Shown: positions 1 through 64,000 of the stretch, one piece after another | Position numbering within the stretch: position 1 is the first letter of the stretch | How the letters are laid out: every line of letters starts with the position of its first letter | Source of the DNA: Tardiphaga sp. | GTDB lineage: Bacteria > Pseudomonadota > Alphaproteobacteria > Rhizobiales > Xanthobacteraceae | Length of the DNA: 64,000 nt | NCBI RefSeq assembly: GCF_028290495.1 | Contig: NZ_JAQGJT010000047.1 | Coordinates: 1 to 64,000, forward strand | Direction: 5' to 3' | Program-made: the position numbers and the translations under genes | The notes under the pieces: generated by a model | Seen by the model: only the letters and a program-made list of their open reading frames with translations | Database searches by the model: none | What the model was told of the DNA's origin: nothing

Positions 1-1232
1 TCCGGAAACGAATCCGGCTCGCCGGACGGGTCGGCATAGAGCCGCTCATGCACACCGTCGTCGGTGGTGATGGAGACGCGCGCGCCGAACGGATGGGTGC
101 GGCCGATCTCGAGGCGATCGTCCTGCACCACGTCGAACTAGTCGGCCAGCGCATTGACGGCGGCGTCGCCGAGCCGCTCGTAATCGTCCCAGCCGAAGCG
201 GCCCAGGTCGAGCGCCACCGCGCCGGTGAAGAACATCGAGAACAGGCCGCCGACGATCGAGGTCGGATGCCGCTTGGTGGCGGCGTCGCCGGTCAGCGTG
301 ATGCCGTTGCGGTGCAGGCCGATCTCGACGCGCTTGACCTGGTCCGGCGTCAAATTGTGCTCCCTGCGCATCGCGATGATGGCGTCGATCGCGGCGTGCG
401 TATAGCGGCAGCTCGGATACGGCTTCACGCCGATTTTCATGGTCTCGTAGACCGAGCCGAGCCCGGCCACGGCCTTCTCGGGATGCGCGTCGTCGCTGTA
501 GCCGACCAGCAGGCCGTGCTTGCCTTCGACCGATTCCGAGGCGCCGAGAAAATCGTTCTTCGCCAGTGTGGCGGCGACGACGCCGTTCATCGCGGCCGCG
601 CCGACCTGGTAGCGCTTGTTCCACGCGCCGTTGACGAGGAACTGCAGCGAGCCGGCGGCCTGGCTGCCGGATACGCCGAACGCGGAGATCAACTGCTGCT
701 GCGACAGGCCGAACAGCTTGCCGGCGGCGGCGGCGGCGCCATAGGTGCCGGCGGTGGCGGTTGGATGGAAGCCGCGGGCGTAATGCGAGGTCGGGTCGAG
801 CGCGTTGCCTAGCCGGCAGCACACTTCATAGCCGGCGACGATCGCCGTCAGCACCTGTTTGCCGGACGCCCCCACCATCTCGCCGACGGCGAAGGCCGCG
901 GGCACCACCGGGGCGCTCGGATGCAATGAGGAATCGGCGTGGGTATCGTCGAAATCGAGCGAATGGCCGAGCGCGCCGTTGAGCAGCGCCGCGATCGCCG
1001 GTGTCCAGGTCTTGCTGTCGCCGAATACGGTGGCGTCGCCACGGCCGTCGAGCGACAGCGCTTCCAGCATTTTCAGCAACGCCGGCGTCGATTCCGCCTC
1101 CTGGCGCGCCCGGATAGTGCTGCCGAGGTAATCCAGCGTCAAAACCTTGGCGCGCTCCAGTACCTCCTGCGGGATGTCGTCGAATTTGAGATTCGCGACA
1201 TAGGTGGCGAGCGTTGCGGTTTCGTCGGCCAT
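1..1232 (-). pseudogene. MmgE/PrpD family protein, interrupted by an in-frame TAG (also cut by window edge)
   Basis: Reading down from the ATG at 1232, residues 1-364 match the MmgE/PrpD family (2-methylcitrate dehydratase / iminodisuccinate epimerase-like). Seen: the LDYLGSTI start region, HSLDFDDTHADSSLHPSAPVVPA-type core, and GVKPYPSCRYTHAAIDA. A TAG at 138-140 stops the frame. The same frame stays open to position 1 and still reads family-like sequence (FDVVQDDRLE, then IGRTHPFGARVSITTDDG). Family members are about 450 residues, so 364 is too short. The simplest reading is a recent nonsense mutation such as AAG to TAG, or a sequencing error. The exact substrate cannot be told. Confidence 0.8.
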
Positions 1233-1341
1233 TGTGTTTCCTCACTTTTGTTGAAACAGCGTAAGCGGGCTGAATCGGCGTTTCAAGCCGGCAGCGTGTG
1301 CCGGCAGCCATGCCGGCGCGACGAAACTCGGACCGGGGCTG

Positions 1342-2478
1342 ATGACCGCATTGCTGAAACGATTTTGGGGCGTTCTTGTCGCGCGCAAGGTCGAATTGGG
1401 GCTCGGCATCCGCGTCACCGTGGCGGCGATCAGCTCGCTGGTGATCGCGCTGGCCTGCGGCCTCAAGCTGCCGCTATGGGCAGTCCTGACCTCGATCATC
1501 GTCACCCAGGCCAGCGTCGGCCGCTCGCTGAAGACGACGCGGGATTATCTGGTCGGCACCATCGGCGGCGCGATCTATGGCGGCGCGGTGGCGATCCTGA
1601 TCCCGCATACCGGCGAGGGCGCGCTGCTCGGCGTGCTGGTTCTGGCGGTGCTGCCGCTGGCCTTCATCGCGGCGATCAATCCCAGCCTCAATGTCGCAAC
1701 GGTAACGGCGATCATCGTGCTGCTGCTGCCGACCATGAACCACGGCACGCCGCTGGAATCCGCCATCGACCGCGTGCTCGAAGTCGTGGTCGGCGCCATC
1801 ACCGGCCTGCTGGTCTCATTTCTGGTGCTGCCGTCGCGGGCGCACAGCCACATCCGCGCCAGCGCGGCACGAACGCTCGAACTGATAGCCGCGGCGCTCG
1901 GCGAGTTGCTGGCGGCGCTGACGCGCGGCCGCGACAATGATGCGCTGCATCGCTTGCAGGACGGCATCGGCGCGGCAATGGTCGGGCTCGATGCCACCGG
2001 CGCCGAGGCCGAGCGCGAGCGCGCCGCGCATCTGTCCACGGGGCCGGATACCGGGCCGTTGCTGCGCACCATCCTGCGGTTGCGCCATGATCTGGTGATG
2101 ATCGGTCGCGCCACCGTGGTGCCGCTGCCATCGGAATTGCAGAAGCGTCTCGCGGGTCCGCTGGCGCGCGTCAGCGATGCGATCGTCACCTATCTGCGCG
2201 CCATGGCGTCCGCCTTGCGGACCGGCGGCGGCGCCCCGGCGATCTGGCCGGTGCAGGTCGCCCTGCAGGCCTATAGCGGCGAAGTCGCCGCGTTGCGCAG
2301 CGAGGGTCTCATTCGCGGCATGCCCGGCGACGCCGCCGAACGCTTCTTTGCGATCGGCTTCTCGCTCGAACAGATGCGGCAGAATTTGAAGGATCTGGAG
2401 CGCTGCATCGTGGAATGGACCGAGGCGGTACCGGAATTGCCCAAGAAAGCGGAGCAGGACGGGACTAACGCGTCTTGA
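1342..2478 (+). CDS. FUSC / aromatic-acid exporter-like membrane protein
   Basis: A 378-residue inner-membrane protein. The N-terminal half (about residues 20-170) holds roughly six hydrophobic helices containing the family-typical LPLWAVLTSIIVTQ and GRSLKTTRDYLVGTIGGA. It is followed by a soluble, helical C-terminal half. This is the fusaric acid resistance / YccS-type (FUSC) architecture, usually linked to efflux of aromatic or amphipathic acids; no substrate can be assigned here. The stop overlaps the 3' end of the convergent gene by 14 bases. It is divergent from the broken MmgE/PrpD gene, with 109 bases between them that should hold both promoters. Confidence 0.8.
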   Translation: MTALLKRFWGVLVARKVELGLGIRVTVAAISSLVIALACGLKLPLWAVLTSIIVTQASVGRSLKTTRDYLVGTIGGAIYGGAVAILIPHTGEGALLGVLVLAVLPLAFIAAINPSLNVATVTAIIVLLLPTMNHGTPLESAIDRVLEVVVGAITGLLVSFLVLPSRAHSHIRASAARTLELIAAALGELLAALTRGRDNDALHRLQDGIGAAMVGLDATGAEAERERAAHLSTGPDTGPLLRTILRLRHDLVMIGRATVVPLPSELQKRLAGPLARVSDAIVTYLRAMASALRTGGGAPAIWPVQVALQAYSGEVAALRSEGLIRGMPGDAAERFFAIGFSLEQMRQNLKDLERCIVEWTEAVPELPKKAEQDGTNAS

Positions 2479-2971
2479 GGGCTTCCAGCGCGTGCAGTTG
2501 CAGGCGCTCGGGATCGCGTTCGCCGCGCGACGCCTGATCGAGAATGCTGCTGGAGAGCAGCTGCAGCGCGTCCGAGGGAATCCGCAGCGGCAGCACGTCG
2601 AGGCAGCGCTGCAGCGCCGCCGACATCGCCTTCACTGTTTCCGGCGTGAACGAATGGCCGCCTTCATCGTGCCAGGACGGCGCAAGGTCAGAGGACGGCT
2701 GCCTGCTTGGCTGTTCGCTCAGCCGCGCGGCGGCGCGGAGCACGCGCAGATAGATCAGCCCGTCTTCGCCCAGCGCATTCTCATCGGTCTGGCCGGATTT
2801 CGCCAACGTGACGATGCGCGACGCCAGACGGCGGCGGTTCTCGGCCGTGTCCGCGGCCTCGCCTTCGGCGGCGATAAAGGGCTGCCATGCCGCGTCGAAG
2901 GCGCGTGCCAGTGCAGCCTTGGATTCATCGCTGTTCGGATTGATTTCGGAAAATGTCACCTCCGGTAACAA
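2465..2971 (-). CDS. Conserved hypothetical protein, 168 aa
   Basis: I do not recognise a family. The product is acidic, largely helical and soluble, with no signal peptide or membrane segment. Two hydrophobic helical patches (SRIVTLAKSGQ and GLIYLRVLRAAARL) suggest a small helical bundle. Codon use is that of the neighbours, supporting a real gene. The start is uncertain: the TTG at 2971 gives the longest form, but the best Shine-Dalgarno-like run (GGAGGTGA, about 2956-2963) lies inside it, so a shorter start at the GTG at 2959 or further in is possible. The 3' end overlaps the convergent FUSC gene. Confidence 0.65.
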   Translation of the reverse strand: MLPEVTFSEINPNSDESKAALARAFDAAWQPFIAAEGEAADTAENRRRLASRIVTLAKSGQTDENALGEDGLIYLRVLRAAARLSEQPSRQPSSDLAPSWHDEGGHSFTPETVKAMSAALQRCLDVLPLRIPSDALQLLSSSILDQASRGERDPERLQLHALEALKTR

Positions 2972-3009
2972 GAACCGGCGGCGAAAGTTCCACGGGCGCC
3001 GCCGTGAAA

Positions 3010-3483
3010 TCAGCCGGCGACCTGCCGTAGCATCGTCCGCACGATCAACCGGTGAAACGGCGTGATGATGGTGAGGTAGGCACGTCCGAGCAGGTTATGC
3101 GTCAGCACGACGGTTGTGGCGGTCACGCGCTGGCCGCGGCCGGCGGCAGCGACATCGACCACGACGCGGAAATCCAGATGGCTGTCGTTGAAGCCGGCGA
3201 CGATGCGGTGTGGCGTGTCGCTGATCACCGGAAACATCCCGATCCGGTCGGCGGAGGATTGCTTCGCGGCCTTCGTGGTCGTCAGCCCGAACGGCTTCAC
3301 CAGAAAGTCGCGTGCCGCCAGCAGCGCCTGCACCCATCCGGGCGAGCGGCCGAGCATACGGTCCGCAGCGGTGCGGGCGTCCAGCGCTGCCCCCTCGACG
3401 GTGACGCTGAAGGCGTCGATGAACTGCGCGCCGGCGAGCAGCGAGTCGGGATCGATCTCGGGTCGGACCATCGCGATATTCAT
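3010..3483 (-). CDS. DUF2867-like protein
   Basis: A 157-residue product. The ATG at 3483 has a GGAGA Shine-Dalgarno sequence a few bases upstream, which decides the start. Features resembling DUF2867: an early DSLLAGAQFIDAFSV segment, GRSPGWVQALLAARDFLVKPFGL, then alternating beta strands (FPVISDTPHRIVAG, HLDFRVVVDV, VTATTVVLTHNLLGRAYLTII) and a final FHRLIVRTMLRQ helix. This is the polyketide-cyclase-like helix-grip pattern. Function of the family is unknown. It is divergent from the solute receptor gene at 3601. Confidence 0.7.
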   Translation of the reverse strand: MNIAMVRPEIDPDSLLAGAQFIDAFSVTVEGAALDARTAADRMLGRSPGWVQALLAARDFLVKPFGLTTTKAAKQSSADRIGMFPVISDTPHRIVAGFNDSHLDFRVVVDVAAAGRGQRVTATTVVLTHNLLGRAYLTIITPFHRLIVRTMLRQVAG

Positions 3484-3600
3484 GAGAAGTCTCCGCACGG
3501 CGTCAGACGCCAGCCGCAGTCTACCGCTTTGCAGCACAGATGTCCTTTGCGCGTTACGAGCAATGCTCCCTAAGATGGCAAAAAAAGCAGGGAGGTGCGC

Positions 3601-4572
3601 ATGGCGGGTTTTCGGCTGAAAATGTTCTATGGGGCGGTGGTTGCGGCGCTGGCCTGGGTCATACCGGCTTCGGCGCAGGAGTATCCGACCCGCCCGATCA
3701 CGCTGATCGTGCCGTTCGCCGCCGGCGGTAGTTCGGATGTCAATGCGCGGCTGATAGCCGAGCAGATGAGCCGTCATCTCGGCCAGCCGATCGTGATCGA
3801 GAACATCGGCGGCGCCGGTGGCGCGGTGGCGCTGGCCCGGGTCGCACAGGCGGCGCCCGACGGCTACACCATCGTGCAGGGCAACAGCGGCACCAACACC
3901 GCGGTCTACCTGTTCACCCCTGACGTGAAATTCTCGCCGTCCGACTTCGCGCCGATCGGCATGTTCAACAAGAGCTCGGCGGTGGTGGCGATCCGCAAGA
4001 ATTTTCCGGCGGAGAATCTGTCGCAGTTCATTGCCCACGCCAAACAGAATCCCGGCACGCTGAACATCGGCCATTCCGGCGTTGGCTCGCAGAATTACCT
4101 GTTCTGCAAGGCCTTCATGCAGGCCGCCGGTATCGATGTGACGCTGGTCGGCTATCGCGGCGGCGGACCGGCACTGAACGACCTGATCGGCGGCCAGATC
4201 GACGGGCTGTGCGATTCATCGGCGTCGGTTACGCCGGCGATCCAGAGCGGGCTGGTGCGCGGCATCGCGCTGGGCTCGAAGACGCGACTGCCGCATCTGC
4301 CGGACATGCCGACCGCCGCCGAGGCCGGGCTGCCGCAATTCGAGATCGCTGGTTGGTACGCTCTGTTCGCGCCGAAGAACACGCCGCCCGGCATCATCAT
4401 CCGGCTCAACGATGCGATGCGAGCGGCGGTCGCCAGCCCGGACTATCTGAAGCGGCTCGACGATCTCGGCTCGCAGCCTGCCGTCGATGCCGAAATGGCG
4501 CCGGCCTATCTGGCCCGCTTCGTGCCGCAGGAGATCGAGAAATTTCGCAAGATGCTCGGCGACGTCAAATGA
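3601..4572 (+). CDS. Tripartite tricarboxylate transporter (Bug family) substrate-binding protein
   Basis: A 323-residue periplasmic receptor. A Sec signal peptide occupies about residues 1-25 (hydrophobic run ending ASAQE). Then come the hallmark Bug/TctC features: YPTRPITLIVPFAAGGSSDVNAR, GGAGGAVALARVAQAAPDGYTI, GVGSQNYL, YRGGGPALNDLIGGQIDGL. An in-frame GTG lies two codons upstream, but the GGAGG at 3591-3595 spaces correctly only for the ATG at 3601. No TctA/TctB permease genes are adjacent, which is common for these orphan receptors. The ligand (carboxylate or similar) is unknown. Confidence 0.9.
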   Translation: MAGFRLKMFYGAVVAALAWVIPASAQEYPTRPITLIVPFAAGGSSDVNARLIAEQMSRHLGQPIVIENIGGAGGAVALARVAQAAPDGYTIVQGNSGTNTAVYLFTPDVKFSPSDFAPIGMFNKSSAVVAIRKNFPAENLSQFIAHAKQNPGTLNIGHSGVGSQNYLFCKAFMQAAGIDVTLVGYRGGGPALNDLIGGQIDGLCDSSASVTPAIQSGLVRGIALGSKTRLPHLPDMPTAAEAGLPQFEIAGWYALFAPKNTPPGIIIRLNDAMRAAVASPDYLKRLDDLGSQPAVDAEMAPAYLARFVPQEIEKFRKMLGDVK

Positions 4573-4611
4573 TGCGCGCTGCGTTTTTTGTGGCATAACG
4601 ACGCTACATCC

Positions 4612-5001
4612 ATGGGGAGATTGAATTTGTCCTTTGACCGTTCCACCGTCGAGGCGGTGATCCAGCATTATTTCGACGGCCTCTATGAGAGCGATGCCGA
4701 CAAGCTTGCGGCGATCTTCCACCCCACGGCGGATCTGCGTTGGGTCAGCAAAGGCCAGTTGCAGGTGCTGACCGTGCCGGACTGGATGGCGCTGGTGCAA
4801 AAGCGCGCTTCGGCGAAGTCCGAAGGCAAGCCGCGCGAGGATTTCATCGTCACACTCGATCGTTCCGACGAGTCGACCGCCCTCGTCAAGGTGCGCTGCC
4901 AACTGCCGCCGCGCTACTTCACGGACTATCTGGTGGTGATGAAACTGAGCGACGGCTGGCAGATCGTCTCCAAGGCGTATCGCTGCGACGTCAGGGAATA
5001 G
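4612..5001 (+). CDS. NTF2-like / lumazine-binding-like protein
   Basis: About 129 residues with the compact alpha+beta pattern of the NTF2-like superfamily: an N-terminal helix (VEAVIQHYFDGLYESDADKLAAIFHP), a strand around ADLRWV, another helix (WMALVQKRASAK), then strands ending in DYLVVMKLSDGWQIVSKAY. Such proteins are often small-ligand enzymes or accessory proteins; nothing here fixes a reaction. The start is ambiguous. The ATG at 4612 is used, but GGGGAGA at 4614-4620 would suit a TTG at 4627. The stop abuts the convergent deacetylase stop. Confidence 0.65.
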   Translation: MGRLNLSFDRSTVEAVIQHYFDGLYESDADKLAAIFHPTADLRWVSKGQLQVLTVPDWMALVQKRASAKSEGKPREDFIVTLDRSDESTALVKVRCQLPPRYFTDYLVVMKLSDGWQIVSKAYRCDVRE

Positions 5002-6057
5002 TCACGCGACGCTGCTGCGGCGGAAGCCGTTCCATACCGCAGTTGCGGCGCCGGAAGTGAGCACCGGAAGATATCGGGTGTCCTGATAATGCCCGTTCAG
5101 CGAAACGCGCGGCAGAGCGGTGAGGTTCTCGACATTGTCGGCGAAGATCACGCCGGGCCGCGTCGTCACCGCGGTGGTGAAGCCGGCCTGCCGCGCCAGC
5201 GCGAATTCGCGCGGGCCGGCGGCGTAGCGGTCGCCATAGGGATAGGCCAGATGCACGGCCGGGCGTTGCAGCGCGGCTTCGATCTGCGTTCTGCTACGGG
5301 TCAATTCCTGCAGCGCGTCGGCCTCGCTCTGCCGGGCAAGGTCGGGGTGGCTGACGGTGTGGGCGCCGATCGTCACCAGTGGATCGGCGGCGAATGATTT
5401 CAGCTCGTCCCATGACAGACAAAGTTCGCCGCTGATGGCGTCCTCGTCGATGGCGTGCGCGGCGCACAGAGCGGTCATTTCGCGGCGCAGTTCCGGATTG
5501 GACAGACCGCGCAGCCAGTCGTGCAGCCGGTCGAACGCGGCCTCCTTGCCGATCAAGGTGGAGGTGTCGAGCCGGACCATCGCGCCGTCGATCGGCGCGT
5601 TGATGGTGTCGGCGCGAGCGATCACCCGTTCCAGTGCGATCCACCACAGCCGGCCGGTGCCTGCGGCGAAGTCGCTGGTGACGTAGACCGCCAGCGGCGC
5701 GTCATATTCCTGCATCGCCGGCAGCGCGAAGTCGCGGTTGTCGCGATATCCGTCGTCGCAGGTGAAGCAGACGAAGCGCCGTGAGAAATCCTGTTCGGTC
5801 AGCCGCCGCTGTAATTCATCGGGTGTGACGATGTCGATGCCGGAGGCCCGGATATAGGCCAGGGTTGCGCGCAGGAAGTCAGGTGTAATCTCAAGGTGTC
5901 GATTGGGCTGGAACGGGCCTGAATGGGCGGGCCGGACGTGGTGCAGCATGAAAATGGTGCCGACGCCGCCAAATATCGGCCGCAACACCCGGTGTGCGCC
6001 GCTGAAATACAGCGCATCGAGGCCGGCGCGGATGATGGTGCTGCGTATCTGCTTCAT
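5002..6057 (-). CDS. Polysaccharide deacetylase (NodB-like carbohydrate esterase 4)
   Basis: A 351-residue protein with CE4 landmarks. FTCDDGYRDN (about residue 105) carries the metal-binding and catalytic Asp pair. IGAHTVSHPDLA gives the HxxxH metal ligands. LAYPYGD is the substrate-groove motif. An early FMLHHV lies in the first strand. The family removes acetyl groups from N-acetylglucosamine-containing glycans in the envelope or capsule. No clear cleavable signal is seen, although a hydrophobic stretch lies near residue 30. The start is set at the ATG at 6057; a TTG five codons upstream (6072) is possible. It is monocistronic and divergent from the OmpA-type gene. Confidence 0.85.
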   Translation of the reverse strand: MKQIRSTIIRAGLDALYFSGAHRVLRPIFGGVGTIFMLHHVRPAHSGPFQPNRHLEITPDFLRATLAYIRASGIDIVTPDELQRRLTEQDFSRRFVCFTCDDGYRDNRDFALPAMQEYDAPLAVYVTSDFAAGTGRLWWIALERVIARADTINAPIDGAMVRLDTSTLIGKEAAFDRLHDWLRGLSNPELRREMTALCAAHAIDEDAISGELCLSWDELKSFAADPLVTIGAHTVSHPDLARQSEADALQELTRSRTQIEAALQRPAVHLAYPYGDRYAAGPREFALARQAGFTTAVTTRPGVIFADNVENLTALPRVSLNGHYQDTRYLPVLTSGAATAVWNGFRRSSVA

Positions 6058-6222
6058 CGTATGACCGAGCAATTGGTGTTACCCACAGAAACAATCAGAA
6101 ACGGTTGAACAAAGCGTATACTCCAGCCCACCATACTACCGGCAACGCGCCCGTGAATACAGTTTGACAGCCTCGCAAGGGTTTGTTTTCACTCCATTTC
6201 CAGACCCCCCACAGGACTTCGA

Positions 6223-7620
6223 ATGCACGGACTTTTCAGGTGGAGCAACAAATGGTGGCCTGGCCTCGTTCCCCTTGCCGTGCTGTGGGCCGCGGCAGCT
6301 TGGGTTAGCACAATTCCGCTGGAAGCCGACATCGCCGCGCGTAGTGCCGCGGCGCTGAAAAGCACCGTGCTCGACAAGACCCGGATCGCGGTAGCCGGCC
6401 GCGACGTTACTTTGGCCGCCGAGGCGTTTTCCGAAGACGGTCGACGCAGCGCGCTGGCTTCGGTTGAGGCGGCTCCCGGGGTACGGCTGGTCAATGACGA
6501 CACCCGTCTTGTCCGGGAGGTCAAGCCGTTCGTCTGGGTTGCCGAGCGCGACAATGTTCGGGTGACGCTATGGGGTACCACGCCGCTGCCGGGCAGCAAG
6601 GCGCGCATTGCGGACGCCGCGCGCGCCGCGCTGAACGGTACTGAAGTGTCCGATCGCATGGGGCTGGCGCGCGGCGCGCCACCGCGCTTCGACGCCGCGG
6701 TGCTGCTGCTGGTCGACCAGATCGCCAAGCTCAGGGATGGCAAGATCGTGGTGTCCGACAGTGCGGTCAGCCTGTCCGGCATGGCGCGCGAACTCGGCGG
6801 CCGGGAGGCCATCGCCGCGGCGCTGAAGAACCTGCCGGAGGGTTTCACGATCGCGGCCAACGAGGTCAAGGCGCCGCCTTACATCTTCCAGGCCAACAAG
6901 GACCCGGTCGCGGTGACGCTGACGCTGAGCGGCTATGTGCCTGACAACAACGTCCATGCCACGCTGGCCGCGACTGCCGGCCGCAAGTTCGCCAACGAGA
7001 AGATCATCGACAACCTGAAGGCCAGCATCGGCGCGCCTTCCGGCTTCTCTGCCGCGGTGACCTCGGCTCTGGCCGCGTTGTCACGGCTTTCTACCGGCAC
7101 GCTGGTCGTGTCCGACCGCGAGGTCCGGCTGTCCGGTGACGCGCTGTTCGAGGTCGCGGCCAGCCAGATTCGCTCTGGTCTCGCCAAGGAACTGCCGACG
7201 GGCTGGACCGCCAAGCCCGAAGTCTCGGTCAAGCCGGCCGCGTCGCCGGTCGATGCGACGGTGTGTCAGCAATTGTTTACGCAGAACCTGACCAAGGGCC
7301 GGATCCGGTTTGAAACCGCCAGCGCCAGCATCAATGCCGACTCTGCCGGCCTGCTCGATCGCCTGATCGAGGTTGCGATGCGCTGCCCCAATACAAATAT
7401 CGACATCATCGGCCACACCGATGGCGACGGCGATCCCGCCTTCAACCAGACGCTGTCGGAAAAGCGCGCCGCGGCGGTCGAAAATTATCTCGTCCGCTCC
7501 GGCCTGCCGGCGGAGCGTTTCACCACGCAGGGCTACGGCTCAAGCCAGCCGATCGCGGCCAACAACACCGACGAGGGCAAATTGCAGAACCGCCGCATCG
7601 AATTCATGGTGAAGCAATAA
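6223..7620 (+). CDS. OmpA family protein with BON-like repeats
   Basis: 465 residues. A single N-terminal membrane segment (WWPGLVPLAVLWAAAAWVS, about residues 10-30) anchors a long periplasmic region. That region has two BON-like repeats (around IAVAGRDVTLAAEAFSEDG and GTLVVSDREVRLSGDALFEVA). It ends in an OmpA C-terminal peptidoglycan-binding domain at about 345-465, with IDIIGHTDGDGD and NQTLSEKRAAAVENYL and RRIEF. The order resembles mycobacterial ArfA. Likely role: envelope tethering to peptidoglycan. The stop TAA overlaps by one base the ATG of the next small membrane protein, so the two are probably translationally coupled. Confidence 0.85.
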   Translation: MHGLFRWSNKWWPGLVPLAVLWAAAAWVSTIPLEADIAARSAAALKSTVLDKTRIAVAGRDVTLAAEAFSEDGRRSALASVEAAPGVRLVNDDTRLVREVKPFVWVAERDNVRVTLWGTTPLPGSKARIADAARAALNGTEVSDRMGLARGAPPRFDAAVLLLVDQIAKLRDGKIVVSDSAVSLSGMARELGGREAIAAALKNLPEGFTIAANEVKAPPYIFQANKDPVAVTLTLSGYVPDNNVHATLAATAGRKFANEKIIDNLKASIGAPSGFSAAVTSALAALSRLSTGTLVVSDREVRLSGDALFEVAASQIRSGLAKELPTGWTAKPEVSVKPAASPVDATVCQQLFTQNLTKGRIRFETASASINADSAGLLDRLIEVAMRCPNTNIDIIGHTDGDGDPAFNQTLSEKRAAAVENYLVRSGLPAERFTTQGYGSSQPIAANNTDEGKLQNRRIEFMVKQ

Positions 7621-7916
7621 TGGCCGATCTGGCATTTTTTCTCTGGGGCTGGTTGCTCGGCGCCGCGGTGCTCGGCTTCTGCATGGGCTGGATCGCCGTC
7701 ATCACGCGCAGCCGGCCGGTGCCGAAACGCTGGGTGCAGCGACTGGCGGTGCTGGCGGCGGTGATCGTCGGCGTCGCGCTGGCGAGGCTGGTTCCCGGTC
7801 GGTTCGGCTACTGGCTCGATCTCGGCCTGGCGCTGTTCACCTGCTACCTCGTCGGTTGCGCGATCGGCTCGTGGCTGCGCGACTGGGTGGTGTCACGGCA
7901 AAGTCCGGCGGCGTGA
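7620..7916 (+). CDS. Small membrane protein coupled to the OmpA-type gene
   Basis: 98 residues with about three hydrophobic helices: ALFFLWGWLLGAAVLGF-like N-terminus (residues about 4-30), LAVLAAVIVGVALA (about 42-58), and LDLGLALFTCYLVGCAIG (about 66-84). A short polar tail follows. The ATG shares one base with the preceding TAA, so it is read from the same transcript as the OmpA-type gene. I recognise no named family. The coupling suggests a partner of the peptidoglycan-binding protein in the inner membrane. Confidence 0.7.
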   Translation: MADLAFFLWGWLLGAAVLGFCMGWIAVITRSRPVPKRWVQRLAVLAAVIVGVALARLVPGRFGYWLDLGLALFTCYLVGCAIGSWLRDWVVSRQSPAA

Positions 7917-8235
7917 CCTTATGTCCCGCCGCCAAACGGTCGGGATCAGGTCACGAAAGCCTCACGGTCACATGCGACGCCTCGCGGATGTCCGCTGGGC
8001 CGTCAATATGCCGCAGCGGCCTGCGCAAAGTCTGCTTCTGGTTTGTAAGGTCGGAGCTAATATATTGATGCTGCGCGTTTTTTGTTCACGTTCGACGAAT
8101 TCCACTTTCCTGCAAAACAGGCTAGGACGGGTCGTCTGACAGCGACGGTGGCGACGCCGTGGTTGCCTGACGGCCAAGTCGCGTAACGTCCAAGTCGCCT
8201 GACGCCCCGGTCGTGGGATCGTATTCGAGGTTGAG
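7917..8235. other. Intergenic region, no gene recognised
   Basis: These 319 bases have no open frame with convincing codon use. An A+T-richer stretch around 8045-8110 (with TAATATATTGATG and TTTTTTGTTCACG) is the likely promoter region for the downstream membrane protein. At 8155-8205 a short imperfect repeat occurs in which CAAGTCGC and a nearby GCCTGACG/GCGTAACG element recur twice. Confidence 0.4.
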
Positions 8236-9294
8236 ATGCTGGAAGCAATACGCAGGGCGATCTCGTTTCTGCGCGACAAGCAGATCCTGCAGAAGCTCGG
8301 TGTCCTGTTCAGTGTCGCGATAATCGCGCTCGCCTGTTATATGCTCTACCACAAGCTGCGTAACATCAACGGCCACGCCGTCTATGAGGCGATGAAGGCG
8401 ACGGAGCCGCGCCTGATCGGGCTGGCGGCGCTATCGGTGGCGGCCGGCTATTTCACCCTGACCTTCTACGACTGGTTCGCGGTGCGTGCGATCGGCCACC
8501 GCCATATTCCGTACCGCATCAATGCGCTTGCCGCCTTCACCAGCTATTCGATCGGCCACAATGTCGGCGCCAGCGTTTTTACCGGCGGTGCGGTGCGCTA
8601 CCGCATCTATTCGGCCTGGCGGCTGAATGCTGCCGACGTCGCCAAGATCTGCTTTCTCGCAGGTTTGACGTTCTGGCTCGGCAATGCCGCCGTGCTCGGC
8701 ATGGGCATCGCCTATCACCCGGAAGCGGCCTCGGCGATCGACCAGTTGCCGCCGTGGCTCAACCGGATTCTGGCCTTCGTGCTGCTTGGCGGTCTCGCCA
8801 GCTACGTGGCCTGGGTCTGGGTCAAGCCGCGCAGCGTTGGCCATGGGACGTGGTCCGTGGTGCTGCCGGGCGGGCCGCTGACGCTGCTGCAAATCGTGAT
8901 CGGCATCGTCGATCTCGGCTTCTGTGCGCTGGCGATGTACATGCTGGTGCCGGACGAGCCCAATCTCGGTTTTGTCGTGGTGGCGGTGATCTTCGTTTCC
9001 GCGACCCTGCTCGGCTTCGCCAGCCATTCTCCGGGCGGATTGGGCGTGTTTGATGCCGCCATGCTGGTTGGGTTGTGGCAGATGGACAAGGAAGAGCTGC
9101 TCGCTGGCATGCTGCTGTTCCGCGTATTGTATTATCTCGCACCATTCTTCATTTCCGTCATCCTGCTGACGTCTCGGGAACTTATCCTTGGCGCGCGTTC
9201 GAAGCGGCTTGCGGCGATGGTCGCTGCCGTTGAACCCGAGAAGCAGGTGGCCGTCGGCCGCCCGCTCAAGGAACATGGCGGCTCCGGCGCCTGA
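8236..9294 (+). CDS. YbhN / MprF-like flippase-domain membrane protein (UPF0104)
   Basis: 352 residues with about eight transmembrane helices and the features of the lysylphosphatidylglycerol synthase transmembrane region: YDWFAVRAIGHRHIPYRINALAAFTSYSIGHNVG, GGAVRYRIYSAW, and FASHSPGGLGVFDAAML near residue 260. The soluble aminoacyl-transferase domain of MprF is absent, so it should only move or bind lipids and not make aminoacyl lipids. YbhN-like proteins are inner-membrane proteins of poorly defined substrate. The next gene, a sensor kinase, starts 33 bases downstream and may be co-transcribed. Confidence 0.85.
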   Translation: MLEAIRRAISFLRDKQILQKLGVLFSVAIIALACYMLYHKLRNINGHAVYEAMKATEPRLIGLAALSVAAGYFTLTFYDWFAVRAIGHRHIPYRINALAAFTSYSIGHNVGASVFTGGAVRYRIYSAWRLNAADVAKICFLAGLTFWLGNAAVLGMGIAYHPEAASAIDQLPPWLNRILAFVLLGGLASYVAWVWVKPRSVGHGTWSVVLPGGPLTLLQIVIGIVDLGFCALAMYMLVPDEPNLGFVVVAVIFVSATLLGFASHSPGGLGVFDAAMLVGLWQMDKEELLAGMLLFRVLYYLAPFFISVILLTSRELILGARSKRLAAMVAAVEPEKQVAVGRPLKEHGGSGA

Positions 9295-9327
9295 TTTTCA
9301 ATCCGGAGCAGGAAGAGAACCCGCCAG

Positions 9328-10632
9328 ATGGCTGTAGAAGCTTCCTCATCGACGCTGTTTTCGCCGTGGCCTGACCGGTTGCGGCGTGCTGCGATCATCC
9401 TGCTGGTGGCGGGGCTGGCGCTGGCTGCGCTGGTGCTGTTTGGCGAATTGTCGCTGCAGCGCGCCTTGATTGCGTTCATCTGCATCACCGGTGCGGCTTT
9501 GGTGCCGTGGCGGTTGCACCACGCGGTGACGTCGCGCGAGGAAGTGATTGGCGTCAATCCGGTCGAAGCGCCCGCGGTGCGTGCCATCATCGGCGGCATG
9601 CCCGACCCCGCCGTGCTGCTCGACCGCGCCGGGCGCGTGCTGCATTTCAATCCGGCGGCGGCACAACTGGCGCCGGCGCTGCGCAAGAACGAACTGGCGC
9701 AATTCGCGCTGCGTTCACCGGAGATCGTCACCGCTCTGCGCGAGGCGATAGCAACCACCGAACCGCGCCGCGCCACCTATCTCGACCACGTTCCGGTCGA
9801 TCGCTGGATGGAGCTGATGATCACGCCGTTGCAGGTGCCGACGCATTTCGGTGGCACCGATACCTGCATGCTGATGACGTTCCATGACCAGACCCCGTTG
9901 CGCCGGGTCGAGGAAATGCGTGCCGACTTCGTCGCCAATGCCAGCCATGAATTGCGTACGCCGCTGGCCGCTTTGTCCGGCTTCATCGAGACGCTGCAAG
10001 GTCCGGCCCGCGACGACGCCAAGGCGCGCGAGCGCTTCCTCGGCATCATGCATACGCAGGCGAAGCGGATGGCGCGGTTGATCGACGACCTGTTGTCGCT
10101 GTCGCGGGTCGAGCTCACCGCGCACGTACGGCCCGATCTGCAGGTCGATATTCTGCCGATCATCCGTCAGGTTGGCGACGGGCTGGAGCCGCTGGCGGCC
10201 GAGCGCCAGGTCAAGATCGAGATGGAGTTGCCGGATGCGCCGGTGATGATCGCGGGCGACCGCGAGGAATTGCTGCGACTGTTCGAGAACCTGATCGAAA
10301 ACGCCTTGAAATACGGGGCGTCGGGCGGCCGGGTGCTGGTCTCGCTGACCACGGAGGTCACCACCGAAGGCGTGCCGGAAGTGCGCGTCGCGGTGCGCGA
10401 TTTCGGCCCCGGCATCGCGCCGGAGCATCTGCCGCGCCTGACCGAGCGTTTTTACCGCGTCGATGTTGGCGACAGCCGCGCACAGGGCGGCACCGGGCTC
10501 GGGCTTTCGCTCGTGAAACACATCCTCAACCGGCATCGTGGCCGGTTGCTGATCGAAAGCGTGCCGAAGAACGGCGCGACTTTCACGGCGGCATTTCCGC
10601 AGATCAAGCCGGCGCCTGTCGTTCAGGCGTAA
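9328..10632 (+). CDS. phoR: PhoR-like sensor histidine kinase
   Basis: 434 residues. Two N-terminal membrane helices (about residues 20-60) are followed by a PAS-like region (PDPAVLLDRAGRVLHFNPAAAQL, about 92-180). Next come a HisKA domain with FVANASHELRTPLAAL (phospho-acceptor His about residue 207) and a HATPase domain with N box LIENALKYGA, FGPGIAPEHLPRLTERFYRVD and GTGLGLSLVKHI. The arrangement and F box match PhoR, the phosphate-limitation kinase. The usual pst/phoU/phoB neighbours do not follow; gcrA does, on the other strand. The symbol therefore rests on domain resemblance alone, and another PhoR-type kinase is possible. Confidence 0.75.
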   Translation: MAVEASSSTLFSPWPDRLRRAAIILLVAGLALAALVLFGELSLQRALIAFICITGAALVPWRLHHAVTSREEVIGVNPVEAPAVRAIIGGMPDPAVLLDRAGRVLHFNPAAAQLAPALRKNELAQFALRSPEIVTALREAIATTEPRRATYLDHVPVDRWMELMITPLQVPTHFGGTDTCMLMTFHDQTPLRRVEEMRADFVANASHELRTPLAALSGFIETLQGPARDDAKARERFLGIMHTQAKRMARLIDDLLSLSRVELTAHVRPDLQVDILPIIRQVGDGLEPLAAERQVKIEMELPDAPVMIAGDREELLRLFENLIENALKYGASGGRVLVSLTTEVTTEGVPEVRVAVRDFGPGIAPEHLPRLTERFYRVDVGDSRAQGGTGLGLSLVKHILNRHRGRLLIESVPKNGATFTAAFPQIKPAPVVQA

Positions 10633-10688
10633 TCTGCTATTCGGGATAAAAAGCTGGCGCTGCGGATCACCGCAACGCCGTTGTCACC

Positions 10689-11201
10689 TCAGCGGATCGG
10701 CTTCGGCGCCTGGCGGCGGCGATCCGAGGCGGGCTGGTAGGCGATGCGCGAATGGTGGGCGCAATAGGGCAGGCTCTGCAGGGCCTTGCCGCCGCAGAAG
10801 TAGAATTCCGAGCTCGACGGATCGCCGATCGGCCAGTGGCAGGTCGCCTCGTTGAGTTCGACCAGCGTCAGCCGCTGGCTCATCGGCACCACGTTGTCAT
10901 AGGTGACCGGATCCGGCTCCATCTCGACTTCGTAGTTATGCGCCAGAGCGGTATTTCCGCGCGCTACCGGGCGCGACATCCGCACCATCTGCTGGGCGAC
11001 GGGACGTGTCTTGCGCGGGCGCGGGGCGGCCGAGGACGGGCTCTTGGCGCGGCCGGACAGGCCGAGACGGTGCACTTTGCCGATAACGGCGTTGCGCGTC
11101 ACGTTGCCCAGTTCAGCCGCGATCTGGCTGGCGGAGAGGCCGCCTTCCCAGAGTTTCTTCAATTGCTCGACGCGATCGTCGGTCCATGTCATTACCGTCA
11201 T
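10689..11201 (-). CDS. gcrA: GcrA family cell cycle regulator
   Basis: 170 residues. The N-terminus (MTWTDDRVEQLKKLW, then GLSASQIAAELG and VTRNAVIGKVHRLGLSGR) is the diagnostic GcrA helix-turn-helix. A basic, proline-rich linker follows, then a C-terminal sigma-interacting region containing NEATCHWPIGDP and a Cys-rich FYFCGG...YCAHHSRIAY segment. GcrA binds sigma70-RNA polymerase and activates promoters carrying methylated GANTC sites, coupling transcription to replication in alphaproteobacteria. Start 11201 has GAAGGGA at suitable spacing; an ATG at 11192 gives the classic MTW start. Three GANTC sites lie upstream. Confidence 0.93.
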   Translation of the reverse strand: MTVMTWTDDRVEQLKKLWEGGLSASQIAAELGNVTRNAVIGKVHRLGLSGRAKSPSSAAPRPRKTRPVAQQMVRMSRPVARGNTALAHNYEVEMEPDPVTYDNVVPMSQRLTLVELNEATCHWPIGDPSSSEFYFCGGKALQSLPYCAHHSRIAYQPASDRRRQAPKPIR

Positions 11202-11247
11202 CGCAAGTTCCCTTCGTGTCGCGCCGGCCGATGCTGCTCGGCGCTGC

Positions 11248-11281
11248 GACTCCAGATTCAAAAATCCCTGCTGCCAGAATC
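11248..11281. promoter_or_regulatory. Cluster of three CcrM-type GANTC methylation sites upstream of gcrA
   Basis: GACTC at 11248-11252, GATTC at 11255-11259 and GAATC at 11277-11281 sit 47-80 bases upstream of the gcrA start. Two more GANTC sites follow at about 11401 and 11414. In this GC-rich sequence one site per roughly 300 bases would be expected by base composition. The positions fit methylation-dependent control of gcrA, as known in Caulobacter. Methylation itself cannot be seen here. Confidence 0.55.
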
Positions 11282-11508
11282 CCTTAGCGCTCGCCGGGCG
11301 CAATAAATGCGACCGGGCGTTTACGCCGCGCACAAGACTAAAGGATCAAACCGCCGCACGAGATGTCGTATCCGACAGTGCAAAAACTACAATATGCCGT
11401 GACTCACGCGCAAGAGTCAGGCACCGGGCGTCCACATGCTTCTGCTGACAAAGCAGCAAAATCGGCTTTTTCTGCGGCTTCTGACTGCCTCTGGGCACCA
11501 CTGCCAGG

Positions 11509-11536
11509 TTGACAGTCATCATGGCACACATAGAAT
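11509..11536 (+). promoter_or_regulatory. Sigma70-type promoter for argD
   Basis: TTGACA at 11509-11514, a 16-base spacer, then TAGAAT at 11531-11536. This is one of the closest matches to consensus in the window. Transcription would begin near 11542-11543, about 100 bases before the argD start and directly in front of the hairpin at 11544. Confidence 0.65.
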
Positions 11537-11543
11537 AATGCCT

Positions 11544-11579
11544 ACGTGCCGCCTGCGAAAGGCGGCACGTTTCGTTTTT
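11544..11579 (+). terminator. Terminator-like hairpin at the 5' end of the argD transcript
   Basis: Perfect 11-base arms (ACGTGCCGCCT at 11544-11554 and its complement at 11560-11570) flank a 5-base loop, followed by TTCGTTTTT. In shape it is a Rho-independent terminator, yet it begins within a couple of bases of the predicted argD transcription start. It may instead stabilise the mRNA 5' end, or end a transcript coming from upstream. Confidence 0.6.
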
Positions 11580-11645
11580 GGGGTCTGTTGTCCGTACCGG
11601 CGCCTCTGCCACCGGCCGCCCCTGAGTTTTTCGATCGGATTGGTT

Positions 11646-12851
11646 ATGACCAACAGCGCGCCGTCTCATCTGCTTCCCGTCTTCGCCAGGGCGGACCTCG
11701 CCTTCGAGCGTGGCGAAGGCGCCTGGCTGATCTCGACCTCCGGCGAGCGCTATCTCGACTTCACCAGCGGCGTCGCGGTCAACGCGCTCGGCCATTGCCA
11801 TCCGCATATGGTCGCCGCCCTGCAGGAGCAGGCGACGAAGCTGTGGCACATGTCGAACCTGTTCAAGAGCCCGGACGGCGAACGCCTCGCAGCTAGGCTC
11901 TGCGAGCAGAGCTTTGCCGACTACGTGTTCTTCGCCAATTCCGGCGCCGAGGCGATGGAATGCGCGCTGAAGGTGGTCAGGCACTATCACTTCTCCAAGG
12001 GCCATCCCGAGCGCAGCCGCATCATCACCTTCGAAGGTGCGTTCCACGGCCGTACGCTCGGCACGCTGGCCGCGACAGGTGCTGCAAAGTATCTCGAAGG
12101 CTACGGCACGCCGCTGGACGGCTTTGACCAGGTGCCGCTCGGCGACATCGAGGCCGCCAAGAAGGCCATCGGTCCGAACACGGCCGGCATTCTCATCGAG
12201 CCGCTGCAGGGTGAAGGCGGCGTGCGCGCGCCGTCGAATGCATTTTTTGGCGCGCTGCGCGATCTCTGCGACGAGCACGGCATCTTGCTGGTGTTCGACG
12301 AAGTTCAGACCGGTATGGGCCGCACCGGCGAATTGTTCGCCTATCAGCGCATCGGCGTGACCCCGGACGTGATGTCGCTGGCCAAGGCGCTCGGCGGCGG
12401 CTTTCCGATCGGCGCCTGCCTCGTCTCCGCGGAAGCGGCCGAGGGCATGGCGCCCGGCTCGCACGGCTCGACCTTCGGCGGCAATCCGCTGGCGATCGCG
12501 GCGGCCGGTGCCGTGCTCGACGTGATGCTGAAGCCCGGCTTCTTCGATCATGTGAAAAAGATGTCGCTGCTGCTGAAGCAGAAACTGGCGTCTTCCGTCG
12601 ATCGCTTCCCCGGCGTGCTTTCTGAAGTGCGCGGCGAAGGCCTGTTGATCGGCCTCAAGGCGGTTGTGCCGGCCGGCGACCTGGTCGCCGCGTTGCGAGA
12701 TGCCCGGCTGCTCAGTGTCGGCGCCGGCGATAATGTGGTGCGCTTCCTGCCGCCGCTGATCGTCACCGAGGCGGAGATCGAGGAGGCCGTGCAGCGGTTG
12801 GAGCTGGCCTGCATCGCGCTGTCGCCGGAACGCAAGCAGGGAGCCGCGTGA
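11646..12851 (+). CDS. argD: Acetylornithine aminotransferase
   Basis: 401 residues, class III PLP aminotransferase. Landmarks: [18 protein letters not shown] near the N-terminus, [15 protein letters not shown] for phosphate binding, [35 protein letters not shown], and the Schiff-base Lys in [13 protein letters not shown]. It converts N-acetylglutamate semialdehyde to N-acetylornithine in arginine synthesis, and often also serves the diaminopimelate pathway. The ATG at 11646 gives the family's usual length; longer in-frame starts run through the promoter and hairpin and are unlikely. Its TGA overlaps the argF ATG, so the genes form an operon. Confidence 0.93.
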
Positions 12852-13777
12852 TGACCAAAGCATTGCGCCACTTTCTCGACCTCAACACGTTGCCGACCGC
12901 TGAACTGCGTAAGATGCTCGACGCCGGCGTCGCCATGAAAAAGAAGCTGAAGGCCAATTCCAAGCCGGACAAGCCGCTGGAAAACAAGACCCTGGCGATG
13001 ATCTTCGAGAAGCCCTCGACGCGCACGCGGGTGTCGTTCGAGGTCGGCATGCGCCAGCTTGGCGGCGAGGTCGTGATGCTGACCGGCGCCGAGATGCAGC
13101 TCGGACGCGGCGAGACGATTGCGGACACTGCGCGCGTGCTGTCGCGTTTCGTCGATGCGATCATGATCCGCATTCTCAACCACGACTCGCTGATGGAACT
13201 GGCTGCCAACGCCACCGTGCCTGTCATCAACGGCCTGACGCGGATTTCGCATCCGTGCCAGGTGATGGCCGATGTCATGACGTTCGAGGAGCATCGCGGG
13301 CCGATCAAGGGCCGCATCATCGCCTGGACCGGCGACGACAACAACGTGCTGATGTCGTGGGCACATGCCGCCGAACGCTTCCAGTTCAAGCTCAATGTCG
13401 CGACGCCGCCGGAGCTGGCGCCGAAGAAGTCGTTCCGTGACTGGATCAAGGCGACCAACGCGCCGATCGTGCTCGGCACCGATGTCGACGCCGCCGTGCG
13501 CGGCGCCGACTGTGTGGTCACCGACACATGGTTCTCGATGGGCGACAAGGACGGCGAGACCCGCCACAACCTGCTGAAGCCGTATCAGGTCAATGCCCGC
13601 TTGATGGATCTGGCGAAGCCTGACGCATTGTTCATGCACTGCCTGCCCGCGCATCGCGGCGACGAGGTCACCGACGAAGTGATCGACGGCCCGCAATCGG
13701 TGGTGTTCGACGAAGCCGAAAACCGTCTGCACGCGCAGAAGGGCATTCTGGCCTGGTGCCTCCACGCGGTGGAGTAG
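12851..13777 (+). CDS. argF: Ornithine carbamoyltransferase
   Basis: 308 residues. Carbamoyl phosphate site [14 protein letters not shown], ornithine-side motif [18 protein letters not shown], and the C-terminal [20 protein letters not shown] (catalytic HCLP) identify the enzyme. It makes citrulline from ornithine and carbamoyl phosphate. The ATG at 12851 shares its A with the argD stop. A GTG one codon upstream is less likely. argD-argF-hslO is a common alphaproteobacterial gene order. Confidence 0.95.
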
Positions 13778-13789
13778 TCGGAGGACGAT

Positions 13790-13943
13790 GTCGTCCCGGC
13801 AAGCGAGCCTGCGAGCGCAAGCCGGGACCCATAGCCTCGGTCCTCTTGTTGAACGAAGGTGGCGACCGCCTGCGGGTGAGCCACGAACCCGGAGGGTATG
13901 GATTCCGGGTCGGCATTCGCTTCGCGAACTCGTCCGGGATGAC
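13790..13943. repeat. Palindromic intergenic repeat, family A copy 1
   Basis: Outer arms TCGTCCCGG (from 13791) and CCGGGATGAC (to 13943) enclose CGGGACCCATAGCCTCGG and GGTATGGATTCCGGG segments. A related element with the same arms and a shared GGCTATGGATCCCGG-like core is at 37770-37927. It lies between argF and hslO. Such elements are common rhizobial intergenic repeats; folded RNA could modulate hslO expression relative to argF. Confidence 0.6.
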
Positions 13944-14006
13944 CGGGGGCACTTTTCCCGCCTCCCGGGGTTTCGATTTCCGCCTGCCGCCCCCAGATAG
14001 AGCGCC

Positions 14007-15008
14007 ATGACCACACATTTCCCCGACCCCACCCTCCCGCCCGAAACCCCCATCCGCGCGCCTTCGGCCGTGCCGATTGATGACGCGGTGCTGCCGTTCG
14101 AGGTGTCGCCGCTCGATCTGCGTGGCCGGCTGACCCGGCTTGGCCCGGCGCTCGACGAACTGCTCGACAAGCACGATTACCCTGCGCCGGTCGCCAAACT
14201 GCTCGGCGAGGCGATCGTGCTGACGACGCTGCTCGGCTCGGCGCTGAAATTCGACGGCCGCTTCATTCTGCAGACCCTGACCGATGGTCCGGTGTCGCTG
14301 ATGATCGTCGATTTCCAGGCGCCGGACCGGATGCGCGCCTATGCCCGCTTCGACGCGGCGAAGCTCGCGCCCGGCCTCACCACCGGCCAGCTGCTCGGCA
14401 AGGGCCATCTGGCGATGACCGTCGATCAGGGGCCCGACATGAGCCGCTATCAGGGGCTGGTGGCGCTGGAAGGCGGCACTCTCGAAGATGCCGCGCATGA
14501 ATACTTCATGCGCTCCGAGCAGATCCCGACCCGCGTGCGTCTCGCCGTCGGCGAGGAATGGCGCACCACCGAGGACGGCCCGAAGCATCGCTGGCGCGCC
14601 GGCGGCATGCTGCTGCAGTTCCTGCCGAAGGCGCCGGAACGCGCGCGGCGTGACATTTCGGGAGGCGATTTGCCGGAGGGCGTCGAGCACGACGTGGCGC
14701 CAGAGGATGACGCCTGGCTCGAAGGTCAGTCGCTGATCGCCACGGTGGAGGACGTCGAGCTGATCGATCCCGATCTGTCCGGCGAGCGGCTGTTGTTCCG
14801 GCTGTTCAACGAACGCGGCGTCCGCGTGTTCTCGTCGCTGCCGCTGCGGGCAAAGTGTTCGTGCTCTCGTGAGGCTGTGTCGGGGATGCTGAACAATTTC
14901 GCCGCGCAGGATCGCGCCGACATGGTCAAGGACGGCAAGGTCGAAGTGACCTGCGAGTTCTGCAGTTCGGTCTACGAATTCACGCCGCAGGAAGCCGGCG
15001 TGGAATAG
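14007..15008 (+). CDS. hslO: Hsp33 redox-regulated chaperone
   Basis: 333 residues. The N-terminal half (RGRLTRLGPALDELLDKHDYP, LLGEAIVLTTLLGSALKFDGRF, LTDGPVSLMIVDF) is the Hsp33 fold. The C-terminal zinc switch has CSCS near residue 284 and CEFC near 316, giving the four cysteines of the CxC...CxxC motif. Oxidation releases zinc and activates holdase activity in the cytoplasm. The first about 30 residues are Pro-rich and longer than in E. coli, as is usual in this group. It sits 229 bases after argF, separated by an intergenic repeat. Confidence 0.93.
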   Translation: MTTHFPDPTLPPETPIRAPSAVPIDDAVLPFEVSPLDLRGRLTRLGPALDELLDKHDYPAPVAKLLGEAIVLTTLLGSALKFDGRFILQTLTDGPVSLMIVDFQAPDRMRAYARFDAAKLAPGLTTGQLLGKGHLAMTVDQGPDMSRYQGLVALEGGTLEDAAHEYFMRSEQIPTRVRLAVGEEWRTTEDGPKHRWRAGGMLLQFLPKAPERARRDISGGDLPEGVEHDVAPEDDAWLEGQSLIATVEDVELIDPDLSGERLLFRLFNERGVRVFSSLPLRAKCSCSREAVSGMLNNFAAQDRADMVKDGKVEVTCEFCSSVYEFTPQEAGVE

Positions 15009-15071
15009 CAGCCCTGCTGTTTACTTTCGGAGCGTTTCCGCTTTTGCTCGTGGAAAAGCTCCGGAGGAAAC

Positions 15072-16688
15072 ATGACCAGCGCGCCATCCCACGAGGCGGA
15101 ATTCGATTACATCATCGTCGGCGCGGGCTCCGCCGGCTGTGTGCTGGCCAATCGGCTGAGCGCATCGGGCCGGCATTCGGTGTTGCTGCTGGAGGCCGGG
15201 CCAAAGGATCGCAACATCTGGATCCATGTGCCGCTCGGCTACGGCAAGCTGTTCAAATCGAAGACCGTGAACTGGATGTACCAGACCGAGCCCGAACCGG
15301 GGCTCGATGGCCGCAGTATCTTCCAGCCGCGCGGCAAGACGCTGGGTGGCTCCAGCTCGATCAACGGCCTGTTGTATGTGCGCGGCCAGCACGAGGACTA
15401 TGACCGTTGGCGCCAGCTCGGCAATACCGGCTGGGGCTTTGACGATGTGCTGCCCTACTTCAAGAAGGCCGAAGACCAGCAGCGCGGCGGCGACGACTAT
15501 CACGGCGCCGGCGGCCCGCTGCCGGTGTCGGACACGCGGCATCCCGATCCGCTGTCGGACGCCTTCATCGCCGCGGCGGTGGAGACCGGCCTGCCGTTCA
15601 ATCCGGATTTCAACGGCGCCACGCAAGAGGGCGTCGGCCTGTTCCAGACCACGACACGGCGCGGCCGCCGCGCGAGTACGGCGGTGGCCTATCTGCGCCC
15701 GGCGCTGCGCCGCGGCGGGGTGCGCGTTGAAACCGCCGCACTCGCGCAGCGTATTTTGTTCGAGGGCCGTCGCGCGATTGGCGTCGAATACAAACAGCAC
15801 GGCGTCACGCATGCCGTGCACGCCCGCCGCGAAGTACTGGTGTGCAGCGGCGCCTTTAATTCACCGCAGCTGCTGCAGCTTTCCGGCGTCGGCCCCGCCG
15901 AACTGCTGAAGCAGCACGGCATCAATGTGGTGATGGACGCGCCCGGCGTCGGCCATGATCTGCAGGACCACATGCAGGTTCGCATGGTGATGCGCTGTGC
16001 GCAGAAAATCACGCTCAACGACATCGTCAATCATCCGCTCCGCAAGACGATTATGGCGCTGCGCTACGCGGCGTTCCGCACCGGCCCGCTGACGATCGCG
16101 GCGGGAACGGCTGGCGCATTCTTCAAGACCGATCCGCGGCTGGCGACGCCGGATATCCAGATCCACTTCCTGCCGTTCTCGACCGACAAGATGGGCGAGG
16201 CGCTACATTCCTATTCCGGCTTCTCGGCCTCGATATGCCAGCTACGTCCGGAAAGCCGTGGCTCGCTGCGTATCAAGAGCGCGGACGCTTCGGTGCCGCC
16301 GGAAATCCGCATCAACTATCTGGCGACGGAGACCGACCGCACCGCGAATGTCGAAGGCCTCAAGATGCTGCGCGCCATGCTGCACGCCCCGGCCTTGAAG
16401 CCGTTCGTCGTGGACGAAGTCGAGCCGGGCTTGCAGCTAACCAGCGATGCCGACTTGCTGGCCTATTGCCGGCAGCGCGGCAGCACGATCTATCACCCGA
16501 CCTCGACCTGCCGGATGGGCAACGACGCGATGGCCGTGGTCGACCAGCGCCTGCGGGTACGGGGGATCGATGGTCTGCGGGTGATCGACGGTTCGATCAT
16601 GCCGGACCTGGTGTCGGGCAATACCAATGCCCCGATCATCATGATCGCGGAAAAGGCGTCGGAGATGATTTTGCAGGACGCGAGGTAG
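15072..16688 (+). CDS. GMC family oxidoreductase (choline/alcohol dehydrogenase-like)
   Basis: 538 residues. FAD-binding Rossmann motif YIIVGAGSAGCVLANRLS at residues about 13-30, LLLEAGP, GMC signature 1 around GKTLGGSSSINGLLYVRG, and signature 2 GAFNSPQLLQLSGVGP. The C-terminal catalytic region has YHPTSTCRMG (active-site His) and DGSIMPDLVSGNTNAPIIMIAEKASE. These enzymes oxidise alcohols such as choline or polyethylene glycols using FAD. No betaine aldehyde dehydrogenase or transporter is adjacent, so calling it BetA would be unjustified. Confidence 0.9.
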   Translation: MTSAPSHEAEFDYIIVGAGSAGCVLANRLSASGRHSVLLLEAGPKDRNIWIHVPLGYGKLFKSKTVNWMYQTEPEPGLDGRSIFQPRGKTLGGSSSINGLLYVRGQHEDYDRWRQLGNTGWGFDDVLPYFKKAEDQQRGGDDYHGAGGPLPVSDTRHPDPLSDAFIAAAVETGLPFNPDFNGATQEGVGLFQTTTRRGRRASTAVAYLRPALRRGGVRVETAALAQRILFEGRRAIGVEYKQHGVTHAVHARREVLVCSGAFNSPQLLQLSGVGPAELLKQHGINVVMDAPGVGHDLQDHMQVRMVMRCAQKITLNDIVNHPLRKTIMALRYAAFRTGPLTIAAGTAGAFFKTDPRLATPDIQIHFLPFSTDKMGEALHSYSGFSASICQLRPESRGSLRIKSADASVPPEIRINYLATETDRTANVEGLKMLRAMLHAPALKPFVVDEVEPGLQLTSDADLLAYCRQRGSTIYHPTSTCRMGNDAMAVVDQRLRVRGIDGLRVIDGSIMPDLVSGNTNAPIIMIAEKASEMILQDAR

Positions 16689-16710
16689 GAGAGCGAGCGC
16701 GGCAAACGCC

Positions 16711-16850
16711 AGTCTCGTGCACCGGACGCGGTGCGGCATTCTTATGCCGCTCCGCAGATCCGAGACCTATCAAACCTCGGCGCTTGGGGCGGCCCCGGAT
16801 CAGCAGCGCACTCCGCTGCCTGCGGCAGCGCATTGCACCGCATCCGGGGA
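16711..16850. repeat. Palindromic intergenic repeat, family B
   Basis: Contains CACCGGACGCGGTGCGGCATTC and CCGCAGATCCGAGACC on the left, and CCCCGGATCAGCAGCGC and GCATTGCACCGCATCCGGGG on the right. The halves are partly complementary. The pattern (CCGGACGCGGTGC ... GCACCGCATCCGGGG) resembles dispersed repeats I associate with Bradyrhizobium and relatives. It fills the gap between two convergent genes. No second copy is visible in this window. Confidence 0.5.
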
Positions 16851-16879
16851 ACGAGCCGGAGTACGTGGCGGCGTCCAGT

Positions 16880-19009
16880 CTACGCTGGCACCTTCTTCAC
16901 CCACACCTTGTTGTCGTGAAACGCGACGCCGCCGTAGGGCGCCACGGCTTCGCCGCCGGTCAGCATATTGATGCCGCGACCGCCGATGTGAGACTTGTTG
17001 GGGTGCACGGATTCGGCGATCAGCACGCCGTGGCGCAGGCCGGGGAAAATCCGCGCGGTCAGCGTGGTCTCGCCGCGCATGTTGCCGAGCGTCACGGCGT
17101 CGCCATCCGCAATCGACAATCGTGCGGCGTCGTCCGGATGCATCATCACGGTTGGTGCGCCTTCGCGCGCCTTCGAGGATGGCGTTTCGTTGAAGCTGGT
17201 GTTGAGAAAACTGCGCGACGGGCTGGTGGCGAGGCGAAACGGATGGGCGTCGTCGGCTTGCTCGATCACCGCCCAGTGGTCCGGGAATGACGGCATTGCG
17301 TCCCACGCGCCCATCAGCCCGGCATTGGCCATCGGCACCTCCGACCAGTCGGCCTTGAAGTGGAATTTACCGTCGGCGTGCGCGAAGCCGTCGAGGTAAT
17401 GCGAGGTGCGGAAATCCGGCTGCAGGTCGCGCCACAATTCTTGCTGCAGCGCGTCGATGCCGCCGCGGCCGCTGCGTTGCAGCGTCTCGTCGATGATTTC
17501 GCGCGGCGTCATCTCGAAGCCGCGGTTGGAGGCGCCGAGCCGCGACGCCAGCCCCTGCAGCACTTCGTGGTTGGAGCGGCACTCGCCGGGCGCATCGATC
17601 AGCTTGGCGCCGACAGAAATATGCTGGTGGCCGCCGCCGTAATAGAGATCGTCGTGCTCTATGAACATCGTCGCCGGCAGCACAATGTCGGCCATGACAG
17701 CGGTCTCGGTCATGAACTGCTCATGCACCGCGACGAACAGGTCGTCGCGCGCAAAGCCTTCGCGCACCTTGGCCTGCTCCGGCGCCACCGCGATCGGGTT
17801 GGTGTTCTGGATCAGCATCGCCTTCACCGGCGGGCCGTGATGCAACGCCTCGGCGTCGCCTGTCAGTACGCGGCCGACCTTCGATTGGTCGAGCAGGCGG
17901 GTGGTGGGATCGATGGTGTCGAGCCCCTCGATCAGCGTCTTGTCGAATTTCCAGAGCGCGGCGTTATTGAAGAACGCGCCGCCGCCTTCCACCTGCCAGG
18001 CGCCGGTGACGGCGGGAATGCACAAAGCAGCGTGCATCTGTGCCGCGCCATTGCGGCTGCGGGTGAAGCCGTAGCCGAGCCGGAAGAACGTGGCCTTGGT
18101 CGTGCCGACCAGATGCGCAAACGCCTCGATCTCCGTAACCGACACGCCGCAGATGTCGGACGCCCACTCCGGCGTGCGGGTGGCGAGGTGCGCCTCCAGT
18201 TCGGGCGAGGCGTCGGTGTATTTTTCCAGATAGCCGCGGTCGGCCAAGCCATCGCGAAACAGCACATGCATCACGCCGCAGGCGAAGGCGCCGTCGGTGC
18301 CGGGCCGCAGCAGGATCTTGATATCAGCCTGCTTCATGGTGTCGTTGTCGTAGATATCGATCACGGCCAGCTTGGCGCCGCGTTCCTTGCGGGCCCGGGC
18401 CACGTGCGTCATCACATTGACCTGCGTGTTGACCGGGTTGGTGCCCCAGACCACGACCAGATCGGACCTTGCCATTTCGCGCGGATCGACGCCTGCGACC
18501 TTTCCGGTGCCGGCGGCGAAGCCGGCCCGGGCGATGGTCGAGCAGATCGTGCCGTAGAAGCGGGAATATTTTTTTACATTGGCGAGGCGGTTGATGCCGT
18601 CGCGCATCACCAGCCCCATCGTGCCGGCATAATAATACGGCCACACCGCTTCCGCGCCGAAGTCGCGTTCGGCGGCGTCGAACTTCGCCGCGATCTCGTC
18701 CAGCGCCTCGTCCCACGAAATCCGGGCGAACTGCCCGGAGCCCTTCGGCCCGGTGCGTCGCATCGGGTGCATCAGCCGCTCGGGGTGATGGATGCGCTCG
18801 GCATAGCGCGCCACTTTCGCGCAGACCACGCCGGCGGTGTAGCTCTGCTGCTTGGAACCGCGCACCCGTCCGATGGTGGCGCCGCCGATCACCTCGATGT
18901 CGAGGGCACAAGCGGAGGGGCAGTCATGCGGGCAGGTTGAATGCCTGATGTCGATCTTTGCGCCTACCTTGGCATCGGCCTTGGCGTCGATCTTGGTCTG
19001 GATGTTCAT
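16880..19009 (-). CDS. Molybdopterin oxidoreductase (bis-MGD, 4Fe-4S)
   Basis: 709 residues. An N-terminal Fe-S site CPHDCPSAC at about residues 27-35, with the fourth Cys in GVVCAKVARYAERI. It is followed by the bis-MGD core (ISWDEALDEIAAKF, DLVVVWGTNPVNTQVN, LIQNTNPIAVAPEQAKV, and the C-terminal molydopterin dinucleotide domain HPDDAARLSIADGDAVTLGN). It has no twin-Arg signal, so it is probably cytoplasmic. The first 20 residues are an odd Ala/Lys/Asp-rich run (DAKADAKVGAKIDI). The substrate is unknown; no dedicated electron-transfer subunit is adjacent. Confidence 0.87.
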   Translation of the reverse strand: MNIQTKIDAKADAKVGAKIDIRHSTCPHDCPSACALDIEVIGGATIGRVRGSKQQSYTAGVVCAKVARYAERIHHPERLMHPMRRTGPKGSGQFARISWDEALDEIAAKFDAAERDFGAEAVWPYYYAGTMGLVMRDGINRLANVKKYSRFYGTICSTIARAGFAAGTGKVAGVDPREMARSDLVVVWGTNPVNTQVNVMTHVARARKERGAKLAVIDIYDNDTMKQADIKILLRPGTDGAFACGVMHVLFRDGLADRGYLEKYTDASPELEAHLATRTPEWASDICGVSVTEIEAFAHLVGTTKATFFRLGYGFTRSRNGAAQMHAALCIPAVTGAWQVEGGGAFFNNAALWKFDKTLIEGLDTIDPTTRLLDQSKVGRVLTGDAEALHHGPPVKAMLIQNTNPIAVAPEQAKVREGFARDDLFVAVHEQFMTETAVMADIVLPATMFIEHDDLYYGGGHQHISVGAKLIDAPGECRSNHEVLQGLASRLGASNRGFEMTPREIIDETLQRSGRGGIDALQQELWRDLQPDFRTSHYLDGFAHADGKFHFKADWSEVPMANAGLMGAWDAMPSFPDHWAVIEQADDAHPFRLATSPSRSFLNTSFNETPSSKAREGAPTVMMHPDDAARLSIADGDAVTLGNMRGETTLTARIFPGLRHGVLIAESVHPNKSHIGGRGINMLTGGEAVAPYGGVAFHDNKVWVKKVPA

Positions 19010-19108
19010 GCCGCCAGATTAGCACAGCAGAACGTCGGGGAAAGCCGTAGATTGGCGTATTCGCCAGGCATGCTGCCGCCCGCATGAGCATGCCGGCGGC
19101 CGAAAAAG

Positions 19109-19300
19109 CTATTTACCCAACGCGTCGCGCTGCGCGGTCAGTTTGTCGAGTTCCTCGTTCTGCTGGGCGAGCCGGTCGGCGGTGCGGGATTCGTTCTGCT
19201 CGCCGGAGGCAGCGGTGGCCTGTTCAATCAGTTGCCGGATGTTGTCGCGGAGCACGGCAATACGGTCGTCGAGTTCGGCGGCGGAAAGGGTGGCATCCAT
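19109..19300 (-). CDS. Small coiled-coil protein, 63 aa
   Basis: Acidic, fully helical product with heptad-like pattern (AELDDRIAVLRDNIRQLIEQA, then RTADRLAQQNEELDKLTAQRDAL). The ATG at 19300 is chosen because AGGAG lies 7 bases upstream; the ATG at 19306 would sit only one base after it. No named family is recognised. It could be a small scaffold or regulator. It lies between the two molybdenum enzyme genes. Confidence 0.65.
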   Translation of the reverse strand: MDATLSAAELDDRIAVLRDNIRQLIEQATAASGEQNESRTADRLAQQNEELDKLTAQRDALGK

Positions 19301-19522
19301 TGTCATGCTCCTGGCCCGATGCGGGCTTGGGCCGGAGTCTACCGCGCGGGACGGCACCTTCCTATCGAAAAGAGATGCAAGTCCATTCCTCGTTCAAATC
19401 GGGCGATGGAATTTGCCGCGTGACTTTCAATCAAAGGTGATGGCCGCCGACGGATGCGGAACGAGCATTGTGCTAATCGATTGCCACATGGCCATATGGG
19501 CCTCTGAAGGAATGTATTCGCG

Positions 19523-21808
19523 ATGGCGAAAAAGGCGGTCGAAGGCGTCGAAGAGTATCCGGATGCGGCCGGGGGGTGGGGTGCACTCAGGGCAGTGGCC
19601 GCCGCAGTGCGTGGCCAGATGGCCGTGGTCAACGAGACCCAGAGCCTGCTGAAGACCAACCAGCCGCACGGTTTCGATTGTCCGGGCTGTGCCTGGCCCG
19701 ATCCGAAACACACCTCGTCGTTCGAGTTTTGCGAGAACGGCGCCAAGGCGGTGTCGTGGGAGGCCACATCGAAGCGCACCACGCCGGAATTCTTTGCGGC
19801 GCACACCGTCAGCGAACTATGGGAGTGGCACGACCACGATCTCGAGAACGAAGGCCGCCTCACCCATCCGATGGCCTATGACAAGGCCAGCGATCGCTAT
19901 CTACCCATTTCGTGGGGAGAGGCAATGGCGCGGATCGGCGCCGGGCTGCAGGCGCTGCCCGATCCCGATATGGCGGAGTTCTACACTTCCGGCCGCTGCT
20001 CCAACGAGGCCGCCTTCCTGTACCAGTTGTTCGTGCGTGAGTTTGGCACCAACAATTTTCCCGACTGCTCCAACATGTGCCACGAGGCGACCAGCGTCGG
20101 CCTGCCGCAGTCGATCGGTGTCGGCAAGGGCACCGTGACGCTGGAAGATTTCGACCACGCGGATGCGATCTTCTGCATCGGCCATAACCCCGGTACCAAC
20201 CACCCGCGCATGCTCGGGACCTTGCGGGAATGTGCCAAGCGCGGCGCGGCCATCGTTTCCATCAACCCGCTGCGCGAGCGCGGGCTGGAGCGCTTTACTT
20301 CGCCGCAAAGCCCGGCGGAGATGCTGACGGGCGCATCGACACAGCTCTCGTCGGCCTATTTTCAGGTCAAGGTCGGCGGCGACGTCGCTTTGCTCAAGGG
20401 CATGATGAAGACGGTGGTGGCCCTTGATGCCGCGAGCGTCGCCGAAGGCGGCCCCGGCGTACTCGATCGCGCCTTCATCGCGGAGCACACCGACGGCATC
20501 GACGCCCTGCTTGCCGATCTCGACGTCACCACATGGGAGGCCATCGAAAGGTCCGCGGGCATCACGCGCGCCGAGATCGAGCAACTCGGCGCCATCTATG
20601 CGAAGGCCGAGCGCGTCATCATCAACTACGGCATGGGCATCACCCAGCATCGCCACGGTACCGGCAATGTGCAGCAGATCGCCAATCTGCTGATGCTGCG
20701 CGGAAATATCGGCCGGCCGGGCGCCGGCATCTCGCCGCTGCGCGGCCATTCCAATGTGCAGGGCGATCGCACCGTCGGCATCACCGAGCTGCCGAACCAG
20801 GAGTTGCTGGACGGCATCAAGCGCGTGTTCGGCTTCGATGCGCCGACGCAGCACGGCCACAACGCCGTCGCCGCCGTGCGCGCGATCCGCGACGGCCGGT
20901 CGAAGGCGCTGATCTGTCTCGGCGGCAATCTCGCGGTGGCGATGTCCGATCCCGAGGCGACCTATCCGGCGATGCGCGGCCTCGATCTCGCGGTGCATAT
21001 CGCGACCAAGTTGAACCGCTCGCATCTGCTGATCGCGAAAGAGTCGATCATTCTGCCGTGCCTGGGGCGGACCGAGATCGACGTGCAGGCGAGCGGACCG
21101 CAGCTGGTCACGGTGGAGGATTCCATGTCGATGGTGCACGGCTCGCGCGGCGGGCTGAAGCCGGCGTCCGAACATCTGAAGTCGGAGATCATGATCGTTG
21201 CCGAGATGGCGCTGGCGACATTGCCTGCGACCGAGGTGAACTGGATGGAACTGGTCGCCGATTACAGCAGGATACGCGACGCGATCGAAGGCGTGTTTCC
21301 GGCGTTCAAGGATTACAATGAGCGCATCAAGACGCCCGGCGGCTTCCGGCTGCGCAATGCGGCCTCCGAGCGGGAATGGCTGACGCCGGGCAAGAAGGCG
21401 AACTTCCTCACCTTCCCCGGCCTTTATGAAGACGGCGCCGACGATGACGCGGTGCTGACGCTGACCACGATCCGCAGCCACGACCAGTACAATACCACGA
21501 TCTACGGCATGAACGACCGCTACCGCGGCATCACCGGCCGCCGCGACGTCGTCTTCGTCAACGAGTTGGATCTCGCCAGCCGTGGCTTGCAGCACGGCGA
21601 CCTGATCGATCTCGCGGTCGCCACCCCCGGCAACGGAGCTCGTGTGATGCGCCGCATGACCGCGGTGTCCTACAAGATCGCGCAGGGCTCGGTTGCGGCG
21701 TACTACCCCGAAGCCAACATGCTGGTGGCGCTTGACCAGCACGACGCCAGGTCGGGCACGCCGGCCTACAAGTCGATCCCGATCGTGATCACCGCGTCGG
21801 CGGCGTGA
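19523..21808 (+). CDS. FdhF/YdeP family molybdopterin oxidoreductase
   Basis: 761 residues. An N-terminal CPGCAWPDP segment (about residue 53) precedes the bis-MGD core: YTSGRCSNEAAFLYQLF, FPDCSNMCHEATSVGL, FCIGHNPGTNHPRMLGTLRECAKRGAAIVSINP, and ICLGGNLAVAMSD. The C-terminal domain has LTTIRSHDQYNTTIYGMNDRYRGI. The family is related to formate dehydrogenase H and E. coli YdeP; its substrate is unsettled. It is about 500 bases from the other, dissimilar Mo enzyme and faces away from it. GAAGGA at about 19507-19512 supports the start. Confidence 0.88.
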   Translation: MAKKAVEGVEEYPDAAGGWGALRAVAAAVRGQMAVVNETQSLLKTNQPHGFDCPGCAWPDPKHTSSFEFCENGAKAVSWEATSKRTTPEFFAAHTVSELWEWHDHDLENEGRLTHPMAYDKASDRYLPISWGEAMARIGAGLQALPDPDMAEFYTSGRCSNEAAFLYQLFVREFGTNNFPDCSNMCHEATSVGLPQSIGVGKGTVTLEDFDHADAIFCIGHNPGTNHPRMLGTLRECAKRGAAIVSINPLRERGLERFTSPQSPAEMLTGASTQLSSAYFQVKVGGDVALLKGMMKTVVALDAASVAEGGPGVLDRAFIAEHTDGIDALLADLDVTTWEAIERSAGITRAEIEQLGAIYAKAERVIINYGMGITQHRHGTGNVQQIANLLMLRGNIGRPGAGISPLRGHSNVQGDRTVGITELPNQELLDGIKRVFGFDAPTQHGHNAVAAVRAIRDGRSKALICLGGNLAVAMSDPEATYPAMRGLDLAVHIATKLNRSHLLIAKESIILPCLGRTEIDVQASGPQLVTVEDSMSMVHGSRGGLKPASEHLKSEIMIVAEMALATLPATEVNWMELVADYSRIRDAIEGVFPAFKDYNERIKTPGGFRLRNAASEREWLTPGKKANFLTFPGLYEDGADDDAVLTLTTIRSHDQYNTTIYGMNDRYRGITGRRDVVFVNELDLASRGLQHGDLIDLAVATPGNGARVMRRMTAVSYKIAQGSVAAYYPEANMLVALDQHDARSGTPAYKSIPIVITASAA

Positions 21809-21832
21809 TGGCATATCGCCAAGCCGCCCCAC

Positions 21833-21949
21833 ACTCCGCTGTCGTCGCCCGGCTTGACCGGGAAACCTCGTAAACGCAGGCATCCATAATAGATCCGCGC
21901 CGCCGTCGTTTACTGGTTCCCCCGCTTTCACGGGGGACGACAGTGGAGT
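21833..21949. repeat. Palindromic intergenic repeat, family C
   Basis: Outer arms ACTCCGCTGTCGTC (21833-21846) and GACGACAGTGGAGT (21936-21949) are complementary over 13 of 14 bases. The interior carries CCCGGCTTGACCGGG and CCCCCGCTTTCACGGGGG stem-loops. It could fold into a long branched hairpin between the YdeP-type gene and the MFS gene, and may insulate their transcription. Confidence 0.65.
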
Positions 21950-22037
21950 TTGCCGAGGCCGCGTCGGTACGTCGGCGGCGTGCATCTCGCGACAGATCGC
22001 CTTGCCGTTCCGGCTATTTCGTCGTACCCGAGCGCGC

Positions 22038-23321
22038 ATGAACAGTGCGATCGAACCGTTACCCGCCCCAACCGAAACCACCGCACCGCGCGTCGGCGTC
22101 GCACTGATGGCAGCGATGGTCGTTCTCACTTGCGGGCACGTGCTTTCCAACCTGCTGCGCACCACGCCGGCGGTGGCGATCGACGTGATGGCGGTCGATC
22201 TGCATTCCACCGCACAGAAATTGGCGGCGCTGACGGCGGCCTATCATTTCTCCTTTGCCATGTGCCAGATTCCGATCGGCGTGGCGCTCGATCGCTACAG
22301 CATCCGCAACGTGTCGCTGGTGCTGTTCGCGGGAACGCTGGTCGGCGCGTGCATGGCCGCGCTGTCGCAGGGATCTGCGAGTTTCCTGCTGGCGCAGATC
22401 ATCATGGGCATGGCGACTTCGGGCATGCTGCTGTGCCCGATGGCGCTGGCGGCGAAGCGGCTGACGCCGGCGCAGTTCGGGCTGTGGTCCGGGCTGATCC
22501 TGTCGCTCGGCAATGGCGGCCTGCTGCTGTCGTCGGCGCCGCTGGCCTTCGTGGTCGAGCACTGGGGCTGGCGCAGCGGCTTCTGGCTGAGCGGCGTCGC
22601 GGCCTGCGCCGTGGCGCTTCTGGTGCTGCTGATCGTGCCGAACGACAAGCCGCCGGCATCGACGCGCCGCGCGCTGCTGACGGAGATGACCACCGTGCTG
22701 CGGCTCGGTGTGTCGCCCGCGTTGCGCGGCATCGTCATCCTGGCTTTCGTCTCGCTTGCCGTGCAGATCGTGTTGCGTGGATTGTGGGCGGGGCCGTGGC
22801 TGATGAATCTCAAGGCGCTGTCGCGCATCGAGGCCGGCAATGTGCTGCTGCTGTTCACCATCGCGCTGGTGCTGGCGCCGACGCTGAGTGGCGTTGTCGA
22901 TCGCAGGCTGGGTCATCGCCGCCTTCTGCTGCTGGGGTCGCAACTGCTGGCTGCTGCGCTGTTCGTCGCGATGGCATTGGGCGGGCCGGGGCAACCGCTA
23001 TCCGTCCTGTTTGGCGTGGCGATCATGCCGGTGCCGTTCGACATCGGCGTGCTGGTCCTGATCGGCTTTCTGATCTGTGTGCAGCCGCTGATCTATGCGA
23101 TGACGCGGCAGGTCGTGCCGGCCGAACATGTCGGCAAGGCGCTGTCGGCGGTCAATCTGTCGTTCTTCCTGGGCACTGCCGTGATGCAATCCGCGACCAG
23201 CCCGATCGCCGCGGCCTTTGGCCTGCCGGCGGTGCTGATCGCGATGGCCGCCATGCTGGCGACCGGGGCTGTCGCCTTCTACATTCTGACCAGTCCGGCG
23301 AAATCGCGCGTAAGCGCATGA
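22038..23321 (+). CDS. MFS transporter (CynX/NimT-like)
   Basis: 427 residues, about 12 hydrophobic helices. Loop 2-3 motif region ALTAAYHFSFAMCQIPIGVALDRYSIRNV is the MFS signature. WSGLILSLGNGGLLLSSAPLAFVVEHWGWRSGFW fits helices 5-6. Cargo is unknown. The ATG at 22038 is preferred; an in-frame ATG 12 codons upstream adds an Arg-rich tail and would be less usual. It is in the same orientation as the YdeP-type oxidoreductase, but a repeat element separates them. Confidence 0.85.
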   Translation: MNSAIEPLPAPTETTAPRVGVALMAAMVVLTCGHVLSNLLRTTPAVAIDVMAVDLHSTAQKLAALTAAYHFSFAMCQIPIGVALDRYSIRNVSLVLFAGTLVGACMAALSQGSASFLLAQIIMGMATSGMLLCPMALAAKRLTPAQFGLWSGLILSLGNGGLLLSSAPLAFVVEHWGWRSGFWLSGVAACAVALLVLLIVPNDKPPASTRRALLTEMTTVLRLGVSPALRGIVILAFVSLAVQIVLRGLWAGPWLMNLKALSRIEAGNVLLLFTIALVLAPTLSGVVDRRLGHRRLLLLGSQLLAAALFVAMALGGPGQPLSVLFGVAIMPVPFDIGVLVLIGFLICVQPLIYAMTRQVVPAEHVGKALSAVNLSFFLGTAVMQSATSPIAAAFGLPAVLIAMAAMLATGAVAFYILTSPAKSRVSA

Positions 23322-23447
23322 TAATACCCACGAAAACACTCACCTAAACACTCGGGCAAGTTACTGGAATTGCGCGCGGTCCTATGATCTGATGCAGGTC
23401 ACGATGCGGCGAACACGTCGCGCGCGTTCTTGCAGGGAGGTCGTCGA

Positions 23448-23648
23448 ATGCCTTTTCTCGTCAAGGGGACCGATACGTCGGGAATGATATCGCTCCGCCG
23501 CGACAGCGCCGAAGCGGCGCTCAAGAAAGCCCGGGAACTCACCGAAGACGGCTGCTGGGATGTTGAGATAACCGGCCCGGACGGGCAGGCGCAGAACGCC
23601 GCCGCCTTTGAAGCGCATTACGCTGTCACCGCCGAGCGCGCTGTGTGA
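23448..23648 (+). CDS. Small conserved hypothetical protein, 66 aa
   Basis: The ATG at 23448 has GGGAGG upstream at good spacing. The product (MPFLVKGTDTSGMISLRRDS, then EAALKKARELTEDGCWDVEITGPDGQ) looks like a compact beta-alpha-beta fold, with no signal or membrane segment. Function unknown. It precedes the HAAT transporter operon but is separated by 219 bases containing a promoter and palindrome, so it is probably a separate transcript. Confidence 0.7.
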   Translation: MPFLVKGTDTSGMISLRRDSAEAALKKARELTEDGCWDVEITGPDGQAQNAAAFEAHYAVTAERAV

Positions 23649-23709
23649 ACTTGACGCGATGCTGCACTGCGAACGCATGGGTCGCATTCGCGATTGCCGG
23701 CACAGCAGT

Positions 23710-23738
23710 TTGACGGCGCTGCCTTAACCCGGCTAACT
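23710..23738 (+). promoter_or_regulatory. Candidate sigma70 promoter for the HAAT transporter operon
   Basis: TTGACG at 23710-23715, a 17-base spacer, and CTAACT at 23733-23738. Transcription would start near 23745, leaving about 120 bases of leader that contain the palindrome at 23764-23785. Confidence 0.45.
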
Positions 23739-23763
23739 CGGTTCGGGGCGTTACGTCGCACCT

Positions 23764-23785
23764 CGCAGATATTCACATATCTGCG
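23764..23785. promoter_or_regulatory. Perfect palindrome, candidate operator of the HAAT operon
   Basis: CGCAGATAT (23764-23772), TCAC, ATATCTGCG (23777-23785): 9-base perfect arms about 20 bases after the predicted transcription start and about 80 before the receptor gene. No T-run follows, so it is not a terminator. It fits a dimeric repressor site, though an RNA hairpin is possible. Confidence 0.5.
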
Positions 23786-23867
23786 TCGTCGCTGCGGTTG
23801 AACCACCAAAACAACAAACAATAAGCGATGTGTCGCCTGGCGATGCCGTCGCAACGTAGGAGTCGAT

Positions 23868-25112
23868 ATGGCCATCACCCGTCGCACATTCGGCATCGGC
23901 GCGTCAGCGCTGCTGGCCGGACCGATTGCTGCCCCCTTCATCCGCAAGGCCGGCGCGGCCGAGCCGGCGATCCGCATCGGCGTGGTGAATTCGATGAGTG
24001 GCGGCCTTGCCGCCTACGCGCAGGAAGGCCAGCCGGCGTTCGAATATATCATCAAGAAGATCAACGCCGAGGGCGGCATCAAGAGCAAGGGCGGCGCCAG
24101 GATCGAACTGGTAATGGCGGACGATACCAGCCAGCCCGCCCGCACCGCCGCCGAAGCCCGTCGTCTGATTACCGAAGAGAAGATTCATCTGCTCACCGGC
24201 ACCATCCTCAGTGCGCAGATGCTGGCGCTGACGCCGGTGGTCGACGAAGCCAAGATGCCTACGCTGTCGGTCTGGGCCGGTGGCTCGCAGTCGAGCTACA
24301 TGTTTACGCTGGGTTACCCCTATGATCGCGGCTATGCGCAATCGATGCACGACTTCGTTATCTCATTGCGCGACGACAGCAAGTTCGCGATCAAGACCGC
24401 GGTGATGGGCTATTCCAACTACGAAGCCGGCCAGCAGTCCAACAAGTTCCTGGTAGAGAAACTGAAGGCCAGCGGCATCCAGATCATCGGAGAGGCCGCG
24501 CTCGACATTCGCGCGCAGGACCAGACCTCGGCGATGGTCCGCATCCGCTCGCTGAAGCCCGACGTCGTGGTCGGCCTGGTGACGCCGCGCGATGGCATCC
24601 TGCTGCACCAGGCGCGCTATAATCTGAATTATCATGGCAGCATTTTCTGCGGTGGCACCGGCGGCTATTCGGATTTGTCGTTGTGGAAGGATCTCGGCCC
24701 CGAAATTGGTAAGGCAGTGTTGACGAAGAACCTGTTCGGCATGACCGGCTTCAGCGAAGGCGCAAAAATCCCGTCGATGCAGGCGATCGTCAAGGAACTG
24801 CGCGATGTCGCCAAGCTCGACAAGATCGGCCAGGGCGCCATTCAATATGCCCAGGCAGCGCGCGTGATGCAGCAGGCACTGGAAAATGCCAAGTCGCTGC
24901 GGTCCGACGATCTGCTGGAGGCCCTGAAGAACGTCAATATCCCCTATGGCGATCCCAACCTCTACGTTTCCAAGCCGAAGGGCCTGCAATTCGACGAAGA
25001 CCGGTTGCTGAAAGACGGCTCGGCGATGTTCATCCAATGGACCCCGGAGATGGAGCAGCAGGTGGTGTTTCCCAGGGAATTCGCCCAGGTGCCGCCGCGG
25101 CCGAAATCCTGA
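23868..25112 (+). CDS. HAAT ABC transporter substrate-binding protein
   Basis: 414 residues. A twin-Arg-like signal (MAITRRTFGIGASALLAG, ending near AGAAEPA) implies Tat export. The mature part is a periplasmic type I receptor (IRIGVVNSMSGGLAAYAQEG, INAEGGIKSKGGARIELVMADD, VMGYSNYEAGQQS, LKPDVVVGLV). Such receptors bind branched-chain amino acids, amides, urea or aromatic acids; the ligand is unknown. It is the first gene of a five-gene operon with two ATPases and two permeases. Confidence 0.9.
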   Translation: MAITRRTFGIGASALLAGPIAAPFIRKAGAAEPAIRIGVVNSMSGGLAAYAQEGQPAFEYIIKKINAEGGIKSKGGARIELVMADDTSQPARTAAEARRLITEEKIHLLTGTILSAQMLALTPVVDEAKMPTLSVWAGGSQSSYMFTLGYPYDRGYAQSMHDFVISLRDDSKFAIKTAVMGYSNYEAGQQSNKFLVEKLKASGIQIIGEAALDIRAQDQTSAMVRIRSLKPDVVVGLVTPRDGILLHQARYNLNYHGSIFCGGTGGYSDLSLWKDLGPEIGKAVLTKNLFGMTGFSEGAKIPSMQAIVKELRDVAKLDKIGQGAIQYAQAARVMQQALENAKSLRSDDLLEALKNVNIPYGDPNLYVSKPKGLQFDEDRLLKDGSAMFIQWTPEMEQQVVFPREFAQVPPRPKS

Positions 25113-25121
25113 GGCGACGAC

Positions 25122-25841
25122 GTGGCATTTCTGAAGGTCGCCAACGTCACCAAGAAGTTCGGCGGGCTGGTCGCGCTCAACGCGATCAGCTTTGAAGTCC
25201 AGCAGGGCGAGATCGTCGGCATCATTGGCCCGAATGGCGCCGGCAAGACCACGTTGTTCGGCGTGATCTCCGGCTTCATTGAGCCCAGTCAGGGCGACGT
25301 GCAGTTCGATGGCGCCAGCATCATCGGTGTCTCGCCGGACCGGCTGGTGCGTCGCGGGCTGATGCGCAGCTTCCAGATCGTGCAGAGCTTCGCCGATATG
25401 ACGACGCTCGACGTCGTCACCACCGCCGCGTTGACGCGCCGGCCGATGCGCGAGGCGATCGACTATGCTGCGCAAGCGTTGCTGCGCGTCGGACTCGGCG
25501 GCAAGGAAAACAAGACCCCACTGACGCTGTCGCTGCAGGACAAGAAGCTGCTGGAACTGGCAAAGTGCATCGCCACCGACCCGCGCTGCATCCTGCTCGA
25601 CGAAGTGATGGCCGGCCTGACCATGGCCGAGACCGCGGCGCCGATCGCGATCATCGAGGAGTTGAACCAGCAGGGCGTCACCATCGTGATGGTCGAGCAC
25701 GTGATGCCGGTGATCATGCGGCTGGCGAAGCGCATGGTGGTGATCAATTTCGGCGAGAAGATCGCGCAGGGCACGCCCGACGAAATTCTCAAGGACCAGC
25801 GCGTCATCGATGCCTATTTCGGAGACCACATCGATGCTTGA
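25122..25841 (+). CDS. HAAT ABC transporter ATPase (LivG type)
   Basis: 239 residues from a GTG start. Walker A IGPNGAGKTTLFG near residue 37, Q-loop region FQIVQSF, Walker B CILLDEVMAGL, switch His in VEHVMPVIM, and the LivG-type C-terminus ending RVIDAYFG. The ABC signature is unusual: the segment TLSLQDKKLLELAK stands where LSxGxxxR is expected, so the signature glycine is missing. I believe this variant recurs in a subgroup of these ATPases. It overlaps the next ATPase start. Confidence 0.88.
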   Translation: MAFLKVANVTKKFGGLVALNAISFEVQQGEIVGIIGPNGAGKTTLFGVISGFIEPSQGDVQFDGASIIGVSPDRLVRRGLMRSFQIVQSFADMTTLDVVTTAALTRRPMREAIDYAAQALLRVGLGGKENKTPLTLSLQDKKLLELAKCIATDPRCILLDEVMAGLTMAETAAPIAIIEELNQQGVTIVMVEHVMPVIMRLAKRMVVINFGEKIAQGTPDEILKDQRVIDAYFGDHIDA

Positions 25842-26538
25842 GATCGACAATCTTGTCGCCGGCTATGGCGGCGTCGCCGTGCTGCGCGACGTTAACGTCA
25901 GGATGGCCGCCGGCGAGATCGTCGGCCTGCTCGGCGCTAACAATGCCGGCAAGACCACGCTGATCAACTCGCTGTCCGGCATGGTGAAGCCGATGTCCGG
26001 CCGTATCCTGTTTCTCGGCGAGGACATTTCGAAGCTGACGCCGCAGGCACGCGTCGAACTCGGCATCGTGCAGGTGCCGGAAGGCCGGCTGGTATTCCCG
26101 GATATGAGCATCCGCGAGAATCTGCTGCTAGGCGGCATCAATGCGCATGCCCGCAAGAACCGCCCGCAGCAGATGGAGAAGGTGCTCGCATTGTTTCCGC
26201 GGCTCGGAGAACGGTTGACGCAGAGCGCCGGTTCGCTGTCCGGCGGCGAGCAGCAGATGCTGGCAATCGGCCGCGGGCTGATGGCTGAAGCCAAGCTGTT
26301 GATGCTCGACGAGCCCTCACTCGGCCTGTCGCCTCTGTTCGTGCAGTACATTTTCGAGATTATCGACAAATTGCACGCCGATGGCCTGACCATTCTCCTG
26401 GTCGAACAGAATTTGAACCTGACGCTGCGTCACGCCAAGCGTTGCTACGTGCTGGAGCGCGGACAGGTGGCGGTGGAGGGCGATGCGGAGACCGTGAAGA
26501 ACGATCCGCGCACCCGCAGCGCCTACCTCGGACTGTGA
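25834..26538 (+). CDS. HAAT ABC transporter ATPase (LivF type)
   Basis: 234 residues. Starts at the ATG at 25834 inside the end of the LivG-type gene (8-base overlap), implying coupling. Walker A is LGANNAGKTTLINSLSG (Asn in place of the usual Gly), the canonical signature SLSGGEQQMLAIGRGLM is present, Walker B is LLMLDEPSLGLSPL, and the switch His is followed by LVEQN. The canonical signature here contrasts with the degenerate one in its partner, so the two nucleotide sites may be asymmetric. Confidence 0.9.
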   Translation: MLEIDNLVAGYGGVAVLRDVNVRMAAGEIVGLLGANNAGKTTLINSLSGMVKPMSGRILFLGEDISKLTPQARVELGIVQVPEGRLVFPDMSIRENLLLGGINAHARKNRPQQMEKVLALFPRLGERLTQSAGSLSGGEQQMLAIGRGLMAEAKLLMLDEPSLGLSPLFVQYIFEIIDKLHADGLTILLVEQNLNLTLRHAKRCYVLERGQVAVEGDAETVKNDPRTRSAYLGL

Positions 26539-26550
26539 TCGGAGAGTGAT

Positions 26551-27417
26551 GTGAGCGAACTTTACCAGGCTCTCGCGCAGGGTCTTCTGATCGGAAGCAC
26601 CTACGGCTTGCTCGCGCTCGGCATGGGTCTCGTCTACGGCGTGTCAGGCGTCGTCAATTTCTCACACGGCGATTTCATCTCGCTCGGCATGTTCATGTGC
26701 CTGGCGCTGTTTTCCGCCTTCGCGCTCGACCCCTACGTCTCGGTGCTGATCACCGTGCCGGTGATGACCGCGATCGGCGCACTGGTCTACATTTTCCTGA
26801 TCCGGCCGATGGTCGGGCACCAGTTCCTGATGGTGGTGCAGTTGACCCTGGGTCTCAGCCTGGTGCTGCAGAACGGCATCCTGATGATTTTCGGCGGCGA
26901 ACCGGCGCGTACGCCTTCGATCGTGGAATCCAAACTGGTCATTCTCGGTGACGTCGTGCTGCGTGTGCCGCATATCATTGCCTTCGTGGTGTCGTTCGCG
27001 CTGGCGATAGGCCTCTACATCATGCTGCGATCGACCGACTTCGGCCGCTCGATCCGCGCCGTGCACCAGAACGCGCATGCCGCGTCGCTGATGGGTATCA
27101 ATGTCGGCCGCGTCCAGGTGCTGACCTTCGCGCTCGGCATCGGCATCCTCGCGCTTGCCGCCGCTTTGCTGCTGCCGGGCACGCCGATCCAGCCGACGCA
27201 AGGTTTGCGTTACACCGTCATTACGCTGCTCGTCGTCGTACTCGGCGGCATGACCAACTTCGTCGGCATCATGCTCGGCGGGTTGATCATAGGCATCGCC
27301 GAAGCCTTCGGCACCATCTACCTCGACGGCCCGCTCGGACTGCTGATGCCCTACATCATCTTCGTCGCGATCATGCTGTTCCGGCCGCAAGGCCTGACCT
27401 GGAGCGCTTCGCGATGA
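26551..27417 (+). CDS. HAAT ABC transporter permease (LivH type)
   Basis: 288 residues, about eight helices, starting at GTG 26551 with GGAGAG at 26540-26545. Typical LivH segments: QGLLIGSTYGLLALGMGLVYGVSGVVNFSHGDF at the N-terminus, MLRSTDFGRSIRAVHQNAHAASLMGIN for the ATPase-coupling loop, and VVVLGGMTNFVGIMLGGLIIGIAE. It overlaps the next permease by 4 bases (ATGA). Confidence 0.92.
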   Translation: MSELYQALAQGLLIGSTYGLLALGMGLVYGVSGVVNFSHGDFISLGMFMCLALFSAFALDPYVSVLITVPVMTAIGALVYIFLIRPMVGHQFLMVVQLTLGLSLVLQNGILMIFGGEPARTPSIVESKLVILGDVVLRVPHIIAFVVSFALAIGLYIMLRSTDFGRSIRAVHQNAHAASLMGINVGRVQVLTFALGIGILALAAALLLPGTPIQPTQGLRYTVITLLVVVLGGMTNFVGIMLGGLIIGIAEAFGTIYLDGPLGLLMPYIIFVAIMLFRPQGLTWSASR

Positions 27418-28394
27418 GAGAGGAATTCTACAACACGCTGAAGTCGCCGATCTGGTGGGGCGCGCTGGCGCTTGTCGCGCTGCTGCCGCTCTTCGTACCG
27501 AGCTATTACCTGCACATTCTGACGCTGGCGCTGGTCTATGTCGCTCTGGCCTCGTCGTGGAACATCGTCGGCGGCATGGCCGGGCAGATATCGCTGGCGC
27601 ACAGCCTGTTCATCGGCTGTGGCGCGATGCTCTCCAGTGCGCTGCTGCTCAAGCTCGGCATCAACATGTGGCTGGGATTGTTGATCTCGGCGTTCATCGC
27701 CGGCGTGCTCGGAGCCGTGATTGCCTGGATCGATTTCCGTTTCCAGCTCGGCCATCTCTCCTTCGTGCTGATCACCCTGGCCTTTGCCGAAATGGGCAGC
27801 ATCATCGTCGAAGGCTGGGATTTCCTCGGCGGCGCTTCCGGGCTGTTGCTGCCCAAGGACACCGGCGATTTTCTGGCGTTCCAGTTCGGCGGCGGGCAGG
27901 GCGCGTTCTGGGTGATGCTGGCGCTGGCGGCCATCTGTGTGCTGGCGAGTGTCGCGATCCTCAATGCGCCGCTCGGCTATTACCTGCGCACCATTCGCGA
28001 CAACGAGAAGGCGGCGCAGGCGATCGGCGTCAACATCCTGCGCTACAAGATCATCGCTATGGTGATTTCCGCCGTGCTGGCCTCTGTCGTTGGCACCGCC
28101 TATGTGCGCTATCTTACCTTCGCGGATCCCTATCTGCTGGTGTCGCCGGTGATTACCATCGAGATCGTGCTGTTCGCCACCGTCGGCGGCCTCGGCCGGG
28201 CCTATGGCCCGGCGCTCGGTGCGCTGCTGCTGGTGCCGCTCGGCGAAATACTGCGCGGCAAGCTGGGCACTACGCTGCCCGGCCTGCATTACTTCATCTA
28301 CGGCATTGTCGTGATCGCGGTGATCCTGATCACCCCGCGCGGGTTATTGCCGCTGTTCGAACGCTGGTGGAGTCGCTTGAGAAAGACGACCTGA
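27414..28394 (+). CDS. HAAT ABC transporter permease (LivM type)
   Basis: 326 residues, about nine helices. LivM landmarks: LALVYVALASSWNIVGGMAGQISLAHSLFIGCGAM, LRTIRDNEKAAQAIGVNILRYKI (coupling loop), and TVGGLGRAYGPALGALLLVPLGE. It pairs with the LivH-type permease in one transport channel. The gene order (receptor, two ATPases, two permeases) differs from the usual permeases-before-ATPases arrangement. It is the last gene of the transporter operon; the next frame begins 103 bases later. Confidence 0.92.
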   Translation: MREEFYNTLKSPIWWGALALVALLPLFVPSYYLHILTLALVYVALASSWNIVGGMAGQISLAHSLFIGCGAMLSSALLLKLGINMWLGLLISAFIAGVLGAVIAWIDFRFQLGHLSFVLITLAFAEMGSIIVEGWDFLGGASGLLLPKDTGDFLAFQFGGGQGAFWVMLALAAICVLASVAILNAPLGYYLRTIRDNEKAAQAIGVNILRYKIIAMVISAVLASVVGTAYVRYLTFADPYLLVSPVITIEIVLFATVGGLGRAYGPALGALLLVPLGEILRGKLGTTLPGLHYFIYGIVVIAVILITPRGLLPLFERWWSRLRKTT

Positions 28395-28497
28395 CGGACC
28401 GGCTTCGGCGAAAATCGCGGCTCCCCGGCTTGGCGGACGCCGCGCCCGGCGCTATTTTCGTGCAGGGCGGCGCGGGGCGGTGGTGAAGGATGGCATC

Positions 28498-28575
28498 ATG
28501 ATAGAGCTTCAGGGGATCGCTGACTCTATCGAAGGCGCCGTCGGCGGGACTCTCATTGTGCTTGCGCTGAAATGA
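28498..28575 (+). CDS. 25-codon upstream ORF coupled to the disulfide oxidoreductase gene
   Basis: The ATG at 28498 has AAGGA seven bases upstream. The frame reads MIELQGIADSIEGAVGG and then TLIVLALK, and stops at TGA 28573-28575, overlapping the ATG of the next gene in an ATGA junction. The next gene lacks its own clear Shine-Dalgarno sequence, so ribosomes ending here may re-initiate on it. The peptide could be a tiny membrane-seeking protein or merely a leader. Confidence 0.4.
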   Translation: MIELQGIADSIEGAVGGTLIVLALK

Positions 28576-29942
28576 CCCGCTTCGACGCCATCATCGTCGG
28601 CGCCGGACAGGCCGGCCCGCCGCTGGCGGGACGCCTGACCGCTGCCGGCATGTCCGTTGCCGTCATCGAACGAAAACTGTTCGGCGGCACCTGCGTCAAC
28701 ACCGGCTGCATGCCGACCAAGACGTTGGTCGCCAGCGCCTATGCCGCGCACCTCGCCCGTCGTGGCGCCGACTTCGGCATCAGGATCGGCGATATCAGCA
28801 TCGACATGCCGCGCGTCGCCGCGCGCGCGCATCAGGTGACGCTGAATGCGCGCAGCGGCGTCGAGCGTTGGTTGCGCGGCATGAAGAACTGCACCGTGAT
28901 CGAAGGACACGCGCGCTTCGAATCCGCCGACACGATTCGCGTCGGCAACGAACTCCTGACCGCGCCAAAGATCTTTCTCAATGTCGGCGGCCGCGCCGCG
29001 GTGCCCGAGATGCCGGGCATCCACGATATCAGCTACCTCACCAACACCACGATCCTGCAGCTCGACCGCGTGCCGAAGCACCTGGTGGTGATCGGCGGCA
29101 GCTATATCGGGCTGGAATTCGCCCAGATGTATCGCCGCTTCGGCTCCGAGGTGACCGTGGTTGAGAAGAGCGCGCATCTGGTGTCGCGCGAGGACGAGGA
29201 GATCTCCGAAGCGATCCGCGAGATTTTGCTCGCGGAGGGCATTCACATTCGCACCAGCGCGGAATGCATCAGCTTCCACCCGCATTCCGATGGCATCGGC
29301 GTCGGCGTCGATTGCAGCGAAGGCGATCCGGAGATTCTTGGCTCCGACGTGCTGCTCGCGGTCGGCCGCCGGCCCAACACCGACGACCTCGCACTCGACA
29401 GAGCCGGCGTCGCTACGGACGCCCGCGGCTATATCACCGTCGATGACGGTCTTTCGACCAACGTGCCCGGCATCTTCGCGATGGGTGACTGCAACGGCCG
29501 CGGCGCGTTCACGCACACCGCCTACAATGATTTTGAGATCATCGCCGCCAATCTGCTGGATGGCGCAAGCCGCAAGGTCAGTGACCGCGTGTCCGGCTAT
29601 GCGCTGTACATCGATCCGCCGCTCGGTCGCGTCGGCATGACGCTGGCGCAGGCGCGCAACACCGGCAAGAAATTGTTGGTCGGGCGCCGTCCGATGACCC
29701 GCGTCGGCCGCGCCGTGGAGAAGGGGGAGACGCTGGGGATGATGCAGGTAGTGGTCGACGCCGACACCAGGCAGATTCTCGGCGCAGCTATCCTCGGTAC
29801 ATCAGGCGACGAGGCGGTCCACGGCATTCTCGACGTCATGAATGTCGGTGCGGATTACACAAAGCTGCAATGGGCGGTGCCGATTCATCCGACCGTGTCG
29901 GAGCTGATCCCGACGCTGCTCAACGAGATGCAGCCGGAATGA
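28572..29942 (+). CDS. Pyridine nucleotide-disulfide oxidoreductase (mercuric reductase / LPD-like)
   Basis: 456 residues. FAD motif AIIVGAGQAGPPLAGRL at the N-terminus, redox-active GGTCVNTGCMPTKTLVAS (Cys about 41 and 46), NAD motif HLVVIGGSYIGLEFAQMYRRFG near residue 175, GDCNGRGAFTHTAYND for FAD, and a C-terminal IHPTVSEL with the catalytic His/Glu pair. It lacks the N-terminal metal-binding domain and C-terminal Cys pair of true MerA, and no 2-oxoacid dehydrogenase genes are near, so it is better called an LPD-like FAD oxidoreductase. It is translationally coupled to a 25-codon ORF. Confidence 0.88.
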   Translation: MTRFDAIIVGAGQAGPPLAGRLTAAGMSVAVIERKLFGGTCVNTGCMPTKTLVASAYAAHLARRGADFGIRIGDISIDMPRVAARAHQVTLNARSGVERWLRGMKNCTVIEGHARFESADTIRVGNELLTAPKIFLNVGGRAAVPEMPGIHDISYLTNTTILQLDRVPKHLVVIGGSYIGLEFAQMYRRFGSEVTVVEKSAHLVSREDEEISEAIREILLAEGIHIRTSAECISFHPHSDGIGVGVDCSEGDPEILGSDVLLAVGRRPNTDDLALDRAGVATDARGYITVDDGLSTNVPGIFAMGDCNGRGAFTHTAYNDFEIIAANLLDGASRKVSDRVSGYALYIDPPLGRVGMTLAQARNTGKKLLVGRRPMTRVGRAVEKGETLGMMQVVVDADTRQILGAAILGTSGDEAVHGILDVMNVGADYTKLQWAVPIHPTVSELIPTLLNEMQPE

Positions 29943-29945
29943 CGT

Positions 29946-30113
29946 TCAGAATTTCTTTGCGATCATCAGCGCCAGCAGGATCGTTGCGCAGGTTGCCATC
30001 ACCACCGCCATGTTGACGAGGTTGCGCCCCGCGACCGAGGCCGCCGACGTCGGATACACCGCTTGCGTGGCTTTGGCCTTGTTGCGTGATCCGGATCGCT
30101 TCCTGGTGGTCAT
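29946..30113 (-). CDS. Small single-pass membrane protein, 55 aa
   Basis: The ATG at 30113 has GGAGA five bases upstream. The product starts with a basic tail (MTTRKRSGSRNKAKATQ) followed by a hydrophobic helix at about residues 33-51 (LVNMAVVMATCATILLAL) and ends IAKKF. Positive-inside topology predicts N-in. Codon choice is like the neighbours. It is convergent with the oxidoreductase gene, with stop codons only a few bases apart. No family is recognised. Confidence 0.65.
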   Translation of the reverse strand: MTTRKRSGSRNKAKATQAVYPTSAASVAGRNLVNMAVVMATCATILLALMIAKKF

Positions 30114-30285
30114 GATGTCTCCAAAGAGGAGGGCCAGACCGCTGTGCGGCCCGGCCCTGACGCCTTCCCTGCCGGGGTATATCCCCGATCAATGACCACA
30201 CCATCGCATGAACGGCAGCTGAATTGCTTAAGCGAAATGGTGAATCGAATCCGACCGGATTCGATAGTTTACGAAATTCTTCCGT

Positions 30286-31035
30286 TCAGATCGTGCGTCC
30301 GCCATCGACCGGCAAAATCACGCCGGTGAGGAACTCGGATTCCGGGCCAGCCAGGTAGACGCAGGCATTGGCGATATCCGCGGGGCGTGACATCCGCCCG
30401 AGCGGGATGGTGGCGATGAATTTCGCGCGGTTCTCCGGCGTGTCCGGCACGCCCATGAAGGATTCCAGCAGGCCGGTCTCGCCGATCACCGGCGCAATGC
30501 AGTTGACGCGGATGCCGTCCGGCGCAAGCTCCACGGCCATCGACTTCGACATCAGGTTCACCGCGCCCTTGGTGGCGTTGTACCAGGTCAGGCCCGGCCG
30601 CGGCCGCACGCCCGCGGTGGAGCCGATATTGATGATGCGGCCGCTGTTTTGTTTCTTCATCACCGGCACGCAGGCATTGGTCATCAGGAAGATCGACTTG
30701 ACGTTGATCGCGAAGGCCCGGTCGAACTCTTCCTCGGTGACCTCGAGCAGCGGCTTGTTGCGAAACGTCCAGCCGGCATTGTTGACGACGACATCAAGGC
30801 TGCCGAAAGTCCCGACCGCGAGGTTCACCGCTGCGTCGACATCGGCCTTTTTCGTCACATCGCCGCCGAGCGCCACCGCGCCGTCGCCGATGTCGTCGGC
30901 CACCTGTCTGGCGCCGTCGGCGTTGAGGTCGAGGATCACAACGCGCGCGCCCTCGCGCACAAAGGCTCGCGCGATCCCCGCGCCGAATCCCGATGCGCCC
31001 CCGGTGACGATGGCGGACAATCCTTGCAATCGCAT
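30286..31035 (-). CDS. SDR family oxidoreductase
   Basis: 249 residues, classical short-chain dehydrogenase. Cofactor motif VTGGASGFGAGIARAF, DLNADG acidic residue after strand 2 suggesting NAD(H) preference, VVNNAGWTF, catalytic Ser in INIGSTAGVRP, YNATKGAV (Tyr and Lys), and C-terminal ILPVDGGRTI. Likely 3-oxoacyl or polyol substrate, not fixed by sequence. Monocistronic; divergent from the GGDEF-EAL gene across about 200 bases. Confidence 0.88.
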   Translation of the reverse strand: MRLQGLSAIVTGGASGFGAGIARAFVREGARVVILDLNADGARQVADDIGDGAVALGGDVTKKADVDAAVNLAVGTFGSLDVVVNNAGWTFRNKPLLEVTEEEFDRAFAINVKSIFLMTNACVPVMKKQNSGRIINIGSTAGVRPRPGLTWYNATKGAVNLMSKSMAVELAPDGIRVNCIAPVIGETGLLESFMGVPDTPENRAKFIATIPLGRMSRPADIANACVYLAGPESEFLTGVILPVDGGRTI

Positions 31036-31238
31036 GTCGCTCTCCCTGGTCGCGCCTCTGACGGGCGCTGGACCGGGCCAGGTTAGACCGTGCCGCGGCG
31101 CCTGAGAAGCCAGCCTAAACGGTCGGGTGCTACCGCCGCCTGCGTGCAGCGCCGATGCGTTATGGCCACGTTAACTGCGCCGTCCTCTATCGCCCTGGCG
31201 GACATGCGTCTTTGTTGCCGGCCGCTTATAGTCGGCAA

Positions 31239-33305
31239 ATGCCGATCTCGTATCCGATACAAAGTTCCATCCGTGCAACCGCGCGCACGCACGACGAATG
31301 GTCGCTGCAGCAACTGATCCGCGCCGATCAGATACTGGCCGTTCGCCGCACCGTGCTGATGTCGATCCCTGTCAACGTCCTGCTCGGCATCGCCTCCGTG
31401 CTGGTGGCGTGGAATGCCGGGGTCGTCGCCGAGGGCGCCGTCTGGTTCGCTGCGTCCAGCGCGGTGAACCTGCTGCGCTTCTTGCTGGTCCGGATGCCCC
31501 TGGCGACGGCAACCGACCCGCGCGGCTGGACGAGCGAACAGCAGTTGCAGGCGCATTGCGTGATAGCGTTGCTGTCGGGCGTGGTGTGGGCCTTCATCCC
31601 GGTGTTGTGCGACGGCTACACGTCGCCGCAAACCCTGTTCTATATCGCCATCCAGTGCGGCATCACTGCCGGCGCCGTCACCCACGGCTTTGCCTATTCG
31701 CGGATTCCGATCTGCTTCATCACGCCGCCGCTGCTGGCCGCGATCGGTTGTCTGATCTATGTCGGCGGCTTCGATCGCAACTGCCTGGCCGCCGCCATGT
31801 TGTTGTACCTGCTCGCTCTGATCCGCTCGTCGCATGGCAGTGAGGTCGCTTTTCGCGAAAACAGCCGGCTGAAGAACGAGGCCACGGCAATGTCGCACTC
31901 GCTGGAGATAGCTAACGACGATGCGAGGAAAGTTGCCGAGGAGATGCGCTACCGCGCCTCGCACGACGCTTTGACAGGATTACTCAACCGCAGCGGATTC
32001 CTCGATGAAGCGCGGCGCCGTATTCGCGGCGATGCATCGGGTTTCTGCCTGATGTTGCTCGATCTCGACGGGTTCAAGTCGATCAACGACGCCTTCGGCC
32101 ACAGTGCTGGCGACAAGCTCCTGGTTGAGGTCGCAATCCGGTTGCGCGAGGAACTTCCTGAACGCTTCACGGTTGCGCGGATCGGTGGCGACGAATTCGG
32201 TGTGCTGTTCGCCGTCGTGGATCCACGCGAACCCGAGGCGCTGGCGATGCGGCTGATCGCGTCGATCGGGGCACCGTTTTCTGCGGTCGAGAGGGGCGGT
32301 GTCGGCGTCAGCATCGGCATTTGCCGGTCATCGCGTGTCGATATCGACGAACTTCTCGTTTGCGCCGACGTCGCGCTCTACGCGGCGAAGGACGGCGGGC
32401 GCAATCGCTATCATGTGTTCGATGACCGTCTCCGCGCGCGGCTGGAAATGCGTCGCGATGTCGAACGCGACCTCGGCAAGGCGCTGGCGGACGACGAGCT
32501 TGAAGTCTGGTATCAGCCGATTCTAGGCGAAGGCGGGCTCAGCCTCAACAGCCTGGAGGCGCTGCTTCGCTGGAACCACCCGAGGCTCGGCTGGATTCCG
32601 CCGCAAGAGCTGGTCGCGGTGGCTTCACTGGCCGGCCTCTCGGAGGCGTTGATGCGGTTCCTCCTCAACGATGTCTGCAGCATGATGCAGACGTTGCAGG
32701 CGATGGGGCTGCCGCAGGTCCGGGTGGCGGTGAATGTCTCGCCCCGCGAAATGACCCAACTGCCGATCGACGAACTGATTCTGGCGAAGCTGAAGAAGCA
32801 TGATCTGCCGCCGGCGATGCTGGAGATCGAGATCACCGAAGAAGTCGCGATGAACTTGCAGGCCGTTCAGGGCAAGCTGATGGCTCTGTCCGGTGCCGGG
32901 GTTCAGATCGCGATCGACGATTTTGGCGTTGGCTATTCCTCGCTCGGCGTGTTGCGACAGCTGCACGTCAACCGCGTCAAGATCGATCGCGGCTTCGTCA
33001 CCGGCATTGCCGGTTCGCCCGAACACCAGGCGCTGGTACTGGCGGTGCTGAATCTGGCGCAGTCGTTCAAGTTCGAGGTGGTGGCCGAGGGCGTTGAAAC
33101 CGCAGCAGATCTCTACAAGTTGCTGGATTTGGGGTGCCCCGCGATGCAGGGCTATTTTCTCGGCCGTCCGAAGCCGCAGCACGCAATGATCGAATGGATC
33201 GGCCAGTTGCATCCGGCGAAAGCGATCGCCTCGCATCGGCCAAGGCTCCCCGGCCTGCCGCTGGCGCCCGATGCGATCATCCCTGCCGAGCCGACGCTGC
33301 AATAA
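31239..33305 (+). CDS. GGDEF-EAL membrane protein (c-di-GMP turnover)
   Basis: 688 residues. About five or six N-terminal membrane helices (roughly residues 35-200) lead through a helical linker to a GGDEF domain (HDALTGLLNRSGF near 241, intact GGDEF at 316-320). An EAL domain follows (SLEALLRWNHP near 438, then AIDDFGVGYSSL, VKIDRGFV, VVAEGVET). Both active sites look intact, so either cyclase or phosphodiesterase activity is possible. The N-terminus is not a recognised MHYT or MASE1 type. The ATG at 31239 is chosen since upstream frame sequence is unlike coding. The gene ends next to a decayed soxA fragment. Confidence 0.88.
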   Translation: MPISYPIQSSIRATARTHDEWSLQQLIRADQILAVRRTVLMSIPVNVLLGIASVLVAWNAGVVAEGAVWFAASSAVNLLRFLLVRMPLATATDPRGWTSEQQLQAHCVIALLSGVVWAFIPVLCDGYTSPQTLFYIAIQCGITAGAVTHGFAYSRIPICFITPPLLAAIGCLIYVGGFDRNCLAAAMLLYLLALIRSSHGSEVAFRENSRLKNEATAMSHSLEIANDDARKVAEEMRYRASHDALTGLLNRSGFLDEARRRIRGDASGFCLMLLDLDGFKSINDAFGHSAGDKLLVEVAIRLREELPERFTVARIGGDEFGVLFAVVDPREPEALAMRLIASIGAPFSAVERGGVGVSIGICRSSRVDIDELLVCADVALYAAKDGGRNRYHVFDDRLRARLEMRRDVERDLGKALADDELEVWYQPILGEGGLSLNSLEALLRWNHPRLGWIPPQELVAVASLAGLSEALMRFLLNDVCSMMQTLQAMGLPQVRVAVNVSPREMTQLPIDELILAKLKKHDLPPAMLEIEITEEVAMNLQAVQGKLMALSGAGVQIAIDDFGVGYSSLGVLRQLHVNRVKIDRGFVTGIAGSPEHQALVLAVLNLAQSFKFEVVAEGVETAADLYKLLDLGCPAMQGYFLGRPKPQHAMIEWIGQLHPAKAIASHRPRLPGLPLAPDAIIPAEPTLQ

Positions 33306-33315
33306 TTACGACGCC

Positions 33316-33738
33316 TCCATCGCGCTGCCGCGGCGCCGACGATCTGCATCCCCTTTGGTACCTCGTTGCAAAGGAAAGCCGACTTTGCCTCGGCCCAGTC
33401 CGCCTTGCCGCCGAGATGCGTGGCGATGCCGACGCTCGGCGTCCAGCCACCTGATACGCCGAGCGTATCGGCGGCGATGGCGTGCGTGCCGCCGCTACAG
33501 TCGATCACTGTCACGGACTTCAACCGGCGATACCCCGCGGCAACCGCAACACCGGCCTGGCTAAGATCGAACGCGCTGCGCCAGCCATCGTTCGAGGTCG
33601 TGAAGATCGCGACGCGCTGCCCGGCGCTGACGGCGAAACGATGCAGATAGGTGTGCAACGCCGAGGCCTGCATGGTGCCGGGTCGGTCGTTGCCGGGAAA
33701 ACCAGCAGCCGTTCCTGCGCGCCGGACGGCGCTGCCAA
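33316..33738 (-). pseudogene. Remnant of sarcosine oxidase alpha subunit (soxA), truncated and frameshifted
   Basis: On the minus strand about 140 residues resemble the central part of SoxA-type proteins. GAQERLLVFP (from about 33728) continues in another frame as GNDRPGTMQASALHTYLHRF, then VAIFTTSNDGWRSAFDLSQAGV and VSGGWTPSVGIATHLGGK, ending VPKGMQIVGAAAARW at about 33316. One missing G in the CCGGG run at 33693-33697 explains the frame change. SoxA proteins are about 1000 residues; no more of the gene, and no soxBDG, is present. The flanking frame on the other side of the deletion reads nonsense. Confidence 0.7.
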
Positions 33739-33748
33739 TCCCCATGCG

Positions 33749-33904
33749 ATGCAGGCCGCGATTCGTGCGCTGGAAAAATCCGTGGTGCTGATCGAGGCGC
33801 TGGGCGCGCTGGTGCCCGCTTACATCAAGCACCAGCAACAGCAATGGGACGATCACGCCCGACATCCGTCGGAATGGGGACGCGACAACACGCTGGACTG
33901 CTGA
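33749..33904 (+). CDS. Possible small protein, 51 aa, unrecognised
   Basis: A frame starting at ATG 33749 reads a helical, Leu/Ala-rich segment (AAIRALEKSVVLIEALGALV) followed by KHQQQQWDDHARHPSEWGRD and TLDC. Third positions are GC-rich as in real genes. No Shine-Dalgarno sequence is seen, and the frame is open further upstream into the soxA remnant. It could be a short gene or the 3' end of a lost gene. Confidence 0.3.
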   Translation: MQAAIRALEKSVVLIEALGALVPAYIKHQQQQWDDHARHPSEWGRDNTLDC

Positions 33905-34054
33905 TTCGGGAGCTCGCGTTTTTTCGCGGGCGCATCTGTGGGCGGAGAGGAAATCTTAATCTCTCGGCGGTCTCAAAATACCGTCCCCTGTTCGTTCCAG
34001 GAGAACAAACGAGCACTGGGGCTCAATGCTTATGGCGGCGATTGATCCGCCGGC

Positions 34055-34191
34055 CTCCCCCGTCATTGCGATGAGCCAACGGGTCAGGCTTCGCCGGCCC
34101 GATGATAAACTCCGCGACGCGGCAATCCAGAAGGTCGCAAGCGAAGGACTGGATTGCTCCGTCGCAAGAACCCCTCGCAATGACGGGGGAG
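34055..34191. repeat. Palindromic intergenic repeat, family D
   Basis: Perfect 17-base arms, CTCCCCCGTCATTGCGA at 34055-34071 and its complement at 34175-34191, enclose 103 bases including GGCAATCCAGAAGG and CTGGATTGCTCC, themselves a second inverted pair. This CGTCATTGCGA / CAATCCAG architecture is a repeat type found in many alphaproteobacteria. It lies just past the 3' end of apaG and could act as its transcript end. Confidence 0.7.
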
Positions 34192-34205
34192 AGGGAAAAG
34201 TGCGC

Positions 34206-34598
34206 CTAGTTCAGGGTGCGTTTGTTGTCCGGGCCATCCAGCGAAAACGCGGGCACGTCGATGTCGAACGGTTCGCCGCTGTCGGTGACCATCTGGTAGC
34301 TGCCTTCCATGAAGCCGGAGGCGGTCGGCAAGGGGACACCGGAGGTATATTCAAAGCGTTCGCCCGGCGCGAGCACCGGCTGTTCGCCGACCACGCCCTC
34401 GCCGCGAAATTCCTGCAAGCGGCCGGAGGCGTCAGTGATCAGCCAGTGCCGGGTCTTGAGCTGCACGGTCTCGGCGCCGGCATTGGTGATTACCACGGTG
34501 TAGGACCAGAAAAACTGGCGCTTCTCCAGCGACGAACGTTCCGGCAGGAAGTTCGGCTCGACGGTGACTTCGATCTGGCGGGTTACGGCGCGGTACAT
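34206..34598 (-). CDS. apaG: ApaG protein
   Basis: 130 residues. MYRAVTRQIEVTVEPNFLPERS, FFWSYTVVITNAGAETVQLKTRHWLITD, GEGVVGEQPVLAPGERFEYTSGVPL and GFMEGSYQMV are the ApaG fibronectin-like beta-sandwich. The family is linked to Co/Mg homeostasis and nucleotide binding, but its biochemical role is unsettled. The ATG at 34598 matches the usual N-terminus and has AGGG just upstream; an ATG six codons further up is less likely. Confidence 0.93.
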   Translation of the reverse strand: MYRAVTRQIEVTVEPNFLPERSSLEKRQFFWSYTVVITNAGAETVQLKTRHWLITDASGRLQEFRGEGVVGEQPVLAPGERFEYTSGVPLPTASGFMEGSYQMVTDSGEPFDIDVPAFSLDGPDNKRTLN

Positions 34599-34828
34599 GA
34601 CCCTGTCATCGTTCAAATTGTCGCTGGATGATAGCTAAAATCACCGGCTGCGCCAAATCGATGGAAAGCGCGGCGGATCGTTGTTTCAACATAGTTCCAG
34701 CATACCGTCTCGCCGTGGTGTGACGCCGCGGCATCGGTCTGCAGGAAGCATTTGGCTTGCAACTTACGGGCCGATCATTTCTTTCATGACCAAGCATACT
34801 GCGAGTCGATCACGTTGAGCGCTGCCCG

Positions 34829-36070
34829 ATGACCTCCGTTGCCGAACCGATTGCCGCGGAGCCGACCCCGCCTGCTGTGCCGGCGAAGCCGCGTGCCGAT
34901 GCGGTGACATTGCCCGTAGTGGGCGAGCGCGAGTTGCGGCTCGACCTGTTCCGCGGGCTGGCGCTGTGGCTGATCTTCATCGACCACCTGCCGCCGAACA
35001 TCCTGACCTGGTTCACGATCCGCAATTACGGCTTCAGCGACGCCACCGAAATATTCATCTTCATCTCCGGCTATACCGCCGCCTTCGTCTATGGCCGCGC
35101 GATGCTGGAGCAGGGCACGGTAGTGGCCTCGGCCCGAATCTTCAAACGGGTCTGGCAGATTTATGTCGCCCACGTCTTCCTGTTCACGATCTTTCTGGCG
35201 GAAATCTCCTATGTCGCCACCAGCTTCGAGAACCCGCTTTATTCAGAAGAAATGGGCATCCTGGATTTCCTCAAGCAGCCCGATGTGACCATCGTTCAGG
35301 CGCTGTTGCTGAAATTTCGCCCGGTGAACATGGACGTGTTGCCGCTATATATCGTGCTGATGTTGTTCCTGCCGCCCATTCTCTGGTTAATGCGGCGCCG
35401 GGCGGACCTGACGCTGGCGCTGTCGGTGGCGCTGTATGCGCTGACCTGGGAATTCGACCTGTACCTCCCGGCCTATCCTAACGGGGTCTGGGCGTTCAAT
35501 CCGTTTGCCTGGCAGTTGCTGTTCGTGTTTGGCGCCTGGTGTGCGCTCGGCGGCGCCCGGCGGATGTCCAGAATTCTTTCTTCGCAGGTAACACTGTGGA
35601 TCTGCGTCGCCTATTTGCTGGCGGCGTTCTGGGTGACGCTGACCTGGTACATCCCGCAGATCCACCATCTGTTGCCCCGCTTCATCGAGCAGTGGATGTA
35701 TCCGATCAACAAGACCGATCTCGACGTATTGCGTTTCGCGCATTTCCTGGCGCTGGCGGCAATTACCGTCCGGTTCCTCAAGAAGGACTGGCCGGGGCTG
35801 AAATCGCCCTGGCTACGGCCGATGGTGTTATGTGGCCAGCATTCGCTCGAAATTTTCTGCATCGGCGTGTTCCTAGCTTTCGCCGGCCATTTCGTGCTGG
35901 CGGAGGTGGCCGGCGGTCCCTGGATGCACCTGATTGTCAGCATCTTCGGGATCTTCATCATGTCGGCAGCGGCTTGGGTGTTTTCGTGGTACAAGCGCGT
36001 CGCGGCCAAGGGCGGAACGCGCGCGAAAAGCGCCGACGCCAATGCCGATTTCGCGGGAGGGGGAGCATGA
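34829..36070 (+). CDS. opgC: OpgC family acyltransferase
   Basis: 413 residues, about ten membrane helices after a Pro/Ala-rich cytoplasmic N-terminus. RELRLDLFRGLALWLIFIDHLPPNI at residues about 32-57 is the OpgC/acyltransferase-3-like start, with the conserved His of IDH. Then FSDATEIFIFISGYTAAFVYGR and CGQHSLEIFCIGVFLAF near the C-terminus. OpgC transfers succinyl groups to osmoregulated periplasmic glucans. The stop overlaps the ATG of an SGNH-fold gene by four bases (ATGA), and a second SGNH gene follows with a one-base overlap, so the three are translated together. No glucan backbone synthase (opgGH/ndvB) is in the window. Confidence 0.85.
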   Translation: MTSVAEPIAAEPTPPAVPAKPRADAVTLPVVGERELRLDLFRGLALWLIFIDHLPPNILTWFTIRNYGFSDATEIFIFISGYTAAFVYGRAMLEQGTVVASARIFKRVWQIYVAHVFLFTIFLAEISYVATSFENPLYSEEMGILDFLKQPDVTIVQALLLKFRPVNMDVLPLYIVLMLFLPPILWLMRRRADLTLALSVALYALTWEFDLYLPAYPNGVWAFNPFAWQLLFVFGAWCALGGARRMSRILSSQVTLWICVAYLLAAFWVTLTWYIPQIHHLLPRFIEQWMYPINKTDLDVLRFAHFLALAAITVRFLKKDWPGLKSPWLRPMVLCGQHSLEIFCIGVFLAFAGHFVLAEVAGGPWMHLIVSIFGIFIMSAAAWVFSWYKRVAAKGGTRAKSADANADFAGGGA

Positions 36071-36825
36071 GGGCAATCTGGCTCACGATGCTGGCCGGGC
36101 TTTTGGTCACGACACCCGTGCGCGCTGAAGACGCCGCCGTTCCGGTCTGCGAGGTTCCGGCCTACCTTTTGACCTCCGAAAGCCGGCTTCCCAAGGTTGC
36201 CGGCGTGGTGAAGCCGGGCGGCAAGCTCAATATCCTCGTGATAGGCAGCCGTTCCTCGGTGATCGGCGCGTCCGACAGTTCCGCGGCCTATCCGGGCCGC
36301 TTGCAGGCCGTGCTGCGCGAGAAGCTTCCGGGCGTCGAGACCAATGTGACACTGGAGATGTACCCCAAGAAGACCGCCGAGGAACTGGCGCCGACGCTGG
36401 GAAAGCTCGTCGAGGAGCGCAAGCCGGATCTGGTGATCTGGCAGACCGGAACCTATGACGCGATGCGGTCCGTGGATGCCGACGATTTCCGCAATGCCCT
36501 CGATGAGGGCGTGGCAGCCATGAAATCGGCGGGAACCGACGTTGTTTTAATGAATCTTCAGTACAGTCCGCGCACTGAAACGATGATTTCCGGCTCGGCG
36601 TACCTAGATAACATGCGTGTGGTGGCGCAGCAGCACGACGCTCCGTTGTTCGATCGCTTTGCCATCATGCGGCAATGGAATGAGGCCGGTGATTTCGATC
36701 TGTTCAGCGCATCGCCCGGCCTCGAGCTTGCCAAGCGGGTTCACGATTGCCTCGCACGCGCGCTATCGACGTTTCTGATCGATGCGGCACACGTCAATCC
36801 AGCGGAGTTGAGGATTCAGCGTTAA
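36067..36825 (+). CDS. SGNH-fold periplasmic protein lacking catalytic residues
   Basis: 252 residues with a Sec signal (cleavage near VRAEDA). It aligns with the following SGNH hydrolase through KPDLVIWQ and AGTD-VVL-QYSP, so the two are tandem paralogues. Every catalytic position is changed. Block I reads IGSRSS (Arg62 where the Ser nucleophile should be). The block III Asn is Tyr130 (GTY for GTN). The DxxH of block V is PGLE (217-220). It is probably a non-enzymatic subunit, perhaps glycan-binding or a partner of OpgC or of the active paralogue. Confidence 0.75.
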   Translation: MRAIWLTMLAGLLVTTPVRAEDAAVPVCEVPAYLLTSESRLPKVAGVVKPGGKLNILVIGSRSSVIGASDSSAAYPGRLQAVLREKLPGVETNVTLEMYPKKTAEELAPTLGKLVEERKPDLVIWQTGTYDAMRSVDADDFRNALDEGVAAMKSAGTDVVLMNLQYSPRTETMISGSAYLDNMRVVAQQHDAPLFDRFAIMRQWNEAGDFDLFSASPGLELAKRVHDCLARALSTFLIDAAHVNPAELRIQR

Positions 36826-37757
36826 TGTTTGAGTTAAGCTTTTTGTCCCGTCGCGCGATGTTCCCTTTGGTCATATCCGCTCTGATGCTAACCACCCAGC
36901 TATCGCCCGTCCTCGCGCAGGGCGTGGTGATGACCGTGGCAACCAATGAACTGGACGTGCCGCAGAAGGGCGTGGCCGGCAAGACGATCGACAAGGTCAA
37001 GGAAGTTGCCAAGTCCGCCGCCGATATCTTCAGCCGGGTGCCGTGCCGCTCGCCGAAAGCCGGTGCGCACGCGATGGGTACGCTGTCGCGCGTGGCCGGC
37101 AAGCTCGCCGCCGGCGAGCCGGTCGTGATCATCGCCTTCGGGTCGTCCTCGACGGAGGGCTTCGGTTCGTCGGCGCCGGAGTTTACTTATCCCAACAGGC
37201 TGGCGGCGCAATTGCATCGCGCCTATCCGACCGCCAACATTACCGTGCTCAATCGTGGCAAGGGCGGTGAGGATGCGCCGGAAATGATGGCGCGGCTGCA
37301 GAACGAGGTCATCAATGCGAAGCCGGATCTGGTGATCTGGCAGGTCGGCACCAACGCCGTGCTGCGCAACCTCGATCCCGGCGATACCGCCAACATGGTC
37401 GAAGACGGCATCGGGAGAATCCAGGCGGCCGGCACCGATCTGGTGCTGGTCGATCCGCAATATTCGCCGGCGGTGAATCAGAAGCCAGAAAGCGCCAGCA
37501 AGATGATCGCGATGCTCAACAAGGTCGCGGCGCTGCGCCATGTCGGCATCTTCCCGCGCTTCGAAGTGATGCGGGAATGGCACGAGGGTCAGCAGATGGC
37601 ATTCGACAGCTTTGTCATAGCCGACGGCCTGCACATGAACGACTGGGGCTACGCCTGCTTCGCGCAGTTGCTTGGCGACAACATCATCAAGTCGGTCGGC
37701 CAGATCAAGTACGGCGTCAACGTGCCGTCGAGTGTGCACGCGCAGAAGCCGATGTAG
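36825..37757 (+). CDS. SGNH/GDSL-type periplasmic hydrolase or transferase
   Basis: 310 residues with an N-terminal signal (about 1-32, ending VLAQG). SGNH blocks are present: IAFGSSSTEGFGSS (Ser nucleophile about residue 108), NRGKGGEDA (block II Gly), VGTN (Asn about 177) and DGLHMNDWGY (Asp267/His270). Likely an esterase or acyltransferase acting on a glycan in the periplasm. The ATG shares one base with the TAA of its degenerate paralogue. Context with OpgC recalls OafA-like proteins, where an acyltransferase-3 membrane domain is fused to an SGNH domain. Confidence 0.85.
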   Translation: MFELSFLSRRAMFPLVISALMLTTQLSPVLAQGVVMTVATNELDVPQKGVAGKTIDKVKEVAKSAADIFSRVPCRSPKAGAHAMGTLSRVAGKLAAGEPVVIIAFGSSSTEGFGSSAPEFTYPNRLAAQLHRAYPTANITVLNRGKGGEDAPEMMARLQNEVINAKPDLVIWQVGTNAVLRNLDPGDTANMVEDGIGRIQAAGTDLVLVDPQYSPAVNQKPESASKMIAMLNKVAALRHVGIFPRFEVMREWHEGQQMAFDSFVIADGLHMNDWGYACFAQLLGDNIIKSVGQIKYGVNVPSSVHAQKPM

Positions 37758-37769
37758 CGCCACGGGGGG

Positions 37770-37927
37770 CGTCCCGGACAAGTGAGCGCAAGCGAACGCT
37801 GATCCGGGACCCACAAACACCGAGCTTGTGATAACGAAGATTGTAGCCACAGCCTTAGCTTCCATCGAGGAGACGGAGGCTATGGATCCCGGCGCTGCGC
37901 TCGCTCTGCTCGCTTGGCCGGGATGAC
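37770..37927. repeat. Palindromic intergenic repeat, family A copy 2
   Basis: Arms GTCCCGG (37771-37777) and CCGGGATGAC (to 37927), with CCGGGACCCACAA and GGCTATGGATCCCGG inside. It shares outer arms and the inner GGNTATGGATNCCGG core with 13790-13943. It lies between the convergent SGNH and metZ genes. Confidence 0.6.
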
Positions 37928-37947
37928 AGCGGTGTGTAGTGGCTGCC

Positions 37948-39138
37948 TCACGCCTTTTTCAGCGCGGCTTCCATATCCTCGAGCAGGTCGTCCTTGTGCT
38001 CGAGCCCGGCGGAGAACCGTACGAAACCTTCGCTGATGCCCAGTTCCGCGCGGACATCGATCGGCAGCCGCTGATGTGTGGTAGTGGCCGGATGCGTGAT
38101 CAGGCTCTTGGAGTCGCCAAGGTTGTTGGAGATTCGCGTCAGCTTGAGTTCGTTGAGGAAGCGGAACGCCGCCGCCTTGCCGCCGTCGATCTCGAAGCCG
38201 ATCAGCGTCGAGCCGGCGCGCATCTGCTTCTTCACCAGAGCCGCCTGCGGATGATCGGCGCGGCCGGGATAGATCAGCCGCGTGACCTTTGGATGCGAGG
38301 CCAGTGCATCGGCCAGCGCGCCCGCGGTCTCGGTCTGCTGCTTGACGCGGATCGCCAGCGTTTCCAGCCCCTTCACCAGCACCCAGGCGTTGAACGGCGA
38401 GATCGCCGGCCCGGTCTGGCGCAGGTAGTTGTGGATGTGCTCGGCGATGAAATCCTTCGAGCCGAGGATAATGCCGCCGAGGCATCTTCCCTGGCCGTCG
38501 ATGTGCTTGGTCGCCGAATACACCACGACGTCGGCGCCGAGCGTAAGCGGGCTCTGCCAGATCGGCGTCGCAAACACGTTGTCGACAATCAGCCTGGAGC
38601 CGCCGGCATGCGCGATTGCGGCGATCGCCGGTATGTCGAGCACGTCGAGCGTGGGATTGGTCGGGCTTTCAAGGAAGCAGGTCTTGGTATTGGGGCGCAT
38701 CGCCTTCTGCCACGCGTCGAGATCGAGGCCGTCGACCAGCGTGAATTCGATGCCGTAGCGCGGCAGCAGATCCTCGATGACGTAGCGGCACGAGCCGAAC
38801 AACTGTTTGGACGCGACCACGTGATCGCCAATCCGCAGCGGCGCCAGGATCGCTGCGGTCACGGCCGCCATGCCGGTGGCGGTGGCGCGGCCGGCCTCGG
38901 CGCCTTCGAGGTCGATCATGCGGCTTTCAAACATCGAGGTGTTCGGATTGGAAAACCGCGAATAGATGAAGCCGGGGTCCTCGCCTTTGAAGCGCGCTTC
39001 GCACAATTCGGCGGTCTCGTAGACGAAGCCTTGGGTCAGGAACAACGCTTCGGAAGTCTCGCCGAATTGCGAGCGCAGCATGCCGGCATGGACGAGCCGG
39101 GTTTCGGGGCGGTAAGCGGCGGCGGACTTCTCAGACAT
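37948..39138 (-). CDS. metZ: O-succinylhomoserine sulfhydrylase
   Basis: 396 residues, Cys/Met-metabolism PLP enzyme. YSRFSNPNTSMFESRMIDLEGAE, ATATGMAAVTAAILA, VVASKQLFGSCRYV, LIVDNVFATPIWQSPLTLGADVVVYSATKHIDGQGR (Schiff-base Lys in SATKH), and C-terminal ISEGFVRFSAGLEHKDDLLEDM. It converts O-succinylhomoserine plus sulfide to homocysteine. The ATG at 39138 has GGAGGT four bases upstream. A SAM-II riboswitch and intrinsic terminator precede it, which fits MetZ; O-acetylhomoserine specificity cannot be excluded. Confidence 0.92.
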   Translation of the reverse strand: MSEKSAAAYRPETRLVHAGMLRSQFGETSEALFLTQGFVYETAELCEARFKGEDPGFIYSRFSNPNTSMFESRMIDLEGAEAGRATATGMAAVTAAILAPLRIGDHVVASKQLFGSCRYVIEDLLPRYGIEFTLVDGLDLDAWQKAMRPNTKTCFLESPTNPTLDVLDIPAIAAIAHAGGSRLIVDNVFATPIWQSPLTLGADVVVYSATKHIDGQGRCLGGIILGSKDFIAEHIHNYLRQTGPAISPFNAWVLVKGLETLAIRVKQQTETAGALADALASHPKVTRLIYPGRADHPQAALVKKQMRAGSTLIGFEIDGGKAAAFRFLNELKLTRISNNLGDSKSLITHPATTTHQRLPIDVRAELGISEGFVRFSAGLEHKDDLLEDMEAALKKA

Positions 39139-39167
39139 GTGACCTCCATCGTGGCTGCGAAAGCCAC

Positions 39168-39202
39168 AAAAAAACCGGCCAGGACAAACGTCCAACGGCC
39201 GG
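39168..39202 (-). terminator. Intrinsic terminator in the metZ leader
   Basis: On the minus strand: CCGGCC (39202-39197) pairs with GGCCGG (39180-39175), with an inner GGAC/GTCC stem, followed by seven T (39174-39168). It sits between the SAM-II aptamer and the metZ start, so it would stop transcription before the gene. Confidence 0.8.
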
Positions 39203-39222
39203 GATCACACGTGTCCCCGGCC
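39197..39222 (-). promoter_or_regulatory. Putative antiterminator hairpin of metZ leader
   Basis: GGCCGGG (39222-39216) can pair with CCCGGCC (39203-39197) around ACACGTGT. The second arm is also the first arm of the terminator at 39168-39202, so the two hairpins exclude each other. This gives a plausible switch directly after the aptamer. Confidence 0.55.
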
Positions 39223-39223
39223 T

Positions 39224-39276
39224 GTTTAGCGACTTGTTTAACGTGGCTGCAAGCCGGCCGGCTCAAATCACCACGG
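39224..39276 (-). ncRNA. SAM-II riboswitch
   Basis: The minus strand reads CGTGGTGATTTGAGCC, a variable GC stretch, CTTGCAGCCACG, then TTAAACAAGTCGCTAAA. This matches the SAM-II (metA motif) consensus. P1 pairs CGTGG (39276-39272) with CCACG (39246-39242), and the CTTG of the loop pairs with CAAG in the pseudoknot. SAM-II elements are known upstream of metZ, metX and metA in alphaproteobacteria, where SAM binding represses expression. Confidence 0.93.
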
Positions 39277-39287
39277 GATAAGTCATG

Positions 39288-39316
39288 TGCATATTCCCGG
39301 TCGCCCTTTCCGTCAA
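39288..39316 (-). promoter_or_regulatory. Sigma70-type promoter for metZ
   Basis: Minus strand TTGACG (39316-39311), a 17-base spacer, TATGCA (39293-39288). Transcription would begin near 39281, immediately before the first base of the SAM-II P1 stem. Confidence 0.6.
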
Positions 39317-39375
39317 GCCGGGGGTGCGATAACCGATGAAATCGCGTTTGATCTGGACGCGACGAGGATCAACCT

Positions 39376-40482
39376 GTGCCGTTCACCCTGCCGCCCGACG
39401 CCGATGGTATTTTGCCCGACCGCATGATTGCGGCGATGGCCGATGCCGGCCTGATCCTGCCGGCCTATCCCTTTGTCGAAAGCCAGATCCAGCCGGCCAG
39501 CCTCGATCTGCGGCTCGGCGACATCGCCTACCGCGTCCGCGCCAGCTTCCTGCCGGGCCCGAACACGACGGTGGCCGAGCGCATCGACGAGCTGAAGCTG
39601 CATGAGATCGATCTGTCGGACGGTGCAGTGCTGGAAACCAACTGCGTCTATATCGTGCCGTTGATCGAGAGCCTGGCGCTGCCGCCGAATATCTTCGCCT
39701 CGGCCAATCCGAAAAGCTCCACCGGCCGCCTCGACGTCTTCACCCGGGTAATCGCCGACGGCACGCGGCGCTTCGACGTGATCGGCGCCGGCTATCACGG
39801 CCCGCTCTATGCCGAGATCAGCCCGAAGACATTTCCTGTCTTGCTGCGCGAAGGCTCGCGGCTGTCGCAGGTGCGTTTCCGCGTCGGCGACGCCATCCTC
39901 GACAACGAGGCGCTGGAAGACCTGCATGCGCTGGAGCCGCTGGTCGACAGCGACGAGGCCGATCTCAACAACGGCGTGGCGCTGTCGGTTGACCTGTCCG
40001 GCGACAACGAAACCGGCTTCGTGGGCTACCGCGCCAAGCGCCATACCGGTGTCGTCGATATCGACCGCCGCTCGGGCTACGCGGTCAATGAGTTCTGGGA
40101 GCCGATCGTGGCGCGCCGGGACGGCACGCTGATCCTCGATCCCGGCGAGTTCTATATTCTGGCGTCCAAGGAAGCCGTTCAGGTGCCGCCGGACTATGCC
40201 GCCGAAATGGTGCCGTTTGATCCCCTCGTCGGCGAATTCCGGGTGCACTACGCCGGCTTCTTCGACCCCGGCTTCGGCCATGACGGCGCCGGCGGCCGCG
40301 GTTCGCGCGCCGTGCTCGAAGTCCGCTCCCGCGAGGTGCCGTTCATTCTCGAGCACGGCCAGATCGTCGGCCGCCTCGTCTACGAGAGAATGCTGTCCCG
40401 CCCCGACGCGCTCTACGGCCAGCGCATCGGCTCGAACTATCAGGGCCAGAGCCTGAAACTGTCGAAGCATTTCAAGGTTTAG
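39376..40482 (+). CDS. dcd: dCTP deaminase, tandem-domain form
   Basis: 368 residues from GTG 39376 with AGGA upstream. It has two Dcd-like halves. The first carries ESQIQPASLDLRLGD and ASANPKSSTGRLDVFTRVIADGT with YHGPLYAEISPKTFPVLLREGSRLSQVRFR. The second starts near residue 190 and ends EVPFILEHGQIVGRLVYERM. Ordinary Dcd is about 190 residues and trimeric; this double-length form is known in alphaproteobacteria and would supply two subunits per chain. It makes dUTP from dCTP for thymidylate. Divergent from metZ. Confidence 0.87.
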   Translation: MPFTLPPDADGILPDRMIAAMADAGLILPAYPFVESQIQPASLDLRLGDIAYRVRASFLPGPNTTVAERIDELKLHEIDLSDGAVLETNCVYIVPLIESLALPPNIFASANPKSSTGRLDVFTRVIADGTRRFDVIGAGYHGPLYAEISPKTFPVLLREGSRLSQVRFRVGDAILDNEALEDLHALEPLVDSDEADLNNGVALSVDLSGDNETGFVGYRAKRHTGVVDIDRRSGYAVNEFWEPIVARRDGTLILDPGEFYILASKEAVQVPPDYAAEMVPFDPLVGEFRVHYAGFFDPGFGHDGAGGRGSRAVLEVRSREVPFILEHGQIVGRLVYERMLSRPDALYGQRIGSNYQGQSLKLSKHFKV

Positions 40483-40599
40483 GGACCGGGGGTCCCTAAT
40501 TCGGGTCTTGGCCCACTTGAAGGGCGCAATGTTCCCTGCCAATCGAACCGGAACGGGCCTCGCGCGTTATATGCGCCCGTCCCGAGCAAGGAATTCGAC

Positions 40600-40842
40600 A
40601 TGACCGGCATCGCAGGCATCAAAGAACATATGGAAGTTATCGGCGCCGACGGCGTTCACGTTGGCACCGTCGATCACTTCGAGGGCGGCCGCATCAAGCT
40701 GACCAAGAAGGACAGCGGCGAAGGCCACCACAAGGGCCATCACCACTTCATCGACGGCAGCCTCGTCGCGGAAGTCGAAGGCAACAAGGTCCGGCTGTCC
40801 GCCAATGCGGATGTCGCCGTGACCATGGAAGAGGAAAAGTAG
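40600..40842 (+). CDS. DUF2171 protein
   Basis: 80 residues: GIKEHMEVIGADGVHVGTVDHFEGGRIKLTKKDSG, a His-rich GHHKGHHHF turn, then VEGNKVRLSANADVAV. This is the small beta-rich PRC-barrel-like DUF2171 fold. Function is unknown; homologues are often stress-induced. The His-rich loop could bind metal. A strong terminator follows at 40868. Confidence 0.8.
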   Translation: MTGIAGIKEHMEVIGADGVHVGTVDHFEGGRIKLTKKDSGEGHHKGHHHFIDGSLVAEVEGNKVRLSANADVAVTMEEEK

Positions 40843-40867
40843 CTTTTAGCGATTTAGTGAGACCCGA

Positions 40868-40897
40868 GCGGCGGACCGAGAAGGTCCGCCGCGTTTT
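40868..40897 (+). terminator. Rho-independent terminator after the DUF2171 gene
   Basis: GCGGCGGACC (40868-40877), loop GAGAA, GGTCCGCCGC (40883-40892), then GTTTT. Ten perfect base pairs. Confidence 0.85.
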
Positions 40898-40992
40898 GCG
40901 TGGATGGGCTTGCCCATTTCACCGGTCATTTCGGGTCTGCCCTCCGGCCGGCTGCGCCGACCGCAGTACATCCCGGGATGACAGTTTGATGG

Positions 40993-41847
40993 TTACTTGC
41001 CTTCGCCCGACTGCCACAGCGCCGTGAGTCCATCGCGGTAATTCGGGAACGCCAGTTCGATGCCCATTTCGCGCTTCATGCGGGCATTCGAGACCCGGTT
41101 GCTGGTGGCGTAGAAGCTGCGCGCCATCGGACTCATCTCGGTATCGTCGAAGGATTGTTCGGGCGGCGCTGACATTCCCATCAGCGTCGCAGCGTAAGCA
41201 ATCACATCCTGCGGCGGTCCCGGCTCGTCATCGCACACATTCCAGATGCCGGCCCGGTCAAAGGCAAATGCCTTGTCGATCGCACGCGCGACGTCCTCGA
41301 CATGGATGCGGTTGAACACCTGGTCGGGCTTGACGATCCGCCGCGCCGTACCGGCCCGGAGATTTCGCAGCGCATTGCGGCCGGGACCGTAGATGCCGGC
41401 CAGCCGCAGCACCGAGGTGCGTTTCCCGGGCGCGGCCAGCCACGCAGCCTCGGCGTCGATGCGCTGCTTGCGGCGCCCGTCGCCGGACATCGCCGCACTC
41501 TCGTCGATCCAGTTGCCGCCGTGATCGGCATAGACGCCGATGGTCGAGAGATAAACGATCCGCCGCACGCCGCTCGCCGCGATCTGCGCGTCGAACGCCG
41601 CCAGCACCGGGTCGCCGGAGGCGCCGGGCGGCACCGAGACCAGCAGCAAGTCGGCACGGGCGATGTGTTCGGCGATCGCCGGATCGGAATGGTCCGCGCC
41701 AAACAGTAACGGCATGCAGCGCGAACCTCGCAGCGCGTGCTGCTTCTCCGCCGTCCGAACCGTGCCCGAGATCGCCGTGAAACGCTCCGCATGGTGATCG
41801 ATGAAGCGACGTACGCTGTAGCCAAGCCCGAACACGAATAGACGCAC
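40993..41847 (-). CDS. NAD-dependent epimerase/dehydratase-like SDR (extended SDR)
   Basis: 284 residues. RLFVFGLGYSVRRFIDHH is an atypical Rossmann motif (GLGYS for GxxGxxG), then LLLVSVPPG, IVYLSTIGVYADHGG, RLAGIYGPGRNAL and NRIHVEDVARAIDKAF. It resembles YeeZ/SDR_a4-type proteins of unknown substrate. The GTG at 41847 is chosen because AGGAG lies five bases upstream. A remnant of a DUF29-like gene lies just upstream. Confidence 0.78.
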   Translation of the reverse strand: MRLFVFGLGYSVRRFIDHHAERFTAISGTVRTAEKQHALRGSRCMPLLFGADHSDPAIAEHIARADLLLVSVPPGASGDPVLAAFDAQIAASGVRRIVYLSTIGVYADHGGNWIDESAAMSGDGRRKQRIDAEAAWLAAPGKRTSVLRLAGIYGPGRNALRNLRAGTARRIVKPDQVFNRIHVEDVARAIDKAFAFDRAGIWNVCDDEPGPPQDVIAYAATLMGMSAPPEQSFDDTEMSPMARSFYATSNRVSNARMKREMGIELAFPNYRDGLTALWQSGEGK

Positions 41848-41907
41848 GCCAACTCCTGTGTGAACTTCCCGAACTCTCAATCATTTCAGGCGAAGACGAT
41901 ACCAACC

Positions 41908-42187
41908 TTATTCGCGCGGCGTGTCGATCCTGAACGCACGCCCGGTGATATCGTGTCAGTCATAAGGCAATTTCTCGGGAAATCGCTCGATCGCGATGTC
42001 GGTCTCGCCCGAAGCGCGGTCACGGCCATAGCTGTAACCGGCTTCCTTCGCGGCCTCGAGCTTGCGATCAAGGTCGGGTTCGTCCAGACGATGCGCGCAG
42101 CACGGCAGCCTGCCGGTTCGCCCAAGCGTAGAGGTCGTCCTCGTCGAGGACAGTCTTCCCCGGCACGACGGACGGTGGTGTGGACAT
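41908..42187 (-). pseudogene. DUF29-like gene remnant (frameshift, internal deletion, in-frame TGA)
   Basis: From ATG 42187 the minus strand reads MSTPPSVVPGKTVLDEDD, then LYAWANRQAAVLRA, the DUF29 N-terminal pattern. The frame then shifts near 42090 and continues RLDEPDLDRKLEAAKEAGYS, YGRDRASGETDIAIERFPEK and LPYD. A TGA follows at 41956-41958, and the same frame resumes HDITGRAFRIDTPRE to a TAA at 41908. DUF29 proteins are about 140-150 residues; the middle is missing here. DUF29 is a small domain of unknown function common in cyanobacteria and alphaproteobacteria. Confidence 0.6.
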
Positions 42188-42274
42188 CACGGACACGGAC
42201 TCCCGTTGCCGCTACGGCACCCCGGTGAGCGAAGCTACCACGAAACGGGAGAAGCTGTCGTCCGCCGTTCCATG

Positions 42275-42303
42275 AAGAGGCCCCCGGAATCCGGAGGCCT
42301 CTT
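42275..42303. terminator. Hairpin downstream of the sorbosone-type dehydrogenase gene
   Basis: AAGAGGCC-C-CCGG, loop AAT, CCGG-A-GGCCTCTT (42275-42303), with one mismatch in the stem. It lies 19 bases past the stop at 42322. There is no T-run on either strand, so it may end transcripts with Rho or protect the 3' end. Confidence 0.5.
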
Positions 42304-42321
42304 GTCGCTTGCAACAATCGC

Positions 42322-43662
42322 TTACCGTGCCGACACCGCGGCGGCGCCTGACGGCGTGACGCGCCAGACCATGTTGCCGACGTCGTCGGCGACCAGCAGC
42401 GCGCCCTTGCTGTCGATCCTGACGCCGACCGGACGGCCCTGCGCGTCGCCATTGTCATTGAGGAAGCCGGTCAGCACGTCCTGCGGCGGGCCGCTGGGCT
42501 TGCCCATTTTGAACGGCACGAAGATCACCTTGTAGCCGCTGCGCGGTGTCCGGTTCCATGAGCCGTGCTGGCCGACGAAAGCGCCGTTCTTCATCTCGGC
42601 CGGGAACAGGTCGCCGGTGTTGAAGGTCAGGCCCAGCGAAGCGGTATGCGCGCCGAGCGCGTAATCCGGCACGATCGCCTTGGCCACAAGGTCCGGCCGC
42701 TGCGGGTCGACGCGGACGTCGACGTGCTGGCCGTACCAGCTATAGGGCCAGCCATAGAAGCCGCCGTCCTTCACCGAGGTCATGTAGTCCGGCACCAGGT
42801 CGCTGCCGATCTCGTCGCGCTCGTTGACCGTGACCCACAATGCACCGCTTTGCGGCTGCCACGACGGGCCGTTCGGATTGCGCAGCCCGGAGGCGAAGAC
42901 GTGGGATTTTCCGGTCGCCCGGTCGATTTCCAGAATGCCGGCGCGGTCCTTCTCGGCCTCGATGCCGTTCTCGGCGACGTTGCTGTTAGAGCCGACGGTA
43001 GCGTACAGCTTCGTGCCGTCCGGGCTGGCGGTAAGGTCCTTGGTCCAGTGATGATTGATGGTGCCGCCGGGCAGGTCGGCGACCTTCACTGCTGCGGCGG
43101 TGATCTTGGTGTCGCCGGTCTTGTAAGGAAATTTCACCACGGCGTCGGAATTGGCGACGAAGAACTCGTTACCAACCAGCACCATGCCGAACGGCGAGTT
43201 CAGCCCTTCGAGAAACGCCGTCTTGGTCTCCGCCACGCCATCGCCATCGGCGTCGCGCAGCAGCGAGATGCGGTTGGCGCTGGGCACGCCGGCGCCGGCG
43301 CGGCCCATCACCATCTTCGTCACCCAGCCCTTGATGCCCTTGCTGTCATCCGGCCTTGGCGGCGCGTTGGTCTCTGCCACCAGCACGTCGCCGTTCGGCA
43401 GCACGTAGAGCGTGCGGGGATGGTCGAGCCCGCTGGCAAAGGCGTTGACGGCGATGCCGCTCGCGGCCACCGGCTTGACGCCCTGTGGCCAGCCGGTGGG
43501 AGTGGCGATGTTGACGGTGGGGATGAGCGAGTGGACGGGATCGACCAGCGTCGGCGAGCCGCCGAAATCCTGCCCGGAGGTCTGGGTGGCTTGCTCGCCG
43601 CAGGCGGCTAATGGAGCCGCCAAAGCGACGAGACAGGCGGATAGAAGAAAATTATTACGCAT
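42322..43662 (-). CDS. PQQ-dependent sugar dehydrogenase-like lipoprotein (L-sorbosone dehydrogenase family)
   Basis: 446 residues from ATG 43662 with GAGGAAG upstream. A lipoprotein signal ends LAAPLAAC (Cys lipidated). It is followed by a six-bladed beta-propeller: [98 protein letters not shown] and [11 protein letters not shown]. Likely a periplasmic aldose or aldehyde dehydrogenase using PQQ. No PQQ biosynthesis genes or cytochrome partner are adjacent. Confidence 0.85.
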
Positions 43663-43733
43663 CGATCTTCCTCTGATTGCCCGGATCAAATGCGGCAGAT
43701 GCGAGATCGTTCAGATCACGCCCATGACTTCGA

Positions 43734-43763
43734 CGTGAAGCTCTTCGGCGTGAAGCCCTTCGG
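43734..43763. repeat. Two-unit imperfect direct repeat
   Basis: CGTGAAGCTCTTCGG (43734-43748) is followed directly by CGTGAAGCCCTTCGG, then the beginning of a third unit (TGTGAAC). It lies in the divergent promoter region between the dehydrogenase and MATE genes and might be a protein-binding array. Confidence 0.4.
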
Positions 43764-43915
43764 TGTGAACACGGCGCGATACGCGTCAGACTGTACCGCG
43801 TTGCGGGATGCGCGATTGCCGCGGGCCCATGCGTGGGCGGGCATGGCGTCGCCGCGGATCGATGCTAGGAACGGCACGTGCCCGGCTATCATGATCGGGC
43901 CGCGCGAGGAAACGC

Positions 43916-45361
43916 ATGTCCGAAATCACCGTCGCCGGGTTGGCCGTGCCCGACGCCGAAATGCAGCCGCTGCCGGACCTGGCCGCTCCTGCAAAGAACG
44001 CGCTGCTCGATCACGCAATTCTGCCGACGCTGCTGCGGCTGACGTGGCCGAACGTCGTGGCGTTGTCCGCCGGCACGCTCGTGGTGATCGCGGAGACCTC
44101 TTATATCGGCCGGCTCGGCACTGAATCGCTGGCGGCGATGGCGCTGGTGTTTCCGTTCGTGATCCTGACCATGACGATGTCCGGCGGCGCGATGGGCGGC
44201 GGCGTGTCCTCAGCGATCGCGCGCGCGCTCGGTGCCGGTGACCACGATCGCGCCTCGACGCTGGCGGCGCACGCGCTGATGATCGGCATCTGCCTCGGTC
44301 TGGTTTTTACGATCGGCATGCTGGCGTTCGGGCCATTCCTGCTGCAAGCGCTGGGCGGGCGCGGCAGCGTGCTGTCGCAGGCGACGGGCTATATCGCGAT
44401 CTTCTTCGCCGGTGGCGTCATTCCCTGGCTGATGAACACCTTCGCCTCGATCCTGCGCGGCACCGGCAACATGAAGCTGCCGTCAGCCATCACGCTGAAT
44501 TCGGCGGTGCTGCAGATCATCCTCGGCGGCGTACTCGGCCTCGGCCTCGGCCCGGTGCCGCAATTCGGCATGCCGGGGGTCGCTGCGGGCTCGCTGATCG
44601 CCTACAGCATCGGCGCCGCGATCATGGGCTGGTACGTGTTCTCCGGCCGCGCCCGGGTGCGGCCGATGCCGCGCAGCTTTCGTATCCAGCGCGGTATGTT
44701 CTTCGACATCCTCAAGGTCGGCGCCATCGCCTGTTTTTCGCCGCTGCAATCGGTGCTGACCATCACGATCTTCACCCACATGCTGGCGCAATACGGCACC
44801 GAAGTGCTGGCCGGCTACGGCATCGGCGCGCGGCTGGAGTTCCTGCTGACGACGCTGGCTTTCGCGGTCGGCGTCGCCTCGGTGCCGATGATCGGTATGG
44901 CGATCGGCGCCGGCCGCGTGGCGCGCGCGCGCCGCATCGCCTGGACCGCTGCTTCGATGTCGTTCGTGGTGGTCGGCCTGCTCGGCACGCTGATCGCGAT
45001 CTATCCGGATCTGTGGGTTAACCTGTTCACCGGGGATGCTGCCGTCCGCACGGCCAGCCAGCAATATCTCGCCGTCGCGGCCCCGATGTACGCCTTCCTT
45101 GGCCTGTCGACGGCGACCTATTTCTCGTCGCAGGGCGCAGCCAGGGTTCTCGGCCCGGTGCTGGCGCAAACCGCCCGGCTGGTCTTCATCGGCATCGGCG
45201 GCTGGTATCTGTTGTCGATCGATGCCGGCAGCCGCAGCCTGTTCTGGCTCGCGGCGGCGTCGATGGTGGTGCTTGGCGGCCTCTCCGCGCTCAGCGTGCT
45301 GCTGACGCCGTGGGGCTCGAAGTCCGGCCCGGTGCCCAAGGTGCGGCCGGTGTTGTCGTAA
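43916..45361 (+). CDS. MATE family efflux transporter
   Basis: 481 residues, 12 hydrophobic helices. ILPTLLRLTWPNVVALSAGTLVVIAETSYIGRLGTESLAAMAL is the MATE N-terminal signature and TFASILRGTGNMKLPSAI the pseudo-repeat loop. Substrate unknown; MATE pumps export cationic drugs or metabolites using sodium or protons. The N-terminal 30 residues are polar and extended. The converging ogt gene starts its stop six bases later. Confidence 0.9.
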   Translation: MSEITVAGLAVPDAEMQPLPDLAAPAKNALLDHAILPTLLRLTWPNVVALSAGTLVVIAETSYIGRLGTESLAAMALVFPFVILTMTMSGGAMGGGVSSAIARALGAGDHDRASTLAAHALMIGICLGLVFTIGMLAFGPFLLQALGGRGSVLSQATGYIAIFFAGGVIPWLMNTFASILRGTGNMKLPSAITLNSAVLQIILGGVLGLGLGPVPQFGMPGVAAGSLIAYSIGAAIMGWYVFSGRARVRPMPRSFRIQRGMFFDILKVGAIACFSPLQSVLTITIFTHMLAQYGTEVLAGYGIGARLEFLLTTLAFAVGVASVPMIGMAIGAGRVARARRIAWTAASMSFVVVGLLGTLIAIYPDLWVNLFTGDAAVRTASQQYLAVAAPMYAFLGLSTATYFSSQGAARVLGPVLAQTARLVFIGIGGWYLLSIDAGSRSLFWLAAASMVVLGGLSALSVLLTPWGSKSGPVPKVRPVLS

Positions 45362-45366
45362 AGCGG

Positions 45367-45945
45367 CTAGCCCTGTGCCTGCGGTGGCGCCGCGGACAGC
45401 AGCGCGTCGAACAAGGTCGGCCGGCGGTCGTCCAGCGCGCCCTCGATCCCGAGCAGCCGGGCCCGGGTGACGATGCCGGCATTGCCGGCAAAGCCGCTGG
45501 TGTGGCCGGCGGTTACCAGCGTGCGATGGCACGGCACCAAAATGGCGAAGGGATTTCGATTGATCGCCTGGCCGACCGCATGCACCGCGCCGCTGGTGCC
45601 GAGGCGGGCAGCCAATTCGGCATGGGTGCGGGTCTGGCCATAGGGGATCAACCTCACGGTGTCGTAGACACGGCGGTGGAACGGCGCCACGCCGGCCAGG
45701 TCGAGCGGCACGTCGGAGAGGTCGCAGGGTGCGCCGCGCAGTAACGCGACGATGCCCTCGATGGCCAGCTCGATATCGACCGGCGGGGTGACCTCGCGGG
45801 CCTCGGGAAACTGCAGCAGCAGGCGCCGCCGCGTCTCGATCTCGCGGGCTTCCGGCAGCCGCACGCCCACAATTCCGCTTCGGCCCCATGCGATTCCGCA
45901 TCGGCCCACCGACGTGTCAAAAAATGTGTACTCACGCGCTGCCAT
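45367..45945 (-). CDS. ogt: Methylated-DNA--protein-cysteine methyltransferase
   Basis: 192 residues from ATG 45945. FHRRVYDTVRLIPYGQTRTHAELAARLG is the DNA-binding helix-turn-helix. ILVPCHRTL carries the methyl-acceptor Cys. GFAGNAGIVTRARLLGIEGA is the C-terminal domain. It directly removes methyl groups from O6-methylguanine. An in-frame start eight codons upstream exists and is less likely. Confidence 0.9.
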   Translation of the reverse strand: MAAREYTFFDTSVGRCGIAWGRSGIVGVRLPEAREIETRRRLLLQFPEAREVTPPVDIELAIEGIVALLRGAPCDLSDVPLDLAGVAPFHRRVYDTVRLIPYGQTRTHAELAARLGTSGAVHAVGQAINRNPFAILVPCHRTLVTAGHTSGFAGNAGIVTRARLLGIEGALDDRRPTLFDALLSAAPPQAQG

Positions 45946-46030
45946 TCCGGCGCGATGATAACAGCCCAAGCCGGGGCGTCATCCGGAATCTGCCCGCCGC
46001 CAGATATTTTGCCGCGACGATCCGTCCTTA

Positions 46031-46108
46031 ATCGGCTTTTCATCCATCGGCTTTTTGATCAAGGAGCTTTTTCATCAAGCGGCTTTTCCAGAAGCGGCTT
46101 GGCGTATC
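46031..46108. repeat. Five-unit degenerate tandem repeat upstream of tRNA-Gly
   Basis: Units of 15-16 bases: ATCGGCTTTTCATCC, ATCGGCTTTTTGATCA, AGGAGCTTTTTCATCA, AGCGGCTTTTCCAGA, AGCGGCTTGGCGTATC. The block ends about 35 bases before the tRNA and is T-rich on the plus strand. It may contain the tRNA promoter or be an unrelated slippage array. Confidence 0.65.
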
Positions 46109-46143
46109 GACCAGTCTCGGCTAGATGATGGCACTGTGACGAT

Positions 46144-46217
46144 GCGGGCGTAGTTCAATGGTAGAACGGCAGCTTCCCAAGCTGCATACGAGGGTTCGAT
46201 TCCCTCCGCCCGCTCCA
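46144..46217 (+). tRNA. tRNA-Gly (anticodon CCC), CCA encoded
   Basis: Acceptor GCGGGCG (46144-46150) pairs with CGCCCGC (46207-46213); D arm GTTC/GAAC; anticodon stem GCAGC/GCTGC with loop TTCCCAA (anticodon CCC, reading GGG); T arm AGGGTTCGATTCCCT; discriminator T and genomic CCA at 46215-46217. All arms pair. Confidence 0.95.
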
Positions 46218-46498
46218 CAGCGCGCATCCGCAGTTCATTTTCCGTACGCTTGAACTACGCCAGCACCTGCGGACCCTCGCGATCACGCCGTGCAGTTGCC
46301 CGCATTCGGCGACCGGATCGAGATATCACCTTCTGTCCGGCATCGCCGGCCGCTTCGGCGCCGGACCGTGCGCGCTCTGTCTCGCGGGTCAATTCCACAA
46401 GCCACGTCTGTCGGTTCGCTGCGGAAAACAAGATCGCGAAGCAATCCTGTCAAATTTCCTCGCCGCTTTGTTCGGCAGGCGTCGTTGAATGTCCCGGG
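46218..46498. other. Intergenic region between tRNA-Gly and the metE promoter
   Basis: About 280 bases with no supported gene. Short open frames exist but have poor codon use and no Shine-Dalgarno sequence. No clear terminator follows the tRNA. Confidence 0.4.
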
Positions 46499-46526
46499 TT
46501 GACTGTGTTTTCAGTTCACCTTAACT
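46499..46526 (+). promoter_or_regulatory. Candidate promoter for the cobalamin riboswitch-metE transcript
   Basis: TTGACT (46499-46504), 16-base spacer, TTAACT (46521-46526). Predicted start near 46533, which leaves the whole riboswitch in the leader. Confidence 0.45.
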
Positions 46527-46532
46527 GGCGGC

Positions 46533-46720
46533 GTCGTGGTTCTGCGGGCTCGTTTGGCCCGGAGCTAAGAGGGAAGCCGGTGCGCTGCAGCTTAAAGCAG
46601 TCATTCCGGCGCTGCCCCCGCAACTGTAAGCGGTGAGCCGCTGTCCATTCATGTCACTGACGCGCAAGCGTTGGGAAGACGGACAGCAGCGTTGACCCGT
46701 GAGCCAGGAGACCTGCCTCG
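46533..46720 (+). ncRNA. Cobalamin (AdoCbl) riboswitch
   Basis: Conserved segments in order: GAGGGAAGCCGGTG (about 46569-46583), GCTGCCCCCGCAACTGTAAGCGG (46611-46634), GTTGGGAAGACGG (about 46670-46682), and the B12-box-like GAGCCAGGAGACCTGCC (46701-46717). The order and spacing match the class that represses genes when B12 is present. It sits 120 bases before metE. Downstream hairpins (GACGGCATAAATCCGTC, GTCTGGAGTCCAGAC) near 46770-46800 could be the expression platform. Confidence 0.93.
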
Positions 46721-46842
46721 ACAAAATGTACGTCCACGGGCGGGGTGTCCCGGTGGTGCGGTTGCGACTCTGACGGCATAAATCCGTCTGGAGTCCAGAC
46801 GTGTCACCTTGGCCTTTTGCCCCCAAACTTCGGGGTTAAGCC

Positions 46843-49188
46843 ATGTTGAATTCCACTTCCTCAATAGCCGTTGCAACACTCGGTACGCCGCGGATCGGTC
46901 CGCGCCGTGAACTCAAGACCGCGCTGGAAAGTTACTGGTCGGGCAGGTCCGACGAGAAGGCGCTGATGGCCACGGCTGCCGAGCTTCGTGCCGCCAACTG
47001 GGCACGCCAGAGGGTGCTCGGCGTGACAGTCATACCGTCGAATGATTTTTCACTCTACGACCAGGTTCTCGATACCAGCGTTCTGGTCGGGGCTATTCCC
47101 TCGATCTATGGCTGGGACGGCGGACCGGTGCCGCTCGCGACCTACTTTGCGATGGCGCGCGGGGCTGAGGCGGGCGTGTCAGACCCGGCCTGCGCGCATG
47201 CGCACGGGCATGGAAATGGCGTGCCGGCGCAGGAAATGACGAAGTGGTTCGACACCAACTATCATTACATGGTGCCGGAATTCTCTCAGGGGCAAAAGTT
47301 CGCCCTGTCTTCGTCAAAGCCGGTGGATGAGTATCGCGAGGCTCTGGCGCTTGGTCATCGCACCCGGCCCGTACTGCTCGGCCCTGTCACCTTTCTGAAG
47401 CTGGGCAAGAGCAAGGATGCGTCGCTGGACCCGCTCTCGCTGCTGTCGGATCTGCTGCCGGTCTATACCGAACTGCTCGGCCGGCTCGCTGCGGAAGGCG
47501 CCGACTGGGTCCAGTTGGACGAACCATGCCTGGTGCTGGATCTCGACGAGGCTGCGCTCGATGCGTTGCGCGTCGCATATGCGACCTTTGCGAAGAACGT
47601 GCCGCAACTGAAAATCATGCTGACCACCTATTTCGGCGGTCTCGGCGACAACCTGGCGACGGCGCTGTCCCTGCCGGTTGCCGGGCTCCATGTCGATCTG
47701 CTCCGTGCGCCCGATCAACTGCACGACGTTCTGACAACTGCCCCGGAGGGACTCGTCCTGTCGCTGGGGGCGATCGACGGGCGCAACATCTGGAGGGCGA
47801 ACCTGCCTTCTGTTGTCAGTCGTCTCGAAGCGGCCGTGGCCGCGCGCGGCGCCGGCAACATCCAGATCGCGCCGTCGTGCTCCCTGCTGCATGTTCCTAT
47901 AGACCTCGACCGTGAGACCGCGCTCGATCCGGAGCTCCGGACATGGCTCGCCTTCTCGCTTCAGAAAATGAGCGAGCTTGCGACGCTCGGCAAGGCCCTG
48001 TCCGGAGATCACGCTTCGGTCAAGGACGCCCTGACGGCCTCGGCCGCTGCCGCTGCTGCGCGGAAAGCCTCGCCGAAAGTGCACGATGCCGTGGTGGCAA
48101 AGCGGGTTGCCGCGCTCACGACGGATATGGAGCGGCGCGAGGCTGCATTTGGCGAACGCGCTAAGGTACAGCGTGCCGGCTTTAACCTTCCGGCATTCCC
48201 GACCACGACGATCGGTTCATTCCCGCAGACGCCCGAGGTTCGAAAGGCACGCGCTTCCCATGCCAAGGGGCTCCTGAGCGATGCGGATTACAACGCGTTT
48301 CTGTATGAAGAGACGGCACGTGCAGTGCGCTGGCAGGAAGAGATTGGTCTCGATGTTCTCGTTCACGGTGAATTCGAGCGTAACGACATGGTGCAGTACT
48401 TCGGCGAGCAACTGGCGGGATTTGCTTTCACCGAGAACGGCTGGGTGCAGAGCTACGGTTCGCGCTGCGTCCGCCCGCCGATCCTGTTCGGCGACGTGTC
48501 GCGCCCGAAGCCGATGACGGTCGAATGGTGGAAATACGCGCAGTCTCTGACAACGAAGCCGATGAAGGGCATGCTGACCGGCCCGGTGACGATCCTCAAC
48601 TGGTCGTTCGTGCGGGACGATATGCCACGAAGCGCGTCCTGCCTGCAGATAGCGCTGGCGATACGGGACGAGGTTGCGGATCTGGAGAAGGCCGGCGCAA
48701 GGATGATTCAGATCGACGAGGCGGCGCTACGCGAAGGACTACCCCTGCGTCGCGTGGAGTGGAAAGGTTATCTCGATTGGGCCGTTGCGAGCTTCCGGAT
48801 CTGTTCGTCGGGCGCGCGCAGCGAAACGCAGATTCATACCCACATGTGCTACTCCGAGTTCAACGACATCATCGACGCGATCGGAGCGATGGATGCCGAC
48901 GTCATTTCGATCGAAACATCGCGCTCCAAGATGGAATTGCTCGACGCCTTCAAGACCTACAAATATCCCAATGAGATTGGTCCGGGTGTTTACGATATCC
49001 ACTCTCCGCGGGTACCCGAGGTCGTTGAGATGACAGACCTTCTCCAACTGGCGCGGCAGCGGCTCGCCGATGACCAGCTTTGGATCAATCCGGATTGCGG
49101 ATTGAAAACCCGGAAATGGGAGGAGGTTGCGCCGGCTCTTGTGAACATGGTGGCCGCCGCCCGCCTGATTCGCGCCATGCCGCGCTGA
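46843..49188 (+). CDS. metE: Cobalamin-independent methionine synthase
   Basis: 781 residues, two-barrel MetE. N-terminal GTPRIGPRRELKTALESYW, then the catalytic barrel starting PTTTIGSFPQTPEVRKAR near 450. Zinc ligands: HMCYSEF (about residue 666), the Glu in ISIETSRSKME, and NPDCGLKTRKW (about 751). It methylates homocysteine using 5-methyltetrahydrofolate triglutamate. Control by a B12 riboswitch fits an organism that prefers MetH when cobalamin is available. A His/Gly insert (HAHGHGNG) near residue 123 is unusual-looking but in frame. Confidence 0.95.
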   Translation: MLNSTSSIAVATLGTPRIGPRRELKTALESYWSGRSDEKALMATAAELRAANWARQRVLGVTVIPSNDFSLYDQVLDTSVLVGAIPSIYGWDGGPVPLATYFAMARGAEAGVSDPACAHAHGHGNGVPAQEMTKWFDTNYHYMVPEFSQGQKFALSSSKPVDEYREALALGHRTRPVLLGPVTFLKLGKSKDASLDPLSLLSDLLPVYTELLGRLAAEGADWVQLDEPCLVLDLDEAALDALRVAYATFAKNVPQLKIMLTTYFGGLGDNLATALSLPVAGLHVDLLRAPDQLHDVLTTAPEGLVLSLGAIDGRNIWRANLPSVVSRLEAAVAARGAGNIQIAPSCSLLHVPIDLDRETALDPELRTWLAFSLQKMSELATLGKALSGDHASVKDALTASAAAAAARKASPKVHDAVVAKRVAALTTDMERREAAFGERAKVQRAGFNLPAFPTTTIGSFPQTPEVRKARASHAKGLLSDADYNAFLYEETARAVRWQEEIGLDVLVHGEFERNDMVQYFGEQLAGFAFTENGWVQSYGSRCVRPPILFGDVSRPKPMTVEWWKYAQSLTTKPMKGMLTGPVTILNWSFVRDDMPRSASCLQIALAIRDEVADLEKAGARMIQIDEAALREGLPLRRVEWKGYLDWAVASFRICSSGARSETQIHTHMCYSEFNDIIDAIGAMDADVISIETSRSKMELLDAFKTYKYPNEIGPGVYDIHSPRVPEVVEMTDLLQLARQRLADDQLWINPDCGLKTRKWEEVAPALVNMVAAARLIRAMPR

Positions 49189-49368
49189 ATGTAGCAGGGC
49201 GGGGCTGGTTTCGGCCCCGGGGAAACGTCGACACGCTCGCGCCAGCTGGTGCGAGCGTGTGCCGGCCACCGCGCGCCCCGGCTTCGTGCTTCAGCGCCAA
49301 TATCGTTGATGCAGCTCAGAAAGTTGGCGGAGCATTTTTCGTCAAAGGCGCGCACCCATACTGTTGCT

Positions 49369-51027
49369 TCAACCCACCGCCTTCGCCGCCGACCGCCCCG
49401 CCTGGCGGCCGGTGAACAGGCAGCCGCCAAGAAACGTGCCTTCCAGCGAGCGGTAGCCGTGCATGCCGCCGCCGCCGAAGCCCGAGGCTTCGCCGGCTGC
49501 ATAAAGTCCCGGCATGATCTCGCCGTGCTGGCCGAACACGCGGCCGTCGAGATCGGTCTCGAAACCGCCGAGCGTCTTGCGCGTGAGGATGTTGAGGCGC
49601 ACCGCGATTAAGGGGCCGTGCGCGGGGTCGAGAATGCGGTGCGGCTTCGCGGTGCGGATCAGGCGGTCGCCGATATATTTGCGCGCGTTGTGGATGTTCA
49701 TCACCTGCGTATCCTTGACGTAGGGATTACTGATGGCGCGGTCGCGCGCCTCGATCTGCGTGCGTATCTGCGCGACATCCAGCAGGTGGTCGCCGCTCAG
49801 CGCGTTCATCGCGACGACGAGGTCGTCGAGATTGTCGCGCACGATGAAATCGACGCCGTTATCCTTGAAGGCCTCAACCGGCGCCGGCGCGCCCTTGTTG
49901 GTGGCGCGGCGTGCGGTCATCAGCCAGCTCTTGCCGGTGAGGTCGGGATTTTGCTCCGAGCCGGACAGCGCAAACTCCTTCTTGATGATCGCTTGCGTCA
50001 GCACGAACCACGAATAGTCGTGGCCGGTGGACTGGATGTATTGCAACTGGCCGAGCGTGTCGGAGCCGGGGAATAGCGGCGAGGGCAGTCGCTTGCCGGT
50101 GGCATCGAACCACATCGAGGACGGCCCGGGCAGGATGCGGATGCCATGCATCGGCCAGATCGGATTCCAGTTCTGGATGCCCTCGACATAGTGCCACATC
50201 CGGTCCCTGTTGATCAGCCGCGCGCCGGCGGCCTCCGTGATGCCGATCATGCGGGCGTCGACATGTTCGGGCACGCCGGAGATCATCCGCTTCGGCGGCG
50301 CGCCCAGCCGCTGCGGCCAGTTCTGCCGCACCATCGCATGGTTGCCGCCGATGCCGCCGGAGGCGACGATCACTGCGGACGCCCGCAGCGTGAAGTCGCC
50401 GATGACCTCGCGCGAAGAACTGACGCCGCGCGCCACGTCGGTCGGCTCCAGGATCGCGCCGCTGACGCCGTCGACAATGCCGCGGGTGACGCTGAGTGCA
50501 TCGACGCGGTGACGGAACTTGAACGTCAGCAACCCCCTCTGCTCGGCCTCGCGCGCGCGGCGCACGAAGGGTTCGAGCACGCCGGGGCCGGTGCCCCAAG
50601 TGACGTGGAAGCGCGGCACCGAATTGCCGTGGCTCATCGCGTCATAGCCGCCGCGTTCGGCCCAGCCGATCACCGGGAAGATGCGGTGTCCCATCGCGCG
50701 CAGCCAATCGCGCTTTTCGCCGGCGGCGAAGCCGACATAGGCTTCGGCCCAGCGTCGCGGCCAGTGATCGTCATCGCGGTCGAAGCCGGCCGAGCCGATC
50801 CAGTCCTGCATCGCCAGATCGTAGGAATCCTTGATGCCGAGCCGGCGCTGCTCTGGCGAATCCACCAGGAACAATCCGCCGAACGACCAGAAGGCCTGAC
50901 CGCCCAGATTCTGTTCGGCTTCCTGATCGAGCACGATGACGCGCCGGCCGGCGTCGGCGATTTCCGTCGCGGCGACCAGGCCGGCGAGCCCGCCGCCGAC
51001 CACGATCACATCAGCATCCCCAGCCAT
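49369..51027 (-). CDS. FAD-binding dehydrogenase (fumarate reductase flavoprotein-like)
   Basis: 552 residues. ADVIVVGGGLAGLVAATEIADAGRRVIVLDQE at the N-terminus, SFGGLFLVDSPEQRRLGIKDS, VIVASGGIGGNHAMVRQNWP, and the C-terminal PGLYAAGEASGFGGGGMHGYRSLEGTFLGGCLFTGRQAG for FAD. It resembles COG3573-type flavoproteins and ketosteroid 1-dehydrogenases, but the steroid enzyme active site cannot be confirmed. The ATG at 51027 has GGGGGAG upstream; longer frames to 51240 are not coding-like. Confidence 0.83.
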   Translation of the reverse strand: MAGDADVIVVGGGLAGLVAATEIADAGRRVIVLDQEAEQNLGGQAFWSFGGLFLVDSPEQRRLGIKDSYDLAMQDWIGSAGFDRDDDHWPRRWAEAYVGFAAGEKRDWLRAMGHRIFPVIGWAERGGYDAMSHGNSVPRFHVTWGTGPGVLEPFVRRAREAEQRGLLTFKFRHRVDALSVTRGIVDGVSGAILEPTDVARGVSSSREVIGDFTLRASAVIVASGGIGGNHAMVRQNWPQRLGAPPKRMISGVPEHVDARMIGITEAAGARLINRDRMWHYVEGIQNWNPIWPMHGIRILPGPSSMWFDATGKRLPSPLFPGSDTLGQLQYIQSTGHDYSWFVLTQAIIKKEFALSGSEQNPDLTGKSWLMTARRATNKGAPAPVEAFKDNGVDFIVRDNLDDLVVAMNALSGDHLLDVAQIRTQIEARDRAISNPYVKDTQVMNIHNARKYIGDRLIRTAKPHRILDPAHGPLIAVRLNILTRKTLGGFETDLDGRVFGQHGEIMPGLYAAGEASGFGGGGMHGYRSLEGTFLGGCLFTGRQAGRSAAKAVG

Positions 51028-51281
51028 TTCGTCTCCCCCATTTGTTAATGGAGATTGAAGCGCGCGGCGCTCTCCACCGTCAAATGGAATTGCGCGCGAT
51101 AATGTGATGTTCCCGTCCGGGACCTCGTGGGCGCATGTGCATCTTGCGTGCAACACTCGATTTGAATTGCGCGGCGGGCCCCCCGGCCATCTGGACAAAG
51201 AACCGATCTGGCAACACGCTGACAGTGTCTTGCATCGCAACGCAGGCAGACACGGATCAGGTTGTCGAATCGGGGCTGGTC

Positions 51282-51740
51282 ATGAAGTTCGTTACGGGAT
51301 TGCTCGCGGCCATGGTGCTGTTCGCTGGCGTTGGCGCCAGCCACGCGGTGGTCCGGATTTCCGACGATCGCGGCGGACGGATCGGGACCTATGTCGACAA
51401 ATATCAGGACCTGCGCAGCTCCGGCGAGACCGTGGTGATCGACGGGCTGTGCGCCTCCGCCTGCACCATCGTGCTCGGCGCCGTGCCGCATGACCGGATC
51501 TGCGTGACCTCGAACGCCAATCTCGGCTTTCACGCCGCCTGGGATTTCGGCCGCAATGGCCGCGCCGTCACCAACCGCGAAGCGACGCAGATGCTCTATG
51601 CGATGTACCCCACCGCTGTCAGGCGCTGGATCGCCCATCGCGGCGGCTTGACGCCGAACATGATCTTCCTGCGCGGCCGCCAGCTGACCGGCATGTACAA
51701 GCCCTGTTACCTGAACGCGCAGGCGTCCGCCTCGCGCTGA
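51282..51740 (+). CDS. Small periplasmic Clp-protease-like protein
   Basis: 152 residues with a Sec signal (MKFVTGLLAAMVLFAGVGA, cleavage near SHA). The mature part begins VVRISDDRGGRIGTYVDKY and contains SGETVVIDGLCASACTIVLG and ICVTSNANLGFHAAWDF. The Ser in CASAC and His in GFHAAW occupy ClpP-like positions. It is far shorter than ClpP and could be a minimal serine hydrolase or an inactive relative. Four Cys may form disulfides in the periplasm. Confidence 0.7.
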   Translation: MKFVTGLLAAMVLFAGVGASHAVVRISDDRGGRIGTYVDKYQDLRSSGETVVIDGLCASACTIVLGAVPHDRICVTSNANLGFHAAWDFGRNGRAVTNREATQMLYAMYPTAVRRWIAHRGGLTPNMIFLRGRQLTGMYKPCYLNAQASASR

Positions 51741-51865
51741 ACGCGTCCGGTTCAGCATGACGTGATCCATCACGTTATCCCTGCGGCACCTTCGGTGCTT
51801 GCTCGTTTGCGCATCTGGCCCTATCTGACGGGGGCAGGCGGCACGGGGCTGACCGGGAACATTTC

Positions 51866-52459
51866 ATGACGGATCGTATGACTCGGCCGCTGGTCCTGAT
51901 TGCGGCATTTGCCGGCAGCCTCGCGGCGGGATTGCTGGTGGTGCTGTGGCTGGCCGGCGGCTTCGGCGGCGTCACCGCGGCGGCTTCGATCGGCGGCGCG
52001 TTCCAGTTGACCGACCAGTCCGGCCAGACCGTCACCGAGAAGAATCTGAAGGGCAAGCCGACGCTGATCTTCTTCGGTTTCACGCATTGCCCGGACGTTT
52101 GCCCGACTTCGCTGTTCGAAATTTCCGAAGTGCTGCGCGCGATGGGCAAAGACGCCGACAGCGTCAACGCCTGGTTCGTTTCCGTCGACCCCGAGCGCGA
52201 TACCGCCGCGGCGATGAAGGACTATCTGTCGAGCTTCGATCCGCACCTCAAGGGCCTCACCGGTGACGAGGCCGCGGTCGCCAAGGTGATCTCGAGCTTC
52301 CGCGTCTACGCCAAGAAGGTGCCGCTCAAGGATGGCGACTACACGATGGACCACACCGCGCTGATCTACCTGATGGACCGCGACGGCAAGTTCGTCTCGC
52401 CGTTCAATTTGAAGCGCAAGCCGGAAGAAGCGGCGTTGGATCTAAAGCGCTATATGTGA
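51866..52459 (+). CDS. SCO1/SenC family protein
   Basis: 197 residues. One N-terminal membrane anchor (LVLIAAFAGSLAAGLLVVLWLAG), then a thioredoxin-like domain with the copper site FGFTHCPDVCPTSL (CxxxC) and MDHTALIYLMD (His). SCO proteins deliver copper to, or keep reduced, the CuA site of cytochrome c oxidase. No oxidase genes are near. The stop overlaps the end of the convergent glycosyltransferase by ten bases. Confidence 0.92.
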   Translation: MTDRMTRPLVLIAAFAGSLAAGLLVVLWLAGGFGGVTAAASIGGAFQLTDQSGQTVTEKNLKGKPTLIFFGFTHCPDVCPTSLFEISEVLRAMGKDADSVNAWFVSVDPERDTAAAMKDYLSSFDPHLKGLTGDEAAVAKVISSFRVYAKKVPLKDGDYTMDHTALIYLMDRDGKFVSPFNLKRKPEEAALDLKRYM

Positions 52460-54474
52460 GATCTGCGGGCGGGGCGCCCGCGAGAAACGGCGGCGGCATT
52501 GCGCCGCTTCGCCACACCGTGCTCGGTCTTCTCCCAGTGATAGGGATTCCAGACATAGTGCAGGACGGCGCGCCACGCCGCGATTGACAGGCAACTCCAG
52601 TACAAGGGCGTCAGCACAAGAATCCACGCTTCGCGCAGACGGTGGCGGCGGCTCAGGCCCATCAGTCCGACTGTGATGGTTGAAGCGCAGGCGGTGGTGA
52701 TGGCCGTGAAGTGCAGCCACGGCCATGCGGTCGTCTTCTCCGACAATGCGTCGGTCAGCAGCAGGTAGAACAGCAACGGGCAGGCCATTGCAGTCAGCAG
52801 ATTGCCGCCGGCTACGAGGTTGATGGCGACGAAACCACCTGGACCGAGATCGCGCCACAACTTGCGGGGGCGGCGCATATGGACGCACCAGGTTTGCAGC
52901 CAGCCCTTCATCCAGCGCGAGCGTTGCCGCAGCCAGCTGCCGAAGCGGATCGGCGCCTCCTCGAAGGTCGTGGAGGAAAAGGTCACGGAGCGGTATCCGC
53001 GGCGGGCGAGGCGAAAGCCCAGATCCGCATCTTCGGTGACGTTATAGGCGTCCCAGCCACCGACTTCGCGCAGCACATGCGTGCGAAAATGGTTCGACGA
53101 TCCTCCGAGCGGCAAGGGCAATTGCATTGCGCTCAAGCCGGGTAGCACGACATCGAACTGCCCGGCATATTCGGTGGCGAACATTCGCGACAACCAGGAA
53201 TGCGTCTCGTTGTCGATGCACAGGCTGGCCTGCGCGCAGGCGATCTTTTCGCCTCCATCACGAAAGTTATCGAGCGCGGCACGTAACTGGCCGGGCTCGG
53301 GGCGATCTTCCGCGTCGAACACCGCGACGAAGCTGCCGCGCACGAAGGGAAGCGCCCAGTTCAGCGCCTTCGGTTTGGTCTGCGGGCCACGCGCTGGCGC
53401 GACCAGAAGCTGCACGTGCGGCATCGGTCCCAGTCGGGCGATGGCTGCGCGGGTCGCAAGATCGTCAGGCTCGACCACCAAGAGCACGTCGAGTTTTTCG
53501 CGGGGGTAGTCGAGTGCCTCGATCGCCTGCATCAATGGCGCGACCGAACTGGCCTCGCGATACAGCGCCGCAATGATGGAATAGGTCGGCAGCCACCTGT
53601 CGGGGGCCATTGGGCGCTGCCGGAGCCTGGGTCGGTGCCACACGGCACCGGCAAAGCGCAGTGACGCGAAGCCGATAAACCAGAGGGCCAGCAGGCTGGT
53701 GAAAACGTCAGGCATGACGATCGGCGGCAACGCCGCAGCAGCGGCCACAGCGCCCCCGCGGCGGAGACGCCCCTGCCATGGTCCGCCGCGCCGGATGGCG
53801 GGTGCCGCGGACATCATGGGACAGGCGTCGTGAAGGCCGAGTGCAGCTATCCGGCCCAGCGCTGCTCCGCTCTGCCGGGTCAGGAATTGCAGCATGGAAG
53901 CCGCGGGGGCCATACGGATATTTGGCGTCACATCAGGATGCTCGGCCGCCAGCCGGCTTATCGCGCGCGCGGTCAGCCCGCGCGGGGCAATCGCCCAGAT
54001 CAGCCGGCCGTTGTCGCGCATCGGGATGATCCCGGTGATGGCGGCATAGGGAATCTGGTCGTCCCGCAGCGGCACGTGCTGGCGGTCCAAAAAAGACAGG
54101 TCATCGAGCGCGATGCCGGTGTGGTGCGACAGGTGCTGCAGATAGCTCGCCTCGTCGATCACACCTTGTCGGATCAGAACCTGGTCCGCTCCAATCCCCA
54201 GCTCGCGCGCGCGGGTTTCGGCTGCCTTGAGTAATTCCGGCGCCAGCGTGCGGCGCAGGCAATCCAGTTCATCGGCCGGGCCGTGGTCGAGGAAATGGCT
54301 GTGGTTGTCGTTGCTGGAGAAGGCATGAGGCGTGGCTGCGAGAAATGCCGGCAATTGACGGGATGGCGCAGGCTCTGCTGCCCGCGGCCGGCCCTGGCGT
54401 ATTCCCGCCTCTGCAACATGGTCCGGTTGGGCCACGCAACGCCCCCTAACGCAAACGGCACTCGCCTCCGGCAC
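52450..54474 (-). CDS. Family 2 glycosyltransferase with N-terminal GspE-N/MshEN-like domain
   Basis: 674 residues. Residues about 85-200 (RARELGIGADQVLIRQGVID, EASYLQHLSHHTGIALDDL, then ISRLAAEHPDVTP) resemble the GspE N-terminal domain. A membrane helix near 260-280 precedes a processive GT2 core: TYSIIAALYREASSVAPLMQAIEAL, VFDAEDRPEPGQL, TEDADLGFRLARRGY and QRSRWMKGWLQTW. C-terminal helices follow. Acceptor and donor are unknown; NfrB of E. coli couples the same domains in the opposite order. The GTG start at 54474 is uncertain: it is only 38 bases from the divergent gene. Confidence 0.83.
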   Translation of the reverse strand: MPEASAVCVRGRCVAQPDHVAEAGIRQGRPRAAEPAPSRQLPAFLAATPHAFSSNDNHSHFLDHGPADELDCLRRTLAPELLKAAETRARELGIGADQVLIRQGVIDEASYLQHLSHHTGIALDDLSFLDRQHVPLRDDQIPYAAITGIIPMRDNGRLIWAIAPRGLTARAISRLAAEHPDVTPNIRMAPAASMLQFLTRQSGAALGRIAALGLHDACPMMSAAPAIRRGGPWQGRLRRGGAVAAAAALPPIVMPDVFTSLLALWFIGFASLRFAGAVWHRPRLRQRPMAPDRWLPTYSIIAALYREASSVAPLMQAIEALDYPREKLDVLLVVEPDDLATRAAIARLGPMPHVQLLVAPARGPQTKPKALNWALPFVRGSFVAVFDAEDRPEPGQLRAALDNFRDGGEKIACAQASLCIDNETHSWLSRMFATEYAGQFDVVLPGLSAMQLPLPLGGSSNHFRTHVLREVGGWDAYNVTEDADLGFRLARRGYRSVTFSSTTFEEAPIRFGSWLRQRSRWMKGWLQTWCVHMRRPRKLWRDLGPGGFVAINLVAGGNLLTAMACPLLFYLLLTDALSEKTTAWPWLHFTAITTACASTITVGLMGLSRRHRLREAWILVLTPLYWSCLSIAAWRAVLHYVWNPYHWEKTEHGVAKRRNAAAVSRGRPARRSHI

Positions 54475-54512
54475 CGGATGGTCTATAAGACCGGCAATCG
54501 GAATGCGGTGTC

Positions 54513-55433
54513 ATGCAACCACAGATAGTGAGCGCCATCAAGATGAGGCTGGTCAGGCCGTTCCGCGCCGCGTTGCCGCTGGCCGGCCTGATGCTGGCGG
54601 CGTGCCTGGCGTCGATGATGCCGGCTCCCGCGCGGGCGCAGACCGCAGCGCCGGTAGTGCAGCCGGGGCCGCAGGCGGTGCCGGGGTTCTGGGATCCGCG
54701 GCGGCGTCCCGACCGGCCAGACCTGTCGCGCATCACCGTGATCCGCTTCCTCACCGAGACCGATTACCCGCCGTTCAATTTCACCGGCCCTGACGGCAAT
54801 CCGGCCGGCTTCAACGTCGATCTGGCGCGGTTGCTGTGCGAGGAGATCAAAATCACCTGCACGGTGCAGATGCGGCGCTTCGAAACGCTGCTCGACGCCA
54901 TCTCCAGCAACCGCGGCGACGCCATCATCGCCTCCATCGCGGTGACGCCGCAGATCCGCGCCCGGGTTGATTTCACCGACCCCTATTACCGCGCGCCGGC
55001 GCGTTTCGTGTCGCGCAAGAATGCCGGCATGGCGGAAATCCGGCCGGAATATCTCGAGGGCAGGAAGGTCGGCGCCATCGCCGGCTCCTCGCACGAGGCC
55101 TTTCTCAAGGCGATGTTCACCGATGCCGTGCTGACGTCGTATCCGAATGACGACGCGCTGCGCCAGGCCCTGAAGCGCAGCGAGGTCGACTTCATCTTTG
55201 GCGACGCGATCTCGCTGGCGTTCTGGATCAACGGCACGGATTCGACCGATTGCTGCGCCTTCAGCGGCGGCCCCTTCGTCGAAAGCCGCTATTTCGGCGA
55301 GGGCATCGGCATCGCCGTCCGCAAGGGCAATGACACGCTGCGCCAGGCGCTGAACTGGGCGCTGTTCCGGGTCTGGGAAAAAGGCCGCTACACCGACCTG
55401 TGGCTGCGGTATTTTTCCGTCAGCCCGTTCTGA
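54513..55433 (+). CDS. Extracellular solute-binding protein (amino acid ABC / SBP_bac_3)
   Basis: 306 residues; signal peptide with cleavage near ARAQTA (about residue 43). ITVIRFLTETDYPPFNFTGPDGNPAGFNVDLARLLCEEI is the typical start, and ISSNRGDAIIASIAVTPQIRARVDFTDPYY the ligand-binding core. EAGSSH-like GSSHEAFLKAMF lies at the hinge. It binds an amino acid or similar. No ABC permease or ATPase is near. A shorter start at the ATG at 54543 is possible. Confidence 0.85.
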   Translation: MQPQIVSAIKMRLVRPFRAALPLAGLMLAACLASMMPAPARAQTAAPVVQPGPQAVPGFWDPRRRPDRPDLSRITVIRFLTETDYPPFNFTGPDGNPAGFNVDLARLLCEEIKITCTVQMRRFETLLDAISSNRGDAIIASIAVTPQIRARVDFTDPYYRAPARFVSRKNAGMAEIRPEYLEGRKVGAIAGSSHEAFLKAMFTDAVLTSYPNDDALRQALKRSEVDFIFGDAISLAFWINGTDSTDCCAFSGGPFVESRYFGEGIGIAVRKGNDTLRQALNWALFRVWEKGRYTDLWLRYFSVSPF

Positions 55434-55475
55434 AATCACTTACCGGCGGTTTGGCATTTGGTTGCGGAGCCGCTA

Positions 55476-55524
55476 GAGCATGGTCCCGAAAAGTGGGTGC
55501 CGGTTTTCGGACAAGACCATGCTC
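55476..55524. repeat. Palindromic intergenic repeat, family E
   Basis: GAGCATGGTCCCGAAAAG (55476-55493) and CGGTTTTCGGACAAGACCATGCTC (55501-55524) are inverted copies around TGGGTGC. This 49-base unit is a common rhizobial intergenic hairpin. It lies directly before lysK, about 36 bases upstream of the start. Confidence 0.65.
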
Positions 55525-55559
55525 AGACTAAGAAAATGCCGCGGCCCGGAGGCCCATTG

Positions 55560-57200
55560 ATGTCCACGACTGATCTACCCAGCGCCAGCGACCTGCGCGC
55601 GCTTGCCGAAACTTCCAACGCCTGGCCGTTCGAACAGGCGAAGGCGCTTGTGGCGCGGCTGAAAAAGAAGCCGAAAGACGAAGTACTGTTCGAGACCGGC
55701 TACGGCCCCTCGGGTCTGCCGCATATCGGTACCTTTGGCGAGGTGGCGCGCACCACGATGGTTCGCCATGCCTTTCGCGTGCTCACCGACGACAAGATCA
55801 AGACCCGCCTGATCGCGTTCTCCGACGACATGGACGGGTTGCGCAAGGTGCCGGACAACGTGCCGAACAAGGAGATGCTGACCGCGTATCTGGGCAAGCC
55901 GCTGTCGCGCGTGCCGGACCCCTTTGGCAGCGAGCACGGGTCGTTCGGCGCCGCGAACAATGCGCGGCTGCGCGCGTTTCTGGATCATTTCGGCTTCGAT
56001 TACGAATTCGCCTCGTCCACCGACTACTACACATCTGGCCGTTTCGACGCCACGCTGCTGAAGATGCTCGCGGTCTATGACAAGGTCATGGACGTGATCC
56101 TGCCGACGCTGGGCCCGGATCGCCGCGCCACCTATTCGCCGTTTCTGCCGATCAGCAAGACCACCGGCGTGGTGCTGCAAGTGCCGATGATCCGCCGCGA
56201 CGTCGGCGCCGGCACCATCACCTATGTCGATCCCGACACCCATGAAGAGGTCGAGACGCCGGTCACCGGCGGCCATGTGAAGTGCCAGTGGAAGGCCGAC
56301 TGGGCGATGCGCTGGGCCGCGCTCGGCATCGACTATGAAATGGCCGGCAAGGATCTGATCGACTCGGTGAAGCTGTCCAGCAAGATCTGCTCGGCACTCG
56401 GTGGCACGCCGCCGGAAAGCTTCATCTATGAGCTTTTCCTCGACGACAAGGGCGGCAAGATTTCCAAGTCGAAGGGCAACGGCCTGACCATCGACGAATG
56501 GCTGCGCTATGCCTCGCCGGAATCGCTGTCGCTGTTCATGTACCGCGAGCCGAAGGCGGCCAAGCGCCTGTTCTTCGACGTGATCCCGCGCAATGTCGAC
56601 GAGTACCAGCAGTTCGTCGAAGGCTATGCCCGGCAGGACGGCAAGCAGCAGCTGTCGAATCCGGCCTGGCACATCCATGCCGGCGCGCCACCCGTGGCGG
56701 AAATGCCGGTCACGTTCCAGTTGCTGCTGACGCTGGTGTCGTCGTCCAATGCCGAGAATGCCGAGACGCTGTGGGGCTTCATTCGCCGCTACCGGCCGGG
56801 CGTGTCGGCGCAAACCCATCCGCGTCTCGATGCGATGGTCGGCTATGCCATCAACTACTATCGCGACTTCGTCGCACCGACCAAGACGTTCCGCGAACCG
56901 ACCGAGGTCGAGCGCGTGGCGCTGCAGGACCTGCGCGACGCGCTGTCGCAACTGCCAGCGGAAGCGACGCCGGAAGACATCCAGAATGCGGTCTACGAGA
57001 TCGGCCGCCGCGATCCCTTCCTCGACCACAAGAAACTGGCCAAGGACGGCCGGCCCGGTGTCGCGCTCGACTGGTTCAACATGCTGTACCAGGTGCTGCT
57101 CGGCCAGGAAAAAGGCCCGCGCTTCGGCTCGTTCGTCGCGGTCTATGGCGTGAACAATGCGATCGGCATGATCGACGGCGCGCTGGCCCGAAGCGCGTAG
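55560..57200 (+). CDS. lysK: Lysyl-tRNA synthetase, class I
   Basis: 546 residues. Class I signatures are clear: [14 protein letters not shown] (HIGH-type, about residue 53) and [17 protein letters not shown] (KMSKS-type, about 300). A helical anticodon-binding part follows, ending [14 protein letters not shown]. This is the archaeal-type LysRS also used by many alphaproteobacteria, unrelated to class II LysS. The ATG at 55560 has CGGAGG eight bases upstream. It charges tRNA-Lys in the cytoplasm. Confidence 0.95.
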
Positions 57201-57211
57201 TTTCTTTCTTG

Positions 57212-57234
57212 CCCTCCCCCTCAAAAGGGGAGGG
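57212..57234. other. Hairpin between convergent lysK and S24 genes
   Basis: CCCTCCCC (57212-57219), loop CTCAAAA, GGGGAGGG (57227-57234): eight perfect pairs, but no T-run on either strand. It may reduce read-through between the convergent genes. Confidence 0.45.
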
Positions 57235-57250
57235 TGAAAAAGAGGGAGGC

Positions 57251-57880
57251 TTATTGGCTCGCCCAGACGATTCTGGCGATCCATTCAATGTCACTGGCCG
57301 GAAAGCTGCGGTCGACGTGGTTCGGGTTGAGCGACTGCAATTCCAGCAATTTGGCGGTGCGGCGCTTCAGTTCCTTGACGATCACCTCGCCCTCCTTGGT
57401 GCGGACCACCACCCGGTCGCCCTTGCGGATCTGGGCGCCGGGCGAGACGACGATGATGTCGCCGTCGCGATAAGCGGGCTTCATCGAATCGCCGGAGATC
57501 TTCAGCGCGTAAGCGTGCTCGTCATTGACCGAGGGCAGGCCGACCTCTTCCCAGCCGCTGCTGCCGACCGGGAAACCGGCGTCATCGAAATAGCCGCCGC
57601 GCCCGGCTTGCGCGAATCCGAGCAACGGTACCGATTGCGTGATGCGGTTGGTGCCCTCGATCAACGCCACGAAGCGGTCGATCGGAACGTTGACCGCGCT
57701 CAGCGCCTTCGACACCGATTCGGTTGAAGGCCAGCGCTGGCGGCCGTCATTGGTGATGCGCTTGGACTTGTTGAAGGTGGTGGAATCGAGGCCGGCTTTC
57801 TTGGCGAGCCCGGACGCTGACATGCCGTTGCGTTCGGCAAGTTTGTCGAGGGCACCCCAAATCTGGGCGTGTGACAGCAT
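57251..57880 (-). CDS. HTH / S24 peptidase repressor (LexA/CI-like)
   Basis: 209 residues. An N-terminal helix-turn-helix (IWGALDKLAERNGMSASGLAKKAGLDSTTFNKSKRI) is joined to an S24 domain: cleavage-site-like AQAGRGGYFDD, catalytic Ser in LKISGDSMKPAYRDGD, catalytic Lys in EVIVKELKRRT. The family self-cleaves when RecA filaments form. It is not the housekeeping LexA, whose winged-helix N-terminus differs. No phage genes are nearby, so a free-standing stress regulator is likely; its targets are unknown. Confidence 0.85.
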   Translation of the reverse strand: MLSHAQIWGALDKLAERNGMSASGLAKKAGLDSTTFNKSKRITNDGRQRWPSTESVSKALSAVNVPIDRFVALIEGTNRITQSVPLLGFAQAGRGGYFDDAGFPVGSSGWEEVGLPSVNDEHAYALKISGDSMKPAYRDGDIIVVSPGAQIRKGDRVVVRTKEGEVIVKELKRRTAKLLELQSLNPNHVDRSFPASDIEWIARIVWASQ

Positions 57881-58095
57881 GGCGATGAGTCCCTTGGCGA
57901 GGCCCCTTGCCCGGCGGCTCGGGCGCGAAACGTGGCGAAATCTAGGAATTATTGCCGTAATGTTCCGGTTTGCGCAACAGGATTTTTAGAGAGGGATAGC
58001 GGCCTTGAAGTGCGGGGGTGTGGCCGATACGGTCGGCCGCAGATTCCGGCCCGCCGATGCGGCCCGCAATCGACAACAGCAGAAAGTCCGGTCGG

Positions 58096-58440
58096 GTGCG
58101 TGCTATCTACAAAATCTGTGCTGCCTCGCAGTGGCGCGAGGCCGAGCGGCAGGGCAGCTATCGCGGCAGCGCCGATGACGCGCGCGATGGCTTCATCCAT
58201 TTTTCCACCGCCGGGCAACTCGCCGAAACTCTGCAGAAACATTATTTCCGGCAGAGCGGGCTGTTCCTGATTGCGGTGGATGCCGAACTGCTCGGCGACG
58301 CCTTGCACTGGGAGCCGTCTCGCGGTGGCGACCTGTTTCCACACCTCTATGGCGAGCTCGACATGGGCGCCGTCACCTCCGTCATGGAGCTGCGGTCGCG
58401 TTCCGACGGTGGCCATGACCTTCCGGAGTTACCTTTGTGA
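58096..58440 (+). CDS. DUF952 protein
   Basis: 114 residues from GTG 58096. IYKICAASQWREAERQGSYRGSADDARDGFIHFSTAGQLAETLQKHY and LHWEPSRGGDLFPHLYGELDMGAV match the DUF952 family (glutathione S-transferase-like fold in name, function unknown). Earlier ATGs exist at 58018 and 58057; the GTG matches where the family starts. It overlaps pyrD by four bases (GTGA), implying coupling, and the DUF952-pyrD pair recurs in this group. Confidence 0.8.
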   Translation: MRAIYKICAASQWREAERQGSYRGSADDARDGFIHFSTAGQLAETLQKHYFRQSGLFLIAVDAELLGDALHWEPSRGGDLFPHLYGELDMGAVTSVMELRSRSDGGHDLPELPL

Positions 58441-59531
58441 TCCGTGCTTTCGATGCGATTTCCCTGCCGATGATGCGCTGGCTCGATCCGGAGGACGCCC
58501 ATCGGCTGGCGATCCGCGGTTTGCGCATGCTGCCGCCGTCGCGGCCGCGGCCGGACGATCCGAAGCTCGCGGTGCGCGCCTTCGGGCTGAATTTTCCGAA
58601 TCCGATCGGCATGGCGGCAGGCTTCGACAAGAACGCCGAAGTGCCCGACGCGCTGCTGCGGCTCGGCTTCGGTTTTGCCGAGGTCGGCACTGTCACGCCG
58701 AAGCCGCAGGCCGGCAATCCGCGCCCGCGGATCTTCCGGCTGGAGCGCGACGAGGCGATCATCAACCGGCTCGGTTTCAACAATGACGGTTCGGATGCGG
58801 TGCTGCGGCGACTGGCGGCGCGCGCCGGCAATGGCGGTATCGTCGGCGTCAATGTCGGCGCCAACAAGGATTCCGCCGATCGCAGCCAGGACTATGTCCG
58901 GCTGATCGAGACCTTCGCGCCGGTCGCTAGCTATTTCACCGTCAACGTCTCGTCTCCGAACACGCCCGGCCTGCGTAACCTGCAGCAGGCCGCCGCGCTC
59001 GACGATTTGCTGGCGCGCGTGATCGACGCCCGCGAGCGGGTCCGCAAGAACGCCGGTGATTCGCCGGTGCTGCTGAAGATCGCGCCTGACCTCAGTCTGG
59101 CCGATCTCGACGATGCCGTGCAGATCGCGCGTTCCCGCGGCGTCGATGGCATGATCGTCACCAACACCACGCTGGCGCGATTTCCGACCTTGCGCGAACA
59201 GGCGCGCGGCCAGGAGCAAGGCGGCCTGTCGGGTCGGCCGCTGTTCCGGCTGTCGACACGGATGGTGGCGGAGACTTATGTGCGCGTCGAAGGCGCGTTC
59301 CCGCTGATCGGCGCCGGCGGCATCGATTCCGGCGGTGCTGCGCTGACCAAGATCCGCGCCGGCGCCAGCCTGATTCAGCTCTATTCGTCGCTGATCTACA
59401 AAGGCCTCGGCCTGGTCGAGAGCATCAAGGCCGATCTGGTTTCGACCCTGCTGCGTACCGGCCGCGATTCGCTGTCGGAAATCGTCGGCGCCGACGCGGC
59501 GATGATCACCGCGGAAGACTGGCCGGTGTAG
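58437..59531 (+). CDS. pyrD: Dihydroorotate dehydrogenase (quinone), class 2
   Basis: 364 residues from GTG 58437. A short amphipathic N-terminus (FDAISLPMMRWLDPEDAH) anchors it to the membrane. FMN barrel motifs: FPNPIGMAAGFDKNAE, FGFAEVGTVTPKPQAGNPRPR, FFTVNVSSPNTPGLR (class 2 catalytic Ser), IGAGGIDSGG and QLYSSLIYKG. It oxidises dihydroorotate to orotate with quinone in pyrimidine synthesis. Confidence 0.95.
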   Translation: MIRAFDAISLPMMRWLDPEDAHRLAIRGLRMLPPSRPRPDDPKLAVRAFGLNFPNPIGMAAGFDKNAEVPDALLRLGFGFAEVGTVTPKPQAGNPRPRIFRLERDEAIINRLGFNNDGSDAVLRRLAARAGNGGIVGVNVGANKDSADRSQDYVRLIETFAPVASYFTVNVSSPNTPGLRNLQQAAALDDLLARVIDARERVRKNAGDSPVLLKIAPDLSLADLDDAVQIARSRGVDGMIVTNTTLARFPTLREQARGQEQGGLSGRPLFRLSTRMVAETYVRVEGAFPLIGAGGIDSGGAALTKIRAGASLIQLYSSLIYKGLGLVESIKADLVSTLLRTGRDSLSEIVGADAAMITAEDWPV

Positions 59532-59542
59532 TCCGTCCTCCG

Positions 59543-59643
59543 TCCTCATGGTGAGGAGCGCGCCCTTGCGCGCGTCTCGAACCATGCGTGTGTAGCCCAT
59601 CCTTCGAGACGCGGTCGAAGGCGACCGCTCCTCAGGATGAGGA
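59543..59643. repeat. Palindromic intergenic repeat, family F, running into a coding region
   Basis: TCCTCATGGTGAGGAGCG (59543-59560) and CGCTCCTCAGGATGAGGA (to 59643), plus inner CGCGTCTCGAACCATG and CATCCTTCGAGACGCG, form a branched inverted repeat. Its right end covers the last four codons of the cupin gene. Confidence 0.65.
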
Positions 59644-60084
59644 ATTCATCTTCTCCACGTGGCCCCAGATGCTCTGCCAGTCCTTGCCTGACAGGTCAGT
59701 GACGCGGCCGTCGGTCTCGTAGAACTTGTTCGGGATCTGGAACATCGCCAGCGTGATGCCGCCGTCCGGCATCCAGGCAGAGTGACGGCTGCCGGCCTCG
59801 CGCCAGATGAACTCGCCTGCGCCGCACGCGGTGCCCTGCACCGGGCCTTCCTTGTCGATCAGCCGGCCCTCGAGCACCCAGGTCTGCTCGATGCCGACGT
59901 GCTCGTGATCGGGCAATGTCGCGCCCGGCTCGAACTTCATGAGCGCAGTGACCAGCCCGGTCTTCGCGTCGAACAGCAGCGTCTTGACCGAGCAGCCCGG
60001 AAACCGGGTCGGCTGCCATTCCATTTCGGCGGGACGCACCAGATGCGAGTGGTCGTCGGTGTGCGGCGGCGTGACGGCATCCAT
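59632..60084 (-). CDS. Cupin domain protein
   Basis: 150 residues from ATG 60084 with AAGGAG eight bases upstream. Cupin motif 1: LMKFEPGATLPDHEHVGIEQTWVLEG (His, His, Glu ligands). Motif 2: GEFIWREAGSRHSAWMPDGG (His). It resembles ChrR-like small cupins, but has no zinc-binding anti-sigma domain. The last residues (NSSS) and stop come from an intergenic repeat, so the C-terminus has been altered. Confidence 0.8.
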   Translation of the reverse strand: MDAVTPPHTDDHSHLVRPAEMEWQPTRFPGCSVKTLLFDAKTGLVTALMKFEPGATLPDHEHVGIEQTWVLEGRLIDKEGPVQGTACGAGEFIWREAGSRHSAWMPDGGITLAMFQIPNKFYETDGRVTDLSGKDWQSIWGHVEKMNSSS

Positions 60085-60145
60085 GTGGCGGCTCCTTGCG
60101 GGCGGTGTTGATGATAGCAAGATCATCCGTCTCCGCTAGCAAGGC

Positions 60146-61465
60146 TCATGCCACCGGAAACGATGCCCTTACCAGCGCCGGATAGCGCGCTGCCTGAAAC
60201 AGGCCGCGCGCCAGCAGGAAGATCAGGAACGCGCTCCACAATCCGGCATTGCCGAACGGCGTCAGCAGATAGAACGCCGCAAAATAGGTCGCCAGCGCCA
60301 GCAGCATCAGGTTGCGCATGTCGCGCGCCCAAGATGCGCCGATATAGATGCCGTCATAGACATAGGCCAGCACGCCGCAAGCCGGCGCCAGCGCCGCCAG
60401 CCACATGAATTCGCGCGCCGCGATGCGCACTTCCGGGCTGGTAGTGACGAAATCGATCAGCGCGCCGCCGGCGATGAGAAACAGCAGCGTCACAGCGATG
60501 CCGAATGCCGCGCTCCAGCCGAGCACCAGTTTCACGGCGCGGTTGAATTCGCGGCGGTTGCGGGCGCCGAAACTCTGGCCGCAGAGCTGCTCGGCGGCAT
60601 TCGCCAGACCGTCGAGAAAGAACGAGCCGATCATCAGGAAGTTGTTGAGCACGGCGTTGGCGGCCAGCGTCAGGTCGCCGGCGCGCGCGCCCTGCGCGGT
60701 GAAGAACAGGAATGCCGCGATCAGCGCCGCGGTGCGGATCATGATGTCGCGATTGACCGCGAACAGCCGCAGCAGCCGCGTGCGGTCGAACAGGATATGG
60801 TTCGGGACGCTGAAGTTACCCGACAGCAGCACCCACACCGCGATCAGGCCGCCGACGAAGCCAAGGCCTTCCGCCGCCACCGTGGCGACCGCAGCGCCTG
60901 CTACGCCCTGTCCGGCGGACAGCACCAGATACGCCGTCAGCGCCATGTTGGTGAGGTTGATGCCGACCTGTAGCGCCAGTGCGATGCCGGTGCGGGCCTG
61001 GCCGACCAGCCAGCCGAGGATGACATAGTTGCCGAGCATCAGCGGCGCCGACCACAGCCGGATGAAGAAATACTCTCGCGCAGCCGAGGTGACAGCCTCG
61101 CTGCCGCCCATGATGCCGAATACCGCTGCCGCCAGCGGCGTGCGCAATGCGATCAGCGTCAGGCCGATGGCCGCCCCCAGCATCAGCGCGCGCAACAGGA
61201 TCGCGCGCAGTTCGATGCGGTCGCCGGCGCCGAGCGCTTGCGCGGTAAAGGCCACGGTGGCCATCCGCAGGAATCCGAACAGCCAGAAGATGCAGTCGAA
61301 CGCCACCGAGGCCAGCGCCACGCCGCCGAGCAGATGTGGATCGCCGAGCCGGCCGATCGCCGCGGTGGCGACGATGCCGAGCAGCGGCGTGGTGAGATTG
61401 GCCAGCATCGCCGGGCCGGCGATAGCGAAAACCCGGCCGTGGCCGCCGCGAAGTTCTGCGGTCAT
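60146..61465 (-). CDS. MATE family transporter (DinF-like)
   Basis: 439 residues, 12 helices. VFAIAGPAMLANLTTPLLGIVATAAIGRLGDPHLLGGVALAS is the start, with GFLRMATVAFTAQALGAGD and FFLDGLANAAEQLCGQSFGARNR characteristic of the DinF branch. It differs strongly from the MATE gene at 43916. It likely exports a cationic or oxidised compound. The DUF6460 gene lies nine bases upstream, so they may share an operon. Confidence 0.88.
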   Translation of the reverse strand: MTAELRGGHGRVFAIAGPAMLANLTTPLLGIVATAAIGRLGDPHLLGGVALASVAFDCIFWLFGFLRMATVAFTAQALGAGDRIELRAILLRALMLGAAIGLTLIALRTPLAAAVFGIMGGSEAVTSAAREYFFIRLWSAPLMLGNYVILGWLVGQARTGIALALQVGINLTNMALTAYLVLSAGQGVAGAAVATVAAEGLGFVGGLIAVWVLLSGNFSVPNHILFDRTRLLRLFAVNRDIMIRTAALIAAFLFFTAQGARAGDLTLAANAVLNNFLMIGSFFLDGLANAAEQLCGQSFGARNRREFNRAVKLVLGWSAAFGIAVTLLFLIAGGALIDFVTTSPEVRIAAREFMWLAALAPACGVLAYVYDGIYIGASWARDMRNLMLLALATYFAAFYLLTPFGNAGLWSAFLIFLLARGLFQAARYPALVRASFPVA

Positions 61466-61474
61466 CCCGGAGGT

Positions 61475-61783
61475 CTAGCGGCCGCGCGGCGCGCTGAACA
61501 TCCGCGAGATCAGCCAGATCGGCACCACGATCACGGCGCCGAGCAGGAAATAGCGCCACAGCCCGTTGATGGCGTCGAAGCCGAGGTTATAGACCCACTC
61601 GAATAGGCGGCGGATGCTGGTGACGATGTTCCAGGGATCGAAGCCGATCGCGGCCAGCACCACGCCGACCAGGATCGACAGCAGCACCAGCCGTCCCAGC
61701 ACCGCCAGCGGTGAGCCACCGAGAAAGCGCGACAGGCCGTCCGGCTGGGTCGCCGGGATATCCCGGACATCGTTCTGCATCAT
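61475..61783 (-). CDS. Small membrane protein, DUF6460-like
   Basis: 102 residues with two hydrophobic helices (SPLAVLGRLVLLSILVGVVLAAIGFDPWN and GLWRYFLLGAVIVVPIWLIS) and a polar N-terminus. GGAG lies just upstream of the first of two consecutive ATGs. It belongs, as far as I can tell, to the DUF6460 family of unknown function. Read with the MATE gene. Confidence 0.65.
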   Translation of the reverse strand: MMQNDVRDIPATQPDGLSRFLGGSPLAVLGRLVLLSILVGVVLAAIGFDPWNIVTSIRRLFEWVYNLGFDAINGLWRYFLLGAVIVVPIWLISRMFSAPRGR

Positions 61784-61852
61784 CGTCTCCTGCGCGCGAA
61801 ATCTTCCGCGATCATAGCATGCTGCCTCAGATGGGAAACCCGTCGGCCGCCG

Positions 61853-63526
61853 TCAATCACTGGCAGTGGCGGCGGACGCAAGTGTGGCGTCGGCCTTCAG
61901 CATCCGCTCCAGCGTCTCCAGCCGGTCGGCCTCCGCCGGCGGCTTGTCCCAGCGCAGCCGGCTAATGCGCGGAAACCGCATCGCCACGCCGGACTTGTGC
62001 CGCGGCGAACGCGCCAGCCCCTCGAAGGCGACTTCCAGCACCAGCCCCTGATCGGGCTCGTGCACGACATGGCGGACCGGGCCGAATTTCTCGGTGGTGT
62101 GGCGGCGGACGAAGCGGTCGATCTGGATGAGCTCCTCGTCGGTGAATCCGAAATAGGCCTTGCCGACCGGTACCAGCTGGTCGCCGCCGTCGGTCGCGGT
62201 CCACACCCCGAATGTATAGTCGGAATAATACGACGAGCGCTTGCCGTGACCGCGCTGCGCATACATCAGCACGGCGTCGATGATGTGCGGATCACGTTTC
62301 CATTTCCACCACTGGCCCTTCGGCCGCCCCGGCAGATAGGCCGAGTCGCGCCGCTTCAGCATCACGCCTTCCACCGCATCAGCGTCCTCGCCGGCACCGG
62401 CGCTGGTGGGGTCGGCGCGGGCCGCGGCGAGCGCGGCCCAGTCCGCGAAGGCGATCTGTTCGGACAGGTCGATGCGCGGATCGTCGAGCTGTGTGACGAA
62501 GCCTTCCAGCCTCGTGCGGCGCTGCTCGAACGGCAATTCGCGCAAATCCGTCTCGCCGTCGTGAAGCAGGTCATAGGCGCGCAGATGGATCGGGTACTCC
62601 TTGAGCATTTTTGGCGTGACGCTTTTGCGGTTCAGCCGCTGCTGCAGCACGTTGAACGATTGCACTCGGCCCTCGCGCAGCACCAGCAACTCGCCGTCGA
62701 TCGCACCGGGCAATCGCAAGCTGGGTGCGAGATCGGGAAACGCGCTCGTGATGTCCTCGCCGGTGCGCGAATAGAGCCGCGTGATGATGCTGCCGTGGTC
62801 ATCGAGCCCGCTCACCGCCTGGATGCGGATGCCGTCCCATTTCCATTCGGCGACGAAATCCCTGGCATCGAGGTTGGCGAAATCAGAGTCCTCGATCGCG
62901 TGCGCCAGCATCACCGGGCGGAACGGCGCGGGATCGAGATTGACCGGCTTCTCCGCGCGGCCTTCCAACCATGCGAACAGTTCAGGATAGGGCGGCGATA
63001 GCCCGGGCCACATTAGTTCGACGTCATGCGCATCCTTGTCGCCGAGCGCGGCCGCAGCGGTTTTCGCCAGACGGGCGGAGACGCCGATCCGCATGCTGCC
63101 GGTGACCAGTTTCAGCAGCGCCCAGCGCCCGGTCTCGTCGAGCTCATCCAGCCAGCGGATGAGCTGCATCGGCAATTCCATTTTGCCGAGCGTACGGAGT
63201 GTCGTGACGACTTCGGTAAGTGTCGGCGGCGGGTTGTTGTGGGCAATTTCCGCGGATTTCGGCCACATCAGTGCGACCGTTTCGGAGAGATCGCCGACGT
63301 AATCATACGACAGTGCGAACAGCACAGGATCGGTGCGCGACGCAATCAGATCACGGATCAGCCCGGCCTTGGCGTGTTTGAACGACAGCGCGCCGGTCAG
63401 TGCCGCCAGCGCGTAACCGCGGTCGGGGTCAGCGGTCTCGCGAAAATAGTTCGTGATCAGCCGCAGCTTGTTGTTGCGGCCGGGCTCATAGGCCAAGCGA
63501 TCGAGCAATTCGGCGAAGCGGTTCAT
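61853..63526 (-). CDS. ATP-dependent DNA ligase (cisplatin damage response type)
   Basis: 557 residues. N-terminal helical domain (FAELLDRLAYEPGRNNKLRL), then the adenylation domain with nucleophilic Lys in FVAEWKWDGIRIQAV, AIDGELLVLREGRVQSFNVLQQRL, EGVMLKRRDSAYLPGRPKGQWWKWKRDPH, and the OB fold (FTDEELIQIDRFVRRHT). It is a LigC-like enzyme that works with a ligase-associated exonuclease in DNA repair. The ATG overlaps the TGA of the exonuclease gene (ATGA). Confidence 0.92.
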   Translation of the reverse strand: MNRFAELLDRLAYEPGRNNKLRLITNYFRETADPDRGYALAALTGALSFKHAKAGLIRDLIASRTDPVLFALSYDYVGDLSETVALMWPKSAEIAHNNPPPTLTEVVTTLRTLGKMELPMQLIRWLDELDETGRWALLKLVTGSMRIGVSARLAKTAAAALGDKDAHDVELMWPGLSPPYPELFAWLEGRAEKPVNLDPAPFRPVMLAHAIEDSDFANLDARDFVAEWKWDGIRIQAVSGLDDHGSIITRLYSRTGEDITSAFPDLAPSLRLPGAIDGELLVLREGRVQSFNVLQQRLNRKSVTPKMLKEYPIHLRAYDLLHDGETDLRELPFEQRRTRLEGFVTQLDDPRIDLSEQIAFADWAALAAARADPTSAGAGEDADAVEGVMLKRRDSAYLPGRPKGQWWKWKRDPHIIDAVLMYAQRGHGKRSSYYSDYTFGVWTATDGGDQLVPVGKAYFGFTDEELIQIDRFVRRHTTEKFGPVRHVVHEPDQGLVLEVAFEGLARSPRHKSGVAMRFPRISRLRWDKPPAEADRLETLERMLKADATLASAATASD

Positions 63527-64000
63527 GCACCCCCGCCTTCGCCCGGCGGCAGCGCTTCTTCTTCCTCTTCGTCGCCATAGCCGACCAGTGCCAGCGGTCG
63601 CGCGGTCAGTCCCTTGGTCTGGCACCAGTGCACCAGCGCGTCTTCCTGGCCGTGTGTGACCCAGATCTCGCCCGCGCCCGTGGCGCCGATGGTGGCGATC
63701 AGTCCATCCCAATCGGCGTGGTCGGAGATGATCAGCGGCAGCTCGATGCCGCGCTGCCTTGCGCGGGCTCTGACCCGCATCCAGCCCGACGCGAACGCCG
63801 TCACCGGATCGGGAAACCGCCGTGTCCATACGTCTGATGTGGCAGATGGCGGCGCCAGCGTGATGGTGCCGGCGAGGTCGGCCTTCTTGACGCCTTTGAC
63901 CAGACGGAGGTCGCCGAGATTGATGCCGCGGCTTTCGTAATAGCGGGTGATCTTCTCCATCGCGCCGTGCAGATAGATCGGCGCGTCATAGCCGGCCTGC
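63523..64000 (-). CDS. Ligase-associated DNA exonuclease (metallo-beta-lactamase type), 3' part only
   Basis: The reading frame is open to the window end, so this is the C-terminal part of a longer gene (about 158 residues here). YDAPIYLHGAMEKITRYYES is followed by SGWMRVRARARQRGIELPLIISDHADWDGLI and GEIWVTHGQEDALVHWCQ, matching the RNase-J/CPSF-like exonucleases next to ATP-dependent ligases. The stop is four-base-overlapped with the ligase start. The Glu-rich tail (DEEEEEA) is unusual but in frame. Confidence 0.88.
   Translation of the reverse strand, partial: QAGYDAPIYLHGAMEKITRYYESRGINLGDLRLVKGVKKADLAGTITLAPPSATSDVWTRRFPDPVTAFASGWMRVRARARQRGIELPLIISDHADWDGLIATIGATGAGEIWVTHGQEDALVHWCQTKGLTARPLALVGYGDEEEEEALPPGEGGGA

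Follow-up and report, generated by a model that had tools for sequence, protein, structure and literature searches.

In the stretch of Tardiphaga sp. DNA analysed here (the window, 64,000 nucleotides in length), the gene of an OpgC acyltransferase is followed by two genes of the SGNH type, of which the second (S2) retains an intact set of catalytic residues. The comparisons reported below support the reading that the first (S1) keeps the SGNH shell without these residues and is, as judged from its sequence, a conserved pseudoenzyme and no decaying copy. Moreover, going beyond what had been claimed for this DNA, adjacency to OpgC and loss of the catalytic triad in this SGNH family go together throughout the class, and the loss took place on more than one occasion.

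The initial annotation had described two tandem SGNH genes coupled to opgC. This arrangement holds in full: the coordinates are as given (Table 1), the genes overlap, and both SGNH proteins belong to the Pfam family PF25182 (NonGDSL). The three genes lie head to tail on the plus strand in three separate reading frames, the stop codon of opgC overlapping the start of S1 (ATGA) and that of S1 the start of S2 (TAATG). OpgC scored 478.9 bits against the Pfam family OpgC_C (PF10129), above the curated cut-off of 21.4 bits, and has, close to its start, an R-X10-H motif formed by Arg42 and His53. S1 (287.3 bits) and S2 (180 bits) are both members of PF25182 by its curated cut-off of 80 bits. The name NonGDSL suggests that the missing motif had already been noticed, and no mention of the family was found in the literature searched. 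Scans of the locus for promoters (3 promoter-like sites, 1.0 expected) and terminators (4 terminator-like sites, 3.3 expected) gave nothing useful.

Table 1. Coordinates of the opgC-S1-S2 locus and of the residues discussed in the text (positions in the window).
Feature	Position	Strand	Remarks
opgC, membrane acyltransferase, OpgC_C family, 413 aa	34829..36070	+	PF10129 E 1.1e-143; PF01757 6.6e-10
S1, putative SGNH-fold pseudoenzyme, 252 aa	36067..36825	+	Probable signal peptide, residues 1-20 (by eye)
S1 Arg62	36250..36252	+	Replaces catalytic Ser (alignment)
S1 Tyr130	36454..36456	+	Replaces block III Asn (alignment)
S1 Arg169	36571..36573	+	Invariant in 56/56 S1 rows; Ala the most frequent residue of the S2 column (38%)
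S1 Asp211	36697..36699	+	Invariant in 56/56 S1 rows; S2 column 42% Asp
S1 Pro217 and Glu220	36715..36726	+	Replace catalytic Asp and His (alignment)
S1 His226	36742..36744	+	Invariant in 56/56 S1 rows; S2 column 98% Tyr
S2, SGNH hydrolase-type protein, intact Ser/Asn/Asp/His, 310 aa	36825..37757	+	Probable signal peptide, residues 1-31 (by eye)
S2 Ser108	37146..37148	+	Predicted nucleophile
S2 Asn177	37353..37355	+	Predicted oxyanion-hole residue
S2 Asp267 and His270 (DxxH)	37623..37634	+	Predicted catalytic acid and base

The four residues previously assigned to S2 were found in place, so that the protein of the window presents the Ser, Asn, Asp and His expected of an active SGNH member at the four blocks. 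The same combination was present in 76 of 80 S2 rows from the named genomes, the other four being gapped at one or more of these columns. S1 lacks all four, and the substitutions that had been named for it were correct. It does not have the Ser, Gly, Asn, His and Asp of DxxH which characterise active SGNH hydrolases, the block II glycines of S2 (Gly145 and Gly148, conserved in 100% of 53 S2 rows) also being absent. It had been considered that homologues of S1 might keep the catalytic residues, the copy in the window then being merely a decaying one. This is not so: the full catalytic set occurred in none of the 56 S1 rows of the joint alignment (59 aligned, less three partial rows, two of L040 and one of L067; the window counts twice, as WIN and L006), and not one of the 80 S1 rows from named genomes (the best 80 of 432) has Ser, Asn or His at these positions. 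Among the 56, the His column is never His, and exceptions were registered at the other positions, with Asn retained in L053, Ser in L055 and Asp in L033 and L046. The proposal of a scaffold common to both proteins is borne out by an identity of 32% over 217 aa (E 3e-31, far above chance) and by the same predicted fold, since S1 has the features of the alpha/beta SGNH hydrolase fold and the predicted models of S1 and S2 both best match the carbohydrate esterase CEX. On the strength of this identity and of the matching fold predictions, unrelated folds were ruled out.

The S1 query matched 67 of the 101 genomes searched. The survey that had been suggested for an opgC-SGNH-SGNH order with one degenerate member revealed that it recurs: opgC with an S1-type gene is present in 55 of the 61 genomes of the window's family, three of them having an imperfect S1 (split in G006, partial or cut by contig ends in G004 and G008), and S2 lies directly behind S1 in most of the family genomes sampled. 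The S1 type is missing from G018, G023, G025, G035, G057 and G060. No OpgC match was obtained in G018 and G060 and a weak partial one (25.7 bits) in G057; in G023, G025 and G035 the OpgC is a more distant one, followed by a triad-less SGNH protein of another kind, and an intact member lies elsewhere. A further variant, opgC-S1-opgC-S1-S2, is found in G046 (L048), where each OpgC has its own pseudoenzyme and the locus contains one intact SGNH protein. A profile search of named genomes with S1 as query, from which the best 80 of 432 relatives were kept, returned Tardiphaga, Bradyrhizobium, Rhodopseudomonas, Nitrobacter and less precisely named relatives. In these best 80 of 432, opgC adjoins S1 in all 80 and S2 is present in 79; locus L204 carries opgC and S1, with S2 absent in the stretch covered. 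As the loci were found via S1, the 80/80 supports the link with opgC and not the universality of S1. The 4-base overlap of the S1 start with the opgC stop is available in 93 of 134 loci, a set in which some genomes figure twice because they belong to both locus sets, and in the other 41 a start lies nearby.

On a broader scale, the class survey covered 60 OpgC regions together with the unlinked PF25182 genes, all scored at the four catalytic positions (by eye from the sequences for L271, L293 and L298). PF10129 was detected in 58 of 289 class genomes and PF25182 above its cut-off in 30 of 289, yielding 49 members, with the split gene of G326 counted once. Twenty of the 49 are triad-less, and every one of these 20 is adjacent to OpgC; a further 21 are intact and adjoin OpgC. 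The eight unlinked members all keep Ser, Asn and His. Seven of them have the usual Asp, and in the eighth (L072), scored as intact, it is shifted two residues further from the His (DxxxxH). Where unlinked members are situated on a short contig or close to the end of one, as with L276 and L281, an OpgC neighbour could be missed. An intact member is also held by 18 of the 20 class genomes with a dead one, the two in which none was found being G222 (94% complete) and G326 (70%). The intact gene is located away from the operon, and the dead one beside opgC, in G135, G331, G228, G289 and G383, and the same separation occurs in G023, G025, G035 and G024; G034 was excluded from these cases, its intact member (L075) being at a contig end and its S1 near another. 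Since the intact gene can be elsewhere while the dead one stays with opgC, and given the gene order of G046, the tie to OpgC is stricter for the dead protein than for the live one.

In the phylum sample, an unspecified share of whose 299 genomes is from outside the window's class, PF25182 (E up to 1e-20) was found in 25 genomes, each of them a member of that class. The 46 places listed were read with the exception of G579, G563, G524 and G479:C171. Twelve further loci were obtained from this sample. Nine are unlinked (L315-L323), with no OpgC in the stretch; none of the nine has lost Ser, Asn or His, and in L322 the Asp is shifted as in the DxxxxH type. Of the remaining three, L314 is OpgC-linked and is the sole dead member of the twelve, L325 is intact and OpgC-linked, which confirms the state that had been assumed for G360 in the class tally, and L324 is intact with an OpgC approximately 1.1 kb away on the other strand.

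The number of times the triad was lost was examined on an SGNH tree of 95 rows, built on a selection of the family loci after removal of the four catalytic columns. The rows of the S1 type, 32 in number and all triad-less, group in a single clade (support 100/99). A separate OpgC-linked lineage comprises 12 rows (100/93), nine of them triad-less and three intact, and L071 is a further case of loss. Within this second lineage the losses are graded: L294 and L295 are without Asp and His but still have Ser and Asn, and from L297 and L151 Asn is missing as well; L304 lacks Asn and His, with Asp in place; Asn, Asp and His are all absent from L148 and L061; and in L302 and L303 all the catalytic residues are gone. 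The state of the triad changes four times on the tree, and four is also the count in the 5-95% range of bootstrap trees. Constraining the 42 lost rows to one clade was rejected (p-AU 1.5e-7), which rules out a single origin of the loss, in a test where the lost group had been fixed by state after the first tree was seen and where long branches are present. As read from these trees, the triad is lost more than once in PF25182, and by our own count five losses would be needed if lost triads never return. All 42 lost rows come from loci with an adjoining OpgC; most of them had been retrieved by way of OpgC or S1, which makes the class tally the fairer test of the association. Four rows of the 95-row tree were set as intact by hand: L293, L298, L072 and L152, the last being the gene of L271. 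L072 was the only one that depended on it, the alignment itself giving the other three as intact. The split L117 was left out of both trees, and the 95-row tree was also built without 16 further loci and without the dead member of L114, which has a very long branch and which in the first tree lay within the main lost clade.

The OpgC side was described by a tree of 75 rows, which contains a clade of 36 (SH-aLRT 100) with 35 SGNH-linked rows. The exception is L106, a second OpgC that the genome of the window encodes and that has no SGNH neighbour. In all, 32 of the 75 rows, including a clade of 18, have no SGNH neighbour in the stretch covered, and OpgC thus generally needs no linked SGNH protein, as L106 also indicates. 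SGNH neighbours are only intact in seven of the 75 rows and only dead in eight; on account of the former seven, the pseudoenzyme is not universal. An SGNH partner is therefore a feature of one large OpgC branch and of at least one other. The R/K-X10-H motif was found within the first 90 residues of all 75 rows by a loose search; an excerpt of PMC7448272 describes this motif of TMH1 as common to the bacterial AT3 acetyltransferases studied. Of the 60 class regions scanned, none contained a reading frame matching both OpgC and SGNH.

On balance, we lean towards the operon being a split OpgC and SGNH acyl-transfer machine, with S1 as a pseudoenzyme partner dedicated to OpgC. Counting against it are the many OpgC genes with no SGNH neighbour or with only an intact one, G222 and G326 with a dead member and no intact one found, the missing S2 of L204 and a frameshift in the S1 of G006. 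OpgC would move an acyl group (succinyl, by family) from cytoplasmic CoA across the inner membrane; in the periplasm, S2 would take it on Ser108 and hand it on to a glycan; and S1 would most likely dock on OpgC and either hold the acceptor glycan or position S2. The feeding of S2 by OpgC is suggested by analogy with models in which the acyl group passes from the AT3 part to the SGNH serine and then to the glycan (published in such terms in a section of PMC12148441), and with WecH, an AT3-only protein which, according to a portion of PMC9558356, can feed the soluble and separate SGNH protein PatB. The docking or glycan-holding role is proposed for S1 because it has no catalytic residues and is nonetheless tied to OpgC, and the retention of the dead S1 in most sampled family members makes a role in the handover of the acyl group to sugar probable. 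The data themselves show the order of the genes, the state of the triads, the fold as predicted, the purifying selection, the invariants peculiar to S1, the association with OpgC and the repeated loss; from these we infer the periplasmic location, the docking, the holding of the glycan, the acyl group, the substrate and the action of S2 as a transferase. The initial annotation had spoken of a split version of the OafA-type acyltransferase-plus-SGNH design. Of its proposals, the pseudoenzyme is upheld as a conserved one and the gene order as a recurring one, and the holding of the glycan by S1 or its bridging of OpgC to S2 is putative. The likeness to OafA is functional only; OpgC is in the PF10129 family. 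More generally, the chances appear even that alphaproteobacteria contain an OpgC branch with separate SGNH partners, one of them repeatedly turned into an obligatory pseudoenzyme subunit, which would represent a third architecture (split AT3, pseudo-SGNH and active SGNH) beside MBOAT plus SGNH systems and AT3-SGNH fusions.

Among the other explanations, the lost triad and the frameshift in S1 of one relative (G006, L040) could speak for S1 being a non-functional duplicate, either dying or recently lost. The rates of substitution bear on this point. For pairs in which all three genes had dS of 0.1-0.8 (590 pairs among 90 loci, at least one genome having been entered twice, as L022 and L207), median dN/dS was 0.179 for S1, 0.181 for S2 and 0.133 for OpgC, and in the 39 disjoint pairs it was 0.146, 0.152 and 0.121, respectively. 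S1 is under purifying selection. The dN/dS of 0.146, the invariant residues of its own, the well-supported clade of 32 triad-less rows and the retention in 55 of 61 family genomes leave the dying duplicate with next to no probability, and S1 as a decaying copy was discarded on conservation, dN/dS and own invariants.

The invariant residues can also be read as a site rebuilt from some of Arg169, Asp211, His226, Asp131 and Ser63, which would make S1 active. Arg169, Asp211 and His226 do not share their invariance with S2, and Ser63 is 93% conserved, but the Ser63 column is 98% Ser in S2 too, beside the true nucleophile, and Ser63 therefore looks structural; furthermore, S1 conserves neither the glycines of block II nor the Asn of block III, and we deem a rebuilt site improbable. 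Less remote, albeit still unlikely, is an operon that both adds and removes acyl groups, in which S1 pairs with OpgC and S2 is an O-acyl esterase that trims acyl groups or takes them off, the part played by Ape1 next to PatA and PatB. Fold matches cannot tell an esterase from a transferase, the transferase PatB being an SGNH protein as well (as stated in part of PMC12148441), and the position of S2 directly behind S1 in most sampled family genomes speaks against the esterase.

Several known systems resemble the locus in part. The AT3-SGNH fusions (OafA, OafB, OatA) likewise pair an extracytoplasmic SGNH module with a membrane acyltransferase from the AT3/TmAT superfamily, in which the relevant section of PMC12423673 places OpgC as the PF10129 family, and OpgC carries the R/K-X10-H motif described for bacterial AT3 proteins. 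However, the fusions are one chain, whereas the present locus encodes separate proteins, a dead SGNH protein besides an intact one, and a membrane part of the OpgC_C type. The MBOAT systems with separate SGNH proteins (PatA/PatB/Ape1 and AlgI/AlgJ/AlgX) are similar in having separate parts and two SGNH proteins with divided roles, as set out in portions of PMC4148444 and PMC12148441; in alginate acetylation AlgJ and AlgX differ in role, the polymer being bound well by AlgX and not by AlgJ (a passage of PMC4148444). They are unlike the present locus in that OpgC is no MBOAT and that AlgJ, as described in the same portion of PMC4148444, has a catalytic triad, which S1 does not. Lastly, the OpgC/MdoC succinyltransferases of osmoregulated periplasmic glucans belong to the same enzyme family, but part of PMC9558356 describes them as stand-alone and does not mention an SGNH partner there, while here an SGNH pair is linked.

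A description of an opgC-linked SGNH pair was not found in the open-access literature, including the available portions of PMC12423673, PMC13231049, PMC12148441, PMC9833829, PMC7448272, PMC2824669, PMC9558356 and PMC4148444. One passage of PMC9833829 states that a partner yet to be identified may exist for AT3-only proteins, and a section of PMC9558356 asks by what route such acyltransferases, having no SGNH domain, complete the transfer and whether they require a partner. In the opgC-S1-S2 locus, a protein of the AT3 superfamily has a pair of partners that is conserved and linked to it genetically, and the question of the partner becomes testable, as the pair occurs in genera which can be grown and mutated (Bradyrhizobium, Rhodopseudomonas) and offers a natural series from intact to dead. 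A pseudoenzyme arising more than once beside the same membrane enzyme would suggest that the SGNH fold has a role as a scaffold, apart from catalysis. Elsewhere in the genome of the window there is an MdoG/OpgG gene (643 bits), which is compatible with, and no proof of, an OPG substrate.

The opgC-S1-S2 operon, in which the membrane acyltransferase gene is followed by the SGNH-fold pseudoenzyme (S1) and the intact SGNH hydrolase-type protein (S2), is present twice in one genome of the window's family (G020; L044 and L045), on different contigs. A tandem arrangement was observed in genome G046, where the gene order opgC-S1-opgC-S1-S2 provides one pseudoenzyme for each of the two OpgC genes and a single intact SGNH protein at this locus. 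In the single-contig genome G006, S1 is broken by a frameshift; since its second part retains about 90% identity to the window's S1, the break is either recent or a sequencing error.

In Nitrobacter sp. Nb-311A (L204), both opgC and S1 are present, and S2 was not found in the stretch extending 5 kb past S1. The second OpgC of the window's genome is placed within the SGNH-linked OpgC clade, and no SGNH neighbour was found within the 13 kb fetched. Two members of the NonGDSL family (PF25182) not adjoining opgC, L072 and L322, retain Ser, Asn and His, with an Asp-His distance two residues longer (DxxxxH).

Locations of the individual loci
Locus	Feature	Genome	Contig	Positions
L040	Region with the frameshifted S1	G006	C1	640500-646500
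L048	Tandem locus	G046	C279	
L106	Region with the second OpgC	G000 (window's genome)	C17	3500-16500
L072	PF25182 member	G000	C77	3083-3751
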